Shown here: piece after piece, positions 1-64,000 of the stretch | Layout of the letters: every line of letters starts with the position of its first letter | Position numbering within the stretch: the first letter of the stretch is position 1 | Source: Leucobacter musarum subsp. musarum | Lineage (GTDB): Bacteria > Actinomycetota > Actinomycetes > Actinomycetales > Microbacteriaceae | Length of the DNA stretch: 64,000 nucleotides | Assembly (NCBI RefSeq): GCF_001273845.1 | Contig: NZ_JHBW01000063.1 | Location: forward strand, 62,001-126,000 | Direction of reading: 5' to 3' | Program-made: the position numbers and the translations under genes | Notes under the pieces: model-generated | Database searches by the model: none | The model's input: the letters and a program-made list of their open reading frames with translations, nothing else | What the model was told of the DNA's origin: nothing

Positions 1-381
1 TTCTTCACCCAGCTGCAGATCATGTCGAAGAACGTCTCGGATGAGACGAAGAACTCGCCGATGTACCGCCAGCAGCGCATCCTGCTGTACATCATCCCGT
101 TCGCGTTCCTGTTCTCGGGCGTCGCATTCCCCCTCGCACTCAACGTGTACTGGTTCACCTCAAACCTGTGGACGATGGCGCAGCAGTTCATCGTCATCCG
201 CAACATGCCGACTCCCGGCAGCGATGCGTGGCGTGAGCGTCAGGCGCGACTGAAGGCCAAGGGAAAGCTCACCGACGACGAGAAGCGCGCCCAGGCGCGC
301 GGCGAAGAGATCATCGCTCCCCCAGAGGGCCAGCGTCAGCAGCCCCTGAGCTCCAAGCGTGCGAAGAAGAAGGGCAAGTAG
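1..381 (+). CDS. yidC: YidC/Oxa1 membrane protein insertase, C-terminal part
   Basis: This is the C-terminal part of the membrane insertase that places proteins into the cytoplasmic membrane with or without SecYEG. The reading frame is open from base 1, so the start lies outside the window. Visible are the final hydrophobic segments (IIPFAFLFSGVAFPLALNVYW and the stretch that follows it), then a long basic tail ending in SSKRAKKKGK that is typical of Gram-positive YidC and can bind ribosomes. The family usually has about 300-400 residues, and about 126 are in the window. The stop lies one base before the khpB start, so the genes are co-transcribed. Placement upstream of khpB and rsmG is the standard arrangement near oriC. 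Confidence 0.93.
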   Translation, partial: FFTQLQIMSKNVSDETKNSPMYRQQRILLYIIPFAFLFSGVAFPLALNVYWFTSNLWTMAQQFIVIRNMPTPGSDAWRERQARLKAKGKLTDDEKRAQARGEEIIAPPEGQRQQPLSSKRAKKKGK

Positions 382-382
382 C

Positions 383-886
383 GTGACCGCTGAAACGACG
401 ACTCCTGAGACGGAGACCCAAGAGCTGAGCCTGGCCGATCTCGAGTCAGACGGCGACCTTGCCGCCGACTACATCGAGGGACTGCTCGATATCGCTGACC
501 TTGACGGCGATATCGACATCGACGTCGCCAATGGTCGTGCCTACGTTTCGGTGACGGGCGGCGGCGCGGATCTCGATCGGATCGCCGGCCCGGATGCGGT
601 TCAGGCGCTGCAGGACCTGACGCGACTCGCCGTGCAGGCCAAGACCGGCCGATTCTCTCGGCTCATCGTCGATGTCGGTGGATCGCGCGACGCCCGAGCC
701 ATCGAGCTCAAGCGCATGGTCGATGGCGCAGTCGCTCAGATCGTTGCCGGGCGCAGCACTGTTGAACTTGAACCCATGTCATCGTACGAGCGGAAGCTCG
801 TGCACGACGAGGTCGCATCACGCGGCTACCACTCCGAGTCGCGCGGTGAAGGCCGCGATCGCCGACTCGTGATCAGCGCCGCCTGA
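383..886 (+). CDS. khpB: KhpB/Jag R3H-domain RNA-binding protein
   Basis: 167-residue RNA-binding protein of the Jag/KhpB family, which works with KhpA and is linked to cell elongation and division. The order is an acidic N-terminus (about residues 1-40), a KH-like segment (about 35-95) and a C-terminal R3H domain (about 100-165) with the region SSYERKLVHDEVASRGYHSES, where the R...H spacing of R3H is visible. The GTG at 383 is chosen because it directly follows the yidC stop; an in-frame start further upstream would overlap yidC. The usual partner genes yidC and rsmG flank it. It is shorter than Firmicutes Jag because the N-terminal Jag_N domain is missing, as is usual in actinobacteria. Confidence 0.88.
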   Translation: MTAETTTPETETQELSLADLESDGDLAADYIEGLLDIADLDGDIDIDVANGRAYVSVTGGGADLDRIAGPDAVQALQDLTRLAVQAKTGRFSRLIVDVGGSRDARAIELKRMVDGAVAQIVAGRSTVELEPMSSYERKLVHDEVASRGYHSESRGEGRDRRLVISAA

Positions 887-896
887 ATTCGCACTC

Positions 897-910
897 GTTT
901 CACGTGAAAC
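897..910. promoter_or_regulatory. parS centromere site
   Basis: The 14-base perfect palindrome GTTTCACGTGAAAC is the core of the bacterial parS consensus TGTTTCACGTGAAACA. It lies in the khpB-rsmG gap, 0.65 kb upstream of parA and 1.6 kb upstream of parB, where ParB is expected to load. Both outermost bases of the 16-mer differ from the consensus. Confidence 0.9.
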
Positions 911-925
911 TCCGGGAGGAGCCCC

Positions 926-1573
926 ATGTCCGATGACGTCGTCATCGAGCAGGAACCCGCGGCTGCAGCAGAGATTGCCGGAGACCGCATCGAGTTGCTG
1001 CGAGCCTTTGCTGCAGGTCTCGGTGGGCGAGGTGAAGAGTTGGGCCTCATCGGCCCGCTTGAAGCCCCTCGCCTGTGGACGCGTCATCTGCTCAACAGTG
1101 CCGTGCTCGCACCGCTCGTCCGCGCTGGCGCGCAGGTCGCCGACATCGGCACCGGGGGCGGCATGCCCGGACTGGTACTGGCCATCGTGCGGCCCGATGC
1201 ACACTTCATCTTCATCGAACCCATGGAGCGTCGCTGTGCCTGGCTGCAGGAACAGATCGACGCTCTCGGCCTGACGAATGCCGAAGTGCGCCGGGGGCGT
1301 GCCGAGGAGTACCACGATGCGTTCGAGGTCGACCAGATCACGGCGCGCGCGGTGACTGCGCTCCGCAAGCTGGTGCCGTTGACCGCTCCCCTGCTCGTCG
1401 ACGGTGGGGAGATGCTGTTCCTGAAGGGGGCATCTGTCGAGGCCGAGATCGAGACCGCGGAGAAAGCGCTCCGCAAGTATCGGGTGCGCGACGTCACGGT
1501 TGAAGAGCTCGGCGCGGGATTGCTGGCTGAAACGACACGAGTCTTTCGGGCTAAAATCGTGAGACATGGCTGA
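926..1573 (+). CDS. rsmG: 16S rRNA (guanine-N7)-methyltransferase RsmG
   Basis: Class I SAM-dependent methyltransferase that methylates N7 of G527 (E. coli numbering) in 16S rRNA; loss typically gives low-level streptomycin resistance. It has 215 residues, normal for the family. The motif VADIGTGGGMPGLVLAI near residue 73 is the glycine-rich SAM loop, preceded by RHLLNS, a GidB family signature; the FIEPME segment is the next SAM-contact strand. The ATG is preceded by a GGAGGAG ribosome binding site. The last 8 bases overlap parA, so the two are translationally coupled. This is the standard oriC-proximal context. Confidence 0.95.
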   Translation: MSDDVVIEQEPAAAAEIAGDRIELLRAFAAGLGGRGEELGLIGPLEAPRLWTRHLLNSAVLAPLVRAGAQVADIGTGGGMPGLVLAIVRPDAHFIFIEPMERRCAWLQEQIDALGLTNAEVRRGRAEEYHDAFEVDQITARAVTALRKLVPLTAPLLVDGGEMLFLKGASVEAEIETAEKALRKYRVRDVTVEELGAGLLAETTRVFRAKIVRHG

Positions 1574-2483
1574 AGCGGAGAAATCGCTCGTCGGCGACCA
1601 CCTCGTCGACAAGATTCGGCGACGGCGCAAACTCGCGGAGACCGTGTCGCCGCTTCCTGATGCGACGCGGATCATCACCGTATCGAACCAGAAGGGTGGC
1701 GTCGGCAAGACGACGACGACCGTCAATCTCGCTTCGGCACTCGCACGACGCGGCGCCAATGTGCTCGTGATCGATATGGACCCGCAGGGCAATGCATCCA
1801 CAGCCCTCGGAGTGCCGCATCGGCCAGAAGTTACGAGCATCTATGACGTGCTGCTCGGCGATGACGATATTCCCGATGCGCTGCAACCGACAACGGACCA
1901 CGAGAATTTGTGGTGCGTTCCGTCCACGATCAACCTTGCGGGTGCCGAGATCGAACTCGTCTCGTTGGTTGCACGTGAACAGCGACTGCGCACGGCACTG
2001 CAGAACTTCCTTGAAACCTCGGAGCGCACGTACCACTACGTCTTCATCGATTGCCCGCCGTCACTGGGGCTGCTGACCGTGAACGCATTCGTCGCCGCAG
2101 ACGAAGTTCTGATTCCCATTCAGACCGAGTACTACGCGCTCGAGGGCCTGAGTCAGTTGCTCGGCAACATCCAGCTGATTCAGAAGCACCTGAATCCCGG
2201 GCTGCGCATCTCGACGATTCTGCTCACGATGTACGACGCCCGCACGAATCTCGCTCAGGAGGTGGCCGGGGAAGTACGTGCGCACTTCCCCGAGCAGGTG
2301 CTCGGAGCGATCATCCCGAGATCCGTGAGGATCTCGGAGGCTCCGAGCTACGGTCAGACGGTGCACGCGTATGATGCGGCATCGATTGGAGCACTTGCAT
2401 ACCTCGAAGCGGCTGCCGAGATGGCGGATCGCGGAGCAGGCGCGCCGGTGGCGGCCGGCACTCACGAAGACGGAAAGGCGTAA
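1566..2483 (+). CDS. parA: Chromosome partitioning ATPase ParA (Soj)
   Basis: Walker-type ATPase of 305 residues that acts with ParB-parS to segregate the origin region. The deviant Walker A motif KGGVGKTTTTVNLA is near residues 43-56, Walker A' VIDMDPQGNAS is near 68-78, and Walker B-like FIDCPPSLGLLT is near 160. The N-terminal extension of about 35 residues before the ATPase fold is common in actinobacteria. The start overlaps the rsmG stop. parB follows after 4 bp, forming a classic parAB operon. Confidence 0.96.
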   Translation: MAEAEKSLVGDHLVDKIRRRRKLAETVSPLPDATRIITVSNQKGGVGKTTTTVNLASALARRGANVLVIDMDPQGNASTALGVPHRPEVTSIYDVLLGDDDIPDALQPTTDHENLWCVPSTINLAGAEIELVSLVAREQRLRTALQNFLETSERTYHYVFIDCPPSLGLLTVNAFVAADEVLIPIQTEYYALEGLSQLLGNIQLIQKHLNPGLRISTILLTMYDARTNLAQEVAGEVRAHFPEQVLGAIIPRSVRISEAPSYGQTVHAYDAASIGALAYLEAAAEMADRGAGAPVAAGTHEDGKA

Positions 2484-2487
2484 CGGA

Positions 2488-3498
2488 ATGGCGACGAAGA
2501 AACGAGGCGGCCTCGGGCGCGGTATCGGTGCGCTCATTCCGCAGTCGCCGTCGACGGGCGAGCGCCCGGTTGACGTCTTCTTCCCGGCGAGTTCGACGCC
2601 GGTCGACGCCGAGAACACGGCTGCGGCTGGCACACCTCAGGACGTCGCACCGAATGCCGCTGACGAACAGCTGCAAGAGGTGCCCGGCGCCCGCCTGACT
2701 CGACTCGATGTCAGCGACATCGTGCCCAATCACGTGCAGCCGCGTACCGAGTTCGACGAGCAGGCGCTCGATGAGCTTACGCACAGCATCCGCGAGTTCG
2801 GGGTGTTTCAGCCGATCGTCGTGCGTGCCATTGAGCCGGTGCCCGAGCAGGGGCCGCGATATGAACTCATCATGGGTGAGCGTCGACTCCGTGCGTCGAA
2901 GCGCGCTGAACTCGAGACGATTCCCGCGATCGTGCGGAGCACAGCCGATGAGCACATGCTCCGAGATGCGCTGCTCGAGAACCTGCATCGTGCACAGCTG
3001 AACCCGCTCGAAGAAGCATCGGCGTACCAGCAGTTGCTCGCTGACTTCGGGATCACCCAGGAGCAGCTCGCCGAGCGCATCGGACGGTCACGACCGCAGA
3101 TTTCCAACACCATTCGCCTGCTGCGTCTCCCCGAGACGGTGCAAGCGCGGGTTGCTGCCGGAGTGCTGTCAGCGGGCCATGCTCGAGCGATCCTGTCACT
3201 CGATGGCGACATTGATGCCATGCAGCGTCTCGCCGACAAGGTGGTGAACGAGGGCCTGTCTGTGCGCGCCGCGGAGTCTGCCGCAGCTGATGAGCCGAAG
3301 CGCCGCGGGCCGAAGGCTCGGGCCGGCGGCGTGCAGGCGCAGCTGGGTGAGATCGCTGATCGTCTCGGTGACCGTTTCAATACGCGAGTCGCGGTGAAGC
3401 TCGGTGCGAAGAAGGGGCAGATCGTCATCGACTTCGCCACCATCGCTGATCTGAAGCGCATCCTTTCCGATCTCGGCGACCCGGGGTTCGGCGCATAA
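2488..3498 (+). CDS. parB: Chromosome partitioning protein ParB (Spo0J)
   Basis: CTP-binding clamp protein that loads at parS and spreads along DNA. It has 336 residues with the N-terminal motif KRGGLGRGIGALIP (ParA-stimulating peptide), the CTP-binding box GERRLRAS, the ENLHRAQLNPLEEA motif, a helix-turn-helix around ITQEQLAERIGRSRPQISN that reads parS, and a C-terminal dimerisation domain ending in FATIADLKRILSDLG. The ATG at 2488 begins MATKKRGGLGRG, which matches family N-termini; an in-frame start further upstream would overlap parA heavily. The parS sites at 897-910 and possibly 11962-11977 are its likely targets. Confidence 0.96.
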   Translation: MATKKRGGLGRGIGALIPQSPSTGERPVDVFFPASSTPVDAENTAAAGTPQDVAPNAADEQLQEVPGARLTRLDVSDIVPNHVQPRTEFDEQALDELTHSIREFGVFQPIVVRAIEPVPEQGPRYELIMGERRLRASKRAELETIPAIVRSTADEHMLRDALLENLHRAQLNPLEEASAYQQLLADFGITQEQLAERIGRSRPQISNTIRLLRLPETVQARVAAGVLSAGHARAILSLDGDIDAMQRLADKVVNEGLSVRAAESAAADEPKRRGPKARAGGVQAQLGEIADRLGDRFNTRVAVKLGAKKGQIVIDFATIADLKRILSDLGDPGFGA

Positions 3499-3550
3499 CG
3501 TTCACGAGGTTGCAGCTTCGCACAGCCTCCGGGTGTGTTTGACTGTCGTC

Positions 3551-4009
3551 GTGAGCGAAGATTCCCGAATCGTCACGGCTGAGCGAGTCGTCTCCGCCGA
3601 TGCCGCTGCACTGTTTGAACTGATCGCCGACCCGTCGCGGCAACCCGAGTGGGATGGCAACGACAACCTCAGCGAGGCCGCAGACGGGCAGCGGGTGCAC
3701 GGCATCGGCGACGTATTCGTGATGCACAACACTGGCGGTCACGTGCGCGCGAATCATGTGGTCGAGTTCATCGAGGGCCGCCTGATCGCGTGGAAGCCGA
3801 GCCCGGTGGGCGAAGTGCAACCCGGGCATCTGTGGCGATGGGAACTCGAACCGGTCGGCGATGGCACGACGCTGGTGCGACACACCTACGACTGGAGCGG
3901 GCTCACCGACGAAAGTCGATTCGAGCGTGCGCGATCCTTCACCGCAGATGCGCTCCGTGCCTCGGTAGATCGCCTGGCTAAGCTCGCAGAGACGAACGTG
4001 CATCACTGA
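3551..4009 (+). CDS. SRPBCC (START-like) family protein
   Basis: Small protein of about 152 residues with the helix-grip fold of polyketide cyclases and START proteins. VTAERVVSADAAALFELIADPSRQPEWDGN is the characteristic first strand, helix and W-containing turn, and the C-terminal helix begins near RFERARSFTADALR. These proteins bind hydrophobic ligands, but the ligand cannot be read from sequence. The GTG at 3551 is preferred; an in-frame GTG at 3533 would add six residues, and neither has a clear ribosome binding site. It is a stand-alone gene after parB and converges on trxA across a strong terminator. Confidence 0.75.
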   Translation: MSEDSRIVTAERVVSADAAALFELIADPSRQPEWDGNDNLSEAADGQRVHGIGDVFVMHNTGGHVRANHVVEFIEGRLIAWKPSPVGEVQPGHLWRWELEPVGDGTTLVRHTYDWSGLTDESRFERARSFTADALRASVDRLAKLAETNVHH

Positions 4010-4033
4010 GCTGCTCTGAGCGCAGCACCTGCA

Positions 4034-4083
4034 GTAACGGCTGTGGCCGGGAACCCGATCGGAATCCCGGCCACAGCCGTTAC
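4034..4083. terminator. Bidirectional intrinsic terminator
   Basis: A perfect 19-bp inverted repeat (GTAACGGCTGTGGCCGGGA at 4034-4052, complement at 4065-4083) with a 12-nt loop lies between the convergent SRPBCC gene and trxA. Its symmetry and position indicate termination from both sides. There is no long T-run, which is normal in high-GC actinobacteria. Confidence 0.85.
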
Positions 4084-4098
4084 ACAGCGCGAGTGCGC

Positions 4099-4422
4099 TC
4101 AAATGATGCCGTTGAGGTGCTCCTCGATCATGGGCTTCGGCATGGCGCCGATGATCTCGCGCACCTCTTCGCCGCCCTTGAAGACCTTCATGGCAGGAAT
4201 CGAGGTGATGCGGAACTGAGCCGCGAGGTTGGGGTTCTCATCGACATTGAGCTTCGCGATGATGATCTTGCCCTCTTGCTCGGCGGCGATCTGGTCGAGC
4301 ACCGGTGCGACAGCGCGGCACGGGCCGCACCACTCGGCCCAGAAGTCGACGAGCACGGGCACGTCGCTCTGGAGCACGGCCTGCTCGAAATTCTGCTCGT
4401 CTACGGTGATTGCGTTGGACAC
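4099..4422 (-). CDS. trxA: Thioredoxin TrxA
   Basis: Cytosolic thiol-disulfide reductant of 107 residues, the normal thioredoxin size. The active site WCGPC is at residues 31-35, and the cis-proline is in SIPAMKVF. No signal peptide is present. It lies 27 bp downstream of trxB on the same strand, so it is probably transcribed from the SigH/SigR-type promoter upstream of trxB. It is reduced by TrxB with NADPH. Confidence 0.97.
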   Translation of the reverse strand: MSNAITVDEQNFEQAVLQSDVPVLVDFWAEWCGPCRAVAPVLDQIAAEQEGKIIIAKLNVDENPNLAAQFRITSIPAMKVFKGGEEVREIIGAMPKPMIEEHLNGII

Positions 4423-4449
4423 GATAACTCCTTCTGACAGTTCTGCTGG

Positions 4450-5403
4450 TTAGACGGCGGCGAGAGCGGTGTGCTCGGCCTGCTCGCGTGCGGCGAGGTA
4501 GTGCTCCGCATCGAGCGCGGCGACCGTTCCGGATGCCGCGGCGGTGATGGCTTGGCGGTACGACGGGTCGATGACGTCGCCCGCGGCGAAGACACCGGGC
4601 GACGAGGTGCGTGAGGTGCGCCCCTCGACCGCGATGGTGCCGTCTTCCGTGAGATCGAGCTTGCCGTGCACGAGGTGCGTGCGGGGGTCGTTGCCGATCG
4701 CGATGAACAAGCCTTCGAGCGCGAGTTCGCTCTCGGTGCCGTCGACGGTGTCGCGCAGGGTGACGCCGCTGAGCTGCTCGTCTCCGTGAATCGCGGCGAC
4801 CTCGGAGTTCCACACGAACTCGATCTTTTCGTTGTCGAATGCGCGCTGCTGCATGATCTTCGACGCCTTGAGCTCTTCGCGGCGGTGGATCACGTAGACC
4901 TTGTCGGCGAAGCGAGTGAGGAACGTGGCTTCTTCCATCGCGGAGTCGCCGCCGCCCACGACCGCGATCGTCTTCTCGCGGAAGAAGAATCCGTCGCAGG
5001 TCGCGCACCACGAGACGCCGTGACCGGAGAGGCGATCCTCATCGGAAATGCCGAGCTTGCGGTACGCCGAACCGGTCGCATAGATCACGGTGTGGGCTTC
5101 GTGAACGGAGCCGTCGCCGGCGGTGACGCGCTTGATCTCGCCGCTGAAGTCGACCTCGGTGATGTCGTCATAGACGACCTCGGTGCCAAATTTCTCCGCC
5201 TGCTCCTGCATCTTCTGCATGAGGTCGGGGCCCTGCACACCCTCCGGGAAGCCGGGGAAGTTCTCGACCTCGGTGGTGTTCATCAGCTCGCCGCCGATGC
5301 CGACGGAGCTTGCGAAGAGCACGGGCTGCAGGCCGGCGCGCGCAGCGTAGATTGCGGCGGTGAACCCGGCGGGGCCGGATCCGATGATGATGATCTGGTG
5401 CAT
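4450..5403 (-). CDS. trxB: Thioredoxin-disulfide reductase TrxB
   Basis: FAD and NADPH enzyme that reduces thioredoxin. It has 317 residues. The FAD-binding GSGPAGFTAA is near residues 8-17, the redox pair CATC is at 133-136, the NADPH-binding GGGDSA lies near 158, and the C-terminal FAD motif is FAAGDVIDPSYRQ. The start ATG is preceded by AAGGAG; starts further upstream are in frame but would overlap the promoter. trxB-trxA is a conserved pair near the parAB locus. A GGAAT-N18-GTT element upstream predicts induction by thiol-oxidative stress. Confidence 0.97.
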   Translation of the reverse strand: MHQIIIIGSGPAGFTAAIYAARAGLQPVLFASSVGIGGELMNTTEVENFPGFPEGVQGPDLMQKMQEQAEKFGTEVVYDDITEVDFSGEIKRVTAGDGSVHEAHTVIYATGSAYRKLGISDEDRLSGHGVSWCATCDGFFFREKTIAVVGGGDSAMEEATFLTRFADKVYVIHRREELKASKIMQQRAFDNEKIEFVWNSEVAAIHGDEQLSGVTLRDTVDGTESELALEGLFIAIGNDPRTHLVHGKLDLTEDGTIAVEGRTSRTSSPGVFAAGDVIDPSYRQAITAAASGTVAALDAEHYLAAREQAEHTALAAV

Positions 5404-5458
5404 GAGGCTCCTTGCACACCGGTGACGGAATTCGCGGCCTGGGCCGCTCGGTGGGTAC

Positions 5459-5484
5459 AACCCATACTAGGCGCGCGGTATTCC
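5459..5484 (-). promoter_or_regulatory. SigH/SigR-type promoter of trxBA
   Basis: On the minus strand GGAAT (5484-5480) is followed by exactly 18 bases and then GTT (5461-5459). This is the consensus of the redox ECF sigma factor (SigR in Streptomyces, SigH in Mycobacterium), which classically controls trxBA. The inferred transcript would start near 5452, about 50 nt before the trxB ATG. Confidence 0.8.
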
Positions 5485-5503
5485 TGCCGCTTCGGGGGTG
5501 CGC

Positions 5504-7846
5504 TCAGGCGTCACCGGTGGGCGCGGCTGCGGGATCGCCGTGCCGGTCGCGGCGTGCGCGTCGACGGCGGATGCTGCGCCAGATGCCGAATCCGAGCAGG
5601 GCTGCGGCGAGGATGCCCAGCACCCAGAACGCGATGGTCTCGACACTGCTGCGAATGGTGATCGAGAGCGTTCCGGTGAAGACGGTGTGGGTGCCGTCGA
5701 CCGTCGAGATGCCGACGACCAAACCTGATTCGCCCGAGGAGACGCGACTGCGCACGGGCACGAGTACCCGTTCATTGGACTCGGCCGAGACGAGGACGTC
5801 GGCAAAGCGTCGCTCGCCCACGGAGAGGGCCGCCGATGCCGGATCGACCTGCACGGTGACAACTGCATCGAACGGGAGTGCGTTCTTGATCTGCACAGGA
5901 ACCCGCGTGGAGCTGCCCACGAGCTGAATGTGCTCCGTGCTGATGGCCTGCACGCCGTCGAGCAGTTCGGCATCGCGTGCGCGGAACGCGGCGGCCACAT
6001 CGGCGAAGTCGACGTCGGTGTCGGCATACCGGGTGGCGAAGAGTTCGAGGAGTCGGGTGCGCTGGTATCCAGACAGATACTCGGGGTGCACGAGCACGGC
6101 GCCGACCTCTGCGACGGAGGCCTCTCGGTTGGCGGCGGCGCGCAGCAGTTCGAGGCGGTCTTCAGACGGGCCTGATTCGGCGAGGCGTGCGCTGCCGACG
6201 GGCTGATCTGCCACGGCGGTCGGTGTCGCCCAAGTGAAGCGGTCGAGCGCATCGAGCAGGGTCGCAGGGTCCGCGGCATCGCCGACGGCACCGCGGTCGA
6301 GACCGATGACCACGCCGGTGGAACCGGACTGCGCCTCGATGACCAGCCGTGCGGCGAGGTCGGTGAGCCCGGCAGAGCGCTCGGTCTCTGAGGTACCCGC
6401 GAGTGCTCGGCGCGCAGCCGAGTCGAGGCCGGCGTCGGTGACGGTTGCTTCCGCGTCGCCGAGTGCGGCACGGGGACCACCGGTGCGGGTGACGGCGTCC
6501 GAGCTCAACACGAGCTGGTCAATTCCACTGCTTTCGAGCAGCTCAAGCGTTTCAGCATTGGCGCGTCCCCCGGCGGGCCACGCGGTTGCTGCGGTTTCTG
6601 CGGGCCACTCCAGCAGTTCGGTGAGTTCCGGGAGCGCGACGTCGGGCTCGTCGGCATCGACCGGCGAATTCTCGTCGTCCGCGTTCGCGTTCTCCTCCTC
6701 GCCTGCATCCGGTGTGGGAGTCGGTGACGGTGACGGGGTGCTGCTCGGCGAGGGCGTACTCGTGTCGCTGTCGCTGCCCGACGCATCTGACGATTGACCG
6801 GAGGAGTCGCCGGAGATGTCGGTGCTCACGTCCGGGAAGGTGCCGAATCGCGATACGAAGTCGAGACTGGTGGGTTCAAGCAGCGAGGTGAACCCGAGGG
6901 CCGCCTGAGCGGCGGGGTCGGCATCGGCGAACTGCAGCAGGAGCGATGGCAGCGCGGTCGACTCGAGGCGACCCAGCAGCAGCTGCGCACTGCGCGGTGC
7001 ATCGTCTCCGTACGCGCGAATCCCCGCGATGATGCGGGGATCAATCGCGATCGTGGCGCGGTGCGAACGCGCCGCAGTGAGCAGACGGTCCCAGTTGCGC
7101 GAGAGCTCGTCGAGCTGCTGCCGGGTGGGCAGGGTGCGGATGTCGGAGGGCAGGACGAATGGCACGATGAGGCTCGTGGGCACGGTGCCCTCGCCGGCCC
7201 CGCGCCAGACGAGCGGGGTGGTCGCGATGAGATCGCTCAGTGATGCGAGTTCGTCGTCGTCGAACTCCGCAGGACCCGATGCCGGAGCCTCGGCGAACGC
7301 CAGTGTGCCCTGTACGCGATAGACGCCGGCGTCCGACGACGCGGTGAGCGGCAGCTCGGAGCGCGGCACCGCGATCGTCGTGGTCTGTTCTTCCCCCGCA
7401 CCCGTCGTGCCGATCTCCGCCGTGCCGATGGCCATGGCGACGCCGGGCGATTCGTCGTCACGTTCGCTGAGCGCATCGAGGTCGTCGAGGGGCCGGGACC
7501 CGATGACGAGCGACAGTTGCCCAGCGGGCAGGTCGACGTCACCGGTATTGCGCACGAGCACACTGAACTGCACGTCGTTCGTGCCGGGCTCGAGCACGGT
7601 GTCTTGCGGCGCGATGACGAGATCGGCACTCGGCGTCGCAGCGTCTGAAGCCTCGGAACCGGCCTGCTGCTCGGTCTGCCGTTCGGCCGGTTGCGCAGCC
7701 GCTTCGGGCGATCCGACACGAACCCCAACCGCAGCAGCGGACGCCGCCGTCACCGGAACGGCTCCGAGAACTCCGCCGAGCGCGACTGCGGCGGCGAGTG
7801 CCCAGGCGCCGGCGACGCGACGGGAAACTCGGGGCAGAGAAGGCAT
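5504..7846 (-). CDS. Large secreted, C-terminally anchored DUF6049-like protein
   Basis: 780-residue cell-envelope protein of unknown function, matching by layout the actinobacterial DUF6049 family found beside cca and murJ. It has an N-terminal signal peptide (basic MPSLPRVSRRV, hydrophobic core, cleavage near TAASAAA), a long extracellular region with an internal acidic Ser/Thr/Pro-rich low-complexity linker (around residues 345-410), and one C-terminal transmembrane helix near VETIAFWVLGILAAALLGFGI followed by a basic cytosolic tail. The start is supported by a TACACT box 7 nt upstream, which fits a leaderless mRNA. It is divergent from cca. murJ, often the next gene downstream, is not present here. 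Confidence 0.75.
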   Translation of the reverse strand: MPSLPRVSRRVAGAWALAAAVALGGVLGAVPVTAASAAAVGVRVGSPEAAAQPAERQTEQQAGSEASDAATPSADLVIAPQDTVLEPGTNDVQFSVLVRNTGDVDLPAGQLSLVIGSRPLDDLDALSERDDESPGVAMAIGTAEIGTTGAGEEQTTTIAVPRSELPLTASSDAGVYRVQGTLAFAEAPASGPAEFDDDELASLSDLIATTPLVWRGAGEGTVPTSLIVPFVLPSDIRTLPTRQQLDELSRNWDRLLTAARSHRATIAIDPRIIAGIRAYGDDAPRSAQLLLGRLESTALPSLLLQFADADPAAQAALGFTSLLEPTSLDFVSRFGTFPDVSTDISGDSSGQSSDASGSDSDTSTPSPSSTPSPSPTPTPDAGEEENANADDENSPVDADEPDVALPELTELLEWPAETAATAWPAGGRANAETLELLESSGIDQLVLSSDAVTRTGGPRAALGDAEATVTDAGLDSAARRALAGTSETERSAGLTDLAARLVIEAQSGSTGVVIGLDRGAVGDAADPATLLDALDRFTWATPTAVADQPVGSARLAESGPSEDRLELLRAAANREASVAEVGAVLVHPEYLSGYQRTRLLELFATRYADTDVDFADVAAAFRARDAELLDGVQAISTEHIQLVGSSTRVPVQIKNALPFDAVVTVQVDPASAALSVGERRFADVLVSAESNERVLVPVRSRVSSGESGLVVGISTVDGTHTVFTGTLSITIRSSVETIAFWVLGILAAALLGFGIWRSIRRRRARRDRHGDPAAAPTGDA

Positions 7847-7853
7847 AGCGCCA

Positions 7854-7859
7854 AGTGTA
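7854..7859 (-). promoter_or_regulatory. -10 box for a leaderless transcript (DUF6049 gene)
   Basis: Minus-strand TACACT ends 7 nt before the ATG at 7846, with no ribosome binding site between. This spacing places the transcription start at or next to the A of the ATG. Confidence 0.55.
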
Positions 7860-7887
7860 GGGAACGGGGTCGTGGAGCGGACCCAGG

Positions 7888-7893
7888 TACCCT
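7888..7893 (+). promoter_or_regulatory. -10 box for a leaderless transcript (cca)
   Basis: TACCCT ends 6 nt before the cca ATG at 7900, so the transcript probably begins at the start codon. It forms a back-to-back pair with the box at 7854-7859. Confidence 0.5.
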
Positions 7894-7899
7894 GGTGAG

Positions 7900-9384
7900 A
7901 TGCCCTCCCTCGCTGCCTCGATGGACGCCGTGCGCGCCATCGCCGATTCGGCGCCGGTCGCCACGCTGGCCGCGGCATTCGCCGCACGCGGCCACGAATT
8001 CGCTCTCGTCGGCGGGCCGGTGCGCGACGCCCTGCTCGGCCGACCGGTCACCGATCTCGACTTCACGACTTCGGCTCGGCCCGATGAGACGCGCGTCATT
8101 CTCGATTCGGTCTCGGGGAATGTGTGGGATGTGGGTCGCGACTTCGGCACCATCGCCGCAAAGGTGCATGGCGAGACCGTTGAGATCACGACCTATCGTG
8201 CTGAAATCTACCGCGATGATTCCCGCAAGCCCGACGTGCAATTCGGCGACTCCATCGAGGGTGATCTCGTGCGGCGCGACTTCACGATCAACGCGCTCGC
8301 GTTGATGCTGCCGGATCTGCGACTCGTCGACGTCTCCGGTGGCGTTGAGGATCTGCTGGCCGGCACGATCCGCACGCCGGGTGCACCCGAGATCTCGTTC
8401 ACGGATGATCCGCTGCGCATGCTCCGAGCCGCACGGTTCGCCGCGCAGCTGGGATTCGCGGTCACCCCGGAAACGCAGGCTTCGATGTACGAGCTCGCGG
8501 AACGACTCGACATCATCTCGGCGGAGCGCATTCGCGATGAGTTCGTGAAGCTGCTCTCGGCACCCGACCCGGAACCCGGGATCCGCCTGCTCGTCGAGAC
8601 CGGCCTCGTCGACCGCTTCCTCCCCGAGCTGACCGCCCTCGTCGAGACGCAAGACGACCACGGCCGCCACAAGGATGTGTACGAGCACAGCCTCACGGTG
8701 CTGCGGCAGGCCATCGCGCTCGAGCTCGAGCGGCGCGATTCCGAAACGACCGAACCCGACATCGTGCTGCGCATCGCCGCCCTGCTCCACGACATCGGCA
8801 AACCCGCGACCCGGCGATTCGAACGCGGTGGCGTCACCTTCCACCACCACGATGTGGTCGGTTCGAAGCTGGCGAAGAAGCGACTGCGCGAACTGCGCTT
8901 CGACAACGACACCGTGAAGCGCGTCGCCCGACTCGTCGAACTGCACCTGCGGTTCTTCGGGTACAGCGACCAGCAGTGGACCGACTCCGCGGTGCGACGC
9001 TACGTGCGCGACGCCGGCGCGGAGCTCGAGCGACTGCACATTCTCACGCGCGCCGACGTGACGACCCGCAACCGCCGCAAGGCGGAGCGGCTCGAGCACG
9101 CCTACGACGACATCGAGCGGCGCATCGATGAGCTCGCCGAAGCCGAGGAGCTCGCCGCGGTGCGCCCCGAACTCGATGGCGAGCAGATCATGGCATTGCT
9201 CGGTATCGCGCCCGGGCCGGTCGTCGGCCGGGCCTACAAGTATTTGCTCGAGGTGCGCCTCGACGAGGGGCCCATCGGTGAGGAAGCCGCAGCCGATCGG
9301 CTGCGCGCCTGGTACGCAGCGCAGCCGTCCGACGCCCTGACACATTCGTCTCGAACCGCCCGACAGGAGACCCCCGATGAGTGA
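7900..9384 (+). CDS. cca: CCA tRNA nucleotidyltransferase
   Basis: Adds or repairs the 3' CCA end of tRNAs. It has 494 residues: a class II nucleotidyltransferase domain at the N-terminus with LVGGPVRDALLGRPVTDLDF (GGxVRD and the metal-binding DxD), the RRDFTINALA motif, DDPLRMLRAARFA, and an HD phosphohydrolase domain around ALLHDIGKPA. It is the long actinobacterial type, annotated historically as PcnA. The ATG follows a -10 box by 6 nt. It overlaps the next gene by 8 bases, so translation of mshB is coupled to it. Confidence 0.93.
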   Translation: MPSLAASMDAVRAIADSAPVATLAAAFAARGHEFALVGGPVRDALLGRPVTDLDFTTSARPDETRVILDSVSGNVWDVGRDFGTIAAKVHGETVEITTYRAEIYRDDSRKPDVQFGDSIEGDLVRRDFTINALALMLPDLRLVDVSGGVEDLLAGTIRTPGAPEISFTDDPLRMLRAARFAAQLGFAVTPETQASMYELAERLDIISAERIRDEFVKLLSAPDPEPGIRLLVETGLVDRFLPELTALVETQDDHGRHKDVYEHSLTVLRQAIALELERRDSETTEPDIVLRIAALLHDIGKPATRRFERGGVTFHHHDVVGSKLAKKRLRELRFDNDTVKRVARLVELHLRFFGYSDQQWTDSAVRRYVRDAGAELERLHILTRADVTTRNRRKAERLEHAYDDIERRIDELAEAEELAAVRPELDGEQIMALLGIAPGPVVGRAYKYLLEVRLDEGPIGEEAAADRLRAWYAAQPSDALTHSSRTARQETPDE

Positions 9385-10201
9385 CGCAGCGACCTGGTTC
9401 GACGGGCGCCCTCGGGCGATGTTCGTCCACGCGCACCCCGACGATGAGACCATCGCGACCGGCGGCACACTCGCCGCACTCGCCGAAGCCGGGCGCGAAC
9501 CGTTGCTGGTCACCCTGACTCGTGGCGAGCAGGGCGAGGTCGTCGCCGGCCCGCTCGAGGCACTGGTCGCCGCGCATGGCATCGCCGTCGCGCGGCAGAA
9601 CGAGCTGAAGACCGCACTTGGCATGCTCGGCGTCGAGCGCCACGCGTTTCTCGGGGTCGAACCCGCGCGGGCCGAAGGCTTCCCTCCGGTGATCTACGAG
9701 GACTCCGGCATGATCTGGGGGCCCGACGGCCGCGCGACCGCGGCGCCCGAAGCCGGGCCCGATGCCCTCACCTCGGCGCCCGCCGTCGAAGCGCTCAACG
9801 ACCTGCTGGCCGCTGCCTACCAGTCGGGTGCGCAGGTCATCGTGAGCTACGACGACGGAGGCGGGTACGGGCACCCCGACCACGTGTTTGCGCATCGCCT
9901 CGCGCGTGCCGTGGCCCAGGCGCTCGATCTGCCGTTCTGGGAGATCGTCGGCGACCCGGCGGCTGCCGACGCAACGGCTGTCGACGAGGCCGACACCGAC
10001 GCGTTCGAGGTCCACGATGTCACCGAGTGGCTCCCCCGCAAGGTCGCCGCGCTGCGCGGATACGCGACGCAGCTCACCGTCGATGGTGACGACATTGTGC
10101 ACGTGGGCGGCCAGCGCGAAGCCATCCGCACGATCGAGGTGTTCCGTCGTCTGACTCCCGCGCCGGAGTCGCGCACGACGAACGCCGAAGCGCGGAGCTG
10201 A
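9377..10201 (+). CDS. mshB: PIG-L/LmbE-type deacetylase, probably MshB
   Basis: Zinc-dependent N-acetylglucosamine deacetylase family protein of 274 residues. In mycothiol synthesis MshB removes the acetyl group from GlcNAc-inositol. The zinc motif HAHPDDE is at about residues 16-22 and the third ligand lies in the HPDHVFAH segment near residue 170. MshB and the amidase Mca share this fold. The assignment to MshB rests on the neighbouring ino1 and mshA, and Mca remains possible. The start overlaps the cca stop with GGAGA just upstream. Confidence 0.7.
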
Positions 10202-10281
10202 CGCCGAGCCGCACGCCCCGTCTCGCTAAGCTGACTCGTTGGGCGTTCTCGCGCCCGAATCACACGGAGAACAGGGGTGCG

Positions 10282-11346
10282 ATGAGTGTGAAGGTGGCCC
10301 TCGCGGGCGTTGGCAATTGCGTGAGCTCGTTGGTGCAGGGCGTGGAGTACTACCGCGGCGCTGCCGACGATGAGCAGGTTCCGGGCCTGATGCACGTGCG
10401 ACTCGGCGGGTACCACGTCTCCGATCTGGAGTTCGTGGCCGCGTTCGAGGTCGACGCGACGAAGGTCGGTCTCGATCTCAGCGAGGCGATCTGGGCGGGG
10501 CACAACAACACGATCAAGTTCTCGGACGTGCCGACGCTCGGCATCGAGGTGCAGCGCGGTCCGACGCTCGACGGGCTCGGCGAGTACTACCGCGACGCGG
10601 TCGAGGAATCAGAGCTCACCCCCGTCGATGTGGCCCAGGTGCTGCGCGACTCGGGTGCCGAGGTGCTCGCGTGCTACCTGCCGGTCGGCAGCGATGACGC
10701 CGTGAAGTTCTACGCCCAGGCGGCGCTCGAAGCGGGGGTGGCTTTCGTGAACGCGGTGCCCGTGTTCGTGGCGAGCGATCCGGAATGGGCCGCGAAGTTC
10801 GTCGCGGCGGGGCTGCCCATCGTGGGCGACGACATCAAGAGCCAGGTCGGCGCGACGATCACGCACCGCGTGCTCGCTCGCCTCATGGAGAGCCGTGGTG
10901 TCGCGCTCGACCACACGTACCAGCTCAATGTCGGCGGCAACATGGACTTCAAGAACATGCTCGAGCGCAGCCGCCTGAAGTCGAAGAAGATCTCGAAGAC
11001 GCAGGCGGTCACCTCGAACATCGACGTCGACCTGCCCGCCGACGACGTCCACATCGGGCCGAGCGACCACGTGCCGTGGCTCGAGGACCGCAAGTTCGCG
11101 TTCGTGCGACTCGAGGGCCGCGGCTTCGGCGACGTCCCGATGAGCATCGAGTACAAGCTCGAGGTCTGGGACTCCCCCAACTCCGCCGGAACGATGATCG
11201 ATGCCATCCGCAGCGCGAAGGTGGCGCTGGATCGCGGCCTCGCCGGTCCCGTCGAGTCCGCCTCGGCCTACTTCATGAAGTCGCCGGCGGTGCAAAAGCC
11301 AGATCACGCGGCGCGCGAGGAGCTCGAGGCGTTCCTCGGCGAGTGA
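10282..11346 (+). CDS. ino1: Inositol-3-phosphate synthase
   Basis: Converts glucose 6-phosphate to 1D-myo-inositol 3-phosphate with NAD. It has 354 residues, the short actinobacterial form. The NAD loop is [16 protein letters not shown] near the N-terminus, and later motifs are [26 protein letters not shown] and [16 protein letters not shown]. Its product feeds mycothiol and phosphatidylinositol. Neighbours mshB upstream and mshA converging downstream support the mycothiol role. The same chromosome segment carries a full inositol degradation locus, so synthesis and breakdown of inositol coexist. Confidence 0.93.
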
Positions 11347-11382
11347 CACGGGTGCGCGAGGGCGGGTGCGTCCTCGGCGCGA

Positions 11383-11396
11383 GTTTCACGTGAGGC
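11383..11396. promoter_or_regulatory. Degenerate parS-like sequence
   Basis: GTTTCACGTGAGGC matches 12 of 14 bases of the parS core; only the last A-A pair is changed. It sits at the end of mshA in a convergent intergenic gap, so coding constraint is low. Function is uncertain. Confidence 0.35.
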
Positions 11397-12603
11397 GCAG
11401 GCTCCCGTAGATGCGTTCGAGCGCGGCGGCGTGTGCACTCCAATCATGGGAGAGTGCGTGCCGCCGCGCGCTCTCCCGCAGACAGGTGAGGCGTGCGGGG
11501 TCGCGCAGCAGTGCGGCGATGACGGCGGCCCACTGCTCCGGATCGCGCCCCTCGACGAGGGCCCCCGCAACGCCGTCGGGTGCGGCCTCAACGAGCCCGG
11601 TGTGCGCCGCCGCGATGACCGGGGTGCCGCTCGCCGCGGCTTCGAGGGCGACCAGGCCGAAGGTCTCCGAGTGCGACGGTACGAGCGCGAGCGTGCTTTC
11701 GGCGAGGAGCTGGGCGGCGCTCTCGCGATCCTGCGCGGGGAGAAACCGCACCTGCTTCGCGATGCCGCCGATGCGGGCGAGCTCGCGCAATTGCCGCGCG
11801 AATGGTTCAGCACCGGACGTTGGCTCCCCCGCAATGATCAGTTCAGTGCGCGACCAGAGTTCGGGGTCGCGCTGCGCGAGCGCGACCGCGGCACACACGG
11901 CGAGATCCTGGCCCTTAAGGGGTTGCACGCGACCGAGCACCGTGAGGCGCAGCGTGGTCGGTGTTTCACGGGAAACATCGCGCGGTCGAGGATGAAACGT
12001 CGACGTGTCGACTCCCGGGAGCACGAGTCGATCATCGGCGACCGGCACCGCGGACGCGTGGCGGATCGCCGCGGCTTCGGCACGACTCACCGCGACCGCG
12101 GCACCGCGCATCACGACTGCGCGCTCGGCGGCGAGGCGCAGCGGAGGTTCGGGGCGTGCTCCGGGCGCGAGCAGCGCATTTTTCTGCGCCCCGACGGTGT
12201 GAAGCGTGATCGCGGGCACGACGCGCGACCTCGCCGCCAGCGGGAGGGCCGCAACTCCACTCAGCCAGTAGTGCGCGTGCACCGCATCGAATGCGTGATC
12301 ATCCGCGAACCGCGAGATCATGGCTCGCGAAAAATCGGGAACGAGTGCGGGCAATGCCTCTTTCGGCGCATCGGGATCACCCGCGGCGATGGAGATCAAT
12401 CGCGCTCCGGTGGGGTGACCGGTCTGCAGAGGCCTGACGCCTGCGGGCTCGGCAGCGGTCGCCCGCGTGATCACCGAAACATCGTGACCGCGAGCGGCGA
12501 GCGCACTGGCTGCCTCGCTGACCACCACGTTCATTCCCCCGGCATCGCCCCTCCCCGGCACCGCCGCCGGAGAGGTGTGCATCGAGATGAGCGCGATCCG
12601 CAT
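11386..12603 (-). CDS. mshA: Glycosyltransferase family 4, probable MshA
   Basis: Transfers GlcNAc from UDP-GlcNAc to inositol 3-phosphate, the committed mycothiol step. It has 405 residues with two Rossmann domains. The N-terminal GRGDAGGMNVVV loop, HAHYWLSG and AAPLxxxG-like context match mycobacterial MshA; the C-terminal donor site is SETFGLVALEAAASGTPV with the E-x7-E pair. mshB and ino1 are adjacent and convergent. A TAGGCT box 7 nt before the ATG suggests a leaderless transcript. A paralogue at 28561 shares the GGMNVVV loop, but this copy is the closer one to known MshA. Confidence 0.8.
   Translation of the reverse strand: MRIALISMHTSPAAVPGRGDAGGMNVVVSEAASALAARGHDVSVITRATAAEPAGVRPLQTGHPTGARLISIAAGDPDAPKEALPALVPDFSRAMISRFADDHAFDAVHAHYWLSGVAALPLAARSRVVPAITLHTVGAQKNALLAPGARPEPPLRLAAERAVVMRGAAVAVSRAEAAAIRHASAVPVADDRLVLPGVDTSTFHPRPRDVSRETPTTLRLTVLGRVQPLKGQDLAVCAAVALAQRDPELWSRTELIIAGEPTSGAEPFARQLRELARIGGIAKQVRFLPAQDRESAAQLLAESTLALVPSHSETFGLVALEAAASGTPVIAAAHTGLVEAAPDGVAGALVEGRDPEQWAAVIAALLRDPARLTCLRESARRHALSHDWSAHAAALERIYGSLRLT
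11962..11977. promoter_or_regulatory. Second parS-like site, inside mshA
   Basis: TGTTTCACGGGAAACA matches the full 16-base parS consensus at 15 positions; the only change is at the centre. It lies within the coding sequence, where the minus strand reads VSRET, a pattern often seen when parS sits inside genes. It is 11 kb from the first parS. Confidence 0.6.
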
Positions 12604-12610
12604 GGTGATC

Positions 12611-12616
12611 AGCCTA
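12611..12616 (-). promoter_or_regulatory. -10 box for a leaderless transcript (mshA)
   Basis: Minus-strand TAGGCT ends 7 nt before the mshA ATG at 12603, and no ribosome binding site is visible. Confidence 0.45.
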
Positions 12617-12734
12617 GGCGGGATGGCTGCGGTGGGTCAGTGCACAGGTGCCAATACGGCCGCAAAGTGCTAAGCTGTTGAGGTTGTCTGCGTGCCGCAC
12701 ACCAGTGCGTCACGGAGGCACGATGCACAAACAC

Positions 12735-12777
12735 CCTCCTGTCACAGAAATCCTGTGGCCGTGAAGTCCGAAGGAGG
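12735..12777 (+). promoter_or_regulatory. Candidate S6:S18-binding leader of rpsF
   Basis: CCTCCT (12735-12740) can pair with AGGAGG (12772-12777), which is the rpsF ribosome binding site. Inside, CACAG (12743-12747) pairs with CTGTG (12753-12757), followed by GGCCG. A hairpin with a bulged CCG is the hallmark of the known S6:S18 leader upstream of rpsF in many bacteria. Binding by the S6-S18 complex would close the ribosome binding site. Confidence 0.45.
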
Positions 12778-12787
12778 TGGGTCAATA

Positions 12788-13150
<363 letters not shown>

Positions 13151-13153
13151 CTC

Positions 13154-13696
13154 ATGGCCGGTGAGCCGCTGATCACAGTCGTTGGCAACTTGGTTGCCGA
13201 CCCGGAGCCGCGTGTCAGCCAGGCGGGTAAGTCCTGGGTGACCTTCCGGATCGCCTCGACGCCGCGCGTGCGCGATCGTCAGTCGGGTGACTGGTCGGAC
13301 GGCGAACCGTTGTGGCTCGGTTGCCGCGCGTACGGAGAGTACGCCGACAACATTGCCGCATCGCTCACGAAGGGCATGCGCGTCATCGTGCAGGGCCGCC
13401 TCACCCAGCGCAGCTACACCGACAACCAGGGGCAGCAGCGCACTTCTCTCGACCTTGAGGTCGAAGAGGTCGGGCCGTCGCTCCGCTTCGCCACTGCTCA
13501 GGTCGCTCGCGGCCAGGCACGTGGTCAGGTCGGCGGCTTCGGTGGCGGCAACTCGAATCAGCCCGCCGGGCAGAGCAGCTGGGGTCAGCCCGCCGCTCAG
13601 CCCCAGCAGCAGCAGGACAACCCCTGGACGAACTCGGGCCAGGGCGATTCCGGCGGCGGCTTCGGCGGCGGTTTCGACGACGAGCAACCTTTCTAA
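13154..13696 (+). CDS. ssb: Single-stranded DNA-binding protein
   Basis: Tetrameric OB-fold protein coating single-stranded DNA in replication and repair. It has 180 residues: OB domain about 1-115 (ITVVGNLVADPEPRVSQAGK, then VIVQGRLTQRSYTDNQG), a flexible Gly/Gln/Pro-rich linker (about 116-170), and the acidic partner-binding tip DDEQPF at the end. The tip is the classic DDxxxF form. It is only 3 bp after rpsF. Confidence 0.96.
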   Translation: MAGEPLITVVGNLVADPEPRVSQAGKSWVTFRIASTPRVRDRQSGDWSDGEPLWLGCRAYGEYADNIAASLTKGMRVIVQGRLTQRSYTDNQGQQRTSLDLEVEEVGPSLRFATAQVARGQARGQVGGFGGGNSNQPAGQSSWGQPAAQPQQQQDNPWTNSGQGDSGGGFGGGFDDEQPF

Positions 13697-13744
13697 ACTT
13701 CTTGATCCGGCCCAGCCGGAACGCATCACGAAAAGAGACCAATT

Positions 13745-14005
13745 ATGGCAGGCAAGTCCAGCGGCGCAGCCCGCAAGCCGGGTCGCGGTAAGAACGCCAA
13801 GACCCTCGCACCCGCGAAGAAGCAGACCGTCGGCGTCATCGATTACAAAGATGTCGCAACGCTCCGCAAGTTCATCTCTGAGCGCGGCAAGATCCGCGCC
13901 CGCCGCATCACCGGCGTGTCCGTCCAGGAGCAGCGACTCATCGCCAAGGCAGTTAAGAATGCCCGCGAGATGGCTCTCCTCCCCTACGCCGGTTCCGGCC
14001 GCTAA
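13745..14005 (+). CDS. rpsR: Small ribosomal subunit protein bS18
   Basis: 86-residue ribosomal protein that pairs with bS6. The conserved [26 protein letters not shown] is present, followed by [19 protein letters not shown]. No CxxC zinc motif is visible, so this looks like a zinc-independent form. It is the third gene of the operon. Confidence 0.97.
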
Positions 14006-14018
14006 GGAGTAGAGCAAC

Positions 14019-14468
14019 ATGTCGAAGGTTATTCTGACGAACGAGGTCCAGGGCCTCGGTTCCGCCGGTGATGTTGTAGACGTCAAGACCGGTTACGCAC
14101 GCAACTACCTCGTGCCCCAGGGCTACGCAGTGCACTGGACCCGCGGTGGCGAGGCTCAGGTCGCGCAGCTCCGTGCGGCTCGCGACGCGCGTGCGCTCGC
14201 TTCGGTCGAAGACGCGCAGGCGCTCAAGGCGAAGCTGCAGGCGGGCAAGATCCGTCTCCAGGCGAAGACCGGCACCGGTGGCCGTCTCTTCGGTTCGATC
14301 AAGCCCGCTGCGGTTGCCGACGCTGTTTCGGCTGCCGGCATCGGCGAGATCGACAAGCGTAAGATCACGCTCCCCGCAATCAAGACCACGGGCGAGTACC
14401 AGGCGATCATCCATCTTCACGAGGGTGTCGACGCCAAGATCACGCTGCAGGTGATCTCGGAGCGCTAA
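14019..14468 (+). CDS. rplI: Large ribosomal subunit protein bL9
   Basis: 149-residue protein with the N-terminal rRNA-binding domain ([28 protein letters not shown]), a long connecting helix and the C-terminal domain ([14 protein letters not shown]...IDKRKITLP). An AAGGAG ribosome binding site lies just upstream. It ends the ribosomal operon, followed by a strong hairpin. Confidence 0.97.
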
Positions 14469-14485
14469 AGCTCCGTTCTCGCGAC

Positions 14486-14529
14486 ACGGCGGGGTGCGAT
14501 TCCGGTGATCCGGAGTCGCACCCCGCCGT
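14486..14529 (+). terminator. Intrinsic terminator of the rpsF-rplI operon
   Basis: A 20-bp stem (ACGGCGGGGTGCGA followed by TTCCGG, complement ending at 14529) with a TGAT loop has a single G-U pair. It starts 18 bases after the rplI stop. Confidence 0.8.
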
Positions 14530-14623
14530 CGTATTCTCGGGGTCCTGGCGCTGAACACCGCGTGAACAGGAAGTTTGGATGTGAATCTGAAAGCGCTACC
14601 AATTGCGTTCGGCGTGGCGCAAG

Positions 14624-14827
14624 TTCTCCACATGTCGGGCGTTTCGTCAAGGTTCAATGCGCACTTGAGACTCGAATAACTTTTCCCCTGTGGAAAAGTA
14701 AAAAACCAGATCAGAGAAGCTAAATTACTTCTCCTCCACAAGCCCTCCACATGTTTTCCCCAGCGTTGTGGAAAACATGTGGCTCAGATCGGTGAGTTAT
14801 TCACCAAGTTATCCACAGGGTGGAAAA
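14624..14827. promoter_or_regulatory. Cluster of DnaA boxes upstream of dnaB
   Basis: The cluster contains a perfect TTATCCACA at 14809-14817. TTATTCACC is at 14797-14805. TTCTCCACA is at 14624-14632. TTTTCCACA occurs twice on the minus strand (14689-14697 and 14767-14775), and TTTTCCACC is at 14819-14827 on the minus strand. An AT-rich stretch lies among them. The known oriC of this group is between dnaA and dnaN, about 15 kb or more to the left, so this is either a control site for dnaB, a DnaA-titrating site, or an origin-like element. Confidence 0.65.
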
Positions 14828-14941
14828 CGGTTCGTCGTTGGGCGATTGATGCCGGGCCTCCTGACCCCTACCGTGAATGTCCGGGGTCTGGTGTCTGATC
14901 GATCAGTAACCGAATCCACCGCAGCGAGAGGAAGTGACCGA

Positions 14942-16315
14942 GTGTCGATCGCGCACCTGGGCATACCGGACCCATTTGTCGAAGAAGAGTCGCGCGGGCA
15001 CGAGCGCACACCGCCCTACGACCTGCTCGCCGAGCAGAGTGCGCTCGGCGGCATGCTGCTCTCGAAAGACGCCGTCGCCGATGTCACGGGTCTACTCAAG
15101 GGGCCCGACTTCTACGTGCCAAAGCACGAAGTCATCTACGAGGCGGTGCTCTCGCTCTACTCGCGCGGTGAGCCGACCGACGTCATCACCGTCACCGACG
15201 AGCTGACCAAGAGCGGTGAGCTGCAGCGCGCGGGCGGCGCCGAGTACCTGCACACCGTGACCAGCATCGTGCCGACTGCCGCAAACGCGAGCTTCTACGC
15301 CGAGATCGTCGCCGAGAAAGCCCTGCTGCGTCGTCTGGTCGAAGCAGGAACCCGAATCGTGCAGATGGGGTATGCGGGCGAAGGCGAGGCGATCGATCTC
15401 GTCAACGTCGCGCAGTCGGAGATCTACGGAGTGACGGGCGAGAGCCAGGGCGAAGATTATGTGCCCCTGCACCTCGCCGTCGACGCCGCCCTCGAAGAGA
15501 TCAACAAGGCCAACAGCCAGACGGATGGCATGCTCGGCGTGCCCACGGGCTTCAGCGAGCTCGACGCGATGACGAACGGGTTCGCCGGCGGGCAGATGAT
15601 CATCATCGCGGCCCGACCGGCCATGGGTAAGTCGACGTTGGCCATGGATGTGGCGCGCAACGCATCGGTGCACGCGAATGCGCCGACCGTCTTCTTCTCA
15701 CTCGAAATGGGGCGAGCCGAGATCGCGATGCGTCTGCTCGCTGCAGAGGCCAGCATTCCGATGCAGACGCTGCGCAAGGGCGCGCTCGATCAGCGCGACT
15801 TCCAGAAGCTCGCAGCCACACAGGCGCGTGTCGCCGAGGCGCCGCTCTACATCGACGACAGCCCGAACCTCACGCTGGTCGAGATCCGGGCGAAGTGCCG
15901 TCGTCTCAAGCAGCAGCACGGGCTGCGCATGGTGGTCATCGACTACTTGCAGCTGCTCTCGAGCGGCAAGAAGTCGGAGAGCCGACAGCAAGAGGTCTCC
16001 GAATTCTCGCGAGCGCTCAAGCTGCTCTCGAAAGAGCTCGACGTACCGGTGATCGCACTGTCGCAGCTGAACCGTGCATCTGAACAGCGCGCCGACAAAA
16101 TGCCCGCCATCAGCGACCTGCGCGAATCGGGCTCGCTCGAGCAAGACGCCGACATGGTGATCCTGCTGCACCGCGAAGCCGTCGGCGACCGTGACAGCTC
16201 GCGCGCGGGTGAGGCCGACTTCATCCTCGCCAAGCAGCGCAACGGGCCCACGGGCACGGTTACCGTCGCATTCCAAGGCCACTACTCGCGCTTCCAGGAC
16301 ATGCCTCAGGTCTGA
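14942..16315 (+). CDS. dnaB: Replicative DNA helicase DnaB
   Basis: Hexameric helicase that unwinds DNA at the replication fork. It has 457 residues, the usual actinobacterial size. The N-terminal domain is PPYDLLAEQSALGGMLLSKDAV, Walker A is ARPAMGKSTLAMDVA, then FFSLEMGRAEIAMRLLAAEA, Walker B region MVVIDYLQLL, and the arginine-finger region DLRESGSLEQDADMVILLHRE. No intein interrupts it. The GTG start follows GAGAGGAAG by about 7 nt; an in-frame ATG at 14768 exists but gives an unrelated extension. Upstream DnaA boxes suggest control by DnaA. Confidence 0.96.
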   Translation: MSIAHLGIPDPFVEEESRGHERTPPYDLLAEQSALGGMLLSKDAVADVTGLLKGPDFYVPKHEVIYEAVLSLYSRGEPTDVITVTDELTKSGELQRAGGAEYLHTVTSIVPTAANASFYAEIVAEKALLRRLVEAGTRIVQMGYAGEGEAIDLVNVAQSEIYGVTGESQGEDYVPLHLAVDAALEEINKANSQTDGMLGVPTGFSELDAMTNGFAGGQMIIIAARPAMGKSTLAMDVARNASVHANAPTVFFSLEMGRAEIAMRLLAAEASIPMQTLRKGALDQRDFQKLAATQARVAEAPLYIDDSPNLTLVEIRAKCRRLKQQHGLRMVVIDYLQLLSSGKKSESRQQEVSEFSRALKLLSKELDVPVIALSQLNRASEQRADKMPAISDLRESGSLEQDADMVILLHREAVGDRDSSRAGEADFILAKQRNGPTGTVTVAFQGHYSRFQDMPQV

Positions 16316-16402
16316 CACCGAGCGCCAGCCGCACGCCAGTGCGACCGGGATTCTCTCGGGTGGCACCGGGGTAGACTGGGGCGAGACGAAGAAAGGGGTG
16401 TC

Positions 16403-16978
16403 ATGGCTGCTGCAGTACCCACAGCTGCGGAATCACCGACTCCTGAGACTCCGGTCGCACGCCCCGTTCGGCTCGTGCGCGTTGCCGTGCTGATCATCGC
16501 CGGCATCGCTATCGCATTCACCGCAACCCTGCACGAGCAGCTGGGCTTCGACCTCGGCGTGACCGCGGCCATTCTCGGCCTCATCGCCATCGCGCACCTG
16601 CTTGAGTGGTTCTCCGTACGCGCCTCGGGCGGCAACGCCGTGCCGCTCCTGCTGGCGGTCGTGTCGATCGCCGCTGCGGTCGCGTTGCCGATTGCCGGCT
16701 CCGTCATCGGCTTTGCGGTCGTTGTCGCGGCCTGGGCGCTCGTGAGTGCGCTGCTCGAATTCGTCGGCTCGACCGTGCGTCCGGGCAGTCGCCAAGACGC
16801 GGTGTTCCTCGGCGCGATCGGCATCCTCCTCGCGCTGCTCACCATCCTGGTCCGCACCGACCAGGTGGCGATTCTCGGCTTCCTCGGCGCCTACGCCATG
16901 GTCGCCGGCGTCTTCCTCGGCATTTCGGCCTTCGACACGCGTCGCAGCGCGACGTCGGTCGCGGCCACCGAGCAGTAG
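16403..16978 (+). CDS. Hypothetical multi-pass membrane protein
   Basis: 191 residues with about six predicted transmembrane helices in three pairs, a Pro/Thr-rich N-terminus and a short polar tail. The repeated-pair pattern recalls HdeD/DUF308 proteins, but I cannot confirm membership. TAGACT at 16372-16377 is a plausible -10 box and GAAAGGGG precedes the ATG. The next gene follows after 28 bp, so the two are probably an operon. Confidence 0.6.
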   Translation: MAAAVPTAAESPTPETPVARPVRLVRVAVLIIAGIAIAFTATLHEQLGFDLGVTAAILGLIAIAHLLEWFSVRASGGNAVPLLLAVVSIAAAVALPIAGSVIGFAVVVAAWALVSALLEFVGSTVRPGSRQDAVFLGAIGILLALLTILVRTDQVAILGFLGAYAMVAGVFLGISAFDTRRSATSVAATEQ

Positions 16979-17006
16979 TTTCCCTGCACCTCTTCGAAAG
17001 TACACG

Positions 17007-17297
17007 ATGACCCAGCCTCCCGAGCCCGTCAATCAGGATCGCGTGACCCCGTCGCGTCGTGACCGCCTGAAGCCGCTCGAACTTATCGGCTTCTCGCTCG
17101 TGCTCGGCGTCTTCGCCGGCTTGGTCGTGCTGCTCACCACGCGCGACCTGGTGCTCGGTCTGGTCTTTCTCGGTGTCGGCTTCATCGTCTCCATTATGAT
17201 GGTCGCCCTCGTGGGGCTCGGCGGCAAGCCGAGTCAAGAAGACATCGACGCGCGCAAAGATCTGCGCGGCCCCGACGACAAGCCCAACTGGCACTGA
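17007..17297 (+). CDS. Small two-helix membrane protein
   Basis: 96-residue protein of unknown function with a polar N-terminus, two close transmembrane helices (LELIGFSLVLGVFAGLVVLL and LVLGLVFLGVGFIVSIMMVA) and a charged C-terminus ending in DDKPNWH. It matches no family I can name. It probably shares a transcript with the membrane protein upstream. Confidence 0.6.
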   Translation: MTQPPEPVNQDRVTPSRRDRLKPLELIGFSLVLGVFAGLVVLLTTRDLVLGLVFLGVGFIVSIMMVALVGLGGKPSQEDIDARKDLRGPDDKPNWH

Positions 17298-17352
17298 CCC
17301 CGCTCGCGCAACGGGCATCGGCACTGGCCGCGACGCCTGCGACTTTCCGTCG

Positions 17353-17883
17353 TTACGCCCGGCGCAGCTGACGCTTGTGCTCCCGGCGCGCATCCCGCCG
17401 GCCGATGGTCCACGCCCGAGCGTCCCGGCTCGAGAGGGCGAGCAGGAGCAGTATGTCGAGTGAGAGCGTCAACAAGGTCGTGCGTACCGTGATCTCCGCG
17501 CCCGACACGAAGTAGTTGATGGCCGACGCCGTGATGCTGGCGGCTGCCCAGCACATCGCGAGCATGCGCGCACGATTGCTGCCCCGCCACAGCGCCCAGG
17601 CGAAGAGCGCCAACGAGCAGATCCAGAGCGCCTCGAACGTGACGAACACTCCGAGCACCAAGCCCGAACTGACGCCGTCGAGGTCGACGTCGCGCATGAG
17701 GCGTGGCCAGGCGATGACGACGCTCACGACCCACAGGATGCCGCCGAGGCAGCGCAGCAGCACGAGCAGGGCGCCCCCTGCCAGCGACACCGGGCGCTTC
17801 GCTGTGGGTGGTGCCGGGGCCTGCGGGCCAGCGAGTACCGCTGCCGCCTCTGAGGCCGACCGCTTGGCGTGCAGCTCGCTCAT
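17353..17883 (-). CDS. Hypothetical membrane protein
   Basis: 176 residues with about four transmembrane helices and basic termini (C-terminal RREHKRQLRRA). Not recognised. Its ATG overlaps the stop of the LssY-like gene by 4 bases, so the two are translationally coupled and may form one membrane system. It converges on the small membrane gene that ends at 17297. Confidence 0.6.
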   Translation of the reverse strand: MSELHAKRSASEAAAVLAGPQAPAPPTAKRPVSLAGGALLVLLRCLGGILWVVSVVIAWPRLMRDVDLDGVSSGLVLGVFVTFEALWICSLALFAWALWRGSNRARMLAMCWAAASITASAINYFVSGAEITVRTTLLTLSLDILLLLALSSRDARAWTIGRRDARREHKRQLRRA

Positions 17884-18689
17884 GCTTTCCCCACATCGAG
17901 AATCGGAAGGTCGCCATCGGTGTGGATCGAATCGCCGCCACCATTGCGCGAGTGATACCCCGTGGCGAAGTCGCGCAGCACCTCGAGGCCTACGCCGGCA
18001 TCCGCCGAACGCACGGTCGAGATGACATGGTCGCGCTCGACATCGGTATCGGCGTCGATCTTGTGGGTCACCTGCAGGGTGAACAGCGACAGCCCGACGG
18101 CACGATCGAAGGTGCCAGCCGCCAACCAGTCGACGCGGGCGCCACCGGGCAGCAGCCAGCCATCGGGAGTGCGCCAAAATCGCACGTGGTGACGCTTCGC
18201 CGGATTCCCCTCGACCTCTTGCTGGTATGCGAAGTCTTGCATGCGCGAGAACAGGAAGAGCGGGCTGACCGGTGCGCGATCATAACTGCGCCGGGTGATG
18301 GTCGAGCTGATGATCCGCCACGATGATCCCAGGGTGACGGGGTCGGCCTTGATCCACCCCGCACGTTTCATCGCGCGGTGCAGGGCGGCCTCGTCACCGC
18401 GCACCGCGAGATTGATCGGATCGCCCAACAGGCCATCGCTCGTTCGGGCGCGACCGATGAAGTAGTCGGGCACGTAGATCGTCGTCAGAATGCGATGCAG
18501 GCGAGGCAGTACGAGATACGCGAGGATCACCCAGAAGGCGATCATGAAGAGGATGCCGAACCAGCCGATTTGGAAGCTCTCGGTGAAAATCAGCCAGGCG
18601 AGCCAGATCGCCGCGATGCCCGCGTACACGAAGAATGCGTGGTCGAGCGCGGTCGTCAGCGAGAATCGGCGACTCGGCTCCGGGCTCAT
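17880..18689 (-). CDS. LssY C-terminal-domain membrane protein
   Basis: 269 residues: two N-terminal transmembrane helices (about 15-65), then a soluble domain with the LssY C-terminal signature (GDPINLAVRGDEAALHRAMKRAGW, SPLFLFSRMQDFAYQ, PAKRHHVRFW). The domain is known from the Legionella lss type I secretion locus and is found widely in bacteria fused to or beside PAP2 or DedA proteins; its activity is unclear. The ATG at 18689 is chosen over the GTG at 18695 because a TACGAT box lies 6 nt upstream of the ATG, as in other leaderless genes here. Confidence 0.7.
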   Translation of the reverse strand: MSPEPSRRFSLTTALDHAFFVYAGIAAIWLAWLIFTESFQIGWFGILFMIAFWVILAYLVLPRLHRILTTIYVPDYFIGRARTSDGLLGDPINLAVRGDEAALHRAMKRAGWIKADPVTLGSSWRIISSTITRRSYDRAPVSPLFLFSRMQDFAYQQEVEGNPAKRHHVRFWRTPDGWLLPGGARVDWLAAGTFDRAVGLSLFTLQVTHKIDADTDVERDHVISTVRSADAGVGLEVLRDFATGYHSRNGGGDSIHTDGDLPILDVGKA

Positions 18690-18695
18690 GGTCAC

Positions 18696-18701
18696 ATCGT
18701 A
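18696..18701 (-). promoter_or_regulatory. -10 box for a leaderless transcript (LssY-like gene)
   Basis: Minus-strand TACGAT ends 6 nt before the ATG at 18689, which fixes the start in preference to the upstream GTG. Confidence 0.45.
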
Positions 18702-18843
18702 GCTCGCGCTCAGCTCAGTCGAACAGCGTGGAGGCGAGCGCGCGGCTCCACGGTCAGGCGGTCAGGCGCAGATACACGAACGGGATCGTGCGAAGACGGG
18801 GCGTGCGCCCGAGCCTCGCGCGATCCCGCGCATGCGAGCAGCG

Positions 18844-20229
18844 CTAGCGCTGCAGGAAGTCGACCAGGCGCACGGCGTCGCCGATGTAGGTCGCGGGGGT
18901 GAGTGCGAGCAAACGCTGCTTCGCGGCGTCACCGATTTCGAGGCCCTGCACGAACTCGATGAGTTCTGCCTGGCCGATACGACGGCCGCGGGTCAGCTCC
19001 TTGAGCGCGGCATAGGGGTCGCTGATCGTCGAGCGACCGGTGGTCACCTCGGCGCGGATCACGGTCTGGATCGCCTCGCCGAGCACCTCCCAGTTGCTGT
19101 CGAGATCGGCGGCGAGCACGTCGGGAGCCGCATCGATCTGGCCGAGACCCTTCAGGATGTTGTCGAGGGCGAGCACCGAGTGACCGAGGCCAACACCGAT
19201 GTTGCGCTGCGCCGAGGAGTCGGTGAGGTCGCGCTGCCAGCGGCTCGTCACCAGCGTTGCGGCGAGCGAGTCGAGGATCGCGTTCGAGAGCTCGAGGTTG
19301 GCCTCGGCGTTCTCGAACCGGATCGGGTTCACCTTGTGCGGCATGGTCGACGAACCCGTCGCGCCCTCGACCGGGATCTGGCGGAAGTAGCCGATGGAGA
19401 TGTAGCTCCAGATGTCGGTCGCGAGGTTGTGCAGAATGCGGTTCGCGTGCGCGATGCGCGTGTAGAGCTCGGCCTGCCAGTCGTGCGATTCGATCTGCGT
19501 GGTGAGCGGGTTCCAGTCGAGCCCGAGGCCCTCGACGAACTGCTGCGAGACCTCTGCCCAGTCGGTATCGGGGTCGGCGGCGAGGTGCGCCGCGAACGTG
19601 CCGGTCGCACCCGAGAACTTGCCGAGGTACTCGATGTCGTCGATCTGATTGAGCTGGCGCTCGAGGCGGTGCACGAAGACGGCGAGCTCCTTGCCGAGCG
19701 TCGTCGGCGTCGCGGGCTGGCCGTGCGTGCGGCTCATCATGGGGAGCTCGCGGTACTGCTCGGCCTGGGCGGCGATCGCACCGATGACCTTTTCGAAGCG
19801 GGGGCGCCACACGTCGGCGACGGCCTGCTTGACCGTCAGCGCATATGAGAGGTTGTTGATGTCTTCACTGGTGCAGCAGACGTGGGTGAGCTCGGCCAGG
19901 TGTCCGAGCCCCTGCGCTTCGAGGCGAGCACGTACGAGGTACTCGACTGCCTTCACATCGTGCTGCGTCGTGCGCTCGGTCTCGGCGAGCTCATCGATCT
20001 CGGCCTGACCGAAGTCGGCGGCCCAGGCGCGCAGTGCCGCGAGCTGCTCGGGCGCGATCGGGGTGCCACCGAGCAGCGAGTGCTCGGTGAGGTAGGCGAG
20101 CCACTCGACCTCGACGTGCACGCGAGCCTTGTTGAGGCCCGCCTCTGAGAGCGTGTTGCCGAGGTCGGCGACCGCTGCGCGGTACCGTCCGTCGAGCGGG
20201 CTGATGGGCTGCGTGGGAAGCGGGGTCAT
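18844..20229 (-). CDS. purB: Adenylosuccinate lyase
   Basis: Catalyses two fumarate-releasing steps of purine synthesis (SAICAR to AICAR, adenylosuccinate to AMP). It has 461 residues. The signature GSSTMPHKVNPIRFEN of the fumarase/aspartase superfamily and the catalytic SRTHGQPATPTTLGKE are present. The length and N-terminus (LSPLDGRY-type, here ISPLDGRYRAAVADL) match the E. coli-like PurB group. The ATG at 20229 is preceded by GAGAGG; an in-frame start 16 codons upstream has no support. It is a stand-alone gene. Confidence 0.95.
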   Translation of the reverse strand: MTPLPTQPISPLDGRYRAAVADLGNTLSEAGLNKARVHVEVEWLAYLTEHSLLGGTPIAPEQLAALRAWAADFGQAEIDELAETERTTQHDVKAVEYLVRARLEAQGLGHLAELTHVCCTSEDINNLSYALTVKQAVADVWRPRFEKVIGAIAAQAEQYRELPMMSRTHGQPATPTTLGKELAVFVHRLERQLNQIDDIEYLGKFSGATGTFAAHLAADPDTDWAEVSQQFVEGLGLDWNPLTTQIESHDWQAELYTRIAHANRILHNLATDIWSYISIGYFRQIPVEGATGSSTMPHKVNPIRFENAEANLELSNAILDSLAATLVTSRWQRDLTDSSAQRNIGVGLGHSVLALDNILKGLGQIDAAPDVLAADLDSNWEVLGEAIQTVIRAEVTTGRSTISDPYAALKELTRGRRIGQAELIEFVQGLEIGDAAKQRLLALTPATYIGDAVRLVDFLQR

Positions 20230-20300
20230 GTGAGCCTCTCGAGATTCGGGATCGCGGTCCGTCTCCCATTCTCCCATGCGGGGCGGGTGCAGCCTCGCGC

Positions 20301-20804
20301 TTATGCCGACACCTGCGATACGAGGATGTGCGGATCGTTGAGCAGCTCCGCGAGCAGCGCCGAGCAGGCGCGCTCGACCTGCGCACGTACCTCGTCGAAT
20401 GCGTCTTGGTCGGAGAAGTACGGATCGAAGACATCGGGATCAGACGGTCGTTCGGGGTCGAAGTCTGTGAGCAATACGATGCGCTCAGGATCGGCACCGC
20501 GGGCGATCATCGCGTCGCGATGCTCACGCGCGAGTGCGACGAACAGGTCGATCTCGGTGAGGTCGGCGTCTGACAGCTGCGCTGCGCGGTGGGAGGTTCC
20601 ATCGAACCCCGCGCGGTGGAGGGCGGTGACGGCCCGGTGATCCGCCCCGTCACCCACGTGCCAGTCGCCCGTACCGCGCGACGACACCTCGAAGCGATCG
20701 GCCGCGCCGGCGTTCTCGGCGAGGCGCCGGAAGATCACGTCGCCCATCGGCGAGCGGCAGATGTTGCCCGTACAGACGAATGAGATGCGCAGTAGATCGC
20801 TCAT
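20301..20804 (-). CDS. Low-molecular-weight protein tyrosine phosphatase
   Basis: 167-residue phosphatase with the P-loop CTGNICRSP (C-x5-R-S) at residues 11-19 and the general-acid loop DPYF near residue 134. Actinobacterial members act on tyrosine phosphates or, in some cases, arginine phosphates; the substrate is not determined by the sequence. The holin-like gene upstream is 26 bp away on the same strand, so they are probably co-transcribed. Confidence 0.9.
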   Translation of the reverse strand: MSDLLRISFVCTGNICRSPMGDVIFRRLAENAGAADRFEVSSRGTGDWHVGDGADHRAVTALHRAGFDGTSHRAAQLSDADLTEIDLFVALAREHRDAMIARGADPERIVLLTDFDPERPSDPDVFDPYFSDQDAFDEVRAQVERACSALLAELLNDPHILVSQVSA

Positions 20805-20830
20805 CACTCCAGTGTGCGGGATATCGCGCG

Positions 20831-21298
20831 TTAGCGGTCCTTCTTCTTCGACGTGCCGAGCAGTCCGTTCAGAATGCCCGACAGGATCGTCAGCACGAGC
20901 GCCGCAAGTACACCCCACCAGAAGCCGCCGAGTTGCAGCCCGAAGCCGGCGAGATCGGAGAGCCACGCGACGACCCAGAGCATGACCCCGTTCACAATGA
21001 GCCCGAAGAGGCCGATCGTGATGATGTAGAGCGGGATCGAGACGAACCGCACCACACGGCCCAGCGTGCCGTTGACGAGACCGAAGACGAGGGCGATGAG
21101 CACCAGAGTGATGACGCGGATGAGCGGCGCATTGGGGTCGTCTACCATCATGTCTGACAGTGGCTGCGTACCGAACTCCCGCAGCACGGTGTCGCCGGGC
21201 GACTCCACCCACACCCCGTGATTGCCGGGGCCGCCCACGATGAGTGTGGTGAGCCAGAGGGCGAAGGCGTTGACCAGCACGCGGATGACGGATCGCAT
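20831..21298 (-). CDS. Holin-4-like (PF04020 type) membrane protein
   Basis: 155-residue membrane protein with four transmembrane helices and the conserved LFGLVNGTLGRVVRFVSIPLYIITIGLFGLI region cut across helices 2-3 (polar residues at the turns). The family is annotated as phage holin family 4, but it is a chromosomal protein in most actinobacteria and no other phage gene is near. Its start is divergent from hisC. Confidence 0.7.
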   Translation of the reverse strand: MRSVIRVLVNAFALWLTTLIVGGPGNHGVWVESPGDTVLREFGTQPLSDMMVDDPNAPLIRVITLVLIALVFGLVNGTLGRVVRFVSIPLYIITIGLFGLIVNGVMLWVVAWLSDLAGFGLQLGGFWWGVLAALVLTILSGILNGLLGTSKKKDR

Positions 21299-21354
21299 GT
21301 GCCCATTCTCGCACCGCCACTCGGAGCGCGCTCGGGGTTGGCCGCACGCGTCAC

Positions 21355-21360
21355 TAGACT
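21355..21360 (+). promoter_or_regulatory. -10 box for a leaderless transcript (hisC)
   Basis: TAGACT ends 8 nt before the ATG at 21369, with no ribosome binding site between. Confidence 0.5.
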
Positions 21361-21368
21361 CGGTGACC

Positions 21369-22481
21369 ATGAGTGAGCCCGCAGTCTCCCCCGTTCGTCT
21401 TCGCGCCGATGTGCTGGCCGTGCCGGCCTATCGTCAGGGTGCTGCGCCGACGAAGCCCGGGTTCAAGCTCTCGAGCAATGAGAACCCGTTTGCCCCGCTC
21501 CCCGGCGTGCTCGAGGCCATCGCGGGGCGCACCGACATCAACCGCTACGCCGCGGTCGCGATGCCGGAGCTGCGCGACGCCATCTGCGCCGACTTCGGAG
21601 TGCCGGGCACGCACGTGCACCTCGCCGCCGGCTCGGTCGCGATTCTCTTCCAGCTCGTGCACGCAGCAGCCGGCGCGGGCGACGCGTACCTGCACGCCTG
21701 GCCGAGCTTCGAGGCCTACCCGTCGCTCGGGCTCGCCTCGGGCGCCGAGAACATTGCGGTGCCGCTCACTGCGGCAGCCGAGCACGATCTCGACGCCATG
21801 GTCAACGCGATTACCGACCGCACCCGCGTCGTGCTGCTCTGCTCCCCCAACAACCCGACCGGCCCCACGATTCGCCGCGCCGACTTCGACCGCTTCATGG
21901 CGCGAGTTCCACGTGACACCCTCGTGGTGCTCGACGAGGCGTACCGCGAGTTCGTGACCGACCCTGAGGCGGTGCGCGGCGAAGACGTGCTGCGCGATCA
22001 CCCGAACCTCGTCGTGCTGCGCACGTTCTCGAAGGCGTACGGCCTCGCGGGGCTGCGGATTGGGTACGGCGTTGGCGATCCGGCAATCTTCGCGGCCGCG
22101 GCGAGTGTCTCGATTCCGCTCTCGGTCACCGGTATCGCTGAAACCGCGGCCCGTGCGTCACTGACTCCCGAGGCGCGCGCGGTCCACGCAGAACGCGTTG
22201 CGGAGCTCGCGACCCGTCGCGATGCGCTCGCCGCATCACTGCGCGAACTCGGTCTCGCGGTGCCGCAGGCGCAGGGCAACTTCGTGTGGATTCCTGAGCA
22301 GGATCGCTCGGCCGGCGGAGTGCCCGACGCGTTGGCGCTGGCCGCGGAGTTCGCCGAGGCCGGCACGCTCGTGCGACCATTCGCCGGCACCGGTGTGCGC
22401 ATTACGGTGGCAGAAGCGGAGAGTGCAGAGGTTGTCGTCTCGATCGTGCGCGCGCACCTGGAGGCTCTCGCGGCGGGCTGA
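21369..22481 (+). CDS. hisC: Histidinol-phosphate/aromatic aminotransferase
   Basis: PLP-dependent class II aminotransferase of 370 residues. The substrate loop is KLSSNENPFAPLPGV, the nucleotide-like turn is SPNNPTGP, and the PLP lysine lies in RTFSKAYGLAGLRIGYG. HisC and the aromatic transaminase Pat are very close. Because the gene is away from a histidine operon, it may be Pat-like. The upstream TAGACT box 8 nt before the ATG suggests a leaderless mRNA and fixes the start against a longer alternative at 21222. Confidence 0.82.
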   Translation: MSEPAVSPVRLRADVLAVPAYRQGAAPTKPGFKLSSNENPFAPLPGVLEAIAGRTDINRYAAVAMPELRDAICADFGVPGTHVHLAAGSVAILFQLVHAAAGAGDAYLHAWPSFEAYPSLGLASGAENIAVPLTAAAEHDLDAMVNAITDRTRVVLLCSPNNPTGPTIRRADFDRFMARVPRDTLVVLDEAYREFVTDPEAVRGEDVLRDHPNLVVLRTFSKAYGLAGLRIGYGVGDPAIFAAAASVSIPLSVTGIAETAARASLTPEARAVHAERVAELATRRDALAASLRELGLAVPQAQGNFVWIPEQDRSAGGVPDALALAAEFAEAGTLVRPFAGTGVRITVAEAESAEVVVSIVRAHLEALAAG

Positions 22482-22542
22482 TCGGCCCTGCGCATTCGGG
22501 CGAAGAGTACTGGTATATCCCGCGATGCGCAGACCCGCTCAC

Positions 22543-22548
22543 TACACT
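22543..22548 (+). promoter_or_regulatory. -10 box for a leaderless transcript (E1 alpha operon)
   Basis: TACACT ends 8 nt before the ATG at 22557. It would drive all three dehydrogenase genes. Confidence 0.5.
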
Positions 22549-22556
22549 GAATCGAG

Positions 22557-23738
22557 ATGAGCGAACAGATCACAGAGCGCCTGCTGCACGGCGACGATCC
22601 CGAGCCGATCCGCTTCCTGGATGCGGATGGCGGGTACGCGCCGTCAGACACTGCTGCCGAATACGCCGCCGAACTCGAGGGTGTCACCACTGCTGACCTG
22701 CAGCAGTGGTACCGCGACATGGTCGGCACTCGAGCCTTCGATACCGAGTGCACGCACCTGCAGCGCCAGGGCCAGCTCGCCCTTTGGGTGCCGAGCGTCG
22801 GCCAGGAAGGCTGCCAGGTCGGCCTCGTGCGAGCAACCGAACCCCAAGACCACGTCTTTCCGGCCTACCGCGAGCACCTCGTCGCGAGCGTGCGCGGCGT
22901 CGACCTGCTCGACATCGCTGCGCAGTTCCGCGGCGTGACGCATGGCGGATGGGACATCACCGACCCGGCCAACGGCAACGTGCACCTCTACACCTTGGTG
23001 CTCGGCTCGCAGACCCAGCACGCTACGGGCTACGCGCTCGCTCAGGTGCTCGATGCGAAGCGCCGCAACGGCGATACCGCGCTCGACCCGGGTGAAGCGG
23101 GCACGGCCACCGGCGAAGCCACCATGGTCTTCTACGGCGATGGCACCTCGAGCCAGGGCGACCCGAACGAAGCCATGATCTTCGCCGCGAGCTACCAGAC
23201 GCCCGAGGTCTTCGTGGTGCAGAACAACGGTTGGGCGATCTCGGTGCCCGTCGCGCGCCAGTCGCGTACACCGCTGTACCGTCGCGCCCTCGGCTTCGGC
23301 CTGCGTGCGGTGCAGATCGACGGGAACGACCCGCTCGCGGCGTTCGCCGTCGGCCGCCGATTTCTGCGGCTCGCCCGCGAGGGTGCGGGGCCCGGCTACA
23401 TCGAGGCGCTCACGTACCGCATCGGTGCGCACACGACCGCCGACGACCCCACGCGCTACCGGCCTGACGGCGAGCTCGAGGTCTGGCAACAGCGCGACCC
23501 GATCGCGCGGCTCGAGGCCTACCTGCGCAGCCTGGGTGTCGACGACGCGTTCTTCGCCGAGGTCGCCGAGACCGCGGATCAGCGTGCGAAGGCGGTACGC
23601 GATCAGATCTTGACCCTGCCGAAGCCCGAGCCCGAGTCGATGTTCGCGCACGTCTACGCCGAACCGCATCCGCGCATCGATGAGCAGCGCGCCTGGTTCG
23701 CGCACTACGAGTCGTCGTTCGAAGGAGGCGCCGCATGA
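22557..23738 (+). CDS. 2-oxoacid dehydrogenase E1 alpha subunit
   Basis: Thiamine-diphosphate-binding alpha subunit of a branched-chain or pyruvate dehydrogenase E1 of 393 residues. The ThDP motif is [16 protein letters not shown] with the closing [21 protein letters not shown] and FPAYREHL are family hallmarks, and the phosphorylation-loop-like region is [15 protein letters not shown]. The stop overlaps the E1 beta start by 4 bases. Alpha/beta heterotetrameric E1 in actinobacteria is usually the branched-chain type (BkdA), which makes precursors of branched membrane lipids; the substrate is inferred. Confidence 0.88.
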
Positions 23739-24736
23739 CCGAGATCGTGACGCTCGCCGAACGCACCACCCTGCCGGTTGCGAAGGCGATCAACGAGGGG
23801 CTGCGCACGGCCATGGCCGCCGACGACCGGGTGCTGCTGATGGGCGAAGACATCGGCCCGCTCGGCGGCGTCTTCCGCGTGACCGACAAGTTGCAGGCGG
23901 AGTTCGGCTCGGCGCGCGTGCTCGACACCCCGCTCGCGGAGGCCGGCATCGTCGGCAGCGCGATCGGTCTCGCGCTCCGCGGATACCGCCCGGTCGTCGA
24001 GATTCAGTTCGACGGGTTCATCTTCCCCGCCTTCAATCAGATCACGACGCAGCTCGCGAAGATTCGCGCCCGGCACGACGGCAAGGTCGACATGCCAATC
24101 GTCATTCGCGTGCCGTATGGCGGGCACATCAACTCGATCGAGCACCACGAAGAGAGCCCCGAGGCCTACTTCGCACACACCCCCGGGCTGCGTGTTGTCG
24201 CGCCGTCGACGGCGAACGACGCCTACTGGATGATCCAGCAAGCGATCGCGTCGAACGATCCGGTGCTTTTCTTCGAACCCAAGGCGAAGTACTGGCAGAA
24301 GGGCGAGGTCGATCCTGTGGCCCCCGCGGCCGATTTGCACCGGAGTCGCGTCGCCCGACCGGGCACCGACTGCACCGTCGTCGGGTTCGGTGCGATGGTC
24401 AACACGCTGCTGCAGGCCGCCGAAATCGCGCAGTCCGAGGGCACAAGCATCGAGGTCATCGACCTCCGCACAATCTCGCCCATCGATTACGAACCCATTC
24501 TGGAGTCGGTGCGCAAGACCGGTCGCCTGGTCGTCGCGCAGGAGGCCTCGGGCAATGCAAGCGTTGGCAGCGAGATCGCCGCGACGGTCGCCGAGCGTGC
24601 CTTCTACTCGTTGCAGGCCCCGGTGCTGCGCGTCTCCAGTTACGACGTACCCTTCCCCGCTGCGGCGATCGAACCGCTCTTCCTGCCCGATGCCGATCGG
24701 GTGCTCGAGGCCGTCGACCGCACGATGCAGTATTGA
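23735..24736 (+). CDS. 2-oxoacid dehydrogenase E1 beta subunit
   Basis: 333-residue transketolase-like beta subunit that completes the E1 active site. [37 protein letters not shown] and [22 protein letters not shown] are conserved. The start overlaps E1 alpha by 4 bases and the E2 gene follows after 29 bp, giving an alpha-beta-E2 operon. Confidence 0.9.
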
Positions 24737-24765
24737 CTCAGACCATCCCGAACCCAGGAGCACCC

Positions 24766-26133
24766 ATGAGCGAGATGACCTTCCCCCTCCCCGACGTCGG
24801 CGAGGGGCTCACCGAGGCCGAGATCGTCACGTGGCACGTGGCCCCCGGCGATACCGTCGCGCTGAACCAGGTGATCTGCGAGATCGAGACGGCGAAGTCG
24901 CTCGTCGAACTGCCTTCACCCTTCACCGGCGTCGTCGCCGAGTTGCTGGTCGAGGTCGGCGATACGGTGCCGGTCGGTGACCCGATCATGCGGGTCACGG
25001 TTGACGGTGGCGAGGCCGCAGCGACTGCATCGCACGCGCCCGCGGACGCGTCGGCCGACACGCATGCCGCGCCCGTGGACAGCGACGAGACGCGTGACGC
25101 GGTCGCCGATGCGTCGGCGAGTGTGCAGCACGAGGATTCCGAGGGCGGTGCAGTGCTCGTGGGGTACGGCACCGGTGGTGCCGTCACGTCGCGGCGACGT
25201 CGAGGCGGTGAGCCACCGCTGGCCGCAGGGGGCGCTGGTGCCGCTGCCGCGTCGATTCCGGTCGCCGAAGCGGCCCCGGTGCTCGCGAAGCCGCCGATTC
25301 GCAAGCTCGCGAAAGACCTCGGCGTCGACCTGGCAGAGGTCACCGGCACCGGTATCGCCGGCGAGGTGCTGCGCGATGATGTCGTGCGCCAGGCATCGCA
25401 GGCCAGCCTCTTCCGCAACTTGTCGACCCCCGAGCCGCAGGCGGCGCGAGAAGAGCGCATTCCGCTCAAGGGCATGCGCAAGCAGATCGCCAAGGCGATG
25501 GTCGAGAGCGCCTTCGAGGCGCCGCACGTCAGCGTGTTCACCGATGTCGATGCGACGCGCACTATGGAGTTCGTGAAGCGCCTCAAGGCCTCGACCGACT
25601 TCGCGGGCGTCAAGGTCTCGCCGCTGCTGATCTTCGCGAAGGCGATGCTCTGGGCGATCCGGCGCAACCCCGAGGTCAACTCGACCTTCACCGACACCGA
25701 GATCATTCGCCACAACTTCGTCAACCTCGGCATCGCGGCCGCGACACCGCGCGGCCTCGTGGTGCCGAATATCAAAGATGCCCAGGAGCTGAACCTGCGC
25801 GATCTCGCGACCGCGATCGAGCAGCTCACGATCACCGCGCGAGACGGGCGCACGCAGCCCGCAGAAATGGCGAACGGCACGATCACGATCACGAACATCG
25901 GGGTGTTCGGCATGGACTTCGGTACGCCGATTCTGAACCCGGGCGAGTGCGGCATCATGGCGATGGGCACGATTCGCGAGAAGCCGTGGGTCGTCGACGG
26001 CGAGGTGCGCCCCCGCATGGTCACAACGGTCGGTGGCTCGTTCGACCATCGCATCGTGGACGGCGACGTGATTTCGCGCTTCGTCGCCGACGTCGCCTCC
26101 GTGCTCGAAGAACCGGCGCTGCTGCTCGACTGA
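24766..26133 (+). CDS. Dihydrolipoamide acyltransferase (E2)
   Basis: E2 core of the same complex, 455 residues. One lipoyl domain (residues 1-80) has the lipoylated lysine in EIETAKS (K44). An Ala/Asp-rich linker follows, then a peripheral-subunit-binding domain ([21 protein letters not shown], about 175-210) and the acyltransferase domain with the catalytic HRIVDGD motif near residue 430. The ATG follows CCAGGAG. No dihydrolipoamide dehydrogenase (E3) is next to it, so E3 must be encoded elsewhere. Confidence 0.92.
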
Positions 26134-26160
26134 TCGCCGCTGCACGCGAACGGATCACCG

Positions 26161-26535
26161 ATGTATCAGCCGCCGACGCCGCTCGACCCGATGCGCGGGT
26201 GGCGCGGCGTGGGCGTGCAGGCGCCCGACCGACCGCGGTGGATGCGCCGAGCGGCTCCGGCGTGCGTAGCGCTGCCGTGGATCTGGCTGGCGGTGTTCTG
26301 GATCGGGTTCTTGGCGACCGCCGATAGTTGGGCCGGGCTCACGTGGCTGTCGGTGATGTGGATGATCTGCGTCGCCGTGCTGCCCGCCGGCGTGCTCGGC
26401 AGCGTGTGGGCCGGAATGCTGCGCGAACGCGGCATGATGTGGGGCGGCATCGTGGGGTCGGTGCTGCTGATTCCCGGGTTCGGATTCGGATTCGTGTTCC
26501 TGATGCAGCTGCTGCACACGCTCATCACTCGGTGA
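26161..26535 (+). CDS. Small membrane protein of unknown function
   Basis: 124 residues with a Pro-rich cytosolic N-terminus and three hydrophobic segments (about 35-52, 58-80, 92-118). Not recognised. It starts 27 bp after E2 and may be part of that transcript. A strong terminator follows 4 bases after the stop. Confidence 0.5.
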   Translation: MYQPPTPLDPMRGWRGVGVQAPDRPRWMRRAAPACVALPWIWLAVFWIGFLATADSWAGLTWLSVMWMICVAVLPAGVLGSVWAGMLRERGMMWGGIVGSVLLIPGFGFGFVFLMQLLHTLITR

Positions 26536-26538
26536 ACG

Positions 26539-26579
26539 CCGAAGGGCCCGACCGGAGGTGATCCGATCGGGCCCTTCGG
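26539..26579. terminator. Bidirectional terminator
   Basis: Perfect 13-bp inverted repeat (CCGAAGGGCCCGA at 26539-26551, complement at 26567-26579), loop of 15 nt, between the convergent small membrane gene and the aquaporin gene. Confidence 0.8.
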
Positions 26580-26606
26580 GTTGCGGCGTTCGGCCGCAGA
26601 GGGTGC

Positions 26607-27263
26607 TTAGGCGTCGGCCTTCGCGAGATCGTGGCTGTTGAGCGCACGGAATGCGAGGGCGGCCAGCGCGCCGCCGACGAGCGGGGCGACGAAGTAGAGC
26701 CAGATGTTCGACCAGGCGAAGTCGCCGTGCACGGCGAGGCCGAGCGCGACGGCGGGGTTGAAGCCGCCACCCGAGATCGGGCCGACGACGAACGCGCCGA
26801 TGACGACGACGGAGCCGATGGCGAGGCCGTAGAACGAGTTGCCCTCGGTGTCCTTCGAGGTCGCGACATTGAGTACGACGTAGACCAGGATGAAGGTGAA
26901 GATCGCCTCGACGAGGAACGCGGGGCCGACCTCGATCTCCTTGGCGGCTTCGGCTGCCGGGAAGATGAGCCCTGCGATGAGGGCACCGAGCACGCCGCCG
27001 ACGAGCTGGGCGATCACGTAGGCGACGAAGTCGCCGGCGCTGAGCGCGCCGCGCAGCAGGGCGCCGAGCGAAACGGCCGGGTTGAGGTGCGCACCCGAGA
27101 GGTGGCCGGTCGCGTAGATGAGCACCATCAGTGTGAAGCCGATGGCGAGAGGCGCGAAGTCGCCTGCGTTGTTGATCGCCGCGACGATCGAGAAGACGAA
27201 CAGCAGGGTCGCCAGGGCTTCAGCTACCGCGTTACGAACGGTACCGGTCATGGAGGAGCTCAC
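26607..27263 (-). CDS. Aquaporin / glycerol facilitator family channel
   Basis: MIP-family channel of 218 residues with six helices and both NPA half-helices (SGAHLNPAVS and GGGFNPAVA). The selectivity residues suggest an aquaporin rather than GlpF, but this is not decided. GTG at 27263 is the longer start; ATG at 27251 is an alternative four codons downstream and neither has a clear ribosome binding site. A good housekeeping promoter lies upstream. Confidence 0.9.
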   Translation of the reverse strand: MSSSMTGTVRNAVAEALATLLFVFSIVAAINNAGDFAPLAIGFTLMVLIYATGHLSGAHLNPAVSLGALLRGALSAGDFVAYVIAQLVGGVLGALIAGLIFPAAEAAKEIEVGPAFLVEAIFTFILVYVVLNVATSKDTEGNSFYGLAIGSVVVIGAFVVGPISGGGFNPAVALGLAVHGDFAWSNIWLYFVAPLVGGALAALAFRALNSHDLAKADA

Positions 27264-27279
27264 TTTCTGAGAAAAAGCT

Positions 27280-27309
27280 TTGATACACAGCTAATACTCA
27301 TTATGTCAA
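27280..27309 (-). promoter_or_regulatory. Sigma-70-type promoter of the aquaporin gene
   Basis: Minus strand: perfect -35 TTGACA (27309-27304), 18-nt spacer, -10 TATCAA (27285-27280), 16 bases before the GTG. It is one of the few canonical -35 boxes in this window. Confidence 0.55.
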
Positions 27310-27357
27310 AGGGGTGGCGGTCAGTCACGGTTTACGACAGCCTGCGACACCACAATT

Positions 27358-27379
27358 GATCCGCAAGATCATGCGGATC
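27358..27379 (-). terminator. Possible terminator after the cation-efflux gene
   Basis: Perfect 8-bp hairpin GATCCGCA-AGATCA-TGCGGATC nine bases past the stop codon of the CDF gene. The stem is short, so confidence is modest. Confidence 0.4.
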
Positions 27380-27387
27380 GCGCGGGG

Positions 27388-28440
27388 TCAGGCGTGCACG
27401 TGCTCGCCGGCGGTCTCATGACTGCGGGGCTCGAGCTGCAGAGTGACGTGCGAGGTGTCAAAGTGCTCGTGCAGGCACCCGCGCACCTCGTCGAGAATCG
27501 CGTGGTACCCGCGCTCACTCCATGCCGAGTCCGAGACCGTGACGTGGGCGGAGAAGGCCGGGACTCCTGACGTGATGGTCCAGGCGTGGACATCGTGTAC
27601 CTCTTCGACTCCGGGCACCGCTTCCATGTGTGTTCGTGCGGCATCGACGTCGATGTTCTTGGGAGACGCTTCGAGGAGCACGTCGACCACATCGCGCAGC
27701 AGGCTGATGGCGCGAGGGAAGATGAGGATCGCGATGAGGATGGACGCGATCTGGTCGACGGCGTTCCACCCCGTGAGCATGATGATGACGCCGGCGATGA
27801 TGACGGCGACCGACCCGAGCAGATCGCCGAGCACCTCAAGGTACGCCCCGCGCACGTTGAGGCTTTCCTTTTGGCCCGACTGCAGAATGAGCAGTGAGAC
27901 GAGGTTCGCTGCTGCGCCGATGATCGCCGCGATGAGCATCGGCCCCGAGTGCACCTCGACTTCGGCACCGAAACGCGAGAGGGCCTGGATCAGGATCACC
28001 ACGGCGATGACGCCGAGCACGATGCCGTTGACCAGCGCAGCGAGCACCTCGACCCGCAGATAGCCGAACGTGCGCTTCGAGGTGGGAGCGAGCCCTGCGA
28101 TCAAGCTCGCGATGAGTGCGATGGCGACACCGGTCGCGTCGGTGAGCATGTGCCCGGCGTCGGCGAGCAGCGAGAGCGAGTTCGAAATGAGCGCGCCGAT
28201 GACCTGCACGACAAAGACGGTGAGCGTGATGACGAGCACCAGAATTAGCTTGCGGCGATGCTTCGCGGTGCCCGAAGAGGCTCCCTGGAGGCCGTGGTCG
28301 TGACTGTGACCGCCGTGGCCCTCGGTCGCCGTGTGTGCGGGTCGCGCCGGGTGGCCGGCGCTGAACTCGGGCTCGCAGGCTTCGCCGCCGTCGCCGTCGC
28401 CGTCGTGCCGGTTGTCGTGCGGGTGATCGTGCTGACCCAT
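27388..28440 (-). CDS. Cation diffusion facilitator (Zn/Co/Cd-type efflux)
   Basis: 350-residue proton-coupled metal exporter with six transmembrane helices, and a cytosolic C-terminal ferredoxin-like domain ending in EHVHA. Helix 2 has HMLTD (HxxxD); the equivalent pair in helix 5 reads EVLGD, so the first His is Glu, a variant I believe is common in actinobacteria. The N-terminus (residues 1-50) is rich in His and Asp, probably a metal-binding arm. The ATG follows GAGGAGG. A GGTACCCC-N3-GGGGTATC element upstream suggests metal-responsive control. Confidence 0.88.
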   Translation of the reverse strand: MGQHDHPHDNRHDGDGDGGEACEPEFSAGHPARPAHTATEGHGGHSHDHGLQGASSGTAKHRRKLILVLVITLTVFVVQVIGALISNSLSLLADAGHMLTDATGVAIALIASLIAGLAPTSKRTFGYLRVEVLAALVNGIVLGVIAVVILIQALSRFGAEVEVHSGPMLIAAIIGAAANLVSLLILQSGQKESLNVRGAYLEVLGDLLGSVAVIIAGVIIMLTGWNAVDQIASILIAILIFPRAISLLRDVVDVLLEASPKNIDVDAARTHMEAVPGVEEVHDVHAWTITSGVPAFSAHVTVSDSAWSERGYHAILDEVRGCLHEHFDTSHVTLQLEPRSHETAGEHVHA

Positions 28441-28470
28441 GACCCTCCTCGATTGATCAGATGTTGTCAT

Positions 28471-28489
28471 GGTACCCCCGAGGGGTATC
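28471..28489. promoter_or_regulatory. CsoR-like palindromic operator
   Basis: GGTACCCC-CGA-GGGGTATC, with arms matching at 7 of 8 positions, lies 31 bases upstream of the CDF start. Its C-tract/G-tract form resembles operators of the CsoR/RcnR family of metal-sensing repressors. No csoR gene is in the window. Confidence 0.5.
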
Positions 28490-28548
28490 TGGAGTCGAGG
28501 GTGCGTAGTGAATACCACCTGACGCACCGGGTACCCCGATCCTGCCAC

Positions 28549-28554
28549 TACGCT
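28549..28554 (+). promoter_or_regulatory. -10 box for a leaderless transcript (MshA-like gene)
   Basis: TACGCT ends 6 nt before the ATG at 28561, with no ribosome binding site. Confidence 0.5.
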
Positions 28555-28560
28555 CGACGT

Positions 28561-29787
28561 ATGGATACCGCTTCGCTGTCGATCGGCTTCGTCATGCTCC
28601 ACACGTCGCCGCTCGACGTGCCGGGCACGAAAGACGCCGGGGGCATGAACGTCGTCGTGCGAGCTCAGGCCGAGGCGCTCGCCGCAGCCGGTCACCGCGT
28701 GCGCATCTTTACTCGGCGCAGCGATGCCGAAACCCCGTCGCGCGTTGAGCTGCGCCCCAATCTGACTGTCGTGCTGCTCGACGCCGGTGCACCGCGCCTG
28801 CTCGCGAAGGGTGAGCACGAGTCGGTGATGGTGCAATTCGGTGACCTGCTGGCTGACGAGCTGCGCGCCGACCCGGTGCAGGTGCTGCACGCGGAGCACT
28901 GGTTCTCGGGCATCGCGGCACTGCCGGTGGCCCGCGAACTCGGTGTGCCGCTCGTGCAGAGCTACCACTCCATCGCGGCGCCGCCCGAGTCGCCCCTCGG
29001 CGAAGGGGAGCGCCCGGAGTCGCCGGGTCGCCTTGCGGGTGAGGCGCGACTCGCGAACGAAGCCGACCTCATCATCGCGGTGAGTGAGGCGGAGCGGGCG
29101 ACGGTGCTCGCGCGCCTCGCGGGCGATCCGGGTCGGGTGCGCGTCGTGCCGCTCGGCGTTGATACCGAACTCTTCCACCCGTGCGACACGGCCGCCTGTG
29201 AAGAGCAGCGCGACTGGCTGCGCGGGGGTGGTCGAGCCGAGGTGATCCTCGTCGGTCGCCTGCATCCGCTCAAGGGCTTCGACCTGGCCATCGACGCGAT
29301 CGCGCGCATTCCCGAGGATCAGCGCCCGAGCCTGCGCATCGTCGGGGCACCGCCGCCCGACGGCGACGAGTACGTGCGCGCGCTCCACGATGCTGTGGCG
29401 CAGCACGGCATGCTGCGCACGACCGCGTTCGATGGTGCGCTGCGCCGTCGGGAGCTCGCCGAACGCATTCGCTCGGCAACCCTGATGCTCGTGCCGTCGC
29501 ACTCAGAGACGTTCGGCCTGGTCGCGCTTGAGGCGGCCGCCTCGGGTGTGCCGGTGATCGCCCGCGACGCAGGCGGGCTGCGCGAGGCGGTCATCGCGGG
29601 GGAGACCGGAGCGCTCGTCGCGGGCGACGACGCCGCGGTGTGGGCTGACGCGGTGCTCGAGATGCTCGGCGACGCGGCGCGTCTCAAGGAGATGGGCGAC
29701 GCGGCGCGCACGCACGCCCTGCGCCGCAGCTGGCAGGCGTCGTCAGAGCGCCTGGTCGAGGTCTACCGCGACATCATCGGCGACTGA
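28561..29787 (+). CDS. MshA-like glycosyltransferase family 4
   Basis: 408-residue GT4 enzyme with the loop GTKDAGGMNVVV near residue 22, acceptor-side HAEHWFSGIAALPVA and donor motif SETFGLVALEAAASGVPV. It is clearly related to MshA at 11386, but the HYWLSG signature of MshA is replaced by HWFSG and the KN dipeptide that follows in MshA is missing. The acceptor may therefore be another sugar or polyol. Its neighbour to the right is the inositol regulator. No second mycothiol gene is close. Confidence 0.75.
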   Translation: MDTASLSIGFVMLHTSPLDVPGTKDAGGMNVVVRAQAEALAAAGHRVRIFTRRSDAETPSRVELRPNLTVVLLDAGAPRLLAKGEHESVMVQFGDLLADELRADPVQVLHAEHWFSGIAALPVARELGVPLVQSYHSIAAPPESPLGEGERPESPGRLAGEARLANEADLIIAVSEAERATVLARLAGDPGRVRVVPLGVDTELFHPCDTAACEEQRDWLRGGGRAEVILVGRLHPLKGFDLAIDAIARIPEDQRPSLRIVGAPPPDGDEYVRALHDAVAQHGMLRTTAFDGALRRRELAERIRSATLMLVPSHSETFGLVALEAAASGVPVIARDAGGLREAVIAGETGALVAGDDAAVWADAVLEMLGDAARLKEMGDAARTHALRRSWQASSERLVEVYRDIIGD

Positions 29788-29823
29788 CGTGCTCAGGGGC
29801 TGACCGGCTGTCGCCCGGCGCGC

Positions 29824-30582
29824 TTAGCGCGAGACGAGTGTCGTCTCGAACGAGTAGAGGTCGGGGCGGTAGCAGTGGTGGCCGGCCTCGATGACGCTGC
29901 CGCCCTGGTCGAAGGCCACGCGATCCATGGTCAGCACCGGGCTGCCCTTCGCGACGTCGAGCAGCTCGTGCTCGTCGCTGTGGGTGCGACGTGCCCCGAT
30001 GGTTTGGTTCGCGATCTTGATGGCGATCCCGCGCGCGCGCAGCATCTCGTAGAGCCCGTGAGTCTCGAGGTCGTCGAGCGTGATGTCGGCGTACTCGGGC
30101 GGCAGCAGGTTCTCGAGGATCGCCATCGGCGTGCCGTCGGCGCTGCGCAAACGGCGAATTCGGGTGATTTCCGTGCCGACCGCGACGCGCAACCGCACCG
30201 CGGCCTCTTCGTCGGCGGGGATCTTCTCGAGCGAGAGCACGCGGGTGGTGGGGTGGTGGCCGGCGCGCGTGAGGTCTTCTTGCAGGCTGGTGAGTTCGAC
30301 CGGGCGGCTGACGCGCGCCTGCACGACCTGGGTGCCGATGCCGCGGCGGCGCACGAGCAGGCCCTTGTCGACCAGCTCCTGAATGGCGCGCCGCACGGTG
30401 GGGCGCGAGAGGCCGAGGTGATGGCCAATCGCGATCTCGTTCTCCAGGCGGGCCCCGGCGGGGATGACGCCGTCGCGAATCGCACGCTCGAGGCGGCTCG
30501 AGATCTGGAAGTAGAGCGGGATGGGCCCGTTGCGATCCAGGTCGGCGAAGAGTTCGCTCGGCCACACGGGGTCTGTACTCAT
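29824..30582 (-). CDS. GntR/HutC-family regulator of the inositol genes
   Basis: 252-residue repressor-type regulator: winged helix-turn-helix (about residues 15-80, LENEIAIGHHLGLSRPTVRRAIQELVDKGLL) and a UTRA ligand-binding domain (about 100-250). It is divergent from iolC, and TGTC-N3-ACA motifs lie in the shared promoter and in other inositol promoters of the window. In Corynebacterium the iol genes are governed by a GntR protein, IolR, whose reported site is of the same form; the ligand here is inferred, not known. ATG at 30582 is preferred; a start nine codons upstream is possible. Confidence 0.82.
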   Translation of the reverse strand: MSTDPVWPSELFADLDRNGPIPLYFQISSRLERAIRDGVIPAGARLENEIAIGHHLGLSRPTVRRAIQELVDKGLLVRRRGIGTQVVQARVSRPVELTSLQEDLTRAGHHPTTRVLSLEKIPADEEAAVRLRVAVGTEITRIRRLRSADGTPMAILENLLPPEYADITLDDLETHGLYEMLRARGIAIKIANQTIGARRTHSDEHELLDVAKGSPVLTMDRVAFDQGGSVIEAGHHCYRPDLYSFETTLVSR

Positions 30583-30644
30583 AGGTGCTCCTCGGCGCTG
30601 GGGTGGCACGCGGGCTCGCGACGAGGGACAGTCCCCAGCCCTAA

Positions 30645-30654
30645 TGTGCTGACA
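30645..30654. promoter_or_regulatory. TGTC-N3-ACA operator candidate (gntR side)
   Basis: The minus strand reads TGTCAGCACA. It lies within the larger inverted repeat TAATGT-N7-ACATTA (30642-30660) between the divergent gntR and iolC genes, where self-regulation would act. Confidence 0.45.
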
Positions 30655-30706
30655 ACATTACCCCTTTCCTGTATTTCCGGATGGTTTCCGTTCATCTTCG
30701 TGCTAT

Positions 30707-30716
30707 TGTTAGGACA
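30707..30716. promoter_or_regulatory. TGTC-N3-ACA operator candidate (iolC promoter)
   Basis: The minus strand reads TGTCCTAACA, which fits the C. glutamicum IolR motif KGWCHTRACA as I remember it. It overlaps a TATTGT -10 box at 30704-30709, so bound repressor would block RNA polymerase. Confidence 0.55.
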
Positions 30717-30769
30717 AATGCAGCGGTGCACGGGGCCCGCGCACGTCACCACGAGAAGGCGGGTATCGA

Positions 30770-31726
30770 ATGTCGGAAGTGCGGCGTCCAGATGACGTCC
30801 TGGCCATGGGTCGACTCGGAGTCGACATCTACCCGTTGCAAGACGGGGTTGGCCTGGAAGATGTCACGAGCTTCGGCAAGTACCTCGGGGGCAGTGCGGC
30901 GAACGTCGCCGTCGCCGCCGCGAAGTACGGCCGGGCGAGCGCGCTGGTATCGCGCGTCGGCGATGATCCGTTCGGGCGGTACCTGTTGCGCGAGCTCGAT
31001 CGCCTCGGCGTCGACCCGCGCGAGGTGAAGGTCGATCCCGAGTTTCCGACCCCCGTCACTTTCTGCGAGATCTTTCCGCCCGATGACTTCCCGCTGTACT
31101 TCTACCGGAAGCCGAAGGCACCCGACCTGCAGATCGCGACGGCAGATCTCGATCTCGACGCGGTGCGCGAAGCGCGCATCCTCTGGTTCACGCTGACCGG
31201 CCTGAGCGAGGAGCCGAGCCGCTCTACGCACTTCGCCGCGCTCGAAGCCCGTGCCGGCAAGCCCCACACCATCTTCGATCTCGACTACCGCCCAATGTTC
31301 TGGGCCGACCCCGCCGAGGCCACCGCGCAGGCGGGCGCCGCGCTCGTGCACGCCACAATCGCAGTGGGCAATAAAGAGGAGTGCGAAGTCGCGGTCGGCG
31401 AAACCGAACCCGATCGCGCCGCCGACGCGCTGCTCGAGCGCGGCATCGAGCTCGCGATCGTGAAGCAGGGGCCGAAGGGCGTGCTCGCGAAGACCCGCGA
31501 CGAGCGCGTCGAGGTGCCCCCGCACTTCGTGGACGTCATCAACGGGCTCGGCTCGGGCGACGCGTTCGGCGGCGCCCTCATCCACGGGTTGCTCGAGGGC
31601 TGGAATCTCGAGCGCATCTTCCGCTTCGCCAACGTCGCCGGTGCGATCGTGGCTACTCGTCGCGAGTGCTCCACGGCCATGCCCGACGCCGCTGAGGTCG
31701 AGGCCCTGCTCACGAAGGGGGCCTGA
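30770..31726 (+). CDS. iolC: 5-dehydro-2-deoxygluconokinase
   Basis: PfkB-family kinase of 318 residues that phosphorylates 2-deoxy-5-keto-gluconate in myo-inositol catabolism. It has GGSAANVAVAAAKYGRASALVSRVGDDPFG cut between the substrate lid and the first motif, and the catalytic end NGLGSGDAFGGALIHG containing the base Asp. GAGAAGG precedes the ATG. It is the first gene of the iolC-D operon; the next start is 2 bp after its stop. Confidence 0.93.
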   Translation: MSEVRRPDDVLAMGRLGVDIYPLQDGVGLEDVTSFGKYLGGSAANVAVAAAKYGRASALVSRVGDDPFGRYLLRELDRLGVDPREVKVDPEFPTPVTFCEIFPPDDFPLYFYRKPKAPDLQIATADLDLDAVREARILWFTLTGLSEEPSRSTHFAALEARAGKPHTIFDLDYRPMFWADPAEATAQAGAALVHATIAVGNKEECEVAVGETEPDRAADALLERGIELAIVKQGPKGVLAKTRDERVEVPPHFVDVINGLGSGDAFGGALIHGLLEGWNLERIFRFANVAGAIVATRRECSTAMPDAAEVEALLTKGA

Positions 31727-31728
31727 TC

Positions 31729-32613
31729 ATGGCACTCGATTTCGCAGCCCTGCGCGACCTCCGTGCGGGCAATCCGGCGGCGATCGGCCGCGCGCTCGCC
31801 GAGCGACGCCGGCGCGACGTCATCGCGGGTGACGGTCGTCTGTTCATCGTGGCGGCGGATCACCCGGCCCGCGGCGCCATCGCCGTCGGCAGTGATGCCA
31901 CCGCCATGGCCAACCGCTACGACCTGCTCGAGCGCATGGCGATCGCGCTGTCGCGCCCCGGCGTCGACGGCGTGCTCGGCACCCCCGACATCATCGACGA
32001 CCTCGCGGCGCTCGGCCTGCTCGACGACAAGATCGTCGTCGGTTCGATGAACCGCGGCGGGTTGCGCGGGGCCTCGTTCGAGCTCGACGACCGCTACACC
32101 GCGTACGACATCGACGCGATGGTGCGGCAGGGGCTCGACTTCGCGAAGACGCTCATCCGTGTCGATCTGAACGATGCCGGTACCGCGTCGACGCTGCAGG
32201 CGACGGCTCGCGCCGTCGACGACGCGGCGGCGGCCGGCCTGCCGATCATGCTCGAACCCTTCATGAGCAACCGTGTGAACGGCAAGGTCGTGAACGACCT
32301 GTCGGCCGATGCCGTCATCCTCTCGACCGCGATCGCCTCGGGTCTCGGCAACTCCAGCGCGTACACCTGGATGAAGCTGCCCGTGGTGCCCGAGATGGAG
32401 CGCGTCATGGAGGCCACCACGATGCCGACGCTGCTGCTCGGCGGCGACAACGGCGGCGACCCCGACGAGACCTTCGCCTCCTGGGAGAACGCGCTCGCGC
32501 TTCCGGGCGTGCGCGGCCTCACCGTCGGACGCACCCTGCTCTACCCCCACGACGGCGACGTGGCCGGAGCGGTCGACACGGCTGCACGGCTCGTGCACCG
32601 CGACCTCGCCTAG
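31729..32613 (+). CDS. Cgl0158-type (beta/alpha)8 aldolase-like protein
   Basis: 294-residue class I aldolase-like TIM barrel found directly after iolC in actinobacterial inositol operons (Cgl0158 in C. glutamicum). Its place suggests it cleaves the phosphorylated iolC product to dihydroxyacetone phosphate and malonate semialdehyde, the role of IolJ elsewhere. Landmarks are the FIVAADHPARGAI start, a lysine-containing strand (KTLIRVDLNDAG) and GRTLLYP near the end. The activity is inferred. Confidence 0.75.
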   Translation: MALDFAALRDLRAGNPAAIGRALAERRRRDVIAGDGRLFIVAADHPARGAIAVGSDATAMANRYDLLERMAIALSRPGVDGVLGTPDIIDDLAALGLLDDKIVVGSMNRGGLRGASFELDDRYTAYDIDAMVRQGLDFAKTLIRVDLNDAGTASTLQATARAVDDAAAAGLPIMLEPFMSNRVNGKVVNDLSADAVILSTAIASGLGNSSAYTWMKLPVVPEMERVMEATTMPTLLLGGDNGGDPDETFASWENALALPGVRGLTVGRTLLYPHDGDVAGAVDTAARLVHRDLA

Positions 32614-32661
32614 ACTCCACGCGATCCCGCACCTGATTTCTGACCCGACCGAAGGACTGCA

Positions 32662-34176
32662 ATGAGCACCGATTCCCTCCCCGTCATTCCGCACTGGATC
32701 GATGGCGCACGCCGCGCCTCGAACAGCGGTCGCACGGCCCCCGTTTTCAACCCCGCCACCGGCGAGGTGCAGGCCCACGTCGCACTCGCCGATGAGGCCG
32801 AGATCGCCGAGGCCATCGCATCGGCGAACCGCGGCTTCGCCGTGTGGAGCGAGTTCTCCATGGCCAAGCGCCAGACCGTGATCTTCAAGTTCCGTGAACT
32901 GCTGAACGCGCGCAAGGGCGAACTCGCCGCGATCATCACCCGCGAGCACGGCAAGGTCGTCTCGGACGCGATGGGCGAGATTCTCCGCGGCCAGGAAGTC
33001 GTGGAGCTCGCGACCGGGTTCCCGCACCTCATCAAGGGCGCGTTCTCAGAGAACGCCTCGACCGGCATCGACGTCTACTCGATCAAGCAGCCGATCGGCG
33101 TCGCGGGCATCATCGCGCCCTTCAACTTCCCGGCCATGGTGCCGATGTGGTTCTTCCCGATCGCTGTCGCCGCGGGCAACGCCGTCATCGTGAAGCCCTC
33201 CGAGAAGGATCCCTCGGCCGCGCTGTGGCTCGCCGAGCTGTGGCAGGAGGCCGGTCTTCCCGACGGCGTCTTCACCGTGCTCAACGGTGACAAGCTCGCC
33301 GTCGACGGTCTGCTCACCGACCCGGGAGTGAACTCGATCTCGTTCGTCGGCTCGACGCCGATCGCGCAGTACATCTACGAGACCGCCTCGAAGCACGGCA
33401 AGCGCGTGCAGGCACTCGGCGGCGCGAAGAACCACATGCTGGTGCTGCCCGACGCCGACCTCGACCTCGTCGCCGATCAGGCCATCAACGCGGGCTACGG
33501 CGCCGCGGGCGAGCGCTGCATGGCGATCTCGGTCGTGCTGGCCGTCGAGCCCGTCGCCGACGAGCTCATCGAGAAGATCACCGAGCGCATCGCGAAGCTC
33601 AACATCGGCAACGGTGCCGCGACGCCCGAGCCCGACATGGGGCCGCTGATCACCGACGTGCACCGCGACAAGGTCACCGGGTACATCGACATCGCCGAGC
33701 AGGATGGCGCGACGATCGTCGTCGACGGCCGTAACTTCCGGGTCGAGGGGCACGAGAACGGCTTCTTCGTCGGGCCCACGCTCATCGACAACATCCCCAC
33801 CACCTCGCGCGCCTACACCGAGGAGATCTTCGGGCCGGTGCTCGAAATCGTACGTGTCAAGACTTTCGAAGAGGGCGTCGAGCTCATCAACTCCGGGGCC
33901 TTCGGCAACGGCACGGCGATCTTCACGAACGACGGGGGAGCGGCCCGCCGATTCCAGCACGAGATCCAGGTCGGCATGATCGGCATCAACGTGCCGATCC
34001 CGGTGCCCGTGGCCTACCACTCCTTTGGCGGCTGGAAGGCGTCGCTGTTCGGCGACGCGAAGGCGTACGGCGTGCAGGGCTTCGAGTTCTTCACCCGCGA
34101 GAAGGCCATCACGAGCCGCTGGCTCGATCCCGCCAAGCACGGCGGCATCAACCTCGGCTTCCCGCAGAACGACTAA
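32662..34176 (+). CDS. iolA: Methylmalonate-semialdehyde dehydrogenase (CoA-acylating)
   Basis: Converts malonate semialdehyde to acetyl-CoA with NAD and CoA. It has 504 residues. The catalytic Cys is in AAGERCMAIS, the NAD-binding part is VIVKPSEKDPSAA, and FNFPAMVPMWFFPIAVAAGN is the MMSDH-specific form of the entry motif (IolA/MmsA type). It lacks the general-base Glu that hydrolysing ALDHs have. It follows the aldolase gene after 48 bp. Confidence 0.93.
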   Translation: MSTDSLPVIPHWIDGARRASNSGRTAPVFNPATGEVQAHVALADEAEIAEAIASANRGFAVWSEFSMAKRQTVIFKFRELLNARKGELAAIITREHGKVVSDAMGEILRGQEVVELATGFPHLIKGAFSENASTGIDVYSIKQPIGVAGIIAPFNFPAMVPMWFFPIAVAAGNAVIVKPSEKDPSAALWLAELWQEAGLPDGVFTVLNGDKLAVDGLLTDPGVNSISFVGSTPIAQYIYETASKHGKRVQALGGAKNHMLVLPDADLDLVADQAINAGYGAAGERCMAISVVLAVEPVADELIEKITERIAKLNIGNGAATPEPDMGPLITDVHRDKVTGYIDIAEQDGATIVVDGRNFRVEGHENGFFVGPTLIDNIPTTSRAYTEEIFGPVLEIVRVKTFEEGVELINSGAFGNGTAIFTNDGGAARRFQHEIQVGMIGINVPIPVPVAYHSFGGWKASLFGDAKAYGVQGFEFFTREKAITSRWLDPAKHGGINLGFPQND

Positions 34177-34207
34177 TCCGCAGCACGAATCGGAGCAGGG
34201 AACGATT

Positions 34208-35236
34208 ATGACGCAGCAATCGCAGCAGGCCGAACGCTGGTTCCACCGGCGCGGTGAACTCGCCGAGGGCGGATGGGAATCCGTCGTCGACGAGCGCATT
34301 CCGGGCTGGGAGCACACCGGTGTACGGGTGGCTCGCCTGGCCGAGGGCGCGACCATCGCGCTCGAGGGCACGGGCATCGAGCGTCTCATCGTTCCCCTCT
34401 CCGGTTCGTTCTCGGTGACCTACCGCGACGGCGCCGCTGAAGCTGCGGACGCCGGTGTCTCCGGTGCCGATACCACCGCGGAGCTCGCCGGCCGTCGCTC
34501 GGTCTTCGACGGCCCGACCGACGTGCTCTACCTGTCGTCGGCCGCCACCGGGGAGGTCACCGCGACCTCCGCGCCGAACGGCGAGGCGCGCTTCCTCGTC
34601 GCCACCTCTCCGGTGCCCGCCGACCAGCCGCAGCTCGTGCGCCCCTCGCGCTACATGCCGGTCGCCGACGTGCCCGTGGAGTTGCGCGGCGCCGGCGCCT
34701 CGAGCCGCCAGGTGCACAACTTCGGGCGCAAGGAGTCGCTCGATGCGGCCCGCTTCATCGTCGTCGAGGTCATCACCCCGGCCGAGAACTGGTCGTCGTA
34801 CCCGCCCCATAAGCACGACGAGCACATCCCGGGCCACGAATCCGAACTCGAGGAGATCTACTACTTCGAGGTCGCCCCGACGAAAGACGCCCCGGCCGGA
34901 GTCGATCCCGAGCGCGCGTTCGGTATGTTCAGCACGTACTCATCGCCCGCCGGGCCCATCGAGATCGATTCGCAGGTGCACACCGGCGACATCGCCCTCG
35001 TGCCCCACGGCTACCACGGCCCCGCCGTGGCCGCCCCGGGCTACGACATGTACTACCTCAACGTGATGGCCGGGCCCGACCCCGAGCGCACCTGGCTCAT
35101 CAGCGACGACCCGGCCCACGGCTGGGTGCGCGACACCTGGGAGGGGCAGCAGCTCGACTCCCGCCTCCCCTTCGCTCCCGCCGACACCGGCGCCGTGAGC
35201 ACCGAAACCGCCACCGAAACGGAGTCCGCACGATGA
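34208..35236 (+). CDS. iolB: 5-deoxy-glucuronate isomerase
   Basis: Bicupin metal isomerase that makes 2-deoxy-5-keto-gluconate. Zinc or iron ligands are in SSYPPHKHDEH, ELEEIYYFEV and GDIALVPHGYHG. With 342 residues it is longer than the roughly 270-residue Bacillus enzyme; the extra part includes an N-terminal cupin insert and a Thr/Glu-rich tail. Its stop overlaps the iolD start by 4 bases. Confidence 0.92.
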   Translation: MTQQSQQAERWFHRRGELAEGGWESVVDERIPGWEHTGVRVARLAEGATIALEGTGIERLIVPLSGSFSVTYRDGAAEAADAGVSGADTTAELAGRRSVFDGPTDVLYLSSAATGEVTATSAPNGEARFLVATSPVPADQPQLVRPSRYMPVADVPVELRGAGASSRQVHNFGRKESLDAARFIVVEVITPAENWSSYPPHKHDEHIPGHESELEEIYYFEVAPTKDAPAGVDPERAFGMFSTYSSPAGPIEIDSQVHTGDIALVPHGYHGPAVAAPGYDMYYLNVMAGPDPERTWLISDDPAHGWVRDTWEGQQLDSRLPFAPADTGAVSTETATETESAR

Positions 35237-37173
35237 CCACCCGGCGCATGACGGTCAGCCAGGCGCTGATCGAATTCCTCGCGAACCAGTGGACCGTGGA
35301 TCGAGCGGCCGACGGCACCGAGATTCGCGAACGCACCATTCCGGGTGTCTTCGGCATCTTCGGGCACGGCAACGTGGCCGGCATCGGCCAGGCGCTCAAG
35401 CAGGCCAACGTCGAGCAGCCCGACCTCATGCCCTACTACCAGGCGCGCAACGAGCAGGCCATGGTGCACCAGTCGGTGGGCTACGCCCGCATGCATCGCC
35501 GCCGCGGCACCTACGCGTCGGCCGCGTCGGTCGGCCCGGGCGCCGCCAACCTGCTCACCGGAGCCGCGCTCGCGACCACCAACCGCCTGCCCGCGCTGCT
35601 GCTGCCGAGCGACACCTTCGCGACCCGCGTCGCCGACCCGGTGCTGCAGCAGCTCGAGCAGCCCCACGACATCGGTCTGACCGTCAATGACGCGTTCCGC
35701 CCCGTCTCGAAGTTCTTCGACCGCGTGCAGCGCCCCGAGCAGCTCTTCTCGATCGCGCTTGCCGCCCTCCGTGTGCTCACCGACCCGGCCGAGACCGGTG
35801 CCGTCACGATCGCGCTCCCCGAAGACGTGCAGGCCGAGGCGCTCGACGTGCCCGAGGAGTTCTTGCAGCCCCGCGAGTGGCGCATTCGCCGCCCGCGCCC
35901 CGAGCGCGACGCGTTCGCGCTCGCACTTGAGGCGATCCGCACCGCGAAGCGCCCGCTGATCGTCGCCGGTGGCGGCGTGCTCTACTCGGATGCCGAGCAG
36001 CAGCTGCGCGAGTTCGTCGAGGCGACCGGTATTCCGGTCGGCACCTCGCAGGCCGGTGGTGGAGTGCTCGCGTGGGATCACCCGCAGTACCTCGGCGGCA
36101 TCGGTGCGACGGGTACGCTCGCCGCCAACCGCCTGGCGGCGGAGGCCGACGTCATCATCGGCATCGGCACCCGTTACAGCGACTTCACGACGTCGTCGCG
36201 CACCGCGTTCCAGAACCCGGGCGTGCAGTTCGTCAACATCAACGTCGCGTCGTTTGACGCGTACAAGCACGGCACGCAGATCCCTGTGGTCGCCGACGCC
36301 CGCGAGACGCTCCTTGAGCTGCTCGACGCCCACGGAAACGGGGCGGCAGGGGATCTGCGTGTCGATTCCTCCTACGCCGAGCGCATCGCCGCCGAGAAGG
36401 CGGAGTGGGACGGCCTGGTCGACGAGGCCTTCGAGCCGTCGGGTCTCGACTTGCCGGGGCAGCCCGAGATCATCGGTGCCGTGCAGCGCTCGTCGGCGCC
36501 GGCCGACGTCATCGTGCAGGCTGCGGGATCGCTGCCCGGCGACCTCCACAAGCTGTGGCGCGTGCGCGACCCGCTGGGGTACCACGTCGAGTACGCCTTC
36601 TCGTGCATGGGGTATGAGATCGCGGGCGGCATCGGCGCGAAGCGCGGGCTGGTCGAGGCCGGAGACGACCGCGACGTCATCATCATGGTGGGCGACGGCT
36701 CGTACCTGATGCTCAACACCGAGCTCGTCACCGCGGTCGCCGAGGGCATCAAGGTCATTGTGATCCTGATTCAGAATCACGGCTACGCGTCGATCGGTCA
36801 CCTCTCGGAGACGGTCGGATCGGAGCGCTTCGGCACCTGGTACCGCGAGTACGACGGCGTCGCGAAGAATTTCCAGGGCGAGCAGGTGCTGCCGATCGAC
36901 CTCGCTATGAACGCCCGCAGCTACGGCATGGACGTCATCGAGGTCGACCCGGGCGCGAGCGCGATCACCGACCTCGAGGCTGCGATCGCGCAGGCCAAGG
37001 CCTCGGATCGTGCGACTTTCATTCACATCAACAGCGACCCGCTGATCTACGCGCCCGACGGTGCGGGCTGGTGGGACGTGCCGGTGCCGCAGGTCTCGAC
37101 GCTCGACTCCACGCAGCGCGCGCGGGCCGAGTACGAAGAGCAGGTCGCGGCTCAGAAGCCGCTGCTGGGCTGA
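35233..37173 (+). CDS. iolD: Trihydroxycyclohexane-1,2-dione hydrolase
   Basis: ThDP-dependent ring-opening enzyme of 646 residues. The family signature is FGIFGHGNVAGIGQAL, the catalytic Glu is in ARNEQAMVHQSVGYAR, and the ThDP/Mg motif GDGSYLMLNTELVTA closes with IQNHGYASIG. It is coupled to iolB by an ATGA overlap. It is the last gene of the operon before the terminator at 37198. A second, divergent copy of the family is at 59510. Confidence 0.94.
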   Translation: MTTRRMTVSQALIEFLANQWTVDRAADGTEIRERTIPGVFGIFGHGNVAGIGQALKQANVEQPDLMPYYQARNEQAMVHQSVGYARMHRRRGTYASAASVGPGAANLLTGAALATTNRLPALLLPSDTFATRVADPVLQQLEQPHDIGLTVNDAFRPVSKFFDRVQRPEQLFSIALAALRVLTDPAETGAVTIALPEDVQAEALDVPEEFLQPREWRIRRPRPERDAFALALEAIRTAKRPLIVAGGGVLYSDAEQQLREFVEATGIPVGTSQAGGGVLAWDHPQYLGGIGATGTLAANRLAAEADVIIGIGTRYSDFTTSSRTAFQNPGVQFVNINVASFDAYKHGTQIPVVADARETLLELLDAHGNGAAGDLRVDSSYAERIAAEKAEWDGLVDEAFEPSGLDLPGQPEIIGAVQRSSAPADVIVQAAGSLPGDLHKLWRVRDPLGYHVEYAFSCMGYEIAGGIGAKRGLVEAGDDRDVIIMVGDGSYLMLNTELVTAVAEGIKVIVILIQNHGYASIGHLSETVGSERFGTWYREYDGVAKNFQGEQVLPIDLAMNARSYGMDVIEVDPGASAITDLEAAIAQAKASDRATFIHINSDPLIYAPDGAGWWDVPVPQVSTLDSTQRARAEYEEQVAAQKPLLG

Positions 37174-37197
37174 TTCGGCGCCTCGGCTCCCTGAACG

Positions 37198-37235
37198 ACG
37201 GGCCCGGTTCTCGCAGTGCGCGAGGCCGGGTCCGT
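37198..37235 (+). terminator. Terminator after iolD
   Basis: ACGGGCCCGG at 37198-37207 pairs with CCGGGTCCGT at 37226-37235 (one G-U), and an inner CTCGC/GCGAG stem extends it. It ends the iolC-D unit. Confidence 0.65.
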
Positions 37236-37341
37236 TGGCGTGCCTGGGCTCGCCAGGGCCAGCGTGTGAGCAACTCTCGCGCGATCGCGATGCTGAGTGT
37301 GCCGACTGGAAACCTCGGCGAAATGGTCTACTATGGCTTAT

Positions 37342-37351
37342 TGTCAATACA
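37342..37351. promoter_or_regulatory. TGTC-N3-ACA operator candidate (iolE promoter)
   Basis: Plus strand TGTCAATACA lies 65 bases upstream of the iolE ATG, in the promoter of the iolE-G-H unit. The spacing TTGT-N4-ACAA around it is the same as at the iolC site. Confidence 0.45.
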
Positions 37352-37415
37352 AAGACCCCCTGCGATGATGGACGGGTACGATCCGGCACCGTCGCCGAAA
37401 GAGAGGTTCTCGCCC

Positions 37416-38342
37416 ATGGGTGAAACGAACGCCGAAAACCCCGGTCTGCGCATCGGAACCGCCCCCGACTCGTGGGGAGTCTGGTTCCCCGACGACCCGA
37501 AGCAGGTGCCGTGGGAGCGCTTCCTCGACGAGGTCGTCGCCTCGGGATACGAGTGGATCGAACTCGGCCCGTACGGCTACCTGCCGACCGACCCCCACCA
37601 GCTCGAAGACGAACTCGGCAAGCGCGGCCTGAAGCTGTCTGCCGGCACCGTGTTCACCGGCTTCCACAAGGGCGACGACGAATGGCAGCGGGCCTGGGAC
37701 CAGGCACTCAACGTCGCGGGGCTCGCCTCGAAGCTCGGTGCCGAGCACCTCGTCGTGATCCCGGACCTGTGGCGCAGCGATGCGACCAGCGAGGTGCTCG
37801 AGTCGCGCACCCTGACCGATGAGCAGTGGGCGAAGCTCGGCGCGGGCCATGACCGCCTTGGCAAGGCGCTGCTCGAGGAGTTCGGAGTGAAGCAGCAGTT
37901 CCACTCGCACGCCGACAGCCACATCGGCACGACCCGCGAGGTGCTGCGCTTCCTCGACGAGACCGACGCGCGCTACACGAACCTCTGCCTCGACACCGGC
38001 CACTTCGCCTACTACGGCGGCGACAACGTGAAGCTCATCGAGGAGCGCCCCGAGCGCATCGGCTACCTGCACCTGAAGCAGGTCGACCCCACGCTGCTTT
38101 TCGACGTGCTGAAGAACGATGTGCCGTTCGCCGAGGCCGTCACGCAGGGCATCATGATCGAGCCGCCGCACGGCATCCCCGACCTCGCGCCGGTCATCGA
38201 GGCGGTAGCCAAGATCGACTCCGAGATCTTCGCCATCGTCGAGCAAGACATGTACGGCTGCGACGTCGATCGCCCGTTCCCGATCGCGCAGCGCACGCGC
38301 GAGCACATCTTCGGGTGCACGCACTTGGCCAGGGTCTCCTGA
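37416..38342 (+). CDS. iolE: Inosose dehydratase-like TIM barrel
   Basis: 308-residue xylose-isomerase-like TIM barrel that should remove water from 2-keto-myo-inositol. The start GTAPDSWGVWFPDDPKQVPW and the metal-site region LDTGHFAYYGGDN match the actinobacterial protein placed between iolD and iolG. The assignment is by context and family; other sugar isomerases share the fold. GAGAGG lies upstream of the ATG. iolG follows after 33 bp. Confidence 0.82.
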   Translation: MGETNAENPGLRIGTAPDSWGVWFPDDPKQVPWERFLDEVVASGYEWIELGPYGYLPTDPHQLEDELGKRGLKLSAGTVFTGFHKGDDEWQRAWDQALNVAGLASKLGAEHLVVIPDLWRSDATSEVLESRTLTDEQWAKLGAGHDRLGKALLEEFGVKQQFHSHADSHIGTTREVLRFLDETDARYTNLCLDTGHFAYYGGDNVKLIEERPERIGYLHLKQVDPTLLFDVLKNDVPFAEAVTQGIMIEPPHGIPDLAPVIEAVAKIDSEIFAIVEQDMYGCDVDRPFPIAQRTREHIFGCTHLARVS

Positions 38343-38375
38343 GTCGCCACACACACTTCTCGAAAGGATTCACCC

Positions 38376-39392
38376 ATGACTGAAGATCTCCGCGTCGCCG
38401 TCGTCGGCGCCGGCATGATGGGCGCCGACCACATCGCCCGCATTACCCACCGCATCAGCGGTGCACGCGTCTCTGCCGTCGTCGAGCCCGACGCCGGCCG
38501 CGCCGCAGCAGCCGCCGAGCACGCCCCGGGTGCCCAGGTGTTCGCGAGCGTCGAAGAGGCTATCGCGGCCGACGCCCTCGACGCCGTGCTCATCGCGGTG
38601 CCCGGGCAGTTCCACGCGCCCGTGCTGAAGCCCGCCCTCGAGGCGAAGCTGCCCATTCTCTGCGAGAAGCCGCTGACGCAGGATTCGGCAAGCTCGTGGG
38701 AGGTGCTCGAGCTCGAGCAGCAGCTCGACAAGCCCCACATTCAGGTCGGCTTCATGCGCCGCTTCGACGCCGAGTACCAGGAGCTGCGTCAGCTCGTCGA
38801 GTCAGGCGAGAGCGGTGAACTGCTCATGGTGCGCGCCGTGCACCGCAACCCGACGGTGCCCGAGACCTACACCAACGACATGCTCATCACCGACTCGGTG
38901 GTGCACGAATTCGACGTGGTGCCGTGGCTCGCCGGGTCGCGTGTCGTCAGCGTCGAGGTGAAGCACCCGCGCCGCAACTCGCTCGCTCCCGAGCGACTGC
39001 ACGAGCCGATCCTGGTGATCATGGAGCTCGAGAACGGTGTGCTCGTCGACGTCGAGATGAGCGTCAGCGTGCAGTTCGGTTACCAGGTCGCCACCGAGGC
39101 CGTGTTCGAGCAGGGCGTTGCCCGCATCGGGCAGCCCTCGGGCTTGCAGCGCTGGAGCGCCGGGCGTTTCAGCGTGAAGGATCACGAGTCGTTCACGACC
39201 CGCTTCGCCGATGCGTATGACGCGCAGATTCAGCGCTGGGTCAACGCCGTGCACAACGGATCGCTCATCGACGGCCCGAACGCGTGGGACGGCTACCTCG
39301 TCGCCCTCTCGTGCGAGGCCGGCGTCAAGGCCATGCACGAGGGCGGCACGGTCGCCGTCGAGGCCCCCGAACGCCCCGCGTTCTACGCCTAA
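38376..39392 (+). CDS. iolG: Inositol 2-dehydrogenase
   Basis: Gfo/Idh/MocA oxidoreductase of 338 residues that oxidises myo-inositol to 2-keto-myo-inositol with NAD. VAVVGAGMMGADH is the NAD loop, CEKPLTQD carries the catalytic EKP, and the metal-free active site His lies in DSVVHEFDVVPW. This copy is the iolG of the main operon; others are at 42946, 48926, 52036 and 55058. AAGGA precedes the ATG. Confidence 0.9.
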   Translation: MTEDLRVAVVGAGMMGADHIARITHRISGARVSAVVEPDAGRAAAAAEHAPGAQVFASVEEAIAADALDAVLIAVPGQFHAPVLKPALEAKLPILCEKPLTQDSASSWEVLELEQQLDKPHIQVGFMRRFDAEYQELRQLVESGESGELLMVRAVHRNPTVPETYTNDMLITDSVVHEFDVVPWLAGSRVVSVEVKHPRRNSLAPERLHEPILVIMELENGVLVDVEMSVSVQFGYQVATEAVFEQGVARIGQPSGLQRWSAGRFSVKDHESFTTRFADAYDAQIQRWVNAVHNGSLIDGPNAWDGYLVALSCEAGVKAMHEGGTVAVEAPERPAFYA

Positions 39393-39403
39393 GACGGCGT
39401 GCT

Positions 39404-39445
39404 GGGTCTGATGCGGGAGCCGGTCTCGGCTCCCGCATCAGACCC
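39404..39445 (+). terminator. Strong hairpin between iolG and iolH
   Basis: Perfect 18-bp inverted repeat (GGGTCTGATGCGGGAGCC at 39404-39421, complement at 39428-39445) with a 6-nt loop. It may stop or reduce read-through from iolG to iolH, giving graded expression. Confidence 0.75.
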
Positions 39446-39498
39446 ATCGCCACACTCACCCGCAGTACGACATCGCATCCACACCGCATAGGAGCACC

Positions 39499-40371
39499 AT
39501 GGTCCGCATTGCCCTCGACCCGACGCCGTACAACGATTCGGTGCATCTGCTCGACTTCCCCGATCTCGTCGCAAGCCTCGGGTACGAATACCTGCAGCTC
39601 ACGCCGAGCCCCGACTTCGGGCGGCACTTCCACTACCCGAAGGTCGACAGCGATCTGATCGCGCAGCTGAAGAAGCGTGCGAATGACGCGGGCGTCACCA
39701 TCACGTCCGTGCTGCCCGTGCAGCGCTTCGGTGGCCCTGAACCGCACCAGGTCGATGCCGCCGTCTTCAACACGACCCGTTACATCGAGATCGCTGCCGA
39801 ACTCGAGGCGCCCATCGTGAACACCGAGTTCTCGGGTCGCCCCGAGCGTGAAGAAGAGTCGGAGTACGCGTTCTACCGCTCGATGGAGCGACTGATCCCG
39901 GTGCTCGAGCGCGAGGGCGTGACGCTGAACTTCGACCCGCACCCCGACGACTTCGTCGAGGACGGGCTCGAGGCGTGGCGCATCATCCGCGGGCTGAACA
40001 CCGACCGTGTGGGGTTCGTCTACGTCGCCTCACACACGTTCCACTACGGGGATCGCGCGACCAGTCTGATTCCGCAGCTCGGCGAGCGCCTCGGCGCCGT
40101 CTACGCAGCCGATACCTTCGACCACCATCGCTCCAACGGGCTCCGCTACATCACGAACCCCCCGGGCAACGCCGTGCGCGTGCACCAGCACCTCGCAATC
40201 GGCGACGGCGACGTCGACTGGGCCGAGCTCTTCGGCACCCTCAAGCAGTCGGGCTACCTCGACCGCGACGACGCCCTGATCGTCTCGAACGTCTTCGCGG
40301 AAGACGAGCGGGCCGACGAGATCTCGAAGTTCCAGCTCGCTAAGATCCGCGAGCTCGTCGGCCTGGCCTGA
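39499..40371 (+). CDS. iolH: IolH-type sugar phosphate isomerase/epimerase
   Basis: 290-residue TIM barrel of the AP-endonuclease 2 superfamily, close to IolH of actinobacterial and enterobacterial inositol clusters (start VRIALDPTPYN). Metal ligands are in NFDPHPDDF, VASHTFHYGD and the DTFDHHR strand. Its exact step is not settled; it is probably an inosose isomerase. AGGAG lies just before the ATG. It is separated from iolG by the 18-bp hairpin, and iolH ends opposite the TauE-like gene across a repeat element. Confidence 0.8.
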   Translation: MVRIALDPTPYNDSVHLLDFPDLVASLGYEYLQLTPSPDFGRHFHYPKVDSDLIAQLKKRANDAGVTITSVLPVQRFGGPEPHQVDAAVFNTTRYIEIAAELEAPIVNTEFSGRPEREEESEYAFYRSMERLIPVLEREGVTLNFDPHPDDFVEDGLEAWRIIRGLNTDRVGFVYVASHTFHYGDRATSLIPQLGERLGAVYAADTFDHHRSNGLRYITNPPGNAVRVHQHLAIGDGDVDWAELFGTLKQSGYLDRDDALIVSNVFAEDERADEISKFQLAKIRELVGLA

Positions 40372-40389
40372 CGGCCCCGTCGCCCCCCA

Positions 40390-40455
40390 TGCGAGCGGGG
40401 TCACTTTGGGAGCGTGTTTCGCACCGCGCACCGTCCCAAAGTGACCCCGCTCGCA
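40390..40455. repeat. Dispersed palindromic repeat, copy 1
   Basis: A perfect 22-bp stem (40390-40411 with 40434-40455) encloses a 22-nt loop. The stem core GCGGGGTCACTTT is shared with copy 2 at 47773. It lies between the convergent iolH and TauE-like genes and probably also acts as a bidirectional terminator. Confidence 0.8.
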
Positions 40456-40511
40456 GGTGTAGGGCGCGGCAGGGGAGGGCAGAGCGGTAGCGCCGCTGCG
40501 CCGCCCCCGCC

Positions 40512-41276
40512 TTAGAAGAGCAGCAGGTAGAGGGCGCCGAGCACGGTCACGACGAGCACCGCGCCCTCGAACACCTGCTGCTTGACGCGCACGGCGATCC
40601 AACGCCCGAAGAATGCGCCGATGACGACTCCCGGCACCAGGCAGAGGTCGAGCAGCAGGCTGCTGCCGTCGATGAGCCCGAGCCCGATCGAGAACGGCAG
40701 CTTGGTGAGGTTGATGATCGCGAAGAACCAGGCCGCCGTGCCGAGGAAGGCCTGCACCGGGAAGCGGGCGGCGAGGAAGTACATCGACATCACGGGGCCA
40801 CCGGCGTTCGCGACCATCGTGGTGAAGCCCGCGAGCGAGCCGTAGCCGATGCTCGCGGCGAGCGGGTTGCCGGCCGTCGCCACCGCGCCCGAGCGCTGAG
40901 ACAGCCACCGGCGCCAGAGCGTGAAGGCGACCACGATGATGAGGATTGCGCCGATGACCCGCCGCACCCATCCGTCGTCGGCGACGGCGAGAAAGACGGC
41001 GCCGAGCGCGAGCCCCGCGACGACCGCGGGGGCGAGGCGCAGAATCGTCGCCCAGTTCGCGTGCTTGCGATAGGACCACACGGCGAATATGTCGCCGACG
41101 ATGAGCAGCACGAGCAGGGCCCCGGTGGAGTGTTTCGCCGGCAGCAGCGCCGCGAAGATGGCGATCGAAATCGTGTTGATGCCGGGCAGCGCGGTCTTCG
41201 AGAAGCCGACGATGACGGCGGCGACCCCGAGAAGTGCCCAAGCCCACGGAGCGATCTCGGGCAGCAGTGACGTCAC
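40512..41276 (-). CDS. TauE/SafE-family membrane exporter
   Basis: 254-residue protein with eight transmembrane helices in two repeats, of the family linked to export of sulfite or organosulfonates (LGVAAVIVGFSKTALPGINTI and ANAGGPVMSMYF are typical). It sits between iolH and iolT on the opposite strand. The substrate is not known, and the place in the cluster could be chance or a link to a sulfur-containing or acidic by-product. Confidence 0.8.
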   Translation of the reverse strand: MTSLLPEIAPWAWALLGVAAVIVGFSKTALPGINTISIAIFAALLPAKHSTGALLVLLIVGDIFAVWSYRKHANWATILRLAPAVVAGLALGAVFLAVADDGWVRRVIGAILIIVVAFTLWRRWLSQRSGAVATAGNPLAASIGYGSLAGFTTMVANAGGPVMSMYFLAARFPVQAFLGTAAWFFAIINLTKLPFSIGLGLIDGSSLLLDLCLVPGVVIGAFFGRWIAVRVKQQVFEGAVLVVTVLGALYLLLF

Positions 41277-41302
41277 GTTCCCACTGTACTCCCAGGGAGA
41301 GT

Positions 41303-41331
41303 TTGTCCAAATGTAACGACATTGTTAAGCT
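41303..41331 (+). promoter_or_regulatory. Promoter and operator of iolT
   Basis: -35 TTGTCC (41303-41308), 17-nt spacer, -10 TAAGCT (41326-41331). Between them lies TGTAACGACATT (41312-41323), whose minus strand reads TGTCGTTACA (TGTC-N3-ACA form) and which is identical to a 12-mer upstream of the transporter gene at 63334. Confidence 0.6.
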
Positions 41332-41385
41332 CACATGTGCGGCCCGTTACCCGGCGCGCCGCGCGCAGGACGAAGGAGTCACAGA

Positions 41386-42861
41386 ATGTCAGTCGGAACC
41401 GCAGGCAAGAGTCGAACACCGTTGCCGCCGTTGGGCACCGGAGCGCACCGAAGCCGTCTCGGCCTCGTCGCGCTGGTCGCGACCTTCGGCGGACTGCTCT
41501 TCGGGTACGACACGGGCGTCGTCAATGGCGCGCTCAGCCCGATGTCGCAAGAGCTCGGCCTCACCCCGTTCCTCGAAGGCTGGTTCACCAGCTCGCTCGT
41601 TTTCGCCGCCGCGATCGGCGCCATGGTCTGCGGCCGGCTCTCTGACGGCTGGGGCCGTCGCAAGACCATCATTCTGCTCGCCGTACTGTTCTTCGTGGGC
41701 ACCGCGTTCGTCGTCTTCGCCCCCGGCGGCGACACCTACGGAACGCACACCGGCTTCGGCTTCGGCACGCTCATCGTCGGTCGCGTGCTGCTCGGTCTCG
41801 CGGTCGGCGGCGCGTCCACCGTCGTGCCCGTGTTCCTCGCAGAACTCGCCCCCTACGAGATTCGCGGCTCGATCGCCGGCCGCAACGAACTCATGATCGT
41901 CGTCGGCCAGCTCGCCGCGTTCGTCGTGAACGCCATCATCGGCAACGTCTGGGGCCACATCGACAACATCTGGCGCGTCATGTTCGCCGTCTGCGCGCTC
42001 CCCGCGATCGCGCTGTTCTTCGGAATGCTGCGCATGCCCGAGTCGCCCCGCTGGCTTGTCAACCGCGGTGACTTCGCCGGCGCCGAGCGCGTACTCGCGA
42101 CCGTGCGCACCCCTGAGCGCGCCGCTGCAGAGACCGCCGACCTGCGCGCGCTCGTCGAAGAGGAGCGCGGTGAGGAGCACCTCGGCTGGCGCGCGATCCT
42201 GTCGAACCGCAACCTGCTCAAGATCGTCTTCATCGGCATCGGCTTGGGCATCGCGCAGCAGTTGACCGGTATCAACTCGATCATGTACTTCGGCAGCCAG
42301 GTGCTCGAGCAGTCGGGCTTCTCGCAGAACGCCGCCCTCATCGCCAACGTCGCGCCCGGCGTCATCGCCGTGATCGGTGCCATCATTGCGCTGCAGATGA
42401 TGGACCGCATCGACCGCCGCAAGACGTTCATCATGGGGTTCACGCTCACCACCATCAGCCACCTGTTGATCGGCATCGCGTCGCTCACACTGCCCGAAGG
42501 CAGCCCCGTGCGCCCGTGGATCATTCTGGCCCTCGTCGTCATCTTCGTCGGCTCGATGCAGACCTTCTTGAACGTCGCGCTGTGGGTGTATCTCTCGGAG
42601 ATCTTCCCGCTGCACATGCGCGGCATCGGCATGGGCATCTCCGTCTTCGCGCTGTGGGTTATGAACGGCATCGTCGCGCTGTTCTTCCTGCCGCTCGTCG
42701 ACGGCGTGGGCATCTCGAGCACATTCTTCGTCTTCGCCGTCGTGGGAGCGCTCGCCCTCTTCTTCGTCTGGAAGTGGGTGCCCGAGACCCGCGGCCGCAC
42801 GCTTGAAGCGCTCGAGGAAGAAGTGACAACTGGCATGATCTACGTGCCGCGAAAGAAGTAA
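41386..42861 (+). CDS. iolT: Sugar-porter MFS transporter, probable myo-inositol/H+ symporter
   Basis: 491-residue twelve-helix transporter of the sugar porter family. Signatures GRLSDGWGRRK (after helix 2), AELAPYEIRGSIAGRNELMI, MPESPRWL and VPETRGRTLEALEEE are all present. It is most like IolT of Corynebacterium by context and by N-terminal FGGLLFGYDTGVVNGAL. AAGGAG precedes the ATG, and a strong terminator follows. An operator of the inositol type lies in its promoter. Confidence 0.88.
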   Translation: MSVGTAGKSRTPLPPLGTGAHRSRLGLVALVATFGGLLFGYDTGVVNGALSPMSQELGLTPFLEGWFTSSLVFAAAIGAMVCGRLSDGWGRRKTIILLAVLFFVGTAFVVFAPGGDTYGTHTGFGFGTLIVGRVLLGLAVGGASTVVPVFLAELAPYEIRGSIAGRNELMIVVGQLAAFVVNAIIGNVWGHIDNIWRVMFAVCALPAIALFFGMLRMPESPRWLVNRGDFAGAERVLATVRTPERAAAETADLRALVEEERGEEHLGWRAILSNRNLLKIVFIGIGLGIAQQLTGINSIMYFGSQVLEQSGFSQNAALIANVAPGVIAVIGAIIALQMMDRIDRRKTFIMGFTLTTISHLLIGIASLTLPEGSPVRPWIILALVVIFVGSMQTFLNVALWVYLSEIFPLHMRGIGMGISVFALWVMNGIVALFFLPLVDGVGISSTFFVFAVVGALALFFVWKWVPETRGRTLEALEEEVTTGMIYVPRKK

Positions 42862-42866
42862 GGATC

Positions 42867-42898
42867 ACAGCGGGTGGAGCATCAGCGCCACCCGCTGT
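42867..42898 (+). terminator. Intrinsic terminator of iolT
   Basis: An 11-bp perfect stem ACAGCGGGTGG/CCACCCGCTGT with a 10-nt loop is followed by TTT, a classic form that is rare in this genome. Confidence 0.85.
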
Positions 42899-42945
42899 TT
42901 TCGTTGGTGCGGGTGCACACCCGCGTGCGATCGAAAGGACCACCC

Positions 42946-43971
42946 ATGCGCATCGGACTCGTCGGATTCGGGGTCGGCGGACGACTCTTTCATCTGCCTT
43001 ACATTCAGGCTGCGAGCGAGTGGGAGCTCGTGGGCGTCGTCGCCCGTGCGGAGGCGACGCGTGCGTCGCTTGCGGAGGCCGCCCCCGGGGTCGAGGCGTT
43101 CGCTTCGCTCGATGAGCTCATCGACGCGGGTGTCGACGCCGTCGTCATCACGACGCCCCCGGCAACCCGCCGTGAGCTGGTGCTCCGTGCGCTCGAGCGC
43201 GGCGTGCACGTGGTCGCCGACAAGCCGTTCGCGCCCGACGCGGAGACGGCCCGCGAGCTCATCGCTGCGGCCGACGCCGCCGGGCGGGTACTCACGGTCT
43301 TCCATAACCGGCGCTGGGACACCGACCTCGTGACGCTGCGCTCCGTGCTCGACTCGGGTGCGCTGGGCCCGGTGTGGCGTGCGGACTTCGCGCTCGAGCA
43401 GGACGACCGCACCGTGCTCGATCAGGGCCCCGACGAGGGCCTGCTGCGCGACCTCGGCGCGCACGTCGTTGATCAGCTCACCCAGCTCTTCGGCCCGGTC
43501 GCGCGCGTCGACGCGCACCTCGACTGGGTCGGTGCGGGCGACGAGCGGGTCGATGTCGGATTCTTTCTCGGGCTGCACCACGCCTCGGGGGTCTTCAGCT
43601 CGGTGTCGTCGACCAAGGGCGCGCGCCGTCAGGATCGCCGCATGATCGTGACCGGCCTCGAGGGCAATTACGAGTCGCACATGAGCGACGTGCAGTACGA
43701 GCAGTTGCTCGCCGGGCTGCGACCGGCAACCGACGCCGACGCCTGGGGCGTCGAAGCCGAGGAGCGCTGGGGCGTGCTGACGGTCGGTGCGGAGCCGATC
43801 CGCGTTCCCTCACTGCGCGGCGACTACAGCGACTTCTACCGCGACCTGCATCGCGCGATCGCCTCGGGCACCGCACCCGCCGTTACCCTCGACGAAGCGC
43901 TGCACACGGTGTCGGTGCTCGACGCGGCCCGCGAGAGTGCCGTGACGGGGGAGCGCGTCACCGTCTCGTAG
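42946..43971 (+). CDS. Gfo/Idh/MocA oxidoreductase (IolW/YvaA-like)
   Basis: 341-residue NAD(P)-dependent dehydrogenase. The loop RIGLVGFGVGGRLFHLPY carries FHxP instead of the usual AxxH, as in the scyllo-inositol dehydrogenases IolW and YvaA, and the active-site triad is ADKPF (DKP rather than EKP) with HVVDQL downstream. The most likely substrate is another inositol isomer. AAAGGA precedes the ATG. It follows iolT after its terminator. Confidence 0.78.
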   Translation: MRIGLVGFGVGGRLFHLPYIQAASEWELVGVVARAEATRASLAEAAPGVEAFASLDELIDAGVDAVVITTPPATRRELVLRALERGVHVVADKPFAPDAETARELIAAADAAGRVLTVFHNRRWDTDLVTLRSVLDSGALGPVWRADFALEQDDRTVLDQGPDEGLLRDLGAHVVDQLTQLFGPVARVDAHLDWVGAGDERVDVGFFLGLHHASGVFSSVSSTKGARRQDRRMIVTGLEGNYESHMSDVQYEQLLAGLRPATDADAWGVEAEERWGVLTVGAEPIRVPSLRGDYSDFYRDLHRAIASGTAPAVTLDEALHTVSVLDAARESAVTGERVTVS

Positions 43972-44094
43972 TGAAGCAAAACTGAACGGTAACGCACCGA
44001 ATTCCTCGCTTTTCTTGAATCGCGGGGCGCGAGACGATGGCAGCAGTCAATACTCGAGCCCGCACGCGTGCGCGCTGATTCGGAAAGGCCGCTC

Positions 44095-47000
44095 GTGACC
44101 CCCACTGCAGCCGGCAATGTTGCCCAACCGTCGTCCTCCGAGGCGGCCGGCCAGACCCGACCTCAGGATCTCGCCGATGCCGCGATCGCCCTGGTGCAGC
44201 GGTGGCTGCGCGAGGCCGCGGAGATTCCGGCGGATGCTTCGGCGGCGCGCCTCGCCGGGGTACTCAAAGACCCGAACGGTCTCGCATTCACCGTCGGGTT
44301 CGTTGACGGGGTCGTGCGGCCCGAAGATCTGGGTGCCGCGGCGAAGCGGCTGCGCGAACTCGTGCCGCTCACCCCGTCGTTCCTCCCTGCGCCCATGCGG
44401 GGCGCGATCGGCCTCGGCGGCGCGCTGGCCGCCCCGTTCAAGGGCGCCGTCGTTCCCATCGCCCGTCGCGTGCTGCGCGAGATGGTCAGCCACCTCATCA
44501 TCGATGCGACCGACAGCAAGCTCGGGCCGGCGATCGCGAAGATCAAGCGCGACGACGTGCGATTGAACCTCAATCTGCTGGGTGAGGCGATCCTGGGCGA
44601 GCACGAAGCCGAGCGCCGTCTCGCCGGCACCCACCGACTGCTGGCCCGCGATGATGTCGACTACGTCTCCATCAAGGTGTCGGCGACCGTCGCCCCGCAC
44701 AATCACTGGGCGTTCGACGAAGCCGTGCAGCACATCGAGCACCAGCTGCTACCGCTCTTCGAGCGCGCGAACGCGGCGAGCCCGAAGAAGTTCATCAACC
44801 TCGACATGGAGGAGTACAAGGATCTCGACCTGACCCTCGCCGTGTTCATGCGGATGCTGGATCGCCCCGAGTTCCGCGATCTCGAGGCCGGCATCGTGCT
44901 GCAGGCCTACCTGCCCGATGCGCTCGGGGTGATGATGCGGCTGCAGCAGTGGGCCGCGACCCGCGTGGACGCCGGGGGCGCTCCGATCAAGGTGCGCATC
45001 GTGAAGGGGGCGAACCTGCCGATGGAGCAGGTCGACGCCGCGATGCACGGCTGGCCGGTTGCGACGTGGGGCTCGAAGCAGCAGAGCGACACGAGCTATA
45101 AGGCGGTCATCGACTACGCACTCACCGCTGAGCGCGTGCGCAACGTGCGCATCGGGGTCGCCGGGCACAACCTTTTCGATATTGCGCTCGCGTGGCTGCT
45201 GGCACAGGCGCGCGGCGCGACCTCGGGGATCGAGTTCGAAATGCTGCTCGGCATGGCGACCGGTCAAGCCGAAGCGGTGAAGCGCGAGGTCGGATCGCTG
45301 CTGCTCTACACGCCCGTCGTGCACCCGCAGGAGTTCGATGTCGCGATCGCCTACCTCATTCGCCGCCTCGAGGAGGGCGCGAGCTCCGAGAACTTCATGT
45401 CGGCGGTGTTCGAGCTGAACGATGCTCCGGAACTGTTCGCGCGCGAACAGCAGCGCTTCCTCGCTTCGCTCGCCGACCTCGAAGCGATCACGGCAGACGG
45501 TGCGCCCGAGCACTTCGCGGTGCCCGCCGCGAACCGGCAGCAGGATCGCCGCACCTACGACACTGACGGCGTCGAGGGGCGGGTCGACGCCCGAGTCGCC
45601 GCAGGCCGTTCGGGAGCGTTTGAGAACGTGCCCGATACCGACCCCGATCTGCCGGGCAACCGCGCCTGGGGCCGCGCGATCGCCGACCGCATGGTCGCAT
45701 CGCGCCTCGGCGTCGACCTCGTCGCTGCGGCGGAGGTCGCCGACCGCGATGCGCTCGACGCGATCGTCGCGCGTGGGGTGCAGGCCGCCGAGGGGTGGCA
45801 GGCGCTCGGTGCCGATGAGCGCGCCCGCATCTTGACGCGCGCCGGTGAGCGCCTCGAGGCAAAGCGCGCCGAACTGCTCGAGATCATGGGTGCTGAGTGC
45901 GGCAAGACGCTCGATCAGGGCGACCCGGAGGTGAGCGAAGCCATCGACTTCGCGAACTATTACGCGATGCTCGGGCAGATGCTGCCGCAGGTCGACGGTG
46001 CCGTGTACCAGCCGCAGCGCCTCATCGCGGTGATTCCGCCGTGGAACTTTCCGGTTGCGATTCCGGCGGGCGGCGTGCTCTCGGGCCTCGCTTCAGGGGC
46101 GTCCGTGATCATCAAGCCCGCATCGAATGCCGCGCGCTCGGGCGCCATCATGGTCGAGGCGCTCTGGGAGGCGGGCGTACCCCGCGACGTCCTGCAGCTC
46201 GTGCAGTTCCCCGACCGCGAGCTCGGCTCAGCCCTGGTCGCCGACCCGCGAGTCGATCGGCTGATCCTGACCGGCGCATACGAGACCGCGGCCCGTTTCC
46301 GTGACTTGCGCCCCGATCTGCCGATACTCGCCGAGACCAGCGGTAAAAACGCGATCATCGTCACCCCGAACGCCGACCTCGACCTCGCAGCGAAAGACGT
46401 TGCCCTCTCGGCGTTCGGCCATGCGGGGCAGAAGTGCTCGGCGGCGTCACTCGTGGTCCTCGTCGGCTCGGTGGCGACGTCGAAGCGCTTCCGCGGGCAG
46501 CTGCTCGACGCCGTGCGATCGCTCACCGTCGGCACCCCCGATGACCTCGACACGCAAATGGGCCCCATCATCACGGCACCCGACGGCAAGTTGCTGCGGG
46601 GGCTCACCACGCTCGGGGCGGGTGAGCACTGGCTGATCGAACCGGCGCCCGTCGAGAGCGACCACTCGCTCGCGCGCGATCGACACGGTGCGACGAAACT
46701 GTGGACCCCCGGCGTGCGTGATGGTGTGCGACGGGGTTCGGAATACCACCTCACCGAATACTTCGGGCCGATTCTCGGCATCATGACCGCCGAGACGCTC
46801 GACGAAGCCATCGACCTGGTCAACGACATTGACTACGGACTCACCTCGGGGCTGCACTCGCTCGACCGCGACGATATCGATCTGTGGCTGCGCCGCGTGC
46901 AGGCCGGCAACCTCTACGTGAACCGCGGCATCACCGGCGCGATCGTGCGTCGGCAGAGCTTCGGCGGCTGGAAGAAGTCGGCCATCGGCGCCGGCACCAA

Positions 47001-47697
47001 GGCGGGCGGCCCCAACTACCTGCACGGGCTCGGCGACTGGATCGACGCACCCGTCACTGCTCCGCTGCGCGCCCCGCGCCCACAGGCCGCGCGACTGCTC
47101 ACCGCCGCCGAGCGCGCGGGCGTTGCGGGCACCGAACTCGCGTGGTTGCGCGCGGCGCTCGGCTCAGATGCGCAAGCATGGGACGACGAGTTCGGCGTCG
47201 CCCGAGACGCATCGCAGCTCGGCATCGAGGTCAACGCGCTGCGCTACCTTCCCGTGTCGACCGTGGTGCGCTGGGCTGCGGATGCCGCACCCCACGAAGC
47301 GGTGCGCGTCATCGCCGCCGCGCTCGCCGCAGGGGCCACGCCGCAGGTCAGCACGCCGGTCGCGTTGCCCGCGCCGATCGCTGAAGCGCTCGCTGCAGCA
47401 GGGGTGCACGTCGCGTATGAAGACGCCGAGGCCTGGGCTGCGCGCCTGCGCCGACTCGCCGCCCAGCAGGGGCCCACCGCCGGAGCGCGCGTGCGCATCG
47501 TCGCCGGCGACTCCCGCCCGGCAGAGGCCGCCGCCGTCACCGCCGCAACCGGGGGAGCGCCTGACATCGCCGTCTACGGCGGGGCCGTGGTGTCGGCCGG
47601 CCGCGTCGAGATGCTGCCGCACCTGCACGAACAGGCCGTGTCGATCACCGCGCATCGCTTCGGCACGCCGAATGCGCTGTCGGAGGGGCTGCTGTAG
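44095..47697 (+). CDS. putA: Bifunctional proline dehydrogenase / glutamate-semialdehyde dehydrogenase
   Basis: 1200 residues oxidising proline to glutamate in one protein, using FAD then NAD. The proline dehydrogenase barrel lies about residues 60-440 (KVSATVAPHNHW, DMEEYKDLDLT, RIVKGANLPMEQ). The aldehyde dehydrogenase lies about 520-1000, with AETSGKNAII and the catalytic Cys in GQKCSAASLV. The last 200 residues form an ALDH-like C-terminal extension with no catalytic residues. No N-terminal DNA-binding domain is visible, so it is not a trifunctional PutA. GTG at 44095 follows GGAAAGG by 8 nt and is preferred over GTG at 44068. Confidence 0.9.
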   Translation: MTPTAAGNVAQPSSSEAAGQTRPQDLADAAIALVQRWLREAAEIPADASAARLAGVLKDPNGLAFTVGFVDGVVRPEDLGAAAKRLRELVPLTPSFLPAPMRGAIGLGGALAAPFKGAVVPIARRVLREMVSHLIIDATDSKLGPAIAKIKRDDVRLNLNLLGEAILGEHEAERRLAGTHRLLARDDVDYVSIKVSATVAPHNHWAFDEAVQHIEHQLLPLFERANAASPKKFINLDMEEYKDLDLTLAVFMRMLDRPEFRDLEAGIVLQAYLPDALGVMMRLQQWAATRVDAGGAPIKVRIVKGANLPMEQVDAAMHGWPVATWGSKQQSDTSYKAVIDYALTAERVRNVRIGVAGHNLFDIALAWLLAQARGATSGIEFEMLLGMATGQAEAVKREVGSLLLYTPVVHPQEFDVAIAYLIRRLEEGASSENFMSAVFELNDAPELFAREQQRFLASLADLEAITADGAPEHFAVPAANRQQDRRTYDTDGVEGRVDARVAAGRSGAFENVPDTDPDLPGNRAWGRAIADRMVASRLGVDLVAAAEVADRDALDAIVARGVQAAEGWQALGADERARILTRAGERLEAKRAELLEIMGAECGKTLDQGDPEVSEAIDFANYYAMLGQMLPQVDGAVYQPQRLIAVIPPWNFPVAIPAGGVLSGLASGASVIIKPASNAARSGAIMVEALWEAGVPRDVLQLVQFPDRELGSALVADPRVDRLILTGAYETAARFRDLRPDLPILAETSGKNAIIVTPNADLDLAAKDVALSAFGHAGQKCSAASLVVLVGSVATSKRFRGQLLDAVRSLTVGTPDDLDTQMGPIITAPDGKLLRGLTTLGAGEHWLIEPAPVESDHSLARDRHGATKLWTPGVRDGVRRGSEYHLTEYFGPILGIMTAETLDEAIDLVNDIDYGLTSGLHSLDRDDIDLWLRRVQAGNLYVNRGITGAIVRRQSFGGWKKSAIGAGTKAGGPNYLHGLGDWIDAPVTAPLRAPRPQAARLLTAAERAGVAGTELAWLRAALGSDAQAWDDEFGVARDASQLGIEVNALRYLPVSTVVRWAADAAPHEAVRVIAAALAAGATPQVSTPVALPAPIAEALAAAGVHVAYEDAEAWAARLRRLAAQQGPTAGARVRIVAGDSRPAEAAAVTAATGGAPDIAVYGGAVVSAGRVEMLPHLHEQAVSITAHRFGTPNALSEGLL

Positions 47698-47772
47698 GTC
47701 GCGAGCGGCCGCATCGCCGCGTCGCCGCGCCGTCCGCGACGGCGTCGCCCGCGTCCCCGCCCGCAATCTGCA

Positions 47773-47830
47773 AGCGGGGTCACTTTCGGAGGGTGTCGGC
47801 CACGCCGCACTGTCCGAAAGTGACCCCGCT
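47773..47830. repeat. Dispersed palindromic repeat, copy 2
   Basis: A perfect 18-bp stem (47773-47790 with 47813-47830) encloses a 22-nt loop. The loop matches copy 1 at about 15 of 22 positions, and one stem pair differs from copy 1 by a compensatory change (G-C in copy 1, C-G here). It lies between convergent putA and the TIM-barrel gene. Confidence 0.8.
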
Positions 47831-47874
47831 GCCAGAGGGGGCGGGGCGGAGCCGCGCGTGGCGGCTGGGCCCCG

Positions 47875-48882
47875 CTACAGCGAGGCCTGCAGCGCCGCGT
47901 CGGCGTCGCGCAGCACCTTCGAGGCGACCTCGAGGCCTTCGATGCGGCCGAGCGACACGTCTTCGTGCTCGATGTTGACCAACATCTCGGGGTCGACCTC
48001 GTGAATCGCGCGCAGGAACTCGGTCCAGAATGCGGTGTCGTGCCCCTTGCCGAGCGCGACGAAGTCCCACGCCGACTGCTTCGGCCACTCGTTCGCCCAC
48101 TCTTCGCCGCCCAGGTTCGTGCGCGGTTCGTCGGCTCCGAGACGGCGGAAGGAGTTGTCGAGCACGCCGTTGAGCGCCGCCCACTCGGGGTTCACGCGCA
48201 CGTCCTTCGCCGCGGCGTGAAACACGAGCTCTCCGAGGTGACGAACGACTGCAACGGGGTCCATCTGCTGCCAGAACAGGTGCGACGCGTCGAGCTCGAC
48301 ACCGACGTGGGTCGCGCCGGTCAGCTCGATGAGCTTGTGCACATCGGCCGAGTTGAAGACGAGGTTCTGCGGGTGCAGCTCGAGCGCGACCTTGACCCCG
48401 TGCTCGGAGGCGAAGCGGTCGGTCTCGCGCCAGAACTTCGCAGCCACGTCCCACTGGTAGTCGAGTACGTCGAGCGCGGCCGAATTCCAGGCGTTGACCA
48501 CCCAGTTCACCACGGTCGCGCCGGGCTCGCCCCCGGGCAGCCCCGACATGGTGACCACGCGATCCTGCCCCAACCGCTCGGCGAGCTGGATCGACCGCCG
48601 CACGTCAGCCGCGTGCGCATCGCCGATGGCGGTCTTCGGGTGCAGCGGGTTGCCGTTGCAGTTGAGGCCGGCGATGGAGACGCCGGTGCCTTCGAAGAGC
48701 CCCAAGAAGTCGTCGCGGGCAGCATCGGACTCGAGGATCTGGTCGGCGGTCGGAATGTGCAGCGACGGCAGGAAGCCGCCCGAGTTGAGTTCGATGCCGG
48801 TGAGCCCAAGGTCGCGCACGACCTCGATGGCCTCGGGGAGGCTGCGGTCGTGGAGGATTGCGTTGTAGACGCCGAGTTTCAT
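47875..48882 (-). CDS. Sugar phosphate isomerase/epimerase-like TIM barrel
   Basis: 335-residue AP-endonuclease-2-type TIM barrel. Metal ligands are visible in LELHPQNLVFN, GVELDASHLFWQ and NIEHEDVSLG. It is in an operon with the Gfo/Idh gene upstream (43-bp gap). Pairs of this kind isomerise or eliminate 3-keto sugars, for example in levoglucosan and glycoside pathways. No specific substrate can be read. The last two genes of this strand end at the repeat. Confidence 0.78.
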   Translation of the reverse strand: MKLGVYNAILHDRSLPEAIEVVRDLGLTGIELNSGGFLPSLHIPTADQILESDAARDDFLGLFEGTGVSIAGLNCNGNPLHPKTAIGDAHAADVRRSIQLAERLGQDRVVTMSGLPGGEPGATVVNWVVNAWNSAALDVLDYQWDVAAKFWRETDRFASEHGVKVALELHPQNLVFNSADVHKLIELTGATHVGVELDASHLFWQQMDPVAVVRHLGELVFHAAAKDVRVNPEWAALNGVLDNSFRRLGADEPRTNLGGEEWANEWPKQSAWDFVALGKGHDTAFWTEFLRAIHEVDPEMLVNIEHEDVSLGRIEGLEVASKVLRDADAALQASL

Positions 48883-48925
48883 GGGAGTGCTCGTTTCTGG
48901 GGTGTCAGGTTCGGGGTGTGAATGA

Positions 48926-50116
48926 TCAGCGGACGGCGACCGCTGCGCCGCCGTGGGCTGCCGACTCTGCGACGGCCGCGAGGAACTCCATGTTGTGCAC
49001 GCCTTCGTCGAAGCTCTTGCAGCGCGGCAGCGACTCGGCGGCGGGGATTCCGGCGACCTCTTCGAGGAACGCGCGCGCCTGGTGCACGAACAGATCGTTC
49101 TGGCCGATGCCGACGCCGGGGGCGTCCATCGCCCAGCCGCCCGCGTAGTGCGGGTGCGCCGGGCCGAGCGGAATGGTGCGGTAACCGGCGACATCGGCCT
49201 GCTCGTCGTGCAGCATGACCTCGACCTGCGCCGGGTTGGTCTGCGACCAGCGGGCGGCGCCGCGCGACCCGAAGACCTCGAGGTAGAGGTCGTTCGGGTG
49301 CCCGGCGGCGACGCGCGATACCTCGATCGTGCCGACGCAGTGCGCGAACTCGGCGTTGAACGTGGCGTAGTCGTCGTTCGTGACCGGGGCGGTCTCGTCG
49401 CTGACGTTGCCGCGGCTGTGGCCGACGACCTGGCCGAGCGGCTTCGGGCGCTCGGTGATCGCCGTGTGGAAGCGGCCGCCCGAGACCTCGCGCACGGGGC
49501 CGCACAGGAACTCGGCGATGTAGCTGAGGTGGCTGCCGACGTCGCCGAGGGCACCCGAGCCGGCCGGGCCCTGGTACCGCCAGCTGATGGGGGCGTCGGG
49601 GCGGCAGCCGTAGTCGGTCCAGTAGCGGCCCGAGAAGTGCTGCACGTCGCCGAGACGGCCGTCGTCGATGAGCTTGCGCAGGAAGGCGATGCCCGGGGAG
49701 CGGAGGTAGCTGAAGCCGATGCGCGCGACGGTGCCGTTCGCGTCAGCGGCGCGCGCGGCGTCGGCCATGGCGCGCGCGTCTTCGATCGTGTCGCTGAGGG
49801 GCTTCTCGCAGAGCACGTGCTTACCGGCGGCGAGCAGACCCTCGACGATTTCGCGGTGCAGCGAATTGGCGACGACCACGCTGACGACGTCGGTGTCGTC
49901 GGCCGCGGCGATCTCGCGCCAGTCGGCGACGTGGCGCTCGAATCCGAAGCGCTTCGCGGTCTCTTGCCCGAGTGGTGCGAAGACGTCGCCGATGGCGACG
50001 AGGCGGATTTCGGGGAGCACGGGGGCATAGAGGGTGGAGGCTGCGCGGTAGGCGGCGGCGTGGGCCTTGCCGGCCATGCCGGCTCCGATGACGGCGACGC
50101 CGATGGATGCGTTCAC
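48926..50116 (-). CDS. Gfo/Idh/MocA dehydrogenase (LgdA-like layout)
   Basis: 396 residues, longer than the inositol dehydrogenases here. VAVIGAGMAGKAHAAAYR, GFERHVADW, CEKPLSDT and the GSGALGDVGSH segment match the order of motifs in levoglucosan and other 3-dehydrogenases of glycosides. The GTG at 50116 has GAAAGGA upstream; starts at 50140 or 50182 would run into the operator. It heads an operon with the TIM barrel and is divergent from the LacI gene at 50296, with a TTGGAGCGCTCCAA operator in between. Confidence 0.78.
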   Translation of the reverse strand: MNASIGVAVIGAGMAGKAHAAAYRAASTLYAPVLPEIRLVAIGDVFAPLGQETAKRFGFERHVADWREIAAADDTDVVSVVVANSLHREIVEGLLAAGKHVLCEKPLSDTIEDARAMADAARAADANGTVARIGFSYLRSPGIAFLRKLIDDGRLGDVQHFSGRYWTDYGCRPDAPISWRYQGPAGSGALGDVGSHLSYIAEFLCGPVREVSGGRFHTAITERPKPLGQVVGHSRGNVSDETAPVTNDDYATFNAEFAHCVGTIEVSRVAAGHPNDLYLEVFGSRGAARWSQTNPAQVEVMLHDEQADVAGYRTIPLGPAHPHYAGGWAMDAPGVGIGQNDLFVHQARAFLEEVAGIPAAESLPRCKSFDEGVHNMEFLAAVAESAAHGGAAVAVR

Positions 50117-50168
50117 GGGGTTCCTTTCGAGGGGCTTCATTGCTGCGAGAACGTGGGCGCTGTTAGGG

Positions 50169-50182
50169 TTGGAGCGCTCCAA
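50169..50182. promoter_or_regulatory. LacI-type operator
   Basis: The 14-bp perfect palindrome TTGGAGCGCTCCAA is centred between the divergent Gfo/Idh operon and lacI-like gene at 50296. The central CpG and TTGGA half-sites are typical of LacI-family operators. Confidence 0.75.
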
Positions 50183-50295
50183 TCGAGATTACGGTAACTC
50201 TGGTTCCATGTCCTGTCAATACGGCGCGCGCGGCGCGCTCTGGGGCTCACGTAATCTGAAGCTCGCGTCCAGTCACCTCGACCGAAAGGCACCCC

Positions 50296-51345
50296 ATGCG
50301 ACGACCGACGATCTACGACGTCGCCGAGCGCGCCGGCGTCTCGAAGTCGCTCGTCTCGCTCGTGCTGCGTGATTCGCCGAAGGTGAGCGACGAGAAGCGG
50401 GCCGCCGTGCTCGCGGCCGTGGCTGAGCTCGACTACACGCCGAGTCGCTTGGCGGCCGGCCTCGCGGGCACGCGCACGCGCAGCATCGGCGTGATTATCG
50501 ACGACTTCGCGAACCTGTGGTTCGTCGAGGCTCTCGCGGGTCTGCGCGAAGCCCTCGAATCGGGCGGGTATGCGCTCAGCGTGGCCGATGCCCGGCTGAA
50601 CGCCCATCTGGGCGTCGATCCGATCGATGCCTTTCGTGCGCTGCGCGTCGACGGCATCGTGCTTGCCGGAGAAGCGAGCGCCGAGGCGGTTGCGCGGGTC
50701 GGCGTGCCCGCGGTGGTGCTCGGCACGCGTGCGCTCGTGGCGCCCGACCTCCCGGTGATCGCGAGCGATGAGGTCGAGGGAGGGCGACTGGCCACCCAGC
50801 ACCTGCTCGAACTCGGGCATCGGCGCATCGCCTGCGTCTCTGGCCCGGGAGCGAGTGCTGCAGCGCGCGAGCGGGGATACCGCGAGGCGATGGCCGGCGC
50901 CGGCGCCACACCGCGAGTGGTTTCGGCTTCCGCGACCGATGAGGGTGCCGCGCGCGCGGTGTCGGGTGCGCTCTTTGGCCGCGCAGCTGGGCAGCCTGGC
51001 TCAGGCACCGATGCCCCGACCGCGGTGTTCGCCGTAAACGACCCGATGGCGGTTGGTGTGATCGGAGCCGCCCATGAGACAGGGCTCGTGGTGCCCGAAC
51101 ATCTTTCGGTTATGGGCTACGACGACTCCCCGCTTGCTGCCTACGGCATCGTGGCTCTGTCGACGATCAGCGGGGACCCGCGTGAGCTCGGCGAGGCCGC
51201 GGGCGAGGTGCTGCTCGCAGAACTCGGTGCTGGTCGTGCAGCACAGGGTGCGGGCACCGCGGAGGTCACAGGCGATGCCGGATCGCGGATCTTTGTACCT
51301 CAACTCGTCATTCGAGCCTCGACCGCTGCGATGTTGCGCGAGTAG
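50296..51345 (+). CDS. LacI-family transcriptional regulator (first)
   Basis: 349 residues: helix-turn-helix TIYDVAERAGVSKSLVSLVL at the N-terminus, then the periplasmic-binding-protein-like sensor (IGVIIDDFANLWF to the C-terminus). The recognition-helix positions equivalent to LacI 17, 18 and 22 are Lys, Ser and Leu. It probably represses the divergent Gfo/Idh-TIM operon and itself through the palindrome at 50169-50182. The effector is probably a sugar, unknown. Confidence 0.88.
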   Translation: MRRPTIYDVAERAGVSKSLVSLVLRDSPKVSDEKRAAVLAAVAELDYTPSRLAAGLAGTRTRSIGVIIDDFANLWFVEALAGLREALESGGYALSVADARLNAHLGVDPIDAFRALRVDGIVLAGEASAEAVARVGVPAVVLGTRALVAPDLPVIASDEVEGGRLATQHLLELGHRRIACVSGPGASAAARERGYREAMAGAGATPRVVSASATDEGAARAVSGALFGRAAGQPGSGTDAPTAVFAVNDPMAVGVIGAAHETGLVVPEHLSVMGYDDSPLAAYGIVALSTISGDPRELGEAAGEVLLAELGAGRAAQGAGTAEVTGDAGSRIFVPQLVIRASTAAMLRE

Positions 51346-51404
51346 GGTGAAGTTCCGCACCAGTACGGCGCGGAGTACTTCACCGAGTGTCAGGAGAGCT
51401 GCGC

Positions 51405-51830
51405 ATGTCTGAACTGAAGACGAGGCCGACGCAGGCAGACGTTTCTGACTTCTTAGCATCGGCGACGCCGGCCCGGCGGGTTGCTGAGGGCCAGGAACTG
51501 GCGCAGATCTTCCGAGAGGTCACCGGCACAGAACCCGTGATGTGGGGCGCATCGATGGTGGGCTTCGGCTCGTATCGATACGTCTCGCCGTCGAACCCTC
51601 AAACGAGGGGCGACTGGCCGAAAACCGGGTTCTCCCCGCGGAAGGCCAAGCTCACCTTGTACGGTCTCAAGGACCAGCCCGAGGCGGCACCGTTGCTGGC
51701 GAAACTCGGCAAGTACACCGAAGGGGCCGGCTGCATCTACGTGAACAAGCTCGCCGATATTGACGTCGCGGTGCTTCGCGAACTCATTGCCATCGCGTGG
51801 GCGCGCGGTGATGACCCAGTGCCCGCATAA
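51405..51830 (+). CDS. DUF1801 domain protein
   Basis: 141-residue protein of the DUF1801/YdhG type (VTGTEPVMWGASMVGFGSYRYVSPS, GDWPKTGFSPRKAKLTLY), a family of unknown function. ATG at 51405 follows AGGAGAG; GTG at 51387 is in frame but lacks a ribosome binding site of its own. It is inserted between a LacI gene and an unrelated operon and is probably not part of the sugar pathway. Confidence 0.8.
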   Translation: MSELKTRPTQADVSDFLASATPARRVAEGQELAQIFREVTGTEPVMWGASMVGFGSYRYVSPSNPQTRGDWPKTGFSPRKAKLTLYGLKDQPEAAPLLAKLGKYTEGAGCIYVNKLADIDVAVLRELIAIAWARGDDPVPA

Positions 51831-51975
51831 GTCTCTGGGCGCTCCGCGTTCGCGGTGAATGGGATTGCGGAATCGCGCAAGTGCGAATCGCTGATGCCTC
51901 GCGTGCGGCAAGAGAGTTTGAGGGCGGAGTTTCGCGCCGGTTGCCAACGCGTTACACTCGCTTTGTCACATCAAT

Positions 51976-51989
51976 TTAGCTCGTGCTAG
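51976..51989. promoter_or_regulatory. LacI-type operator of the iolG2-hyi operon
   Basis: TTAGCTCGTGCTAG differs at two of 14 positions from the perfect palindrome CTAGCACGTGCTAG at 56290. It lies about 20 bases downstream of a TACACT -10 box (51953-51958), where a repressor would block transcription. Confidence 0.6.
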
Positions 51990-52035
51990 TTCATGGTCAA
52001 CCTGAACCAGCACCCCATCGCAAGGGACCCCCGCA

Positions 52036-53049
52036 ATGACGCAGACCCCCGTCCGCTTCGGACTCATCGGTACCGGCCGCATCGGCCAGGTACACGCCGC
52101 CAGCATCGCCGCGTCGCCGAACGCCACGCTCGCCTGGGTGGCCGACCCGTTCATCGACGGTGCACGCGGCGTCGCCGCGCGCTATGGCGCGACGGCGACC
52201 GAGTCGGCTGAGCAGCTCATCGCCTCCGGCGAGATCGACGCGGTGCTCATCGCCTCGCCGACCCCCACGCACGTCGACCTCATCGAAGCTTCGGTGCGTG
52301 CCGGCCTGCCCGTGCTCTGCGAGAAGCCGATCGACCACGACATCGCGCGCGTCGACGCTCTCAGCCCGCTCGTCGCCGAAGCCGGGGTGCCGGTCGCGCT
52401 CGGCTTCAATCGCCGGTTCGACCCGAACCACGGCGCCGCTCGCGCGCGGGTGCATGCCGGTGAGATCGGCAGCCTGGAGCAGCTGATCATCATCAGCCGC
52501 GATCCCGCAGCTCCGCCCGCCGACTACGTGGGTATCTCGGGTGGCATCTTCCGCGACATGACCATTCACGACTTCGACATGGCGCGCTTCTTCACCGGCG
52601 ACGACGCGATCGTCTCGGTCTCGGCGACCGGCACGCGCACCTTCGACCCGGGCGCCCGCGAGCACGGCGACTTCGACACCGCCGTCGCGACCCTGCGTAC
52701 GGCAAGCGGTGCGGTGGTCACGATCGTGAACTCGCGCCACAGCGCGGTCGGCTACGACCAGCGCATCGAGGCGTTCGGCGCGCGCGGCATGCTGCAGGTC
52801 GGCAACCCGCAGACCAATACGGTGGTGGTGTCGACGGCCGATGCGGTCGAGGCGCGCCCCGCCTACCCCGAGTTCTTCTTGGAGCGCTACGCCGAGGCGT
52901 ACTCCGCCGAACTCGAGGAGTTCGTGCGGCTCGTGCGCGGCGAGGCTTCCACCAGCCCGACGTTCGCAGATGGGCGGGCCGCGCTGATCCTCGCCGATGC
53001 CGCGCAGCGCTCCGCCGAAACCGGCGTCGCGGTCGCGGTCGAGCTCTGA
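52036..53049 (+). CDS. Inositol 2-dehydrogenase-like Gfo/Idh oxidoreductase
   Basis: 337 residues. GLIGTGRIGQVHAAS is the NAD loop, CEKPIDHD has the EKP triad, and SGGIFRDMTIHDFDMARFF is the IolG-type active-site helix with the catalytic Asp and His. It is a second iolG-like gene, probably acting on a different inositol isomer or sugar. The operator at 51976 controls it. The hyi-like gene follows after 29 bp. Confidence 0.85.
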   Translation: MTQTPVRFGLIGTGRIGQVHAASIAASPNATLAWVADPFIDGARGVAARYGATATESAEQLIASGEIDAVLIASPTPTHVDLIEASVRAGLPVLCEKPIDHDIARVDALSPLVAEAGVPVALGFNRRFDPNHGAARARVHAGEIGSLEQLIIISRDPAAPPADYVGISGGIFRDMTIHDFDMARFFTGDDAIVSVSATGTRTFDPGAREHGDFDTAVATLRTASGAVVTIVNSRHSAVGYDQRIEAFGARGMLQVGNPQTNTVVVSTADAVEARPAYPEFFLERYAEAYSAELEEFVRLVRGEASTSPTFADGRAALILADAAQRSAETGVAVAVEL

Positions 53050-53078
53050 ACGCCACGGTTCGAGCGCAGGATCGCCTG

Positions 53079-53867
53079 ATGACCTATCGCCTCGCCGCGT
53101 GCGCAGAGATGCTCTTCGTTGACCTGCCGTTCGTGGAGCGCGTGCAGCGCATCCACGAGCGCGGGCTGCTCGTGGAGATCTGGGACTGGAGTACGAAAGA
53201 CCTCGCGGCGCTCGCCGCCACCGGAGCCGAGTTCTCGTCGATGACGGGGTACCTGCGCGGTGACCTCACCACCGCTGAGGGCCGTCGCGAGTTGCTCGCC
53301 ACGGCGCGTGAATCGCTCGCGGCCGCCGAGATCATCGACTCGCCGCGCCTGAACCTGCACGGCACCGGGTTGGGCGAGGGCGGGCTGCCGGTCGTGCCGC
53401 ACGAGCACGTGAGCGGCGCCGATTGGGTGCACGCGGCCGAGACGCTGCGCCAGGTCGCCGAACTCGGCCGAGCGTCCGGGCGCACCTTCGTGCTCGAAAA
53501 CCTCAACCTCGCGGTCGACCACCCGGGCACCCCGTTCGCGAGGGCCGCCGACACGCTCGCGCTCGTGCGCGCGGCCGACCACCCGAATCTGCGACTGAAC
53601 CTCGACCTGTACCACGCGCAGATCGGTGAGGGAAACCTCGTCGAACTGGTGCGCGAGGCGCAGCCGTGGATCGGCGAGATCCAGATCGCCGACGTTCCGG
53701 GGCGCTGCGAGCCGGGCACGGGCGAGATCCGCTACGAAGCCGTCGCGCGGGCGCTCCGCGACCTCGGATACGACGGGGTGATCGGCATGGAGGCCTGGGC
53801 GAGTGGCGATCCGGACGCGGCGCTCGACGCCTTCACCGCCGCGTTCGGTGCGGGCATCGCCGCCTAG
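53079..53867 (+). CDS. Hydroxypyruvate isomerase-like TIM barrel
   Basis: 262-residue Hyi-family TIM barrel (LAACAEMLFVDLPFVERV start, VLENLNLAVDHPGTPFA, LNLDLYHAQIGEGNL). The Hyi family includes 2-oxo-tetronate and hydroxypyruvate isomerases. In this operon it probably isomerises the keto product of the upstream dehydrogenase. Its metal ligands Glu, Asp, His and Glu are in the expected strands. Confidence 0.78.
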   Translation: MTYRLAACAEMLFVDLPFVERVQRIHERGLLVEIWDWSTKDLAALAATGAEFSSMTGYLRGDLTTAEGRRELLATARESLAAAEIIDSPRLNLHGTGLGEGGLPVVPHEHVSGADWVHAAETLRQVAELGRASGRTFVLENLNLAVDHPGTPFARAADTLALVRAADHPNLRLNLDLYHAQIGEGNLVELVREAQPWIGEIQIADVPGRCEPGTGEIRYEAVARALRDLGYDGVIGMEAWASGDPDAALDAFTAAFGAGIAA

Positions 53868-53957
53868 GCGATCCGGCACCGCGAACACCCTCGCGCCGTT
53901 CGACACGACCCTCCTCGCCACCCGACCCCTAAGATGAACGGGACGCGAGGAGGGTCG

Positions 53958-55022
53958 ATGACGGAGCAGACGGGAGCACCCGAGAGCGGCCCGACCGCCC
54001 CCGCGCGCCCGCCGACGATCCGCGACGTCGCCCGTGTCGCGGGCGTCTCGAAGTCGCTCGTCTCGCTCGTGTTCACCGGCGGCGACAATGTGAGCGAGGA
54101 GCGTCGACTGCGCGTGCTGCACGCCGCCGCGCAGCTGGGCTACCGCCCCAACCTCGTCGCCCAGTCGCTCTCGTCGGGGCGCCGCGACATCGTCGCGATT
54201 CTCGTGTCGAACCTGCACAATCCGCTCTTCGCCGAAATCGTGGGTGCCGCGAAGGCGCGGCTGGCCGAGGCGGGGAAGCGCACGATGATCGTGAGCGCGC
54301 AGGTCGACGACGGCGCGGGCGGTACGGTGCTGGATCGCGACAACCTCGACGTGCTCCGCGATCTGCGCCCGTCGGGCCTCATCACCGTCGGCACCATTCC
54401 CGAGTTCACCGAACTGGCCGGGCTTACCGCCGCGATGCCCACCGTGGTGGCCAGTGCGATCGACGCCACCGCCGACGTCGTCGCGACCGTGCGCACCGAC
54501 GATGTGGCGGGGCTCGACCTCGTCGTCGACCACCTCGTCGCTCAGGGCGTCTCGCGCATCGCGTTCATCGGCGGCGACGGCGGCACGGTGTCGGCCTCGC
54601 GAGAATCCGCCTTCCGTGCCGCTGTGGAGCGGCGCGACTTCGGTGCGCGGGCCTGGGTCGAGCGCGCCGACTTCACCGAGGCGGGGGCGCGCCGGGCGGT
54701 TGAGAGACTGCTCGCCGCCGACCACCTGCCCGAGGCGATCATTGCGGTCAACGACCTCACCGCAATCGGCGTCATCACCGCACTCGAAGCGGCAGGCATC
54801 GCGGTGCCAAGCGGGTGCCGCGTCGCCGGCTACGACGACACGACACTCTCCGCGATCCCGCGCATCTCGCTCACCAGTGTCGACCCCGACAACCGTCGCA
54901 TCGGGCGCGAAGCGGCAGAGGCGCTCCTCGATGCGCTGACGGGTGCGGTGCCGGGTGAGGCCTCGGCGACCGCAGGCGAAGTGCTGATTCCGCCGACCCT
55001 CGTCGTGCGCGCCTCGGCGTAG
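53958..55022 (+). CDS. LacI-family transcriptional regulator (second)
   Basis: 354 residues: helix-turn-helix TIRDVARVAGVSKSLVSLVF and a sugar-sensing C-terminal domain. ATG at 53958 follows GGAGGG; an upstream in-frame ATG at 53934 is possible. It lies between the two genes whose promoters carry the CTAGCACGTGCTAG-type palindrome (51976 and 56290). By adjacency it is the best candidate to bind them. Its recognition-helix residues equal those of the first LacI, whose neighbouring operator differs. Confidence 0.86.
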   Translation: MTEQTGAPESGPTAPARPPTIRDVARVAGVSKSLVSLVFTGGDNVSEERRLRVLHAAAQLGYRPNLVAQSLSSGRRDIVAILVSNLHNPLFAEIVGAAKARLAEAGKRTMIVSAQVDDGAGGTVLDRDNLDVLRDLRPSGLITVGTIPEFTELAGLTAAMPTVVASAIDATADVVATVRTDDVAGLDLVVDHLVAQGVSRIAFIGGDGGTVSASRESAFRAAVERRDFGARAWVERADFTEAGARRAVERLLAADHLPEAIIAVNDLTAIGVITALEAAGIAVPSGCRVAGYDDTTLSAIPRISLTSVDPDNRRIGREAAEALLDALTGAVPGEASATAGEVLIPPTLVVRASA

Positions 55023-55057
55023 GCGCTCGCTCCGCACCCACCCCCGCCGAACGGCCG

Positions 55058-56089
55058 TCAGTCGATGGCGACCGGACGGTGCTCCTCGACGGACTGCACG
55101 CACGCGAGCGCGATCTGCAGTGCCGCACGCGCATCCTCGCCGGTCGGCACCCGGATGCCCGGCGCTGGGGCGATCCCGCGCACCGCGTTCGCGAACGCGA
55201 CCAACTCGTCGGTGTACGCCTGGCGGAACAGCTCGATGTTGAGTCGCGCCGTGGGCGCCTGCGCGCCAGCCGCCGAGAAGTGCCGCATCGCCGTGGCGTG
55301 CACGTCGCCCGCCGTGACCATGCCGGCCGACCCAAAGACCTCGCCGCGCACGTCGTACCCGTACGCCGCAGAGAAGTTGGCCTCGGCCGTCGCGATGGCG
55401 CCGTTGTCGTAGCGGATCGTCACGACCGCGGTGTCGAGCAGCCCGCTCGCCTTGAACTCGGGCGCGACGAGCGCATCGGCGACGGCGAACACCTCGATCG
55501 GGCGGGCGCCGGCGTTGAACCAGTTGAGCGTGTCGAAGTCATGGATCAGGGTCTCGAGGAAGATCGTCCACGGCTTCACCGCGCCGGGGTTCGCGAGCCC
55601 GGGATCGCGAGTCAGCGATCGCAGCAGCTGCGGCGTTCCAATGCCGCCGGCCGAGACGACCTCGTGCGCCGCGGCGAAGTCGTGCGCGAATCGTCGATTG
55701 AACCCCACCTGCAACGGCACCCCGGCGCTCGCCGCAGCCGCGATCGCGCGATCGGCGTCGGCGAGCGTGAGCGCCAGCGGTTTCTCGACGAACACCGCCT
55801 TGCCGGCCGCGGCCGCGGCGACGACGAGATCCGTGTGCGTGAACGCGGGCGACGAGATGACGACGCCGTCGATTTCGGGGTCGGCGAGCAACTCGTCGGC
55901 GCTCTGCAGAGCCCGGGGCGTGTGGTGCGCGGTCGCGAGTGGGGCCGCGACGCGTTCGGCGGCGCCAGGCTGCGGGTCGGCGACCGCGGCGAGCACGGCG
56001 CCCGGAATGCGCTGCGCGATGGTCTCGGCGTGGAAGGTGCCGATCCAGCCCGAGCCGATCAGGCCGAGGCGAACGGGGGAGTGGGTCAT
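55058..56089 (-). CDS. Gfo/Idh/MocA oxidoreductase
   Basis: 343 residues. GLIGSGWIGTFHAE loop, VEKPLALT triad, and TIFLETLIHDFDTLNWF with the catalytic Asp/His pair. It is a fifth Gfo/Idh enzyme in 18 kb, related to inositol dehydrogenases by the active-site helix. AGGAGACC precedes the ATG. A CTAGCACGTGCTAG operator lies 201 bp upstream, so it should be co-regulated with the operon at 52036, which it converges on across the LacI gene. Confidence 0.85.
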   Translation of the reverse strand: MTHSPVRLGLIGSGWIGTFHAETIAQRIPGAVLAAVADPQPGAAERVAAPLATAHHTPRALQSADELLADPEIDGVVISSPAFTHTDLVVAAAAAGKAVFVEKPLALTLADADRAIAAAASAGVPLQVGFNRRFAHDFAAAHEVVSAGGIGTPQLLRSLTRDPGLANPGAVKPWTIFLETLIHDFDTLNWFNAGARPIEVFAVADALVAPEFKASGLLDTAVVTIRYDNGAIATAEANFSAAYGYDVRGEVFGSAGMVTAGDVHATAMRHFSAAGAQAPTARLNIELFRQAYTDELVAFANAVRGIAPAPGIRVPTGEDARAALQIALACVQSVEEHRPVAID

Positions 56090-56175
56090 GGGGTCTCCTG
56101 GGGCGGTGTGGTGTGGAATGCGGCGCGTCTGCACCGGCTTTGGTGCGTGAGCGCTTTGTTGCCCGTGTGCGTTGA

Positions 56176-56231
56176 TGCTTGATGTGTGGGAGCGCGACGT
56201 GCTGCGACGGTGCTTGATGCGTGAGAGTGCG
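56176..56231. repeat. Two 21-nt direct repeats in the leader of the Gfo/Idh gene
   Basis: TGCTTGATGTGTGGGAGCG at 56176-56194 recurs as TGCTTGATGCGTGAGAGTG at 56211-56229 (the repeat unit extends two bases further); 18 of 21 positions match. They lie between the operator at 56290 and the start at 56089, in what should be a long 5' leader. Confidence 0.45.
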
Positions 56232-56289
56232 TTGTGCGTCCTGCGTCGCAGCGCTTCGTGCACTGTGGCGACACGTTAGCATCAAATCA

Positions 56290-56303
56290 CTAGCACGTGC
56301 TAG
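56290..56303. promoter_or_regulatory. LacI-type operator (perfect palindrome)
   Basis: CTAGCACGTGCTAG is a 14-bp perfect palindrome with central CpG. The same sequence with two changes is at 51976. It is 201 bp upstream of the Gfo/Idh gene ending at 55058. Confidence 0.7.
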
Positions 56304-56379
56304 TAGAAAGCGAGCGCGCACTCCGGAGCGGGCCGGTGCGACCGCCGGGCGGGCGCCGAGCTGTGTTTTCGAGTTCGTG

Positions 56380-57453
56380 TCAGGCGCGAGGCGCCGCTGT
56401 GCTCGCGCGCTTGGTGAGGGTCGGTATCACGTGGCGGGTGACCGTGCGCGCTCCCGGCTCAGCCAGGCGAGCATGCACCGTCTCGACCGCCAACTGCGCC
56501 ATGCGGTCGGGGTCGGGGCGTACCGACGTGAGGTCGATGTAGGGCAGCGCGGCTGCCGAGCTGTCGTCGAAGCCGACGATCGAGACGTCTTCGGGAATGC
56601 GCACTCCTGCGCGCACGAGCGTCTGCAGCGCACCGATGGCGGAGTGGTCGTTCATGCAGACCAGCGCGGTGACGGATTCGGTCGAGTGCGATGGGGCGGA
56701 TCCGGCACCCGCACGAATGCGCCCGTCGGCGAGCAACCCGAGTGCGGCGCGATGGCCGCCGAGCTCGGTGTAATCGCTTGCGACGACCTGCGCGGGGAGG
56801 CCGTGCGCGGCCATGGCGCCGTGGAAGCCGGCAAGTCGCGGGGCGGCGTTCGCACCGACTTCGGAGCCGACGTAGGCGATGCGAGTGTGGCCGAGCGCGA
56901 TCAGGTGCTCGACGGCGAGAGCGATGCCGCGTTCGTTCTCGACATCGACGCGGTCGTGGGGTTCGGGCGAGGTCGGCCCGCCAAGCAGCAGCGTGGGGAT
57001 TCCGGGTGGCAGGTCGGTGAGTACGTTCGTGCGCGAACTCATGCTCCCGTCGATGCCGGCTCCCGAATCGAGCACAATGAGTGCTTCGATGCGCTGACGC
57101 ATGAGCCCTGCGAGCGCAGGCTCGAGGTCGCGGTGCTCGCCCATGGTGCCCAGTGCGAGCGTGTAGCCGAGTTGCGCGGCGTGGCGGTAGAGCGCGTCGA
57201 CGAGGTCGACTTCGAACGGCTGGCGCATCGTGAAGAGCACACCGAGTTGCCCGCTGCGGCGGCGGCGCAGCATGCGTGCGGAGTCGTCGGGGTGGTAGCC
57301 GATCTCACGGGCGGCGGCCAGGATGCGCTCGCGCGACGCCTCACTGGCGCCCGGCGCCCCGCGCAGCACGATCGAGACGAGCTGTCGCGACATTCCGACG
57401 CGCTCGGCGACATCGCGCATGGTGGGGCGGGAAGCCGGCTCGGGGGTGCTCAC
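56380..57453 (-). CDS. LacI-family transcriptional regulator (third)
   Basis: 357 residues: helix-turn-helix TMRDVAERVGMSRQLVSIVL and a sensor domain. Its specificity residues (Arg, Gln, Ile) differ from the other two LacI proteins. GTG at 57453 with AAGAG upstream is the chosen start; the open frame continues to about 59463 but that part is antisense to the aldehyde dehydrogenase. It is divergent from that gene, with an 18-bp palindrome between. Confidence 0.85.
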   Translation of the reverse strand: MSTPEPASRPTMRDVAERVGMSRQLVSIVLRGAPGASEASRERILAAAREIGYHPDDSARMLRRRRSGQLGVLFTMRQPFEVDLVDALYRHAAQLGYTLALGTMGEHRDLEPALAGLMRQRIEALIVLDSGAGIDGSMSSRTNVLTDLPPGIPTLLLGGPTSPEPHDRVDVENERGIALAVEHLIALGHTRIAYVGSEVGANAAPRLAGFHGAMAAHGLPAQVVASDYTELGGHRAALGLLADGRIRAGAGSAPSHSTESVTALVCMNDHSAIGALQTLVRAGVRIPEDVSIVGFDDSSAAALPYIDLTSVRPDPDRMAQLAVETVHARLAEPGARTVTRHVIPTLTKRASTAAPRA

Positions 57454-57630
57454 GCTCTTATGGTGCCATGCGCGGGTGGCTGCCCGCCGCTGCGGCCTCG
57501 TGCCGGGCTGCTTTCGGGTCTGGCTGCTTTCGTGCCGGCCCGGTGTTGCGCAGTGCCGGATGTGCGGCGAGCTGGTTCTGTGGCGAGCCCCTCCGATCTT
57601 GCCGGGCCCCTCCTTTCTGCGCGTGCACGA

Positions 57631-57668
57631 GGGAGGGGCTCGGTGAGAAGGGAGGGGCTCGGCGAGGA
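57631..57668. repeat. Tandem 19-nt repeat with complementary arm upstream
   Basis: GGGAGGGGCTCGGTGAGAA (57631-57649) is followed by a second copy (57650-57668, 17 of 19 identical). CGAGCCCCTCC at 57584-57594 can pair with either copy, so two alternative hairpins are possible. Confidence 0.5.
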
Positions 57669-57737
57669 AGGCCGCGAGCGCCGGAGCGCCGCCGCTCCGA
57701 AACACGCGCTTGACCTCCGCGAAACGTTGTGCGTACA

Positions 57738-57755
57738 ATTTGGACCGGTCCAAAT
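57738..57755. promoter_or_regulatory. LacI-type operator (18-bp perfect palindrome)
   Basis: ATTTGGACCGGTCCAAAT has an identical inverted half. The core TTGGA-N4-TCCAA is shared with the operator at 50169. It lies 32 bases upstream of the aldehyde dehydrogenase ATG. Confidence 0.75.
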
Positions 57756-57786
57756 CAAAGACGAAGCGGCACGACGAGAGGCGATC

Positions 57787-59331
57787 ATGGGCGATCAGAC
57801 AGTAGCGGCGGGGAGCGCGCCGGCCGACGGAGCGCAGGCAGCACAGGCGGGCACCGCACACACCGAGCACCCCACCGGCGCGGCGCACGAGACGCATCCC
57901 ACCCGCAGTTACGGACTGCTGCTCGGCGGCGAGTGGCGCGAAGCGCGCGACGGCAAGCGCGCGGCGATCCGCAGCCCGTTCGACGGCAGCATCGTCGGCG
58001 AGGTCGCCCTCGCCACGGCGCAAGACGCTGACGACGCAATCGAAGCTGCAGCACAAGGCGCAGCTCAGTGGCGCCGCACGCCGGCCCATGAGCGCGCGGC
58101 GATCCTGCTCCGTGCTGCGGCGCTCGCCGACGCCCGCACCGACGAACTCGCGACGACCATCTCGCTTGAAAACGGCAAGCCGTTCGCCGAGGCGAAGGGT
58201 GAGGCGGGCCGCTCGGGCGCGCTGATCCGTCTTGCGGCTCACGAGGGCACGCAACTGTACGGCGACAGCCTGCCGCTCGATGCGAACCCCGGCACGGGCC
58301 AAGACAAGGTCGGCTTCACGCTGCGCCAGCCCGTCGGCATCGTCGTCGCGATCACCCCGTTCAACTACCCCGCGTTGCTGGTGCTGCACAAGGTTGGCCC
58401 GGCCCTGGCCGCCGGCAACGCGGTCATTCTCAAGCCGGCGAGCGCCACCCCGCTCACGGCCCTCGCGCTCGCGAGCATCTTCGTCGAGGCGGGGGTGCCC
58501 GAGGGCGTGATCTCGGTGTTGACGGGCCCGGGTGGCCCGATCGGCGACGCGCTCGTGCGCGACCCGCGCGTGCGCAAGATCTCGTTCACGGGGTCGACCG
58601 GGGTGGGCGAGCGCATCGCGAGCCTCGCCAGCGTGAAGAAACTCTCGCTCGAGCTGGGCGCTTCGTCGCCGACCGTCATCTTGCCCGGCGTCGACATCGA
58701 GAAAGCGGCGGCTGCCGTCGCGGCAGGCGGTTACGTGAACGCCGGTCAGGTGTGCATCTCGGTGCAGCGCGTGATCGTGCACCGCGAGGTCGAAGCCGAC
58801 TTCCTCGACGCGTTGCGCCCGAAGGTTGAGGCGATTCGCATGGGCGATCCGCTCGCCGAGGGCACCACACTCGGCCCCCTCGTCGCAGAGCGCGAAGCCG
58901 AGCGCGTGGCGCAGAGCATCGCCCGCGCGGTCGACGACGGAGCGACGCTGCTCACGGGTGGCGAGCGCGACGGCGCCTTCGTCTCGCCCGCGATCGTCAC
59001 GGGGGTCGACACCCGCCAGGCGTTCGCGCAGGAGGAACTCTTCGGCCCCGCGGTCGCCGTCACCACAGTCGACAGCTTCGACGCCGCCATCGGCGCTGCG
59101 AACGGCACGCCGTACGGGCTCGCGGCCGGCGTCTTCGGCGGCACCCTCGGCGAGGGCGTGCGGGCAATGCGCGAGATCGACGCCGGCAGCGTGCACCTCG
59201 GCTGGACGCCGCTGTGGCGCGCCGACCTCATGCCCTACGGCGGGCTGAAGGCGAGCGGCTACGGCAAGGAGGGCGTGCGCTCGACTGTCGAGGAGATGAC
59301 CGAGGTGAAGACCGTCATCATCCACGGGTAG
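57787..59331 (+). CDS. Aldehyde dehydrogenase (NAD(P)+)
   Basis: 514-residue ALDH. The catalytic Cys is in NAGQVCISVQRV, the general base Glu in LELGASSPTV, and the NAD site VILKPASATPLTAL; the ending PYGGLKASGYGKEG is standard. An Ala/His-rich extension of about 45 residues precedes the ALDH fold. It resembles lactaldehyde/glycolaldehyde or succinate-semialdehyde dehydrogenases more than IolA. It is first in the operon with the second IolD; the operator at 57738 controls it. Confidence 0.85.
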   Translation: MGDQTVAAGSAPADGAQAAQAGTAHTEHPTGAAHETHPTRSYGLLLGGEWREARDGKRAAIRSPFDGSIVGEVALATAQDADDAIEAAAQGAAQWRRTPAHERAAILLRAAALADARTDELATTISLENGKPFAEAKGEAGRSGALIRLAAHEGTQLYGDSLPLDANPGTGQDKVGFTLRQPVGIVVAITPFNYPALLVLHKVGPALAAGNAVILKPASATPLTALALASIFVEAGVPEGVISVLTGPGGPIGDALVRDPRVRKISFTGSTGVGERIASLASVKKLSLELGASSPTVILPGVDIEKAAAAVAAGGYVNAGQVCISVQRVIVHREVEADFLDALRPKVEAIRMGDPLAEGTTLGPLVAEREAERVAQSIARAVDDGATLLTGGERDGAFVSPAIVTGVDTRQAFAQEELFGPAVAVTTVDSFDAAIGAANGTPYGLAAGVFGGTLGEGVRAMREIDAGSVHLGWTPLWRADLMPYGGLKASGYGKEGVRSTVEEMTEVKTVIIHG

Positions 59332-59509
59332 CGGCGCGGGATCGGGGCCGCCGCACCGCCGCACCCACGACGGCCCTGTATCTGCCGAACAGCCAATTCG
59401 CCGAACAGCCCCAGCCGAGCCACCAACTCGGCGCCCGCGCCACCACGCACACCACAGACTCACTCACTCACCGCATCACCGCACCTCAGCTCGCAAAGGA
59501 GCAGCACAC

Positions 59510-61459
59510 ATGGTCCAGGGAACCTCCGGTCAGACCGTCCGGCTCACGGTCGCGCAGGCGATCGTGCGATACATCGCCGCGCAGTACTCCGTCGCTGATG
59601 GCGTGCGCGAGCGCTTCGTGCCCGCCGCGCTCGGCATCTTCGGCCACGGCAACGTCGCGGGCCTCGGCCAGGCGCTCGCCGAGCACGCGGATCGCCTGCC
59701 GTTTGTGCAGGGCCGCAACGAGCAGGCGCTCGGCCATCTCGCGACCGGTTTCGCGAAGGCGTCGAAGCGTCGCCGCACGCTCGCGGTCACAGCGTCGGTC
59801 GGCCCGGGCGCCACGAACCTCGTCACCGCTGCGGCGCTCGCAACGGTGAACCGCATCCCGCTGCTCCTGCTGCCGGGTGACACGTACGCCACCCGTCGAC
59901 AGGGCCCGGTGCTGCAGCAGCTCGACCTGCCCGGCACCCCCGACGTGACCGCGAACGACACGTTCCGCCCCGTCTCGCGTTTCTTCGATCGCATCGCCCG
60001 ACCCGAGCAGTTGCTCACCGCGCTGCCGCAGGCGTTCCGCGTGCTGGCGAACCCCGAGGAGACGGGCGCTGTGGTGCTCGCGCTGCCGCAAGACGTGCAG
60101 TCGCATGCGTATGACTACCCGGTGGAGTTCTTCGCCGAGCGCGACTGGGTGATCCGTCGCCGGGTGCCCGACGCCGCCGAGGTCGCGCAGGTCGCCGAAC
60201 TGATCCGCGGCGCCCAGCGCCCGCTGATCATTGCCGGCGGCGGCGTGCACTACTCCGACGCGACCGCGGTGCTCACCGAGCTCGGCACGCGCACGCACCT
60301 GCCCATCAGTGAGACGTTCGCGGGCAAGGGCGCGGTGACCGCTGACGGCCCCTGGAGCGTATTCGGGATCGGGCTCGAGGGATCCCCCACCACTAATCGC
60401 CTGGCCGAGCGCGCCGACCTCATCGTGCACGTGGGCACGCGCCTCACTGATTTCGCCACCGCCTCGCAGTCGATCTTCACGAACCCCGACGTGCGCTTCG
60501 CGTCGATCAACATCGTCGAGCACGACGCGGTGAAGCAGGGCGCGACCGCGGTGATCGCCGACGCGAAGCTCGCGCTCGAGGCGCTCGCCGCAGCGCTCGA
60601 CGGGTACCGGGTGCCCGAGGCCTGGGGTGCCGACGTGATCGCCGCGCGCGACGCCTGGCTGCCGGTGCGCGATGCGGCGCTCGACGCCGACACCCGCTTT
60701 CCGCGTGAGGAGCACCCGGAGCTGCCCGACACCGGCGCGACGCTCACGCAGGGGCAGCTCATCGGCCTGCTGCAGCAGCACGCACGGCCCGGCGACACGA
60801 TCGTCGCGGCGGCCGGCGGCCCTCCCGGCGACCTGCAGAAGGTCTGGGATGCGACCGACGGGCGCCACGCGCACCTCGAGTTCGGATTCTCGTGCATGGG
60901 CTACGAACTGCCCGCCGCGATGGGCGTGCGCCTCGCCGACACCGATCCCGAGCATCGGGTCACCGCGTTCATCGGCGACGGCACCTTCGTCATGATGCCG
61001 ACCGAGATCGTGACGGCCGCGCAAGAGGGCATCCCCTTCACGGTCGTCATTTCCGAGAATCACGGCTACCAGGTGATCCGCCGCCTGCAGATGTGGCGCA
61101 CAGGCGAGCACTTCGGCAACGAGTTCCGGTACCGCGAGGCGGGCGGGTCGCTCGCCGGTGCCGACGCGGGCCGACTTGAGGGCGACTACTTGCGCATCGA
61201 CCTCGCACAGATCGCTGCGGGCCTCGGCGCCGAGGTGCGCACGGCCGAGACGCCCGCCGAGGTGCGCGCCGCGCTCGACGAGACGCGCGGGGTGCGCGGC
61301 CCGGTCGTGATCGTCGTGCCGACGATTCCGCACGCCGACCTGCCGTCGTCGGAGGTGTGGTGGGACGTCTCGCCCGCCGAGGTGTGGGAGCAGGTCGATA
61401 CGTCTGAGAAGCTCGTCAAGTACGGTGCGGGTCTGGCCGAGCAGCGGTGGCACGGATGA
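59510..61459 (+). CDS. IolD-family ThDP-dependent C-C hydrolase (second copy)
   Basis: 649 residues. It keeps FGIFGHGNVAGLGQAL, the catalytic Glu in QGRNEQALGHLATGFAK, and the ThDP motif GDGTFVMMPTEIVTAAQ with the closing SENHGYQV. It is clearly an IolD homologue but differs throughout from the copy at 35233, so it is a paralogue rather than a duplication of recent date. GGAG lies before the ATG. The downstream aldolase starts inside its stop codon. The ring-opening of a cyclic dione is the inferred reaction. Confidence 0.85.
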   Translation: MVQGTSGQTVRLTVAQAIVRYIAAQYSVADGVRERFVPAALGIFGHGNVAGLGQALAEHADRLPFVQGRNEQALGHLATGFAKASKRRRTLAVTASVGPGATNLVTAAALATVNRIPLLLLPGDTYATRRQGPVLQQLDLPGTPDVTANDTFRPVSRFFDRIARPEQLLTALPQAFRVLANPEETGAVVLALPQDVQSHAYDYPVEFFAERDWVIRRRVPDAAEVAQVAELIRGAQRPLIIAGGGVHYSDATAVLTELGTRTHLPISETFAGKGAVTADGPWSVFGIGLEGSPTTNRLAERADLIVHVGTRLTDFATASQSIFTNPDVRFASINIVEHDAVKQGATAVIADAKLALEALAAALDGYRVPEAWGADVIAARDAWLPVRDAALDADTRFPREEHPELPDTGATLTQGQLIGLLQQHARPGDTIVAAAGGPPGDLQKVWDATDGRHAHLEFGFSCMGYELPAAMGVRLADTDPEHRVTAFIGDGTFVMMPTEIVTAAQEGIPFTVVISENHGYQVIRRLQMWRTGEHFGNEFRYREAGGSLAGADAGRLEGDYLRIDLAQIAAGLGAEVRTAETPAEVRAALDETRGVRGPVVIVVPTIPHADLPSSEVWWDVSPAEVWEQVDTSEKLVKYGAGLAEQRWHG

Positions 61460-62289
61460 GCGGGGCACAGCTGAGCGGCAAGCAGAGCGGCGCAGGATCG
61501 AGCCCGCTCACCCCCGGCTGGGCGCTCCGCGAGCGCTTTCTCGCCGGTGAGCCGACGGTCGGCACATTCATCGGGCTCGGCTCGGTGACCGCGGCCGAGG
61601 TGTGCGCGTCGGCCGGTCTCGACTGGCTGCTCGTCGACCTCGAGCACGGTGGCGGCGACGAGCATCAGGTCGGCTCGATCGCAGCGGCGGCGGGCGGGTA
61701 CGGCGTCGCGACGCTGGTGCGCATCGAGCAGCCGGATCGCATTCGCATCGGGCGCGTGCTCGACGCGGGCGCCGCCGGTGTCATGCTGCCGCGCATCTCG
61801 AGCGCGGCCGATGCGGCAGACGCCCTGCGGCACCGGCTCTACCCGCCCGAGGGAGACCGCGGGGTGGCGAGCTACAACCGAGCCGCCCGCTGGGGCCGCG
61901 ACTTCGGCGCCATCGACGCGGCCAACCACCGCGCGGTCGGGGTCGTGCAGATCGAGACCGCGGGTGCGATGCGCGAGCTCGACGCGATCGCGGCGCTCGA
62001 CGGCGCCGACGTGCTCTTCATCGGGCCGCAGGATCTGAGCTACGCGCTCGGCGTGCCGCGCCAGTACGACGCCCCGGTCTTCCAGGAGGCGCTCGACGCG
62101 GTGGTCGTCGCCTGCCGCGCGCACGGCAAGGTCGCCGGCATCTTGACCAATGACCGGGCCGGCGCCGAGGCGTACCTCGCCCGCGGGTTCGGCTTCGTGG
62201 CCATAGGTTCGGATGCGACGTTGCTCGCGGCGACGGTGCGCGGGGCGATCCCGAATGGACTCGGAGTGGATCGCGAGGCGATCTCGTGA
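61456..62289 (+). CDS. HpcH/HpaI-family class II aldolase
   Basis: 277-residue metal-dependent pyruvate aldolase. FIGLGSVTAAEVCASAGLDWLLVDLEHGG, the ETAGAMRELDAIAALDGADVLFIGPQDLS region and the Arg of VASYNRAARWG are the active-site motifs. The family cleaves 2-keto-3-deoxy or 4-hydroxy-2-oxo acids. ATG at 61456 overlaps the preceding stop (ATGA). It overlaps the next gene by 4 bases as well. Its presence beside IolD instead of iolB, iolC and the Cgl0158 aldolase indicates another route for the ring-opened product. Confidence 0.86.
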   Translation: MSGAQLSGKQSGAGSSPLTPGWALRERFLAGEPTVGTFIGLGSVTAAEVCASAGLDWLLVDLEHGGGDEHQVGSIAAAAGGYGVATLVRIEQPDRIRIGRVLDAGAAGVMLPRISSAADAADALRHRLYPPEGDRGVASYNRAARWGRDFGAIDAANHRAVGVVQIETAGAMRELDAIAALDGADVLFIGPQDLSYALGVPRQYDAPVFQEALDAVVVACRAHGKVAGILTNDRAGAEAYLARGFGFVAIGSDATLLAATVRGAIPNGLGVDREAIS

Positions 62290-63254
62290 GTGCGAGTGCG
62301 GCCGGGCGTGCCGGGCGTGCCGGGTCCGCGCGAGCTGACGCCGAGCGCCCCGTCGTCGTCGCGCTGGGCCCGGTGGCGCCCGAGCACGTGGTGCCGTATC
62401 TGCCCGACGACGCCATCTTCGTGCCCGACCCTTCGGCGGGCGACCTGGCCGTTGCCGAGGGGGCCATCGTTCGCGCCGCGTATCGGCTCGACCGTGCAGC
62501 GCTCGACCGCATGCCGAGGCTGCGGGTGATCGCTCGCACCGGCGTCGGGGTCGACCACGTCGACGTCGCCGCTGCGCACGAGCGCGGCATTCCGGTCGCG
62601 ATCACCCCGGGCAGCAACAGTCGCGCGGTCGCCGAGGGCGCCTTCGCGATGATCGCGTCACTCGTGAAGGGCCTCGGCGAATCGCATCGCTATGTTTCGG
62701 CGAACGAGTGGGGTCGCGAGCCGGTGCCGCCCGCCGGCGATCTGCACGGGCTCACGCTCGCGATCCTCGGCTACGGTCGCATCGGTCGCATCATCGCGGG
62801 GTTCGGTCGAGCGTTCGGCATGGAGATCGTGGTGCACGACCCGTTCGTGACGGCTGAGGACGCCGAGAACGTGTCGCTCGAGGAGGCCGTGCGCCGCGCG
62901 GATGCGCTGACGCTGCATCTGCCCGGTGGCGGCGGGGAACTGCTACCTCCGGCGATCCTGCGCACCGCGAAACCAGGCTTAGTGCTGGTGAACTGCGCTC
63001 GCGCCGACCTCGTGTCGACCGAGACGCTGGTCGACGCGCTCGAAGCCGGTGTGCTCGGCGGGGTGGGGCTCGATGTGTTCTCGGACGAGCCGGTGCGGGA
63101 TCACCCGCTCGCCGGGCGCACTGACGTGCTGCTGAGCCCGCACACCTCTGGATTTTCCGCGGCCGCATTGCGCGCTACGGTGCGGATGGCGGCGGAGGCT
63201 GTGGGGGAAACCCTCGCAGGTCGTTATCCAACCTTTACCGTAAGTGATGCTTGA
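62286..63254 (+). CDS. D-isomer-specific 2-hydroxyacid dehydrogenase
   Basis: 322 residues. The NAD loop is LAILGYGRIGRIIAG and the catalytic residues are the Arg of NCARADLV, the Glu of DVFSDEP and the His of SPHTSGF. Members reduce or oxidise glycerate-, lactate- or phosphoglycerate-type acids. GTG at 62286 overlaps the aldolase stop, so four genes from 57787 to 63254 form one operon or two. The Ala/Gly-rich N-terminus (about 20 residues) is unusual. Confidence 0.85.
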   Translation: MSASAAGRAGRAGSARADAERPVVVALGPVAPEHVVPYLPDDAIFVPDPSAGDLAVAEGAIVRAAYRLDRAALDRMPRLRVIARTGVGVDHVDVAAAHERGIPVAITPGSNSRAVAEGAFAMIASLVKGLGESHRYVSANEWGREPVPPAGDLHGLTLAILGYGRIGRIIAGFGRAFGMEIVVHDPFVTAEDAENVSLEEAVRRADALTLHLPGGGGELLPPAILRTAKPGLVLVNCARADLVSTETLVDALEAGVLGGVGLDVFSDEPVRDHPLAGRTDVLLSPHTSGFSAAALRATVRMAAEAVGETLAGRYPTFTVSDA

Positions 63255-63263
63255 ATGCGGAAG

Positions 63264-63306
63264 TTACGGTACTGTAATCGCAAAGCATCAGCTTTGTAAC
63301 GACATT
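63264..63306. promoter_or_regulatory. Regulatory region of the ABC transporter gene
   Basis: TTGAAT (63251-63256) and TGTAAT (63273-63278), 16 apart, may be -35 and -10. TTACGGTACTGTAA (63264-63277) is a near-palindrome, CAAAGC-ATCA-GCTTTG (63281-63296) is a perfect one, and TGTAACGACATT (63295-63306) is identical to a sequence in the iolT promoter. Confidence 0.5.
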
Positions 63307-63333
63307 AGTTCAATAACACGATGGAGTGAAACT

Positions 63334-64000
63334 ATGTTGAAATCACGTTTCGGGCGTTGGTCGAAGTTCGGACTTGCCGGTATTGCAGCGGCGGGCGCCC
63401 TCATGCTCGCAGCCTGCGGATCGCCGGCAGGAGCGGGCGGCGGCGCAGCGGGCGGCGGCGGAGGTGTGGAAGAGGACGAGATCAAGGTCGCCCTCATCAC
63501 CCACGCGGCGCCCGGCGACACCTTCTGGGACACGATCCGCGCCGGCGCCGAGAATGCGGCAGAGCGCAACAACGTCGAGCTGCTCTACAGCTCGGATCCT
63601 GACGGAGCGCGCCAGGCGCAGCTCGTGCAGCAGGCAGTCGACCAGAAGGTCGACGGCATCGTGGTCACGCTCGCCAAGGCAGACGCTATGGCCGGCGAGG
63701 TCAAGAAGGCGGTCGACGCGGGCATTCCGGTGTTCAGCATCAACGCCGGCGAGAACGACTACAAGGACCTGGGTGTGCTGGCGCACTTCGGTCAGAACGA
63801 GTTCATCGCGGGTCAGGCCGCAGGCGAGCAGTTCAACGAGGCGGGTCTGAAGAAGGCCATCTGCGTCATCCAGGAGCAGGGCCACGTCGGCCTCGAAGCT
63901 CGCTGCGAGGGCCTCGCCGACACCTTCGAGGGCACCTCCGAGGTGCTGTACGTGCAGGGCACCGACATGACGAACGTCGCGTCGACCATCACGTCGAAGC
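63334..64000 (+). CDS. Sugar ABC transporter substrate-binding lipoprotein (partial)
   Basis: Extracytoplasmic binding protein of the Peripla_BP_4 (ribose/inositol-type) family; 222 residues are in the window and the rest lies beyond it. Signal peptide with lipobox LAAC (Cys28) after a basic start, then a Gly-rich linker and the fold start IKVALITHAAPGDTFWDTIRAG. GGAG precedes the ATG by 7 bases. It is the first gene of an import system presumably completed downstream. Regulation by the inositol regulator is suggested by the shared 12-mer. Confidence 0.85.
   Translation, partial: MLKSRFGRWSKFGLAGIAAAGALMLAACGSPAGAGGGAAGGGGGVEEDEIKVALITHAAPGDTFWDTIRAGAENAAERNNVELLYSSDPDGARQAQLVQQAVDQKVDGIVVTLAKADAMAGEVKKAVDAGIPVFSINAGENDYKDLGVLAHFGQNEFIAGQAAGEQFNEAGLKKAICVIQEQGHVGLEARCEGLADTFEGTSEVLYVQGTDMTNVASTITSK

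Follow-up and report, generated by a model that had tools for sequence, protein, structure and literature searches.

Inositols are an abundant source of carbon in plants and soil, and their classical breakdown, of the Bacillus subtilis and Corynebacterium glutamicum type, proceeds through IolG, IolE, IolD, IolB, IolC, an aldolase and IolA. Comparable by description to the locus analysed here is also the cyclohexane-1,2-dione hydrolase route of Azoarcus, in which a ThDP-dependent opening of the dione is followed by oxidation of the aldehyde to a dicarboxylate, and for which we know of no aldolase step. Aldolases of the HpcH/HpaI type, such as HpaI, GarL and YfaU of the oxidative homoprotocatechuate, glucarate and rhamnonate pathways, cleave the C3-C4 bond of 2-oxo-4-hydroxy acids. 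Classical iol gene clusters have been surveyed by the presence of at least three of iolB, iolC, iolD and iolE (PMC9430895), and lgdA, which encodes a scyllo-inositol/L-glucose dehydrogenase of Paracoccus (5ya8), is located in a putative inositol cluster (PMC12632266). The IolD-centred operon described in the following lacks the iolB and iolC of that survey rule.

The operon lies at the end of the window, i.e., the whole analysed stretch of 64,000 nucleotides, in a genome of 3.4 Mb whose close relatives are Leucobacter. The genes and the order proposed in a first-pass annotation have been confirmed, all on the + strand: an aldehyde dehydrogenase (ALDH, 514 aa, 57787..59331, Aldedh 505.9 bits), the IolD paralogue IolD2 as a putative ThDP-dependent cyclic 1,2-dione hydrolase (649 aa, 59510..61459), an HpcH/HpaI class II aldolase (61456..62289, PF03328), a D-2-hydroxyacid dehydrogenase (HADH, 62286..63254, PF00389/PF02826) and a CUT2-type ABC sugar-binding protein (63334..64000 in the window, ending outside it at 64347 of the flanking contig). 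Both 4-base overlaps have been found as well (ATGA at 61456-61459, and 62286-62289), and an alternative GTG start of the aldolase is possible upstream, at 61447. The module start given as 57738 needs correction, as no gene starts there: this is the base preceding a 16-bp palindrome, and the ALDH start codon is located at 57787. The catabolic unit extends past the window, where the binding-protein gene is followed by those of an ABC permease (64377-65423) and an ABC ATPase (65420-66394) and, after an MFS gene and an acyltransferase-like gene, by a second operon encoding an inositol-dehydrogenase-like Gfo/Idh protein (69291-70511), an IolE-like, dehydratase-like TIM barrel (70569-71456), a further Gfo/Idh oxidoreductase (71453-72526) and an SDR oxidoreductase (72563-73369). 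The claimed absence of iolB, iolC and a Cgl0158-type aldolase holds for the operon but not for the window, which encodes all three, with IolC at 30770-31726, the aldolase at 31729-32613, IolA at 32662-34176, IolB at about 34208-35236 and IolD1 at 35233-37173.

IolD2 exceeds the curated cut-off of the IolD profile TIGR04377 (770.4 vs 715 bits) and forms a clade of its own (SH-aLRT 100) beside canonical IolD, with IolD3, a third IolD, as its sister. The expected grouping with IolD is thus borne out by both the score and the placement inside the IolD group, and another ThDP enzyme type has been ruled out by profile and tree. The ThDP motif residues E71, G489-D490-G491 and N517 are invariant across IolD1, IolD2 and IolD3. 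A consistent difference has been observed in the loop after the GDG-N motif, which reads ENHGYQVIRRLQM...FGNEFRYR in IolD2 and QNHGYASIGHLSE...FGT.YR in IolD1, and the substrate-side loop is QVIRRLQM in IolD2 vs ASIGHLSE in IolD1, so that a shifted isomer preference of IolD2 is possible. IolD3 itself (G000:C92:125993-127858, locus L011 10940-17359; 742.9 bits, cut-off 715) is followed 3' by an ALDH, an IolG (358 bits, cut-off 355), an SDR and a D-2-hydroxyacid dehydrogenase and preceded 5' by another D-2-hydroxyacid dehydrogenase, in a locus without an HpcH aldolase. The same genome hence holds a second grouping of IolD, ALDH and hydroxyacid dehydrogenase, and the IolD-ALDH pair occurs in four more Leucobacter genomes (L070-L073).

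The nearest NCBIfam families of ALDH are of the lactaldehyde/SSADH/glyceraldehyde type, all under cut-off, and its identity as malonate semialdehyde dehydrogenase (IolA) is unlikely (MMSDH 269 bits, cut-off 448.5). The aldolase belongs to the HpcH/HpaI superfamily by its PF03328 domain and catalytic residues, aligning all those of HpaI (DxEH, Arg, the Glu of QIET and the Asp of FIGPxDLS), and scores 184.7 bits with TIGR02311 (HpaI 4-hydroxy-2-oxoheptanedioate aldolase), under the equivalog cut-off of 368.8; HADH is of the PGDH/glyoxylate reductase type, under all cut-offs. As all three stay under the equivalog cut-offs, their substrate assignments are putative. The downstream IolE-like protein reaches 152 bits to IolE (cut-off 290), the canonical IolE of the window only 127, and the nearest characterised entry of the downstream Gfo/Idh is the scyllo-inositol dehydrogenase 5ya8. 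The nearest NCBIfam model of this dehydrogenase (276 of 650 bits) suggests a levoglucosan-type pathway, which is unlikely given the IolE-like partner of the enzyme and the IolD core of the module. The sugar-binding protein is nearest to a family binding rhizopine, an inositol derivative (190.7 bits, cut-off 420), and among solved structures to 4ru1 (48% identity, E 7e-84, Z 39.3), whose ligand we take to be myo-inositol. The relatives of the binding protein and of the Gfo/Idh point to cyclitols as the substrate class.

Conservation of the arrangement has been followed by an IolD2 scan of genomes from 84,980 species, with the best 80 matches kept. These best 80 loci share 61-90% identity, are all actinobacterial, and belong to Leucobacter, Nesterenkonia, Pseudoclavibacter, Arthrobacter, Rhodococcus, Streptomyces, Nonomuraea, Kineosporia, Amycolatopsis and freshwater MAGs; up to 10 kb from IolD2 they encode ALDH in 78 cases, HpcH in 76, HADH in 75, a Gfo/Idh in 67 and an IolE-like protein in 65. 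Among the 43 loci with 6 kb on either side of IolD2, which served as the full-length subset and represent many actinobacterial families, ALDH, HpcH and HADH are each present in 42, and IolD2 is flanked in the order ALDH-IolD2-HpcH in 41, which places the gene set far beyond chance; the variable order of the remaining genes argues for selection keeping the set together. The ALDH/HpcH/HADH set is absent from all 18 canonical IolD loci of relatives, which carry IolB, IolC, a Cgl0158-type aldolase or IolA, and IolB, IolC and the Cgl0158 aldolase are absent from the examined locus sequence of 30/39 full modules. IolD2 is rare in a class-wide sample (4/395 genomes). The minimal set, ALDH-IolD2-HpcH-Gfo/Idh-HADH-IolE-like, has been seen in Streptomyces, and many modules contain extra dehydrogenases and an SDR. 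Relatives of an IolG-type inositol 2-dehydrogenase of the window (52036..53049, + strand, TIGR04380 384.9 bits, cut-off 355) are found near the module in 53/80 loci. The adjacent hydroxypyruvate-isomerase-like (xylose-isomerase-like) TIM barrel (53079..53867, + strand, TIGR03234 115.4 bits, cut-off 353) appears as a Leucobacter accessory in only 6/80 loci and would fit a hydroxypyruvate product. Loci of Streptomyces, Rhodococcus and Humibacillus carry, next to the module, a QuiC-like TIM barrel (L150:15954-16808, scoring 73.8 bits with 3-dehydroshikimate dehydratase), and comparable ORFs are present in L133 and L146.

The palindrome in the ALDH promoter, TTTGGACCGGTCCAAA (57739..57754), is perfect over its 16 bp and represents a putative LacI-type operator. 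With up to 3 mismatches allowed, the window holds no second near-match, and genome-wide, at up to 2 mismatches, one further site has been found about 130 bp 5' of the downstream inositol-dehydrogenase-like gene; the reversed-sequence control gave no match in the genome-wide search. With at most 1 mismatch it lies 5' of ALDH in 16/17 same-genus loci (L041-L057), where it also precedes the Gfo/Idh gene and, if the transporter is separated, the binding-protein gene. From the common palindrome 5' of each we infer that the operons form one regulon. Its candidate binder is a divergent LacI-family regulator (56380..57453, - strand, PF00356/PF13377), relatives of which stand beside the module in some loci only; a second LacI-family gene (53934..55022, + strand) may instead encode the cognate regulator, since its relatives adjoin the module more often, in 44/80 loci. 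Freshwater loci such as L104 carry a single TTGGANCGNTCCAA site 50-80 bp 5' of the iol operon (25 sites observed over the scanned loci vs about 0.7 expected), and in these lineages one putative operator lies in the gap between the module and the iol genes diverging from it.

An occurrence of the set without iolB, as envisaged in the first-pass annotation, has not been borne out. In 57/57 and 24/24 searched IolD2-bearing genomes (79 distinct) iolB is present, one match being partial in a fragmented genome, and the contrast of 79/79 to the base rate of 165/395 in the class sample is inflated by the relatedness of the genomes, yet without a single exception. IolD2 is the sole IolD over the family cut-off in 19 genomes, all of which keep iolB and which include G442, G457 and G017 (98-99% complete); exactly one IolE-type match, often beside IolD2, occurs in 16 of the 19, and iolC in 7 of the 8 examined. 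The Leucobacter genome G017 (L161, G017:C1:1955000-1974900) has cleanly lost iolD1 and the neighbouring iolE, with iolC, aldolase, iolA and iolB intact. G028 has been discarded as an iolD1-less genome, its iolD1 copy being simply broken in the assembly like the neighbouring genes. The two gene sets can be found face to face: in freshwater loci (e.g., L104) iolB-iolA-aldolase-iolC faces LacI-ALDH-IolD2-HpcH-Gfo/Idh-HADH-IolE-like, and in G557 iolB-iolC directly faces IolD2 and the IolE-like gene. The HpcH/HpaI aldolase has not been found genome-wide in the drafts of G557 and G545, both sole-IolD2 genomes keeping iolB and iolC, and the IolD2 of these aldolase-less genomes carries the same substrate-side loop. 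As the only IolD in 19 iolB-keeping genomes, two of them without the aldolase, IolD2 probably provides IolB with its usual substrate and would stand at the branch point instead of opening a new kind of ring, and the different cyclic dione suggested for it is not needed. The simplest reading of ALDH, HADH and the aldolase is that of a second exit from the IolD2 product. The proposed replacement of IolB, IolC and their aldolase by a non-phosphorylated set therefore holds in the operon, where such a route is plausible, but the module as a self-contained substitute for the classical pathway is rejected at the genome level.

We would give even chances to the reading of the unit as a LacI-regulated inositol-type module whose lower branch is oxidative and non-phosphorylated, with the IolD2 product at the branch point, for which the genes, their families, the conserved grouping, the common palindrome and the co-occurrence with iolB form the basis in the sequence. 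A non-phosphorylated branch of inositol breakdown is likely, and we infer the steps of ALDH, HADH and aldolase, the identity of the isomer used and the position of the branch point. After uptake via the CUT2 ABC transporter, the inositol would be converted to the inosose by the downstream Gfo/Idh and dehydrated by the IolE-like TIM barrel to trihydroxycyclohexane-1,2-dione, which IolD2 would hydrolyse to 5-deoxy-D-glucuronate or an epimer. This product would also be open to IolB, IolC and the Cgl0158 aldolase, whose retention in the same cells suggests it as the branch point. ALDH would then oxidise the C1 aldehyde to a 5-deoxy-aldarate (5-deoxyglucarate from 5-deoxy-D-glucuronate), HADH the C2 hydroxyl to 2-oxo-3,4-dihydroxyadipate, and cleavage between C3 and C4 by the HpcH/HpaI aldolase would release hydroxypyruvate and malonate semialdehyde, the latter yielding acetyl-CoA through IolA. 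The retro-aldol products predicted earlier, pyruvate or a 2-oxo acid plus an aldehyde, would accordingly be narrowed to this pair. In 5-deoxy-D-glucuronate the aldehyde is adjacent to a 2R hydroxyl, and the gluco series has the side used by D-2-hydroxyacid dehydrogenases. All proposed steps are atom-balanced as computed, and the minimal Streptomyces set offers six enzymes for six steps from inositol, with no kinase or dehydratase lacking. True MMSDH/IolA proteins (702 and 837 bits, cut-off 448.5) are encoded in an Arthrobacter operon and near a Streptomyces module, which fits malonate semialdehyde as a product. Against this reading, HADH might just as well be a reductase that forms glycerate from hydroxypyruvate. 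Only tentatively, and with somewhat more doubt than belief, we extend the proposal to a widespread kinase-free actinobacterial branch, in which one IolD would feed the phosphorylated route and also an oxidative one that passes through 5-deoxyglucarate and 2-oxo-3,4-dihydroxyadipate and ends in hydroxypyruvate and malonate semialdehyde.

Among the alternatives, the one that survives best, albeit rather unlikely, assumes a different isomer or a methyl or deoxy inositol, whose deoxyuronate is not isomerisable by IolB, so that ALDH, HADH and aldolase take over; oxidation would tolerate the other stereochemistry, and a broad IolD2 would also serve the IolB route. The loop that sets IolD2 consistently apart from IolD1, the several additional dehydrogenases and the SDR of many modules and the keeping of both lower branches together agree with such a substrate, but no evidence names any isomer, and IolD2 with the same loop persists alongside iolB and iolC where the HpcH/HpaI aldolase is gone. 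Freshwater actinobacterial MAGs (L104-L120) carry both lower branches face to face with a shared putative operator in genomes of 0.8-1.5 Mb. That genomes of 1-1.5 Mb retain the two is hard to explain if both consume the same compound, and speaks for another isomer or for a function in overflow. Improbable is a dehydration of the 5-deoxy-aldarate to 4-hydroxy-2-oxoadipate, cleaved to pyruvate and malonate semialdehyde, with HADH acting elsewhere, e.g., in the reduction of hydroxypyruvate or pyruvate: its atoms balance and HpaI, to which the aldolase is nearest, acts on the homologue one carbon longer, but no sugar-acid dehydratase has been recognised in or near the module among the loci read, the QuiC-like TIM barrel is present in some loci only, and HADH, conserved as strongly as the aldolase, would be left without a task. 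The earlier reading, in which IolD2 opens a novel cyclic dione and the module substitutes on its own for the classical pathway, accords with an operon that lacks iolB and iolC and holds the complete steps of a self-sufficient route, but is most improbable in the face of iolB in every IolD2-bearing genome tested, of sole-IolD2 genomes that keep iolB and mostly iolC, and of G017 with its iolC-aldolase-iolA-iolB genes intact after the loss of iolD1 and iolE.

An oxidative, non-phosphorylated inositol branch has not been found described in the literature searched, which covered few subscription papers. If true, the preferred reading, i.e., a second, oxidative exit from the IolD2 product, would add an ATP-free branch to the textbook inositol pathway and predict 5-deoxyglucarate and 2-oxo-3,4-dihydroxyadipate as intermediates new to it. 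It would also give a function to generically named ALDH, HpcH/HpaI and hydroxyacid dehydrogenase genes of Arthrobacter, Streptomyces, Rhodococcus and freshwater actinobacteria. With the classical pathway the module has in common ABC uptake, the steps of an inositol-dehydrogenase-like enzyme, an IolE-like protein and IolD, and malonate semialdehyde together with IolA, whereas ALDH, HADH and an HpcH/HpaI aldolase stand in the operon for IolB, IolC and the phosphate-dependent aldolase. LgdA is a close characterised relative of the Gfo/Idh of the module, but the L-glucose pathway in which it acts uses gluconate and a KDPGal aldolase, without IolD. With HpaI, GarL and YfaU, finally, the module aldolase has the fold family and the catalytic residues in common, and its proposed reaction resembles theirs in that a 2-oxo-4-hydroxy acid is cleaved to a C3 oxo acid and an aldehyde; it differs from them in scoring under every equivalog cut-off and in being tied to IolD within a cyclitol cluster.
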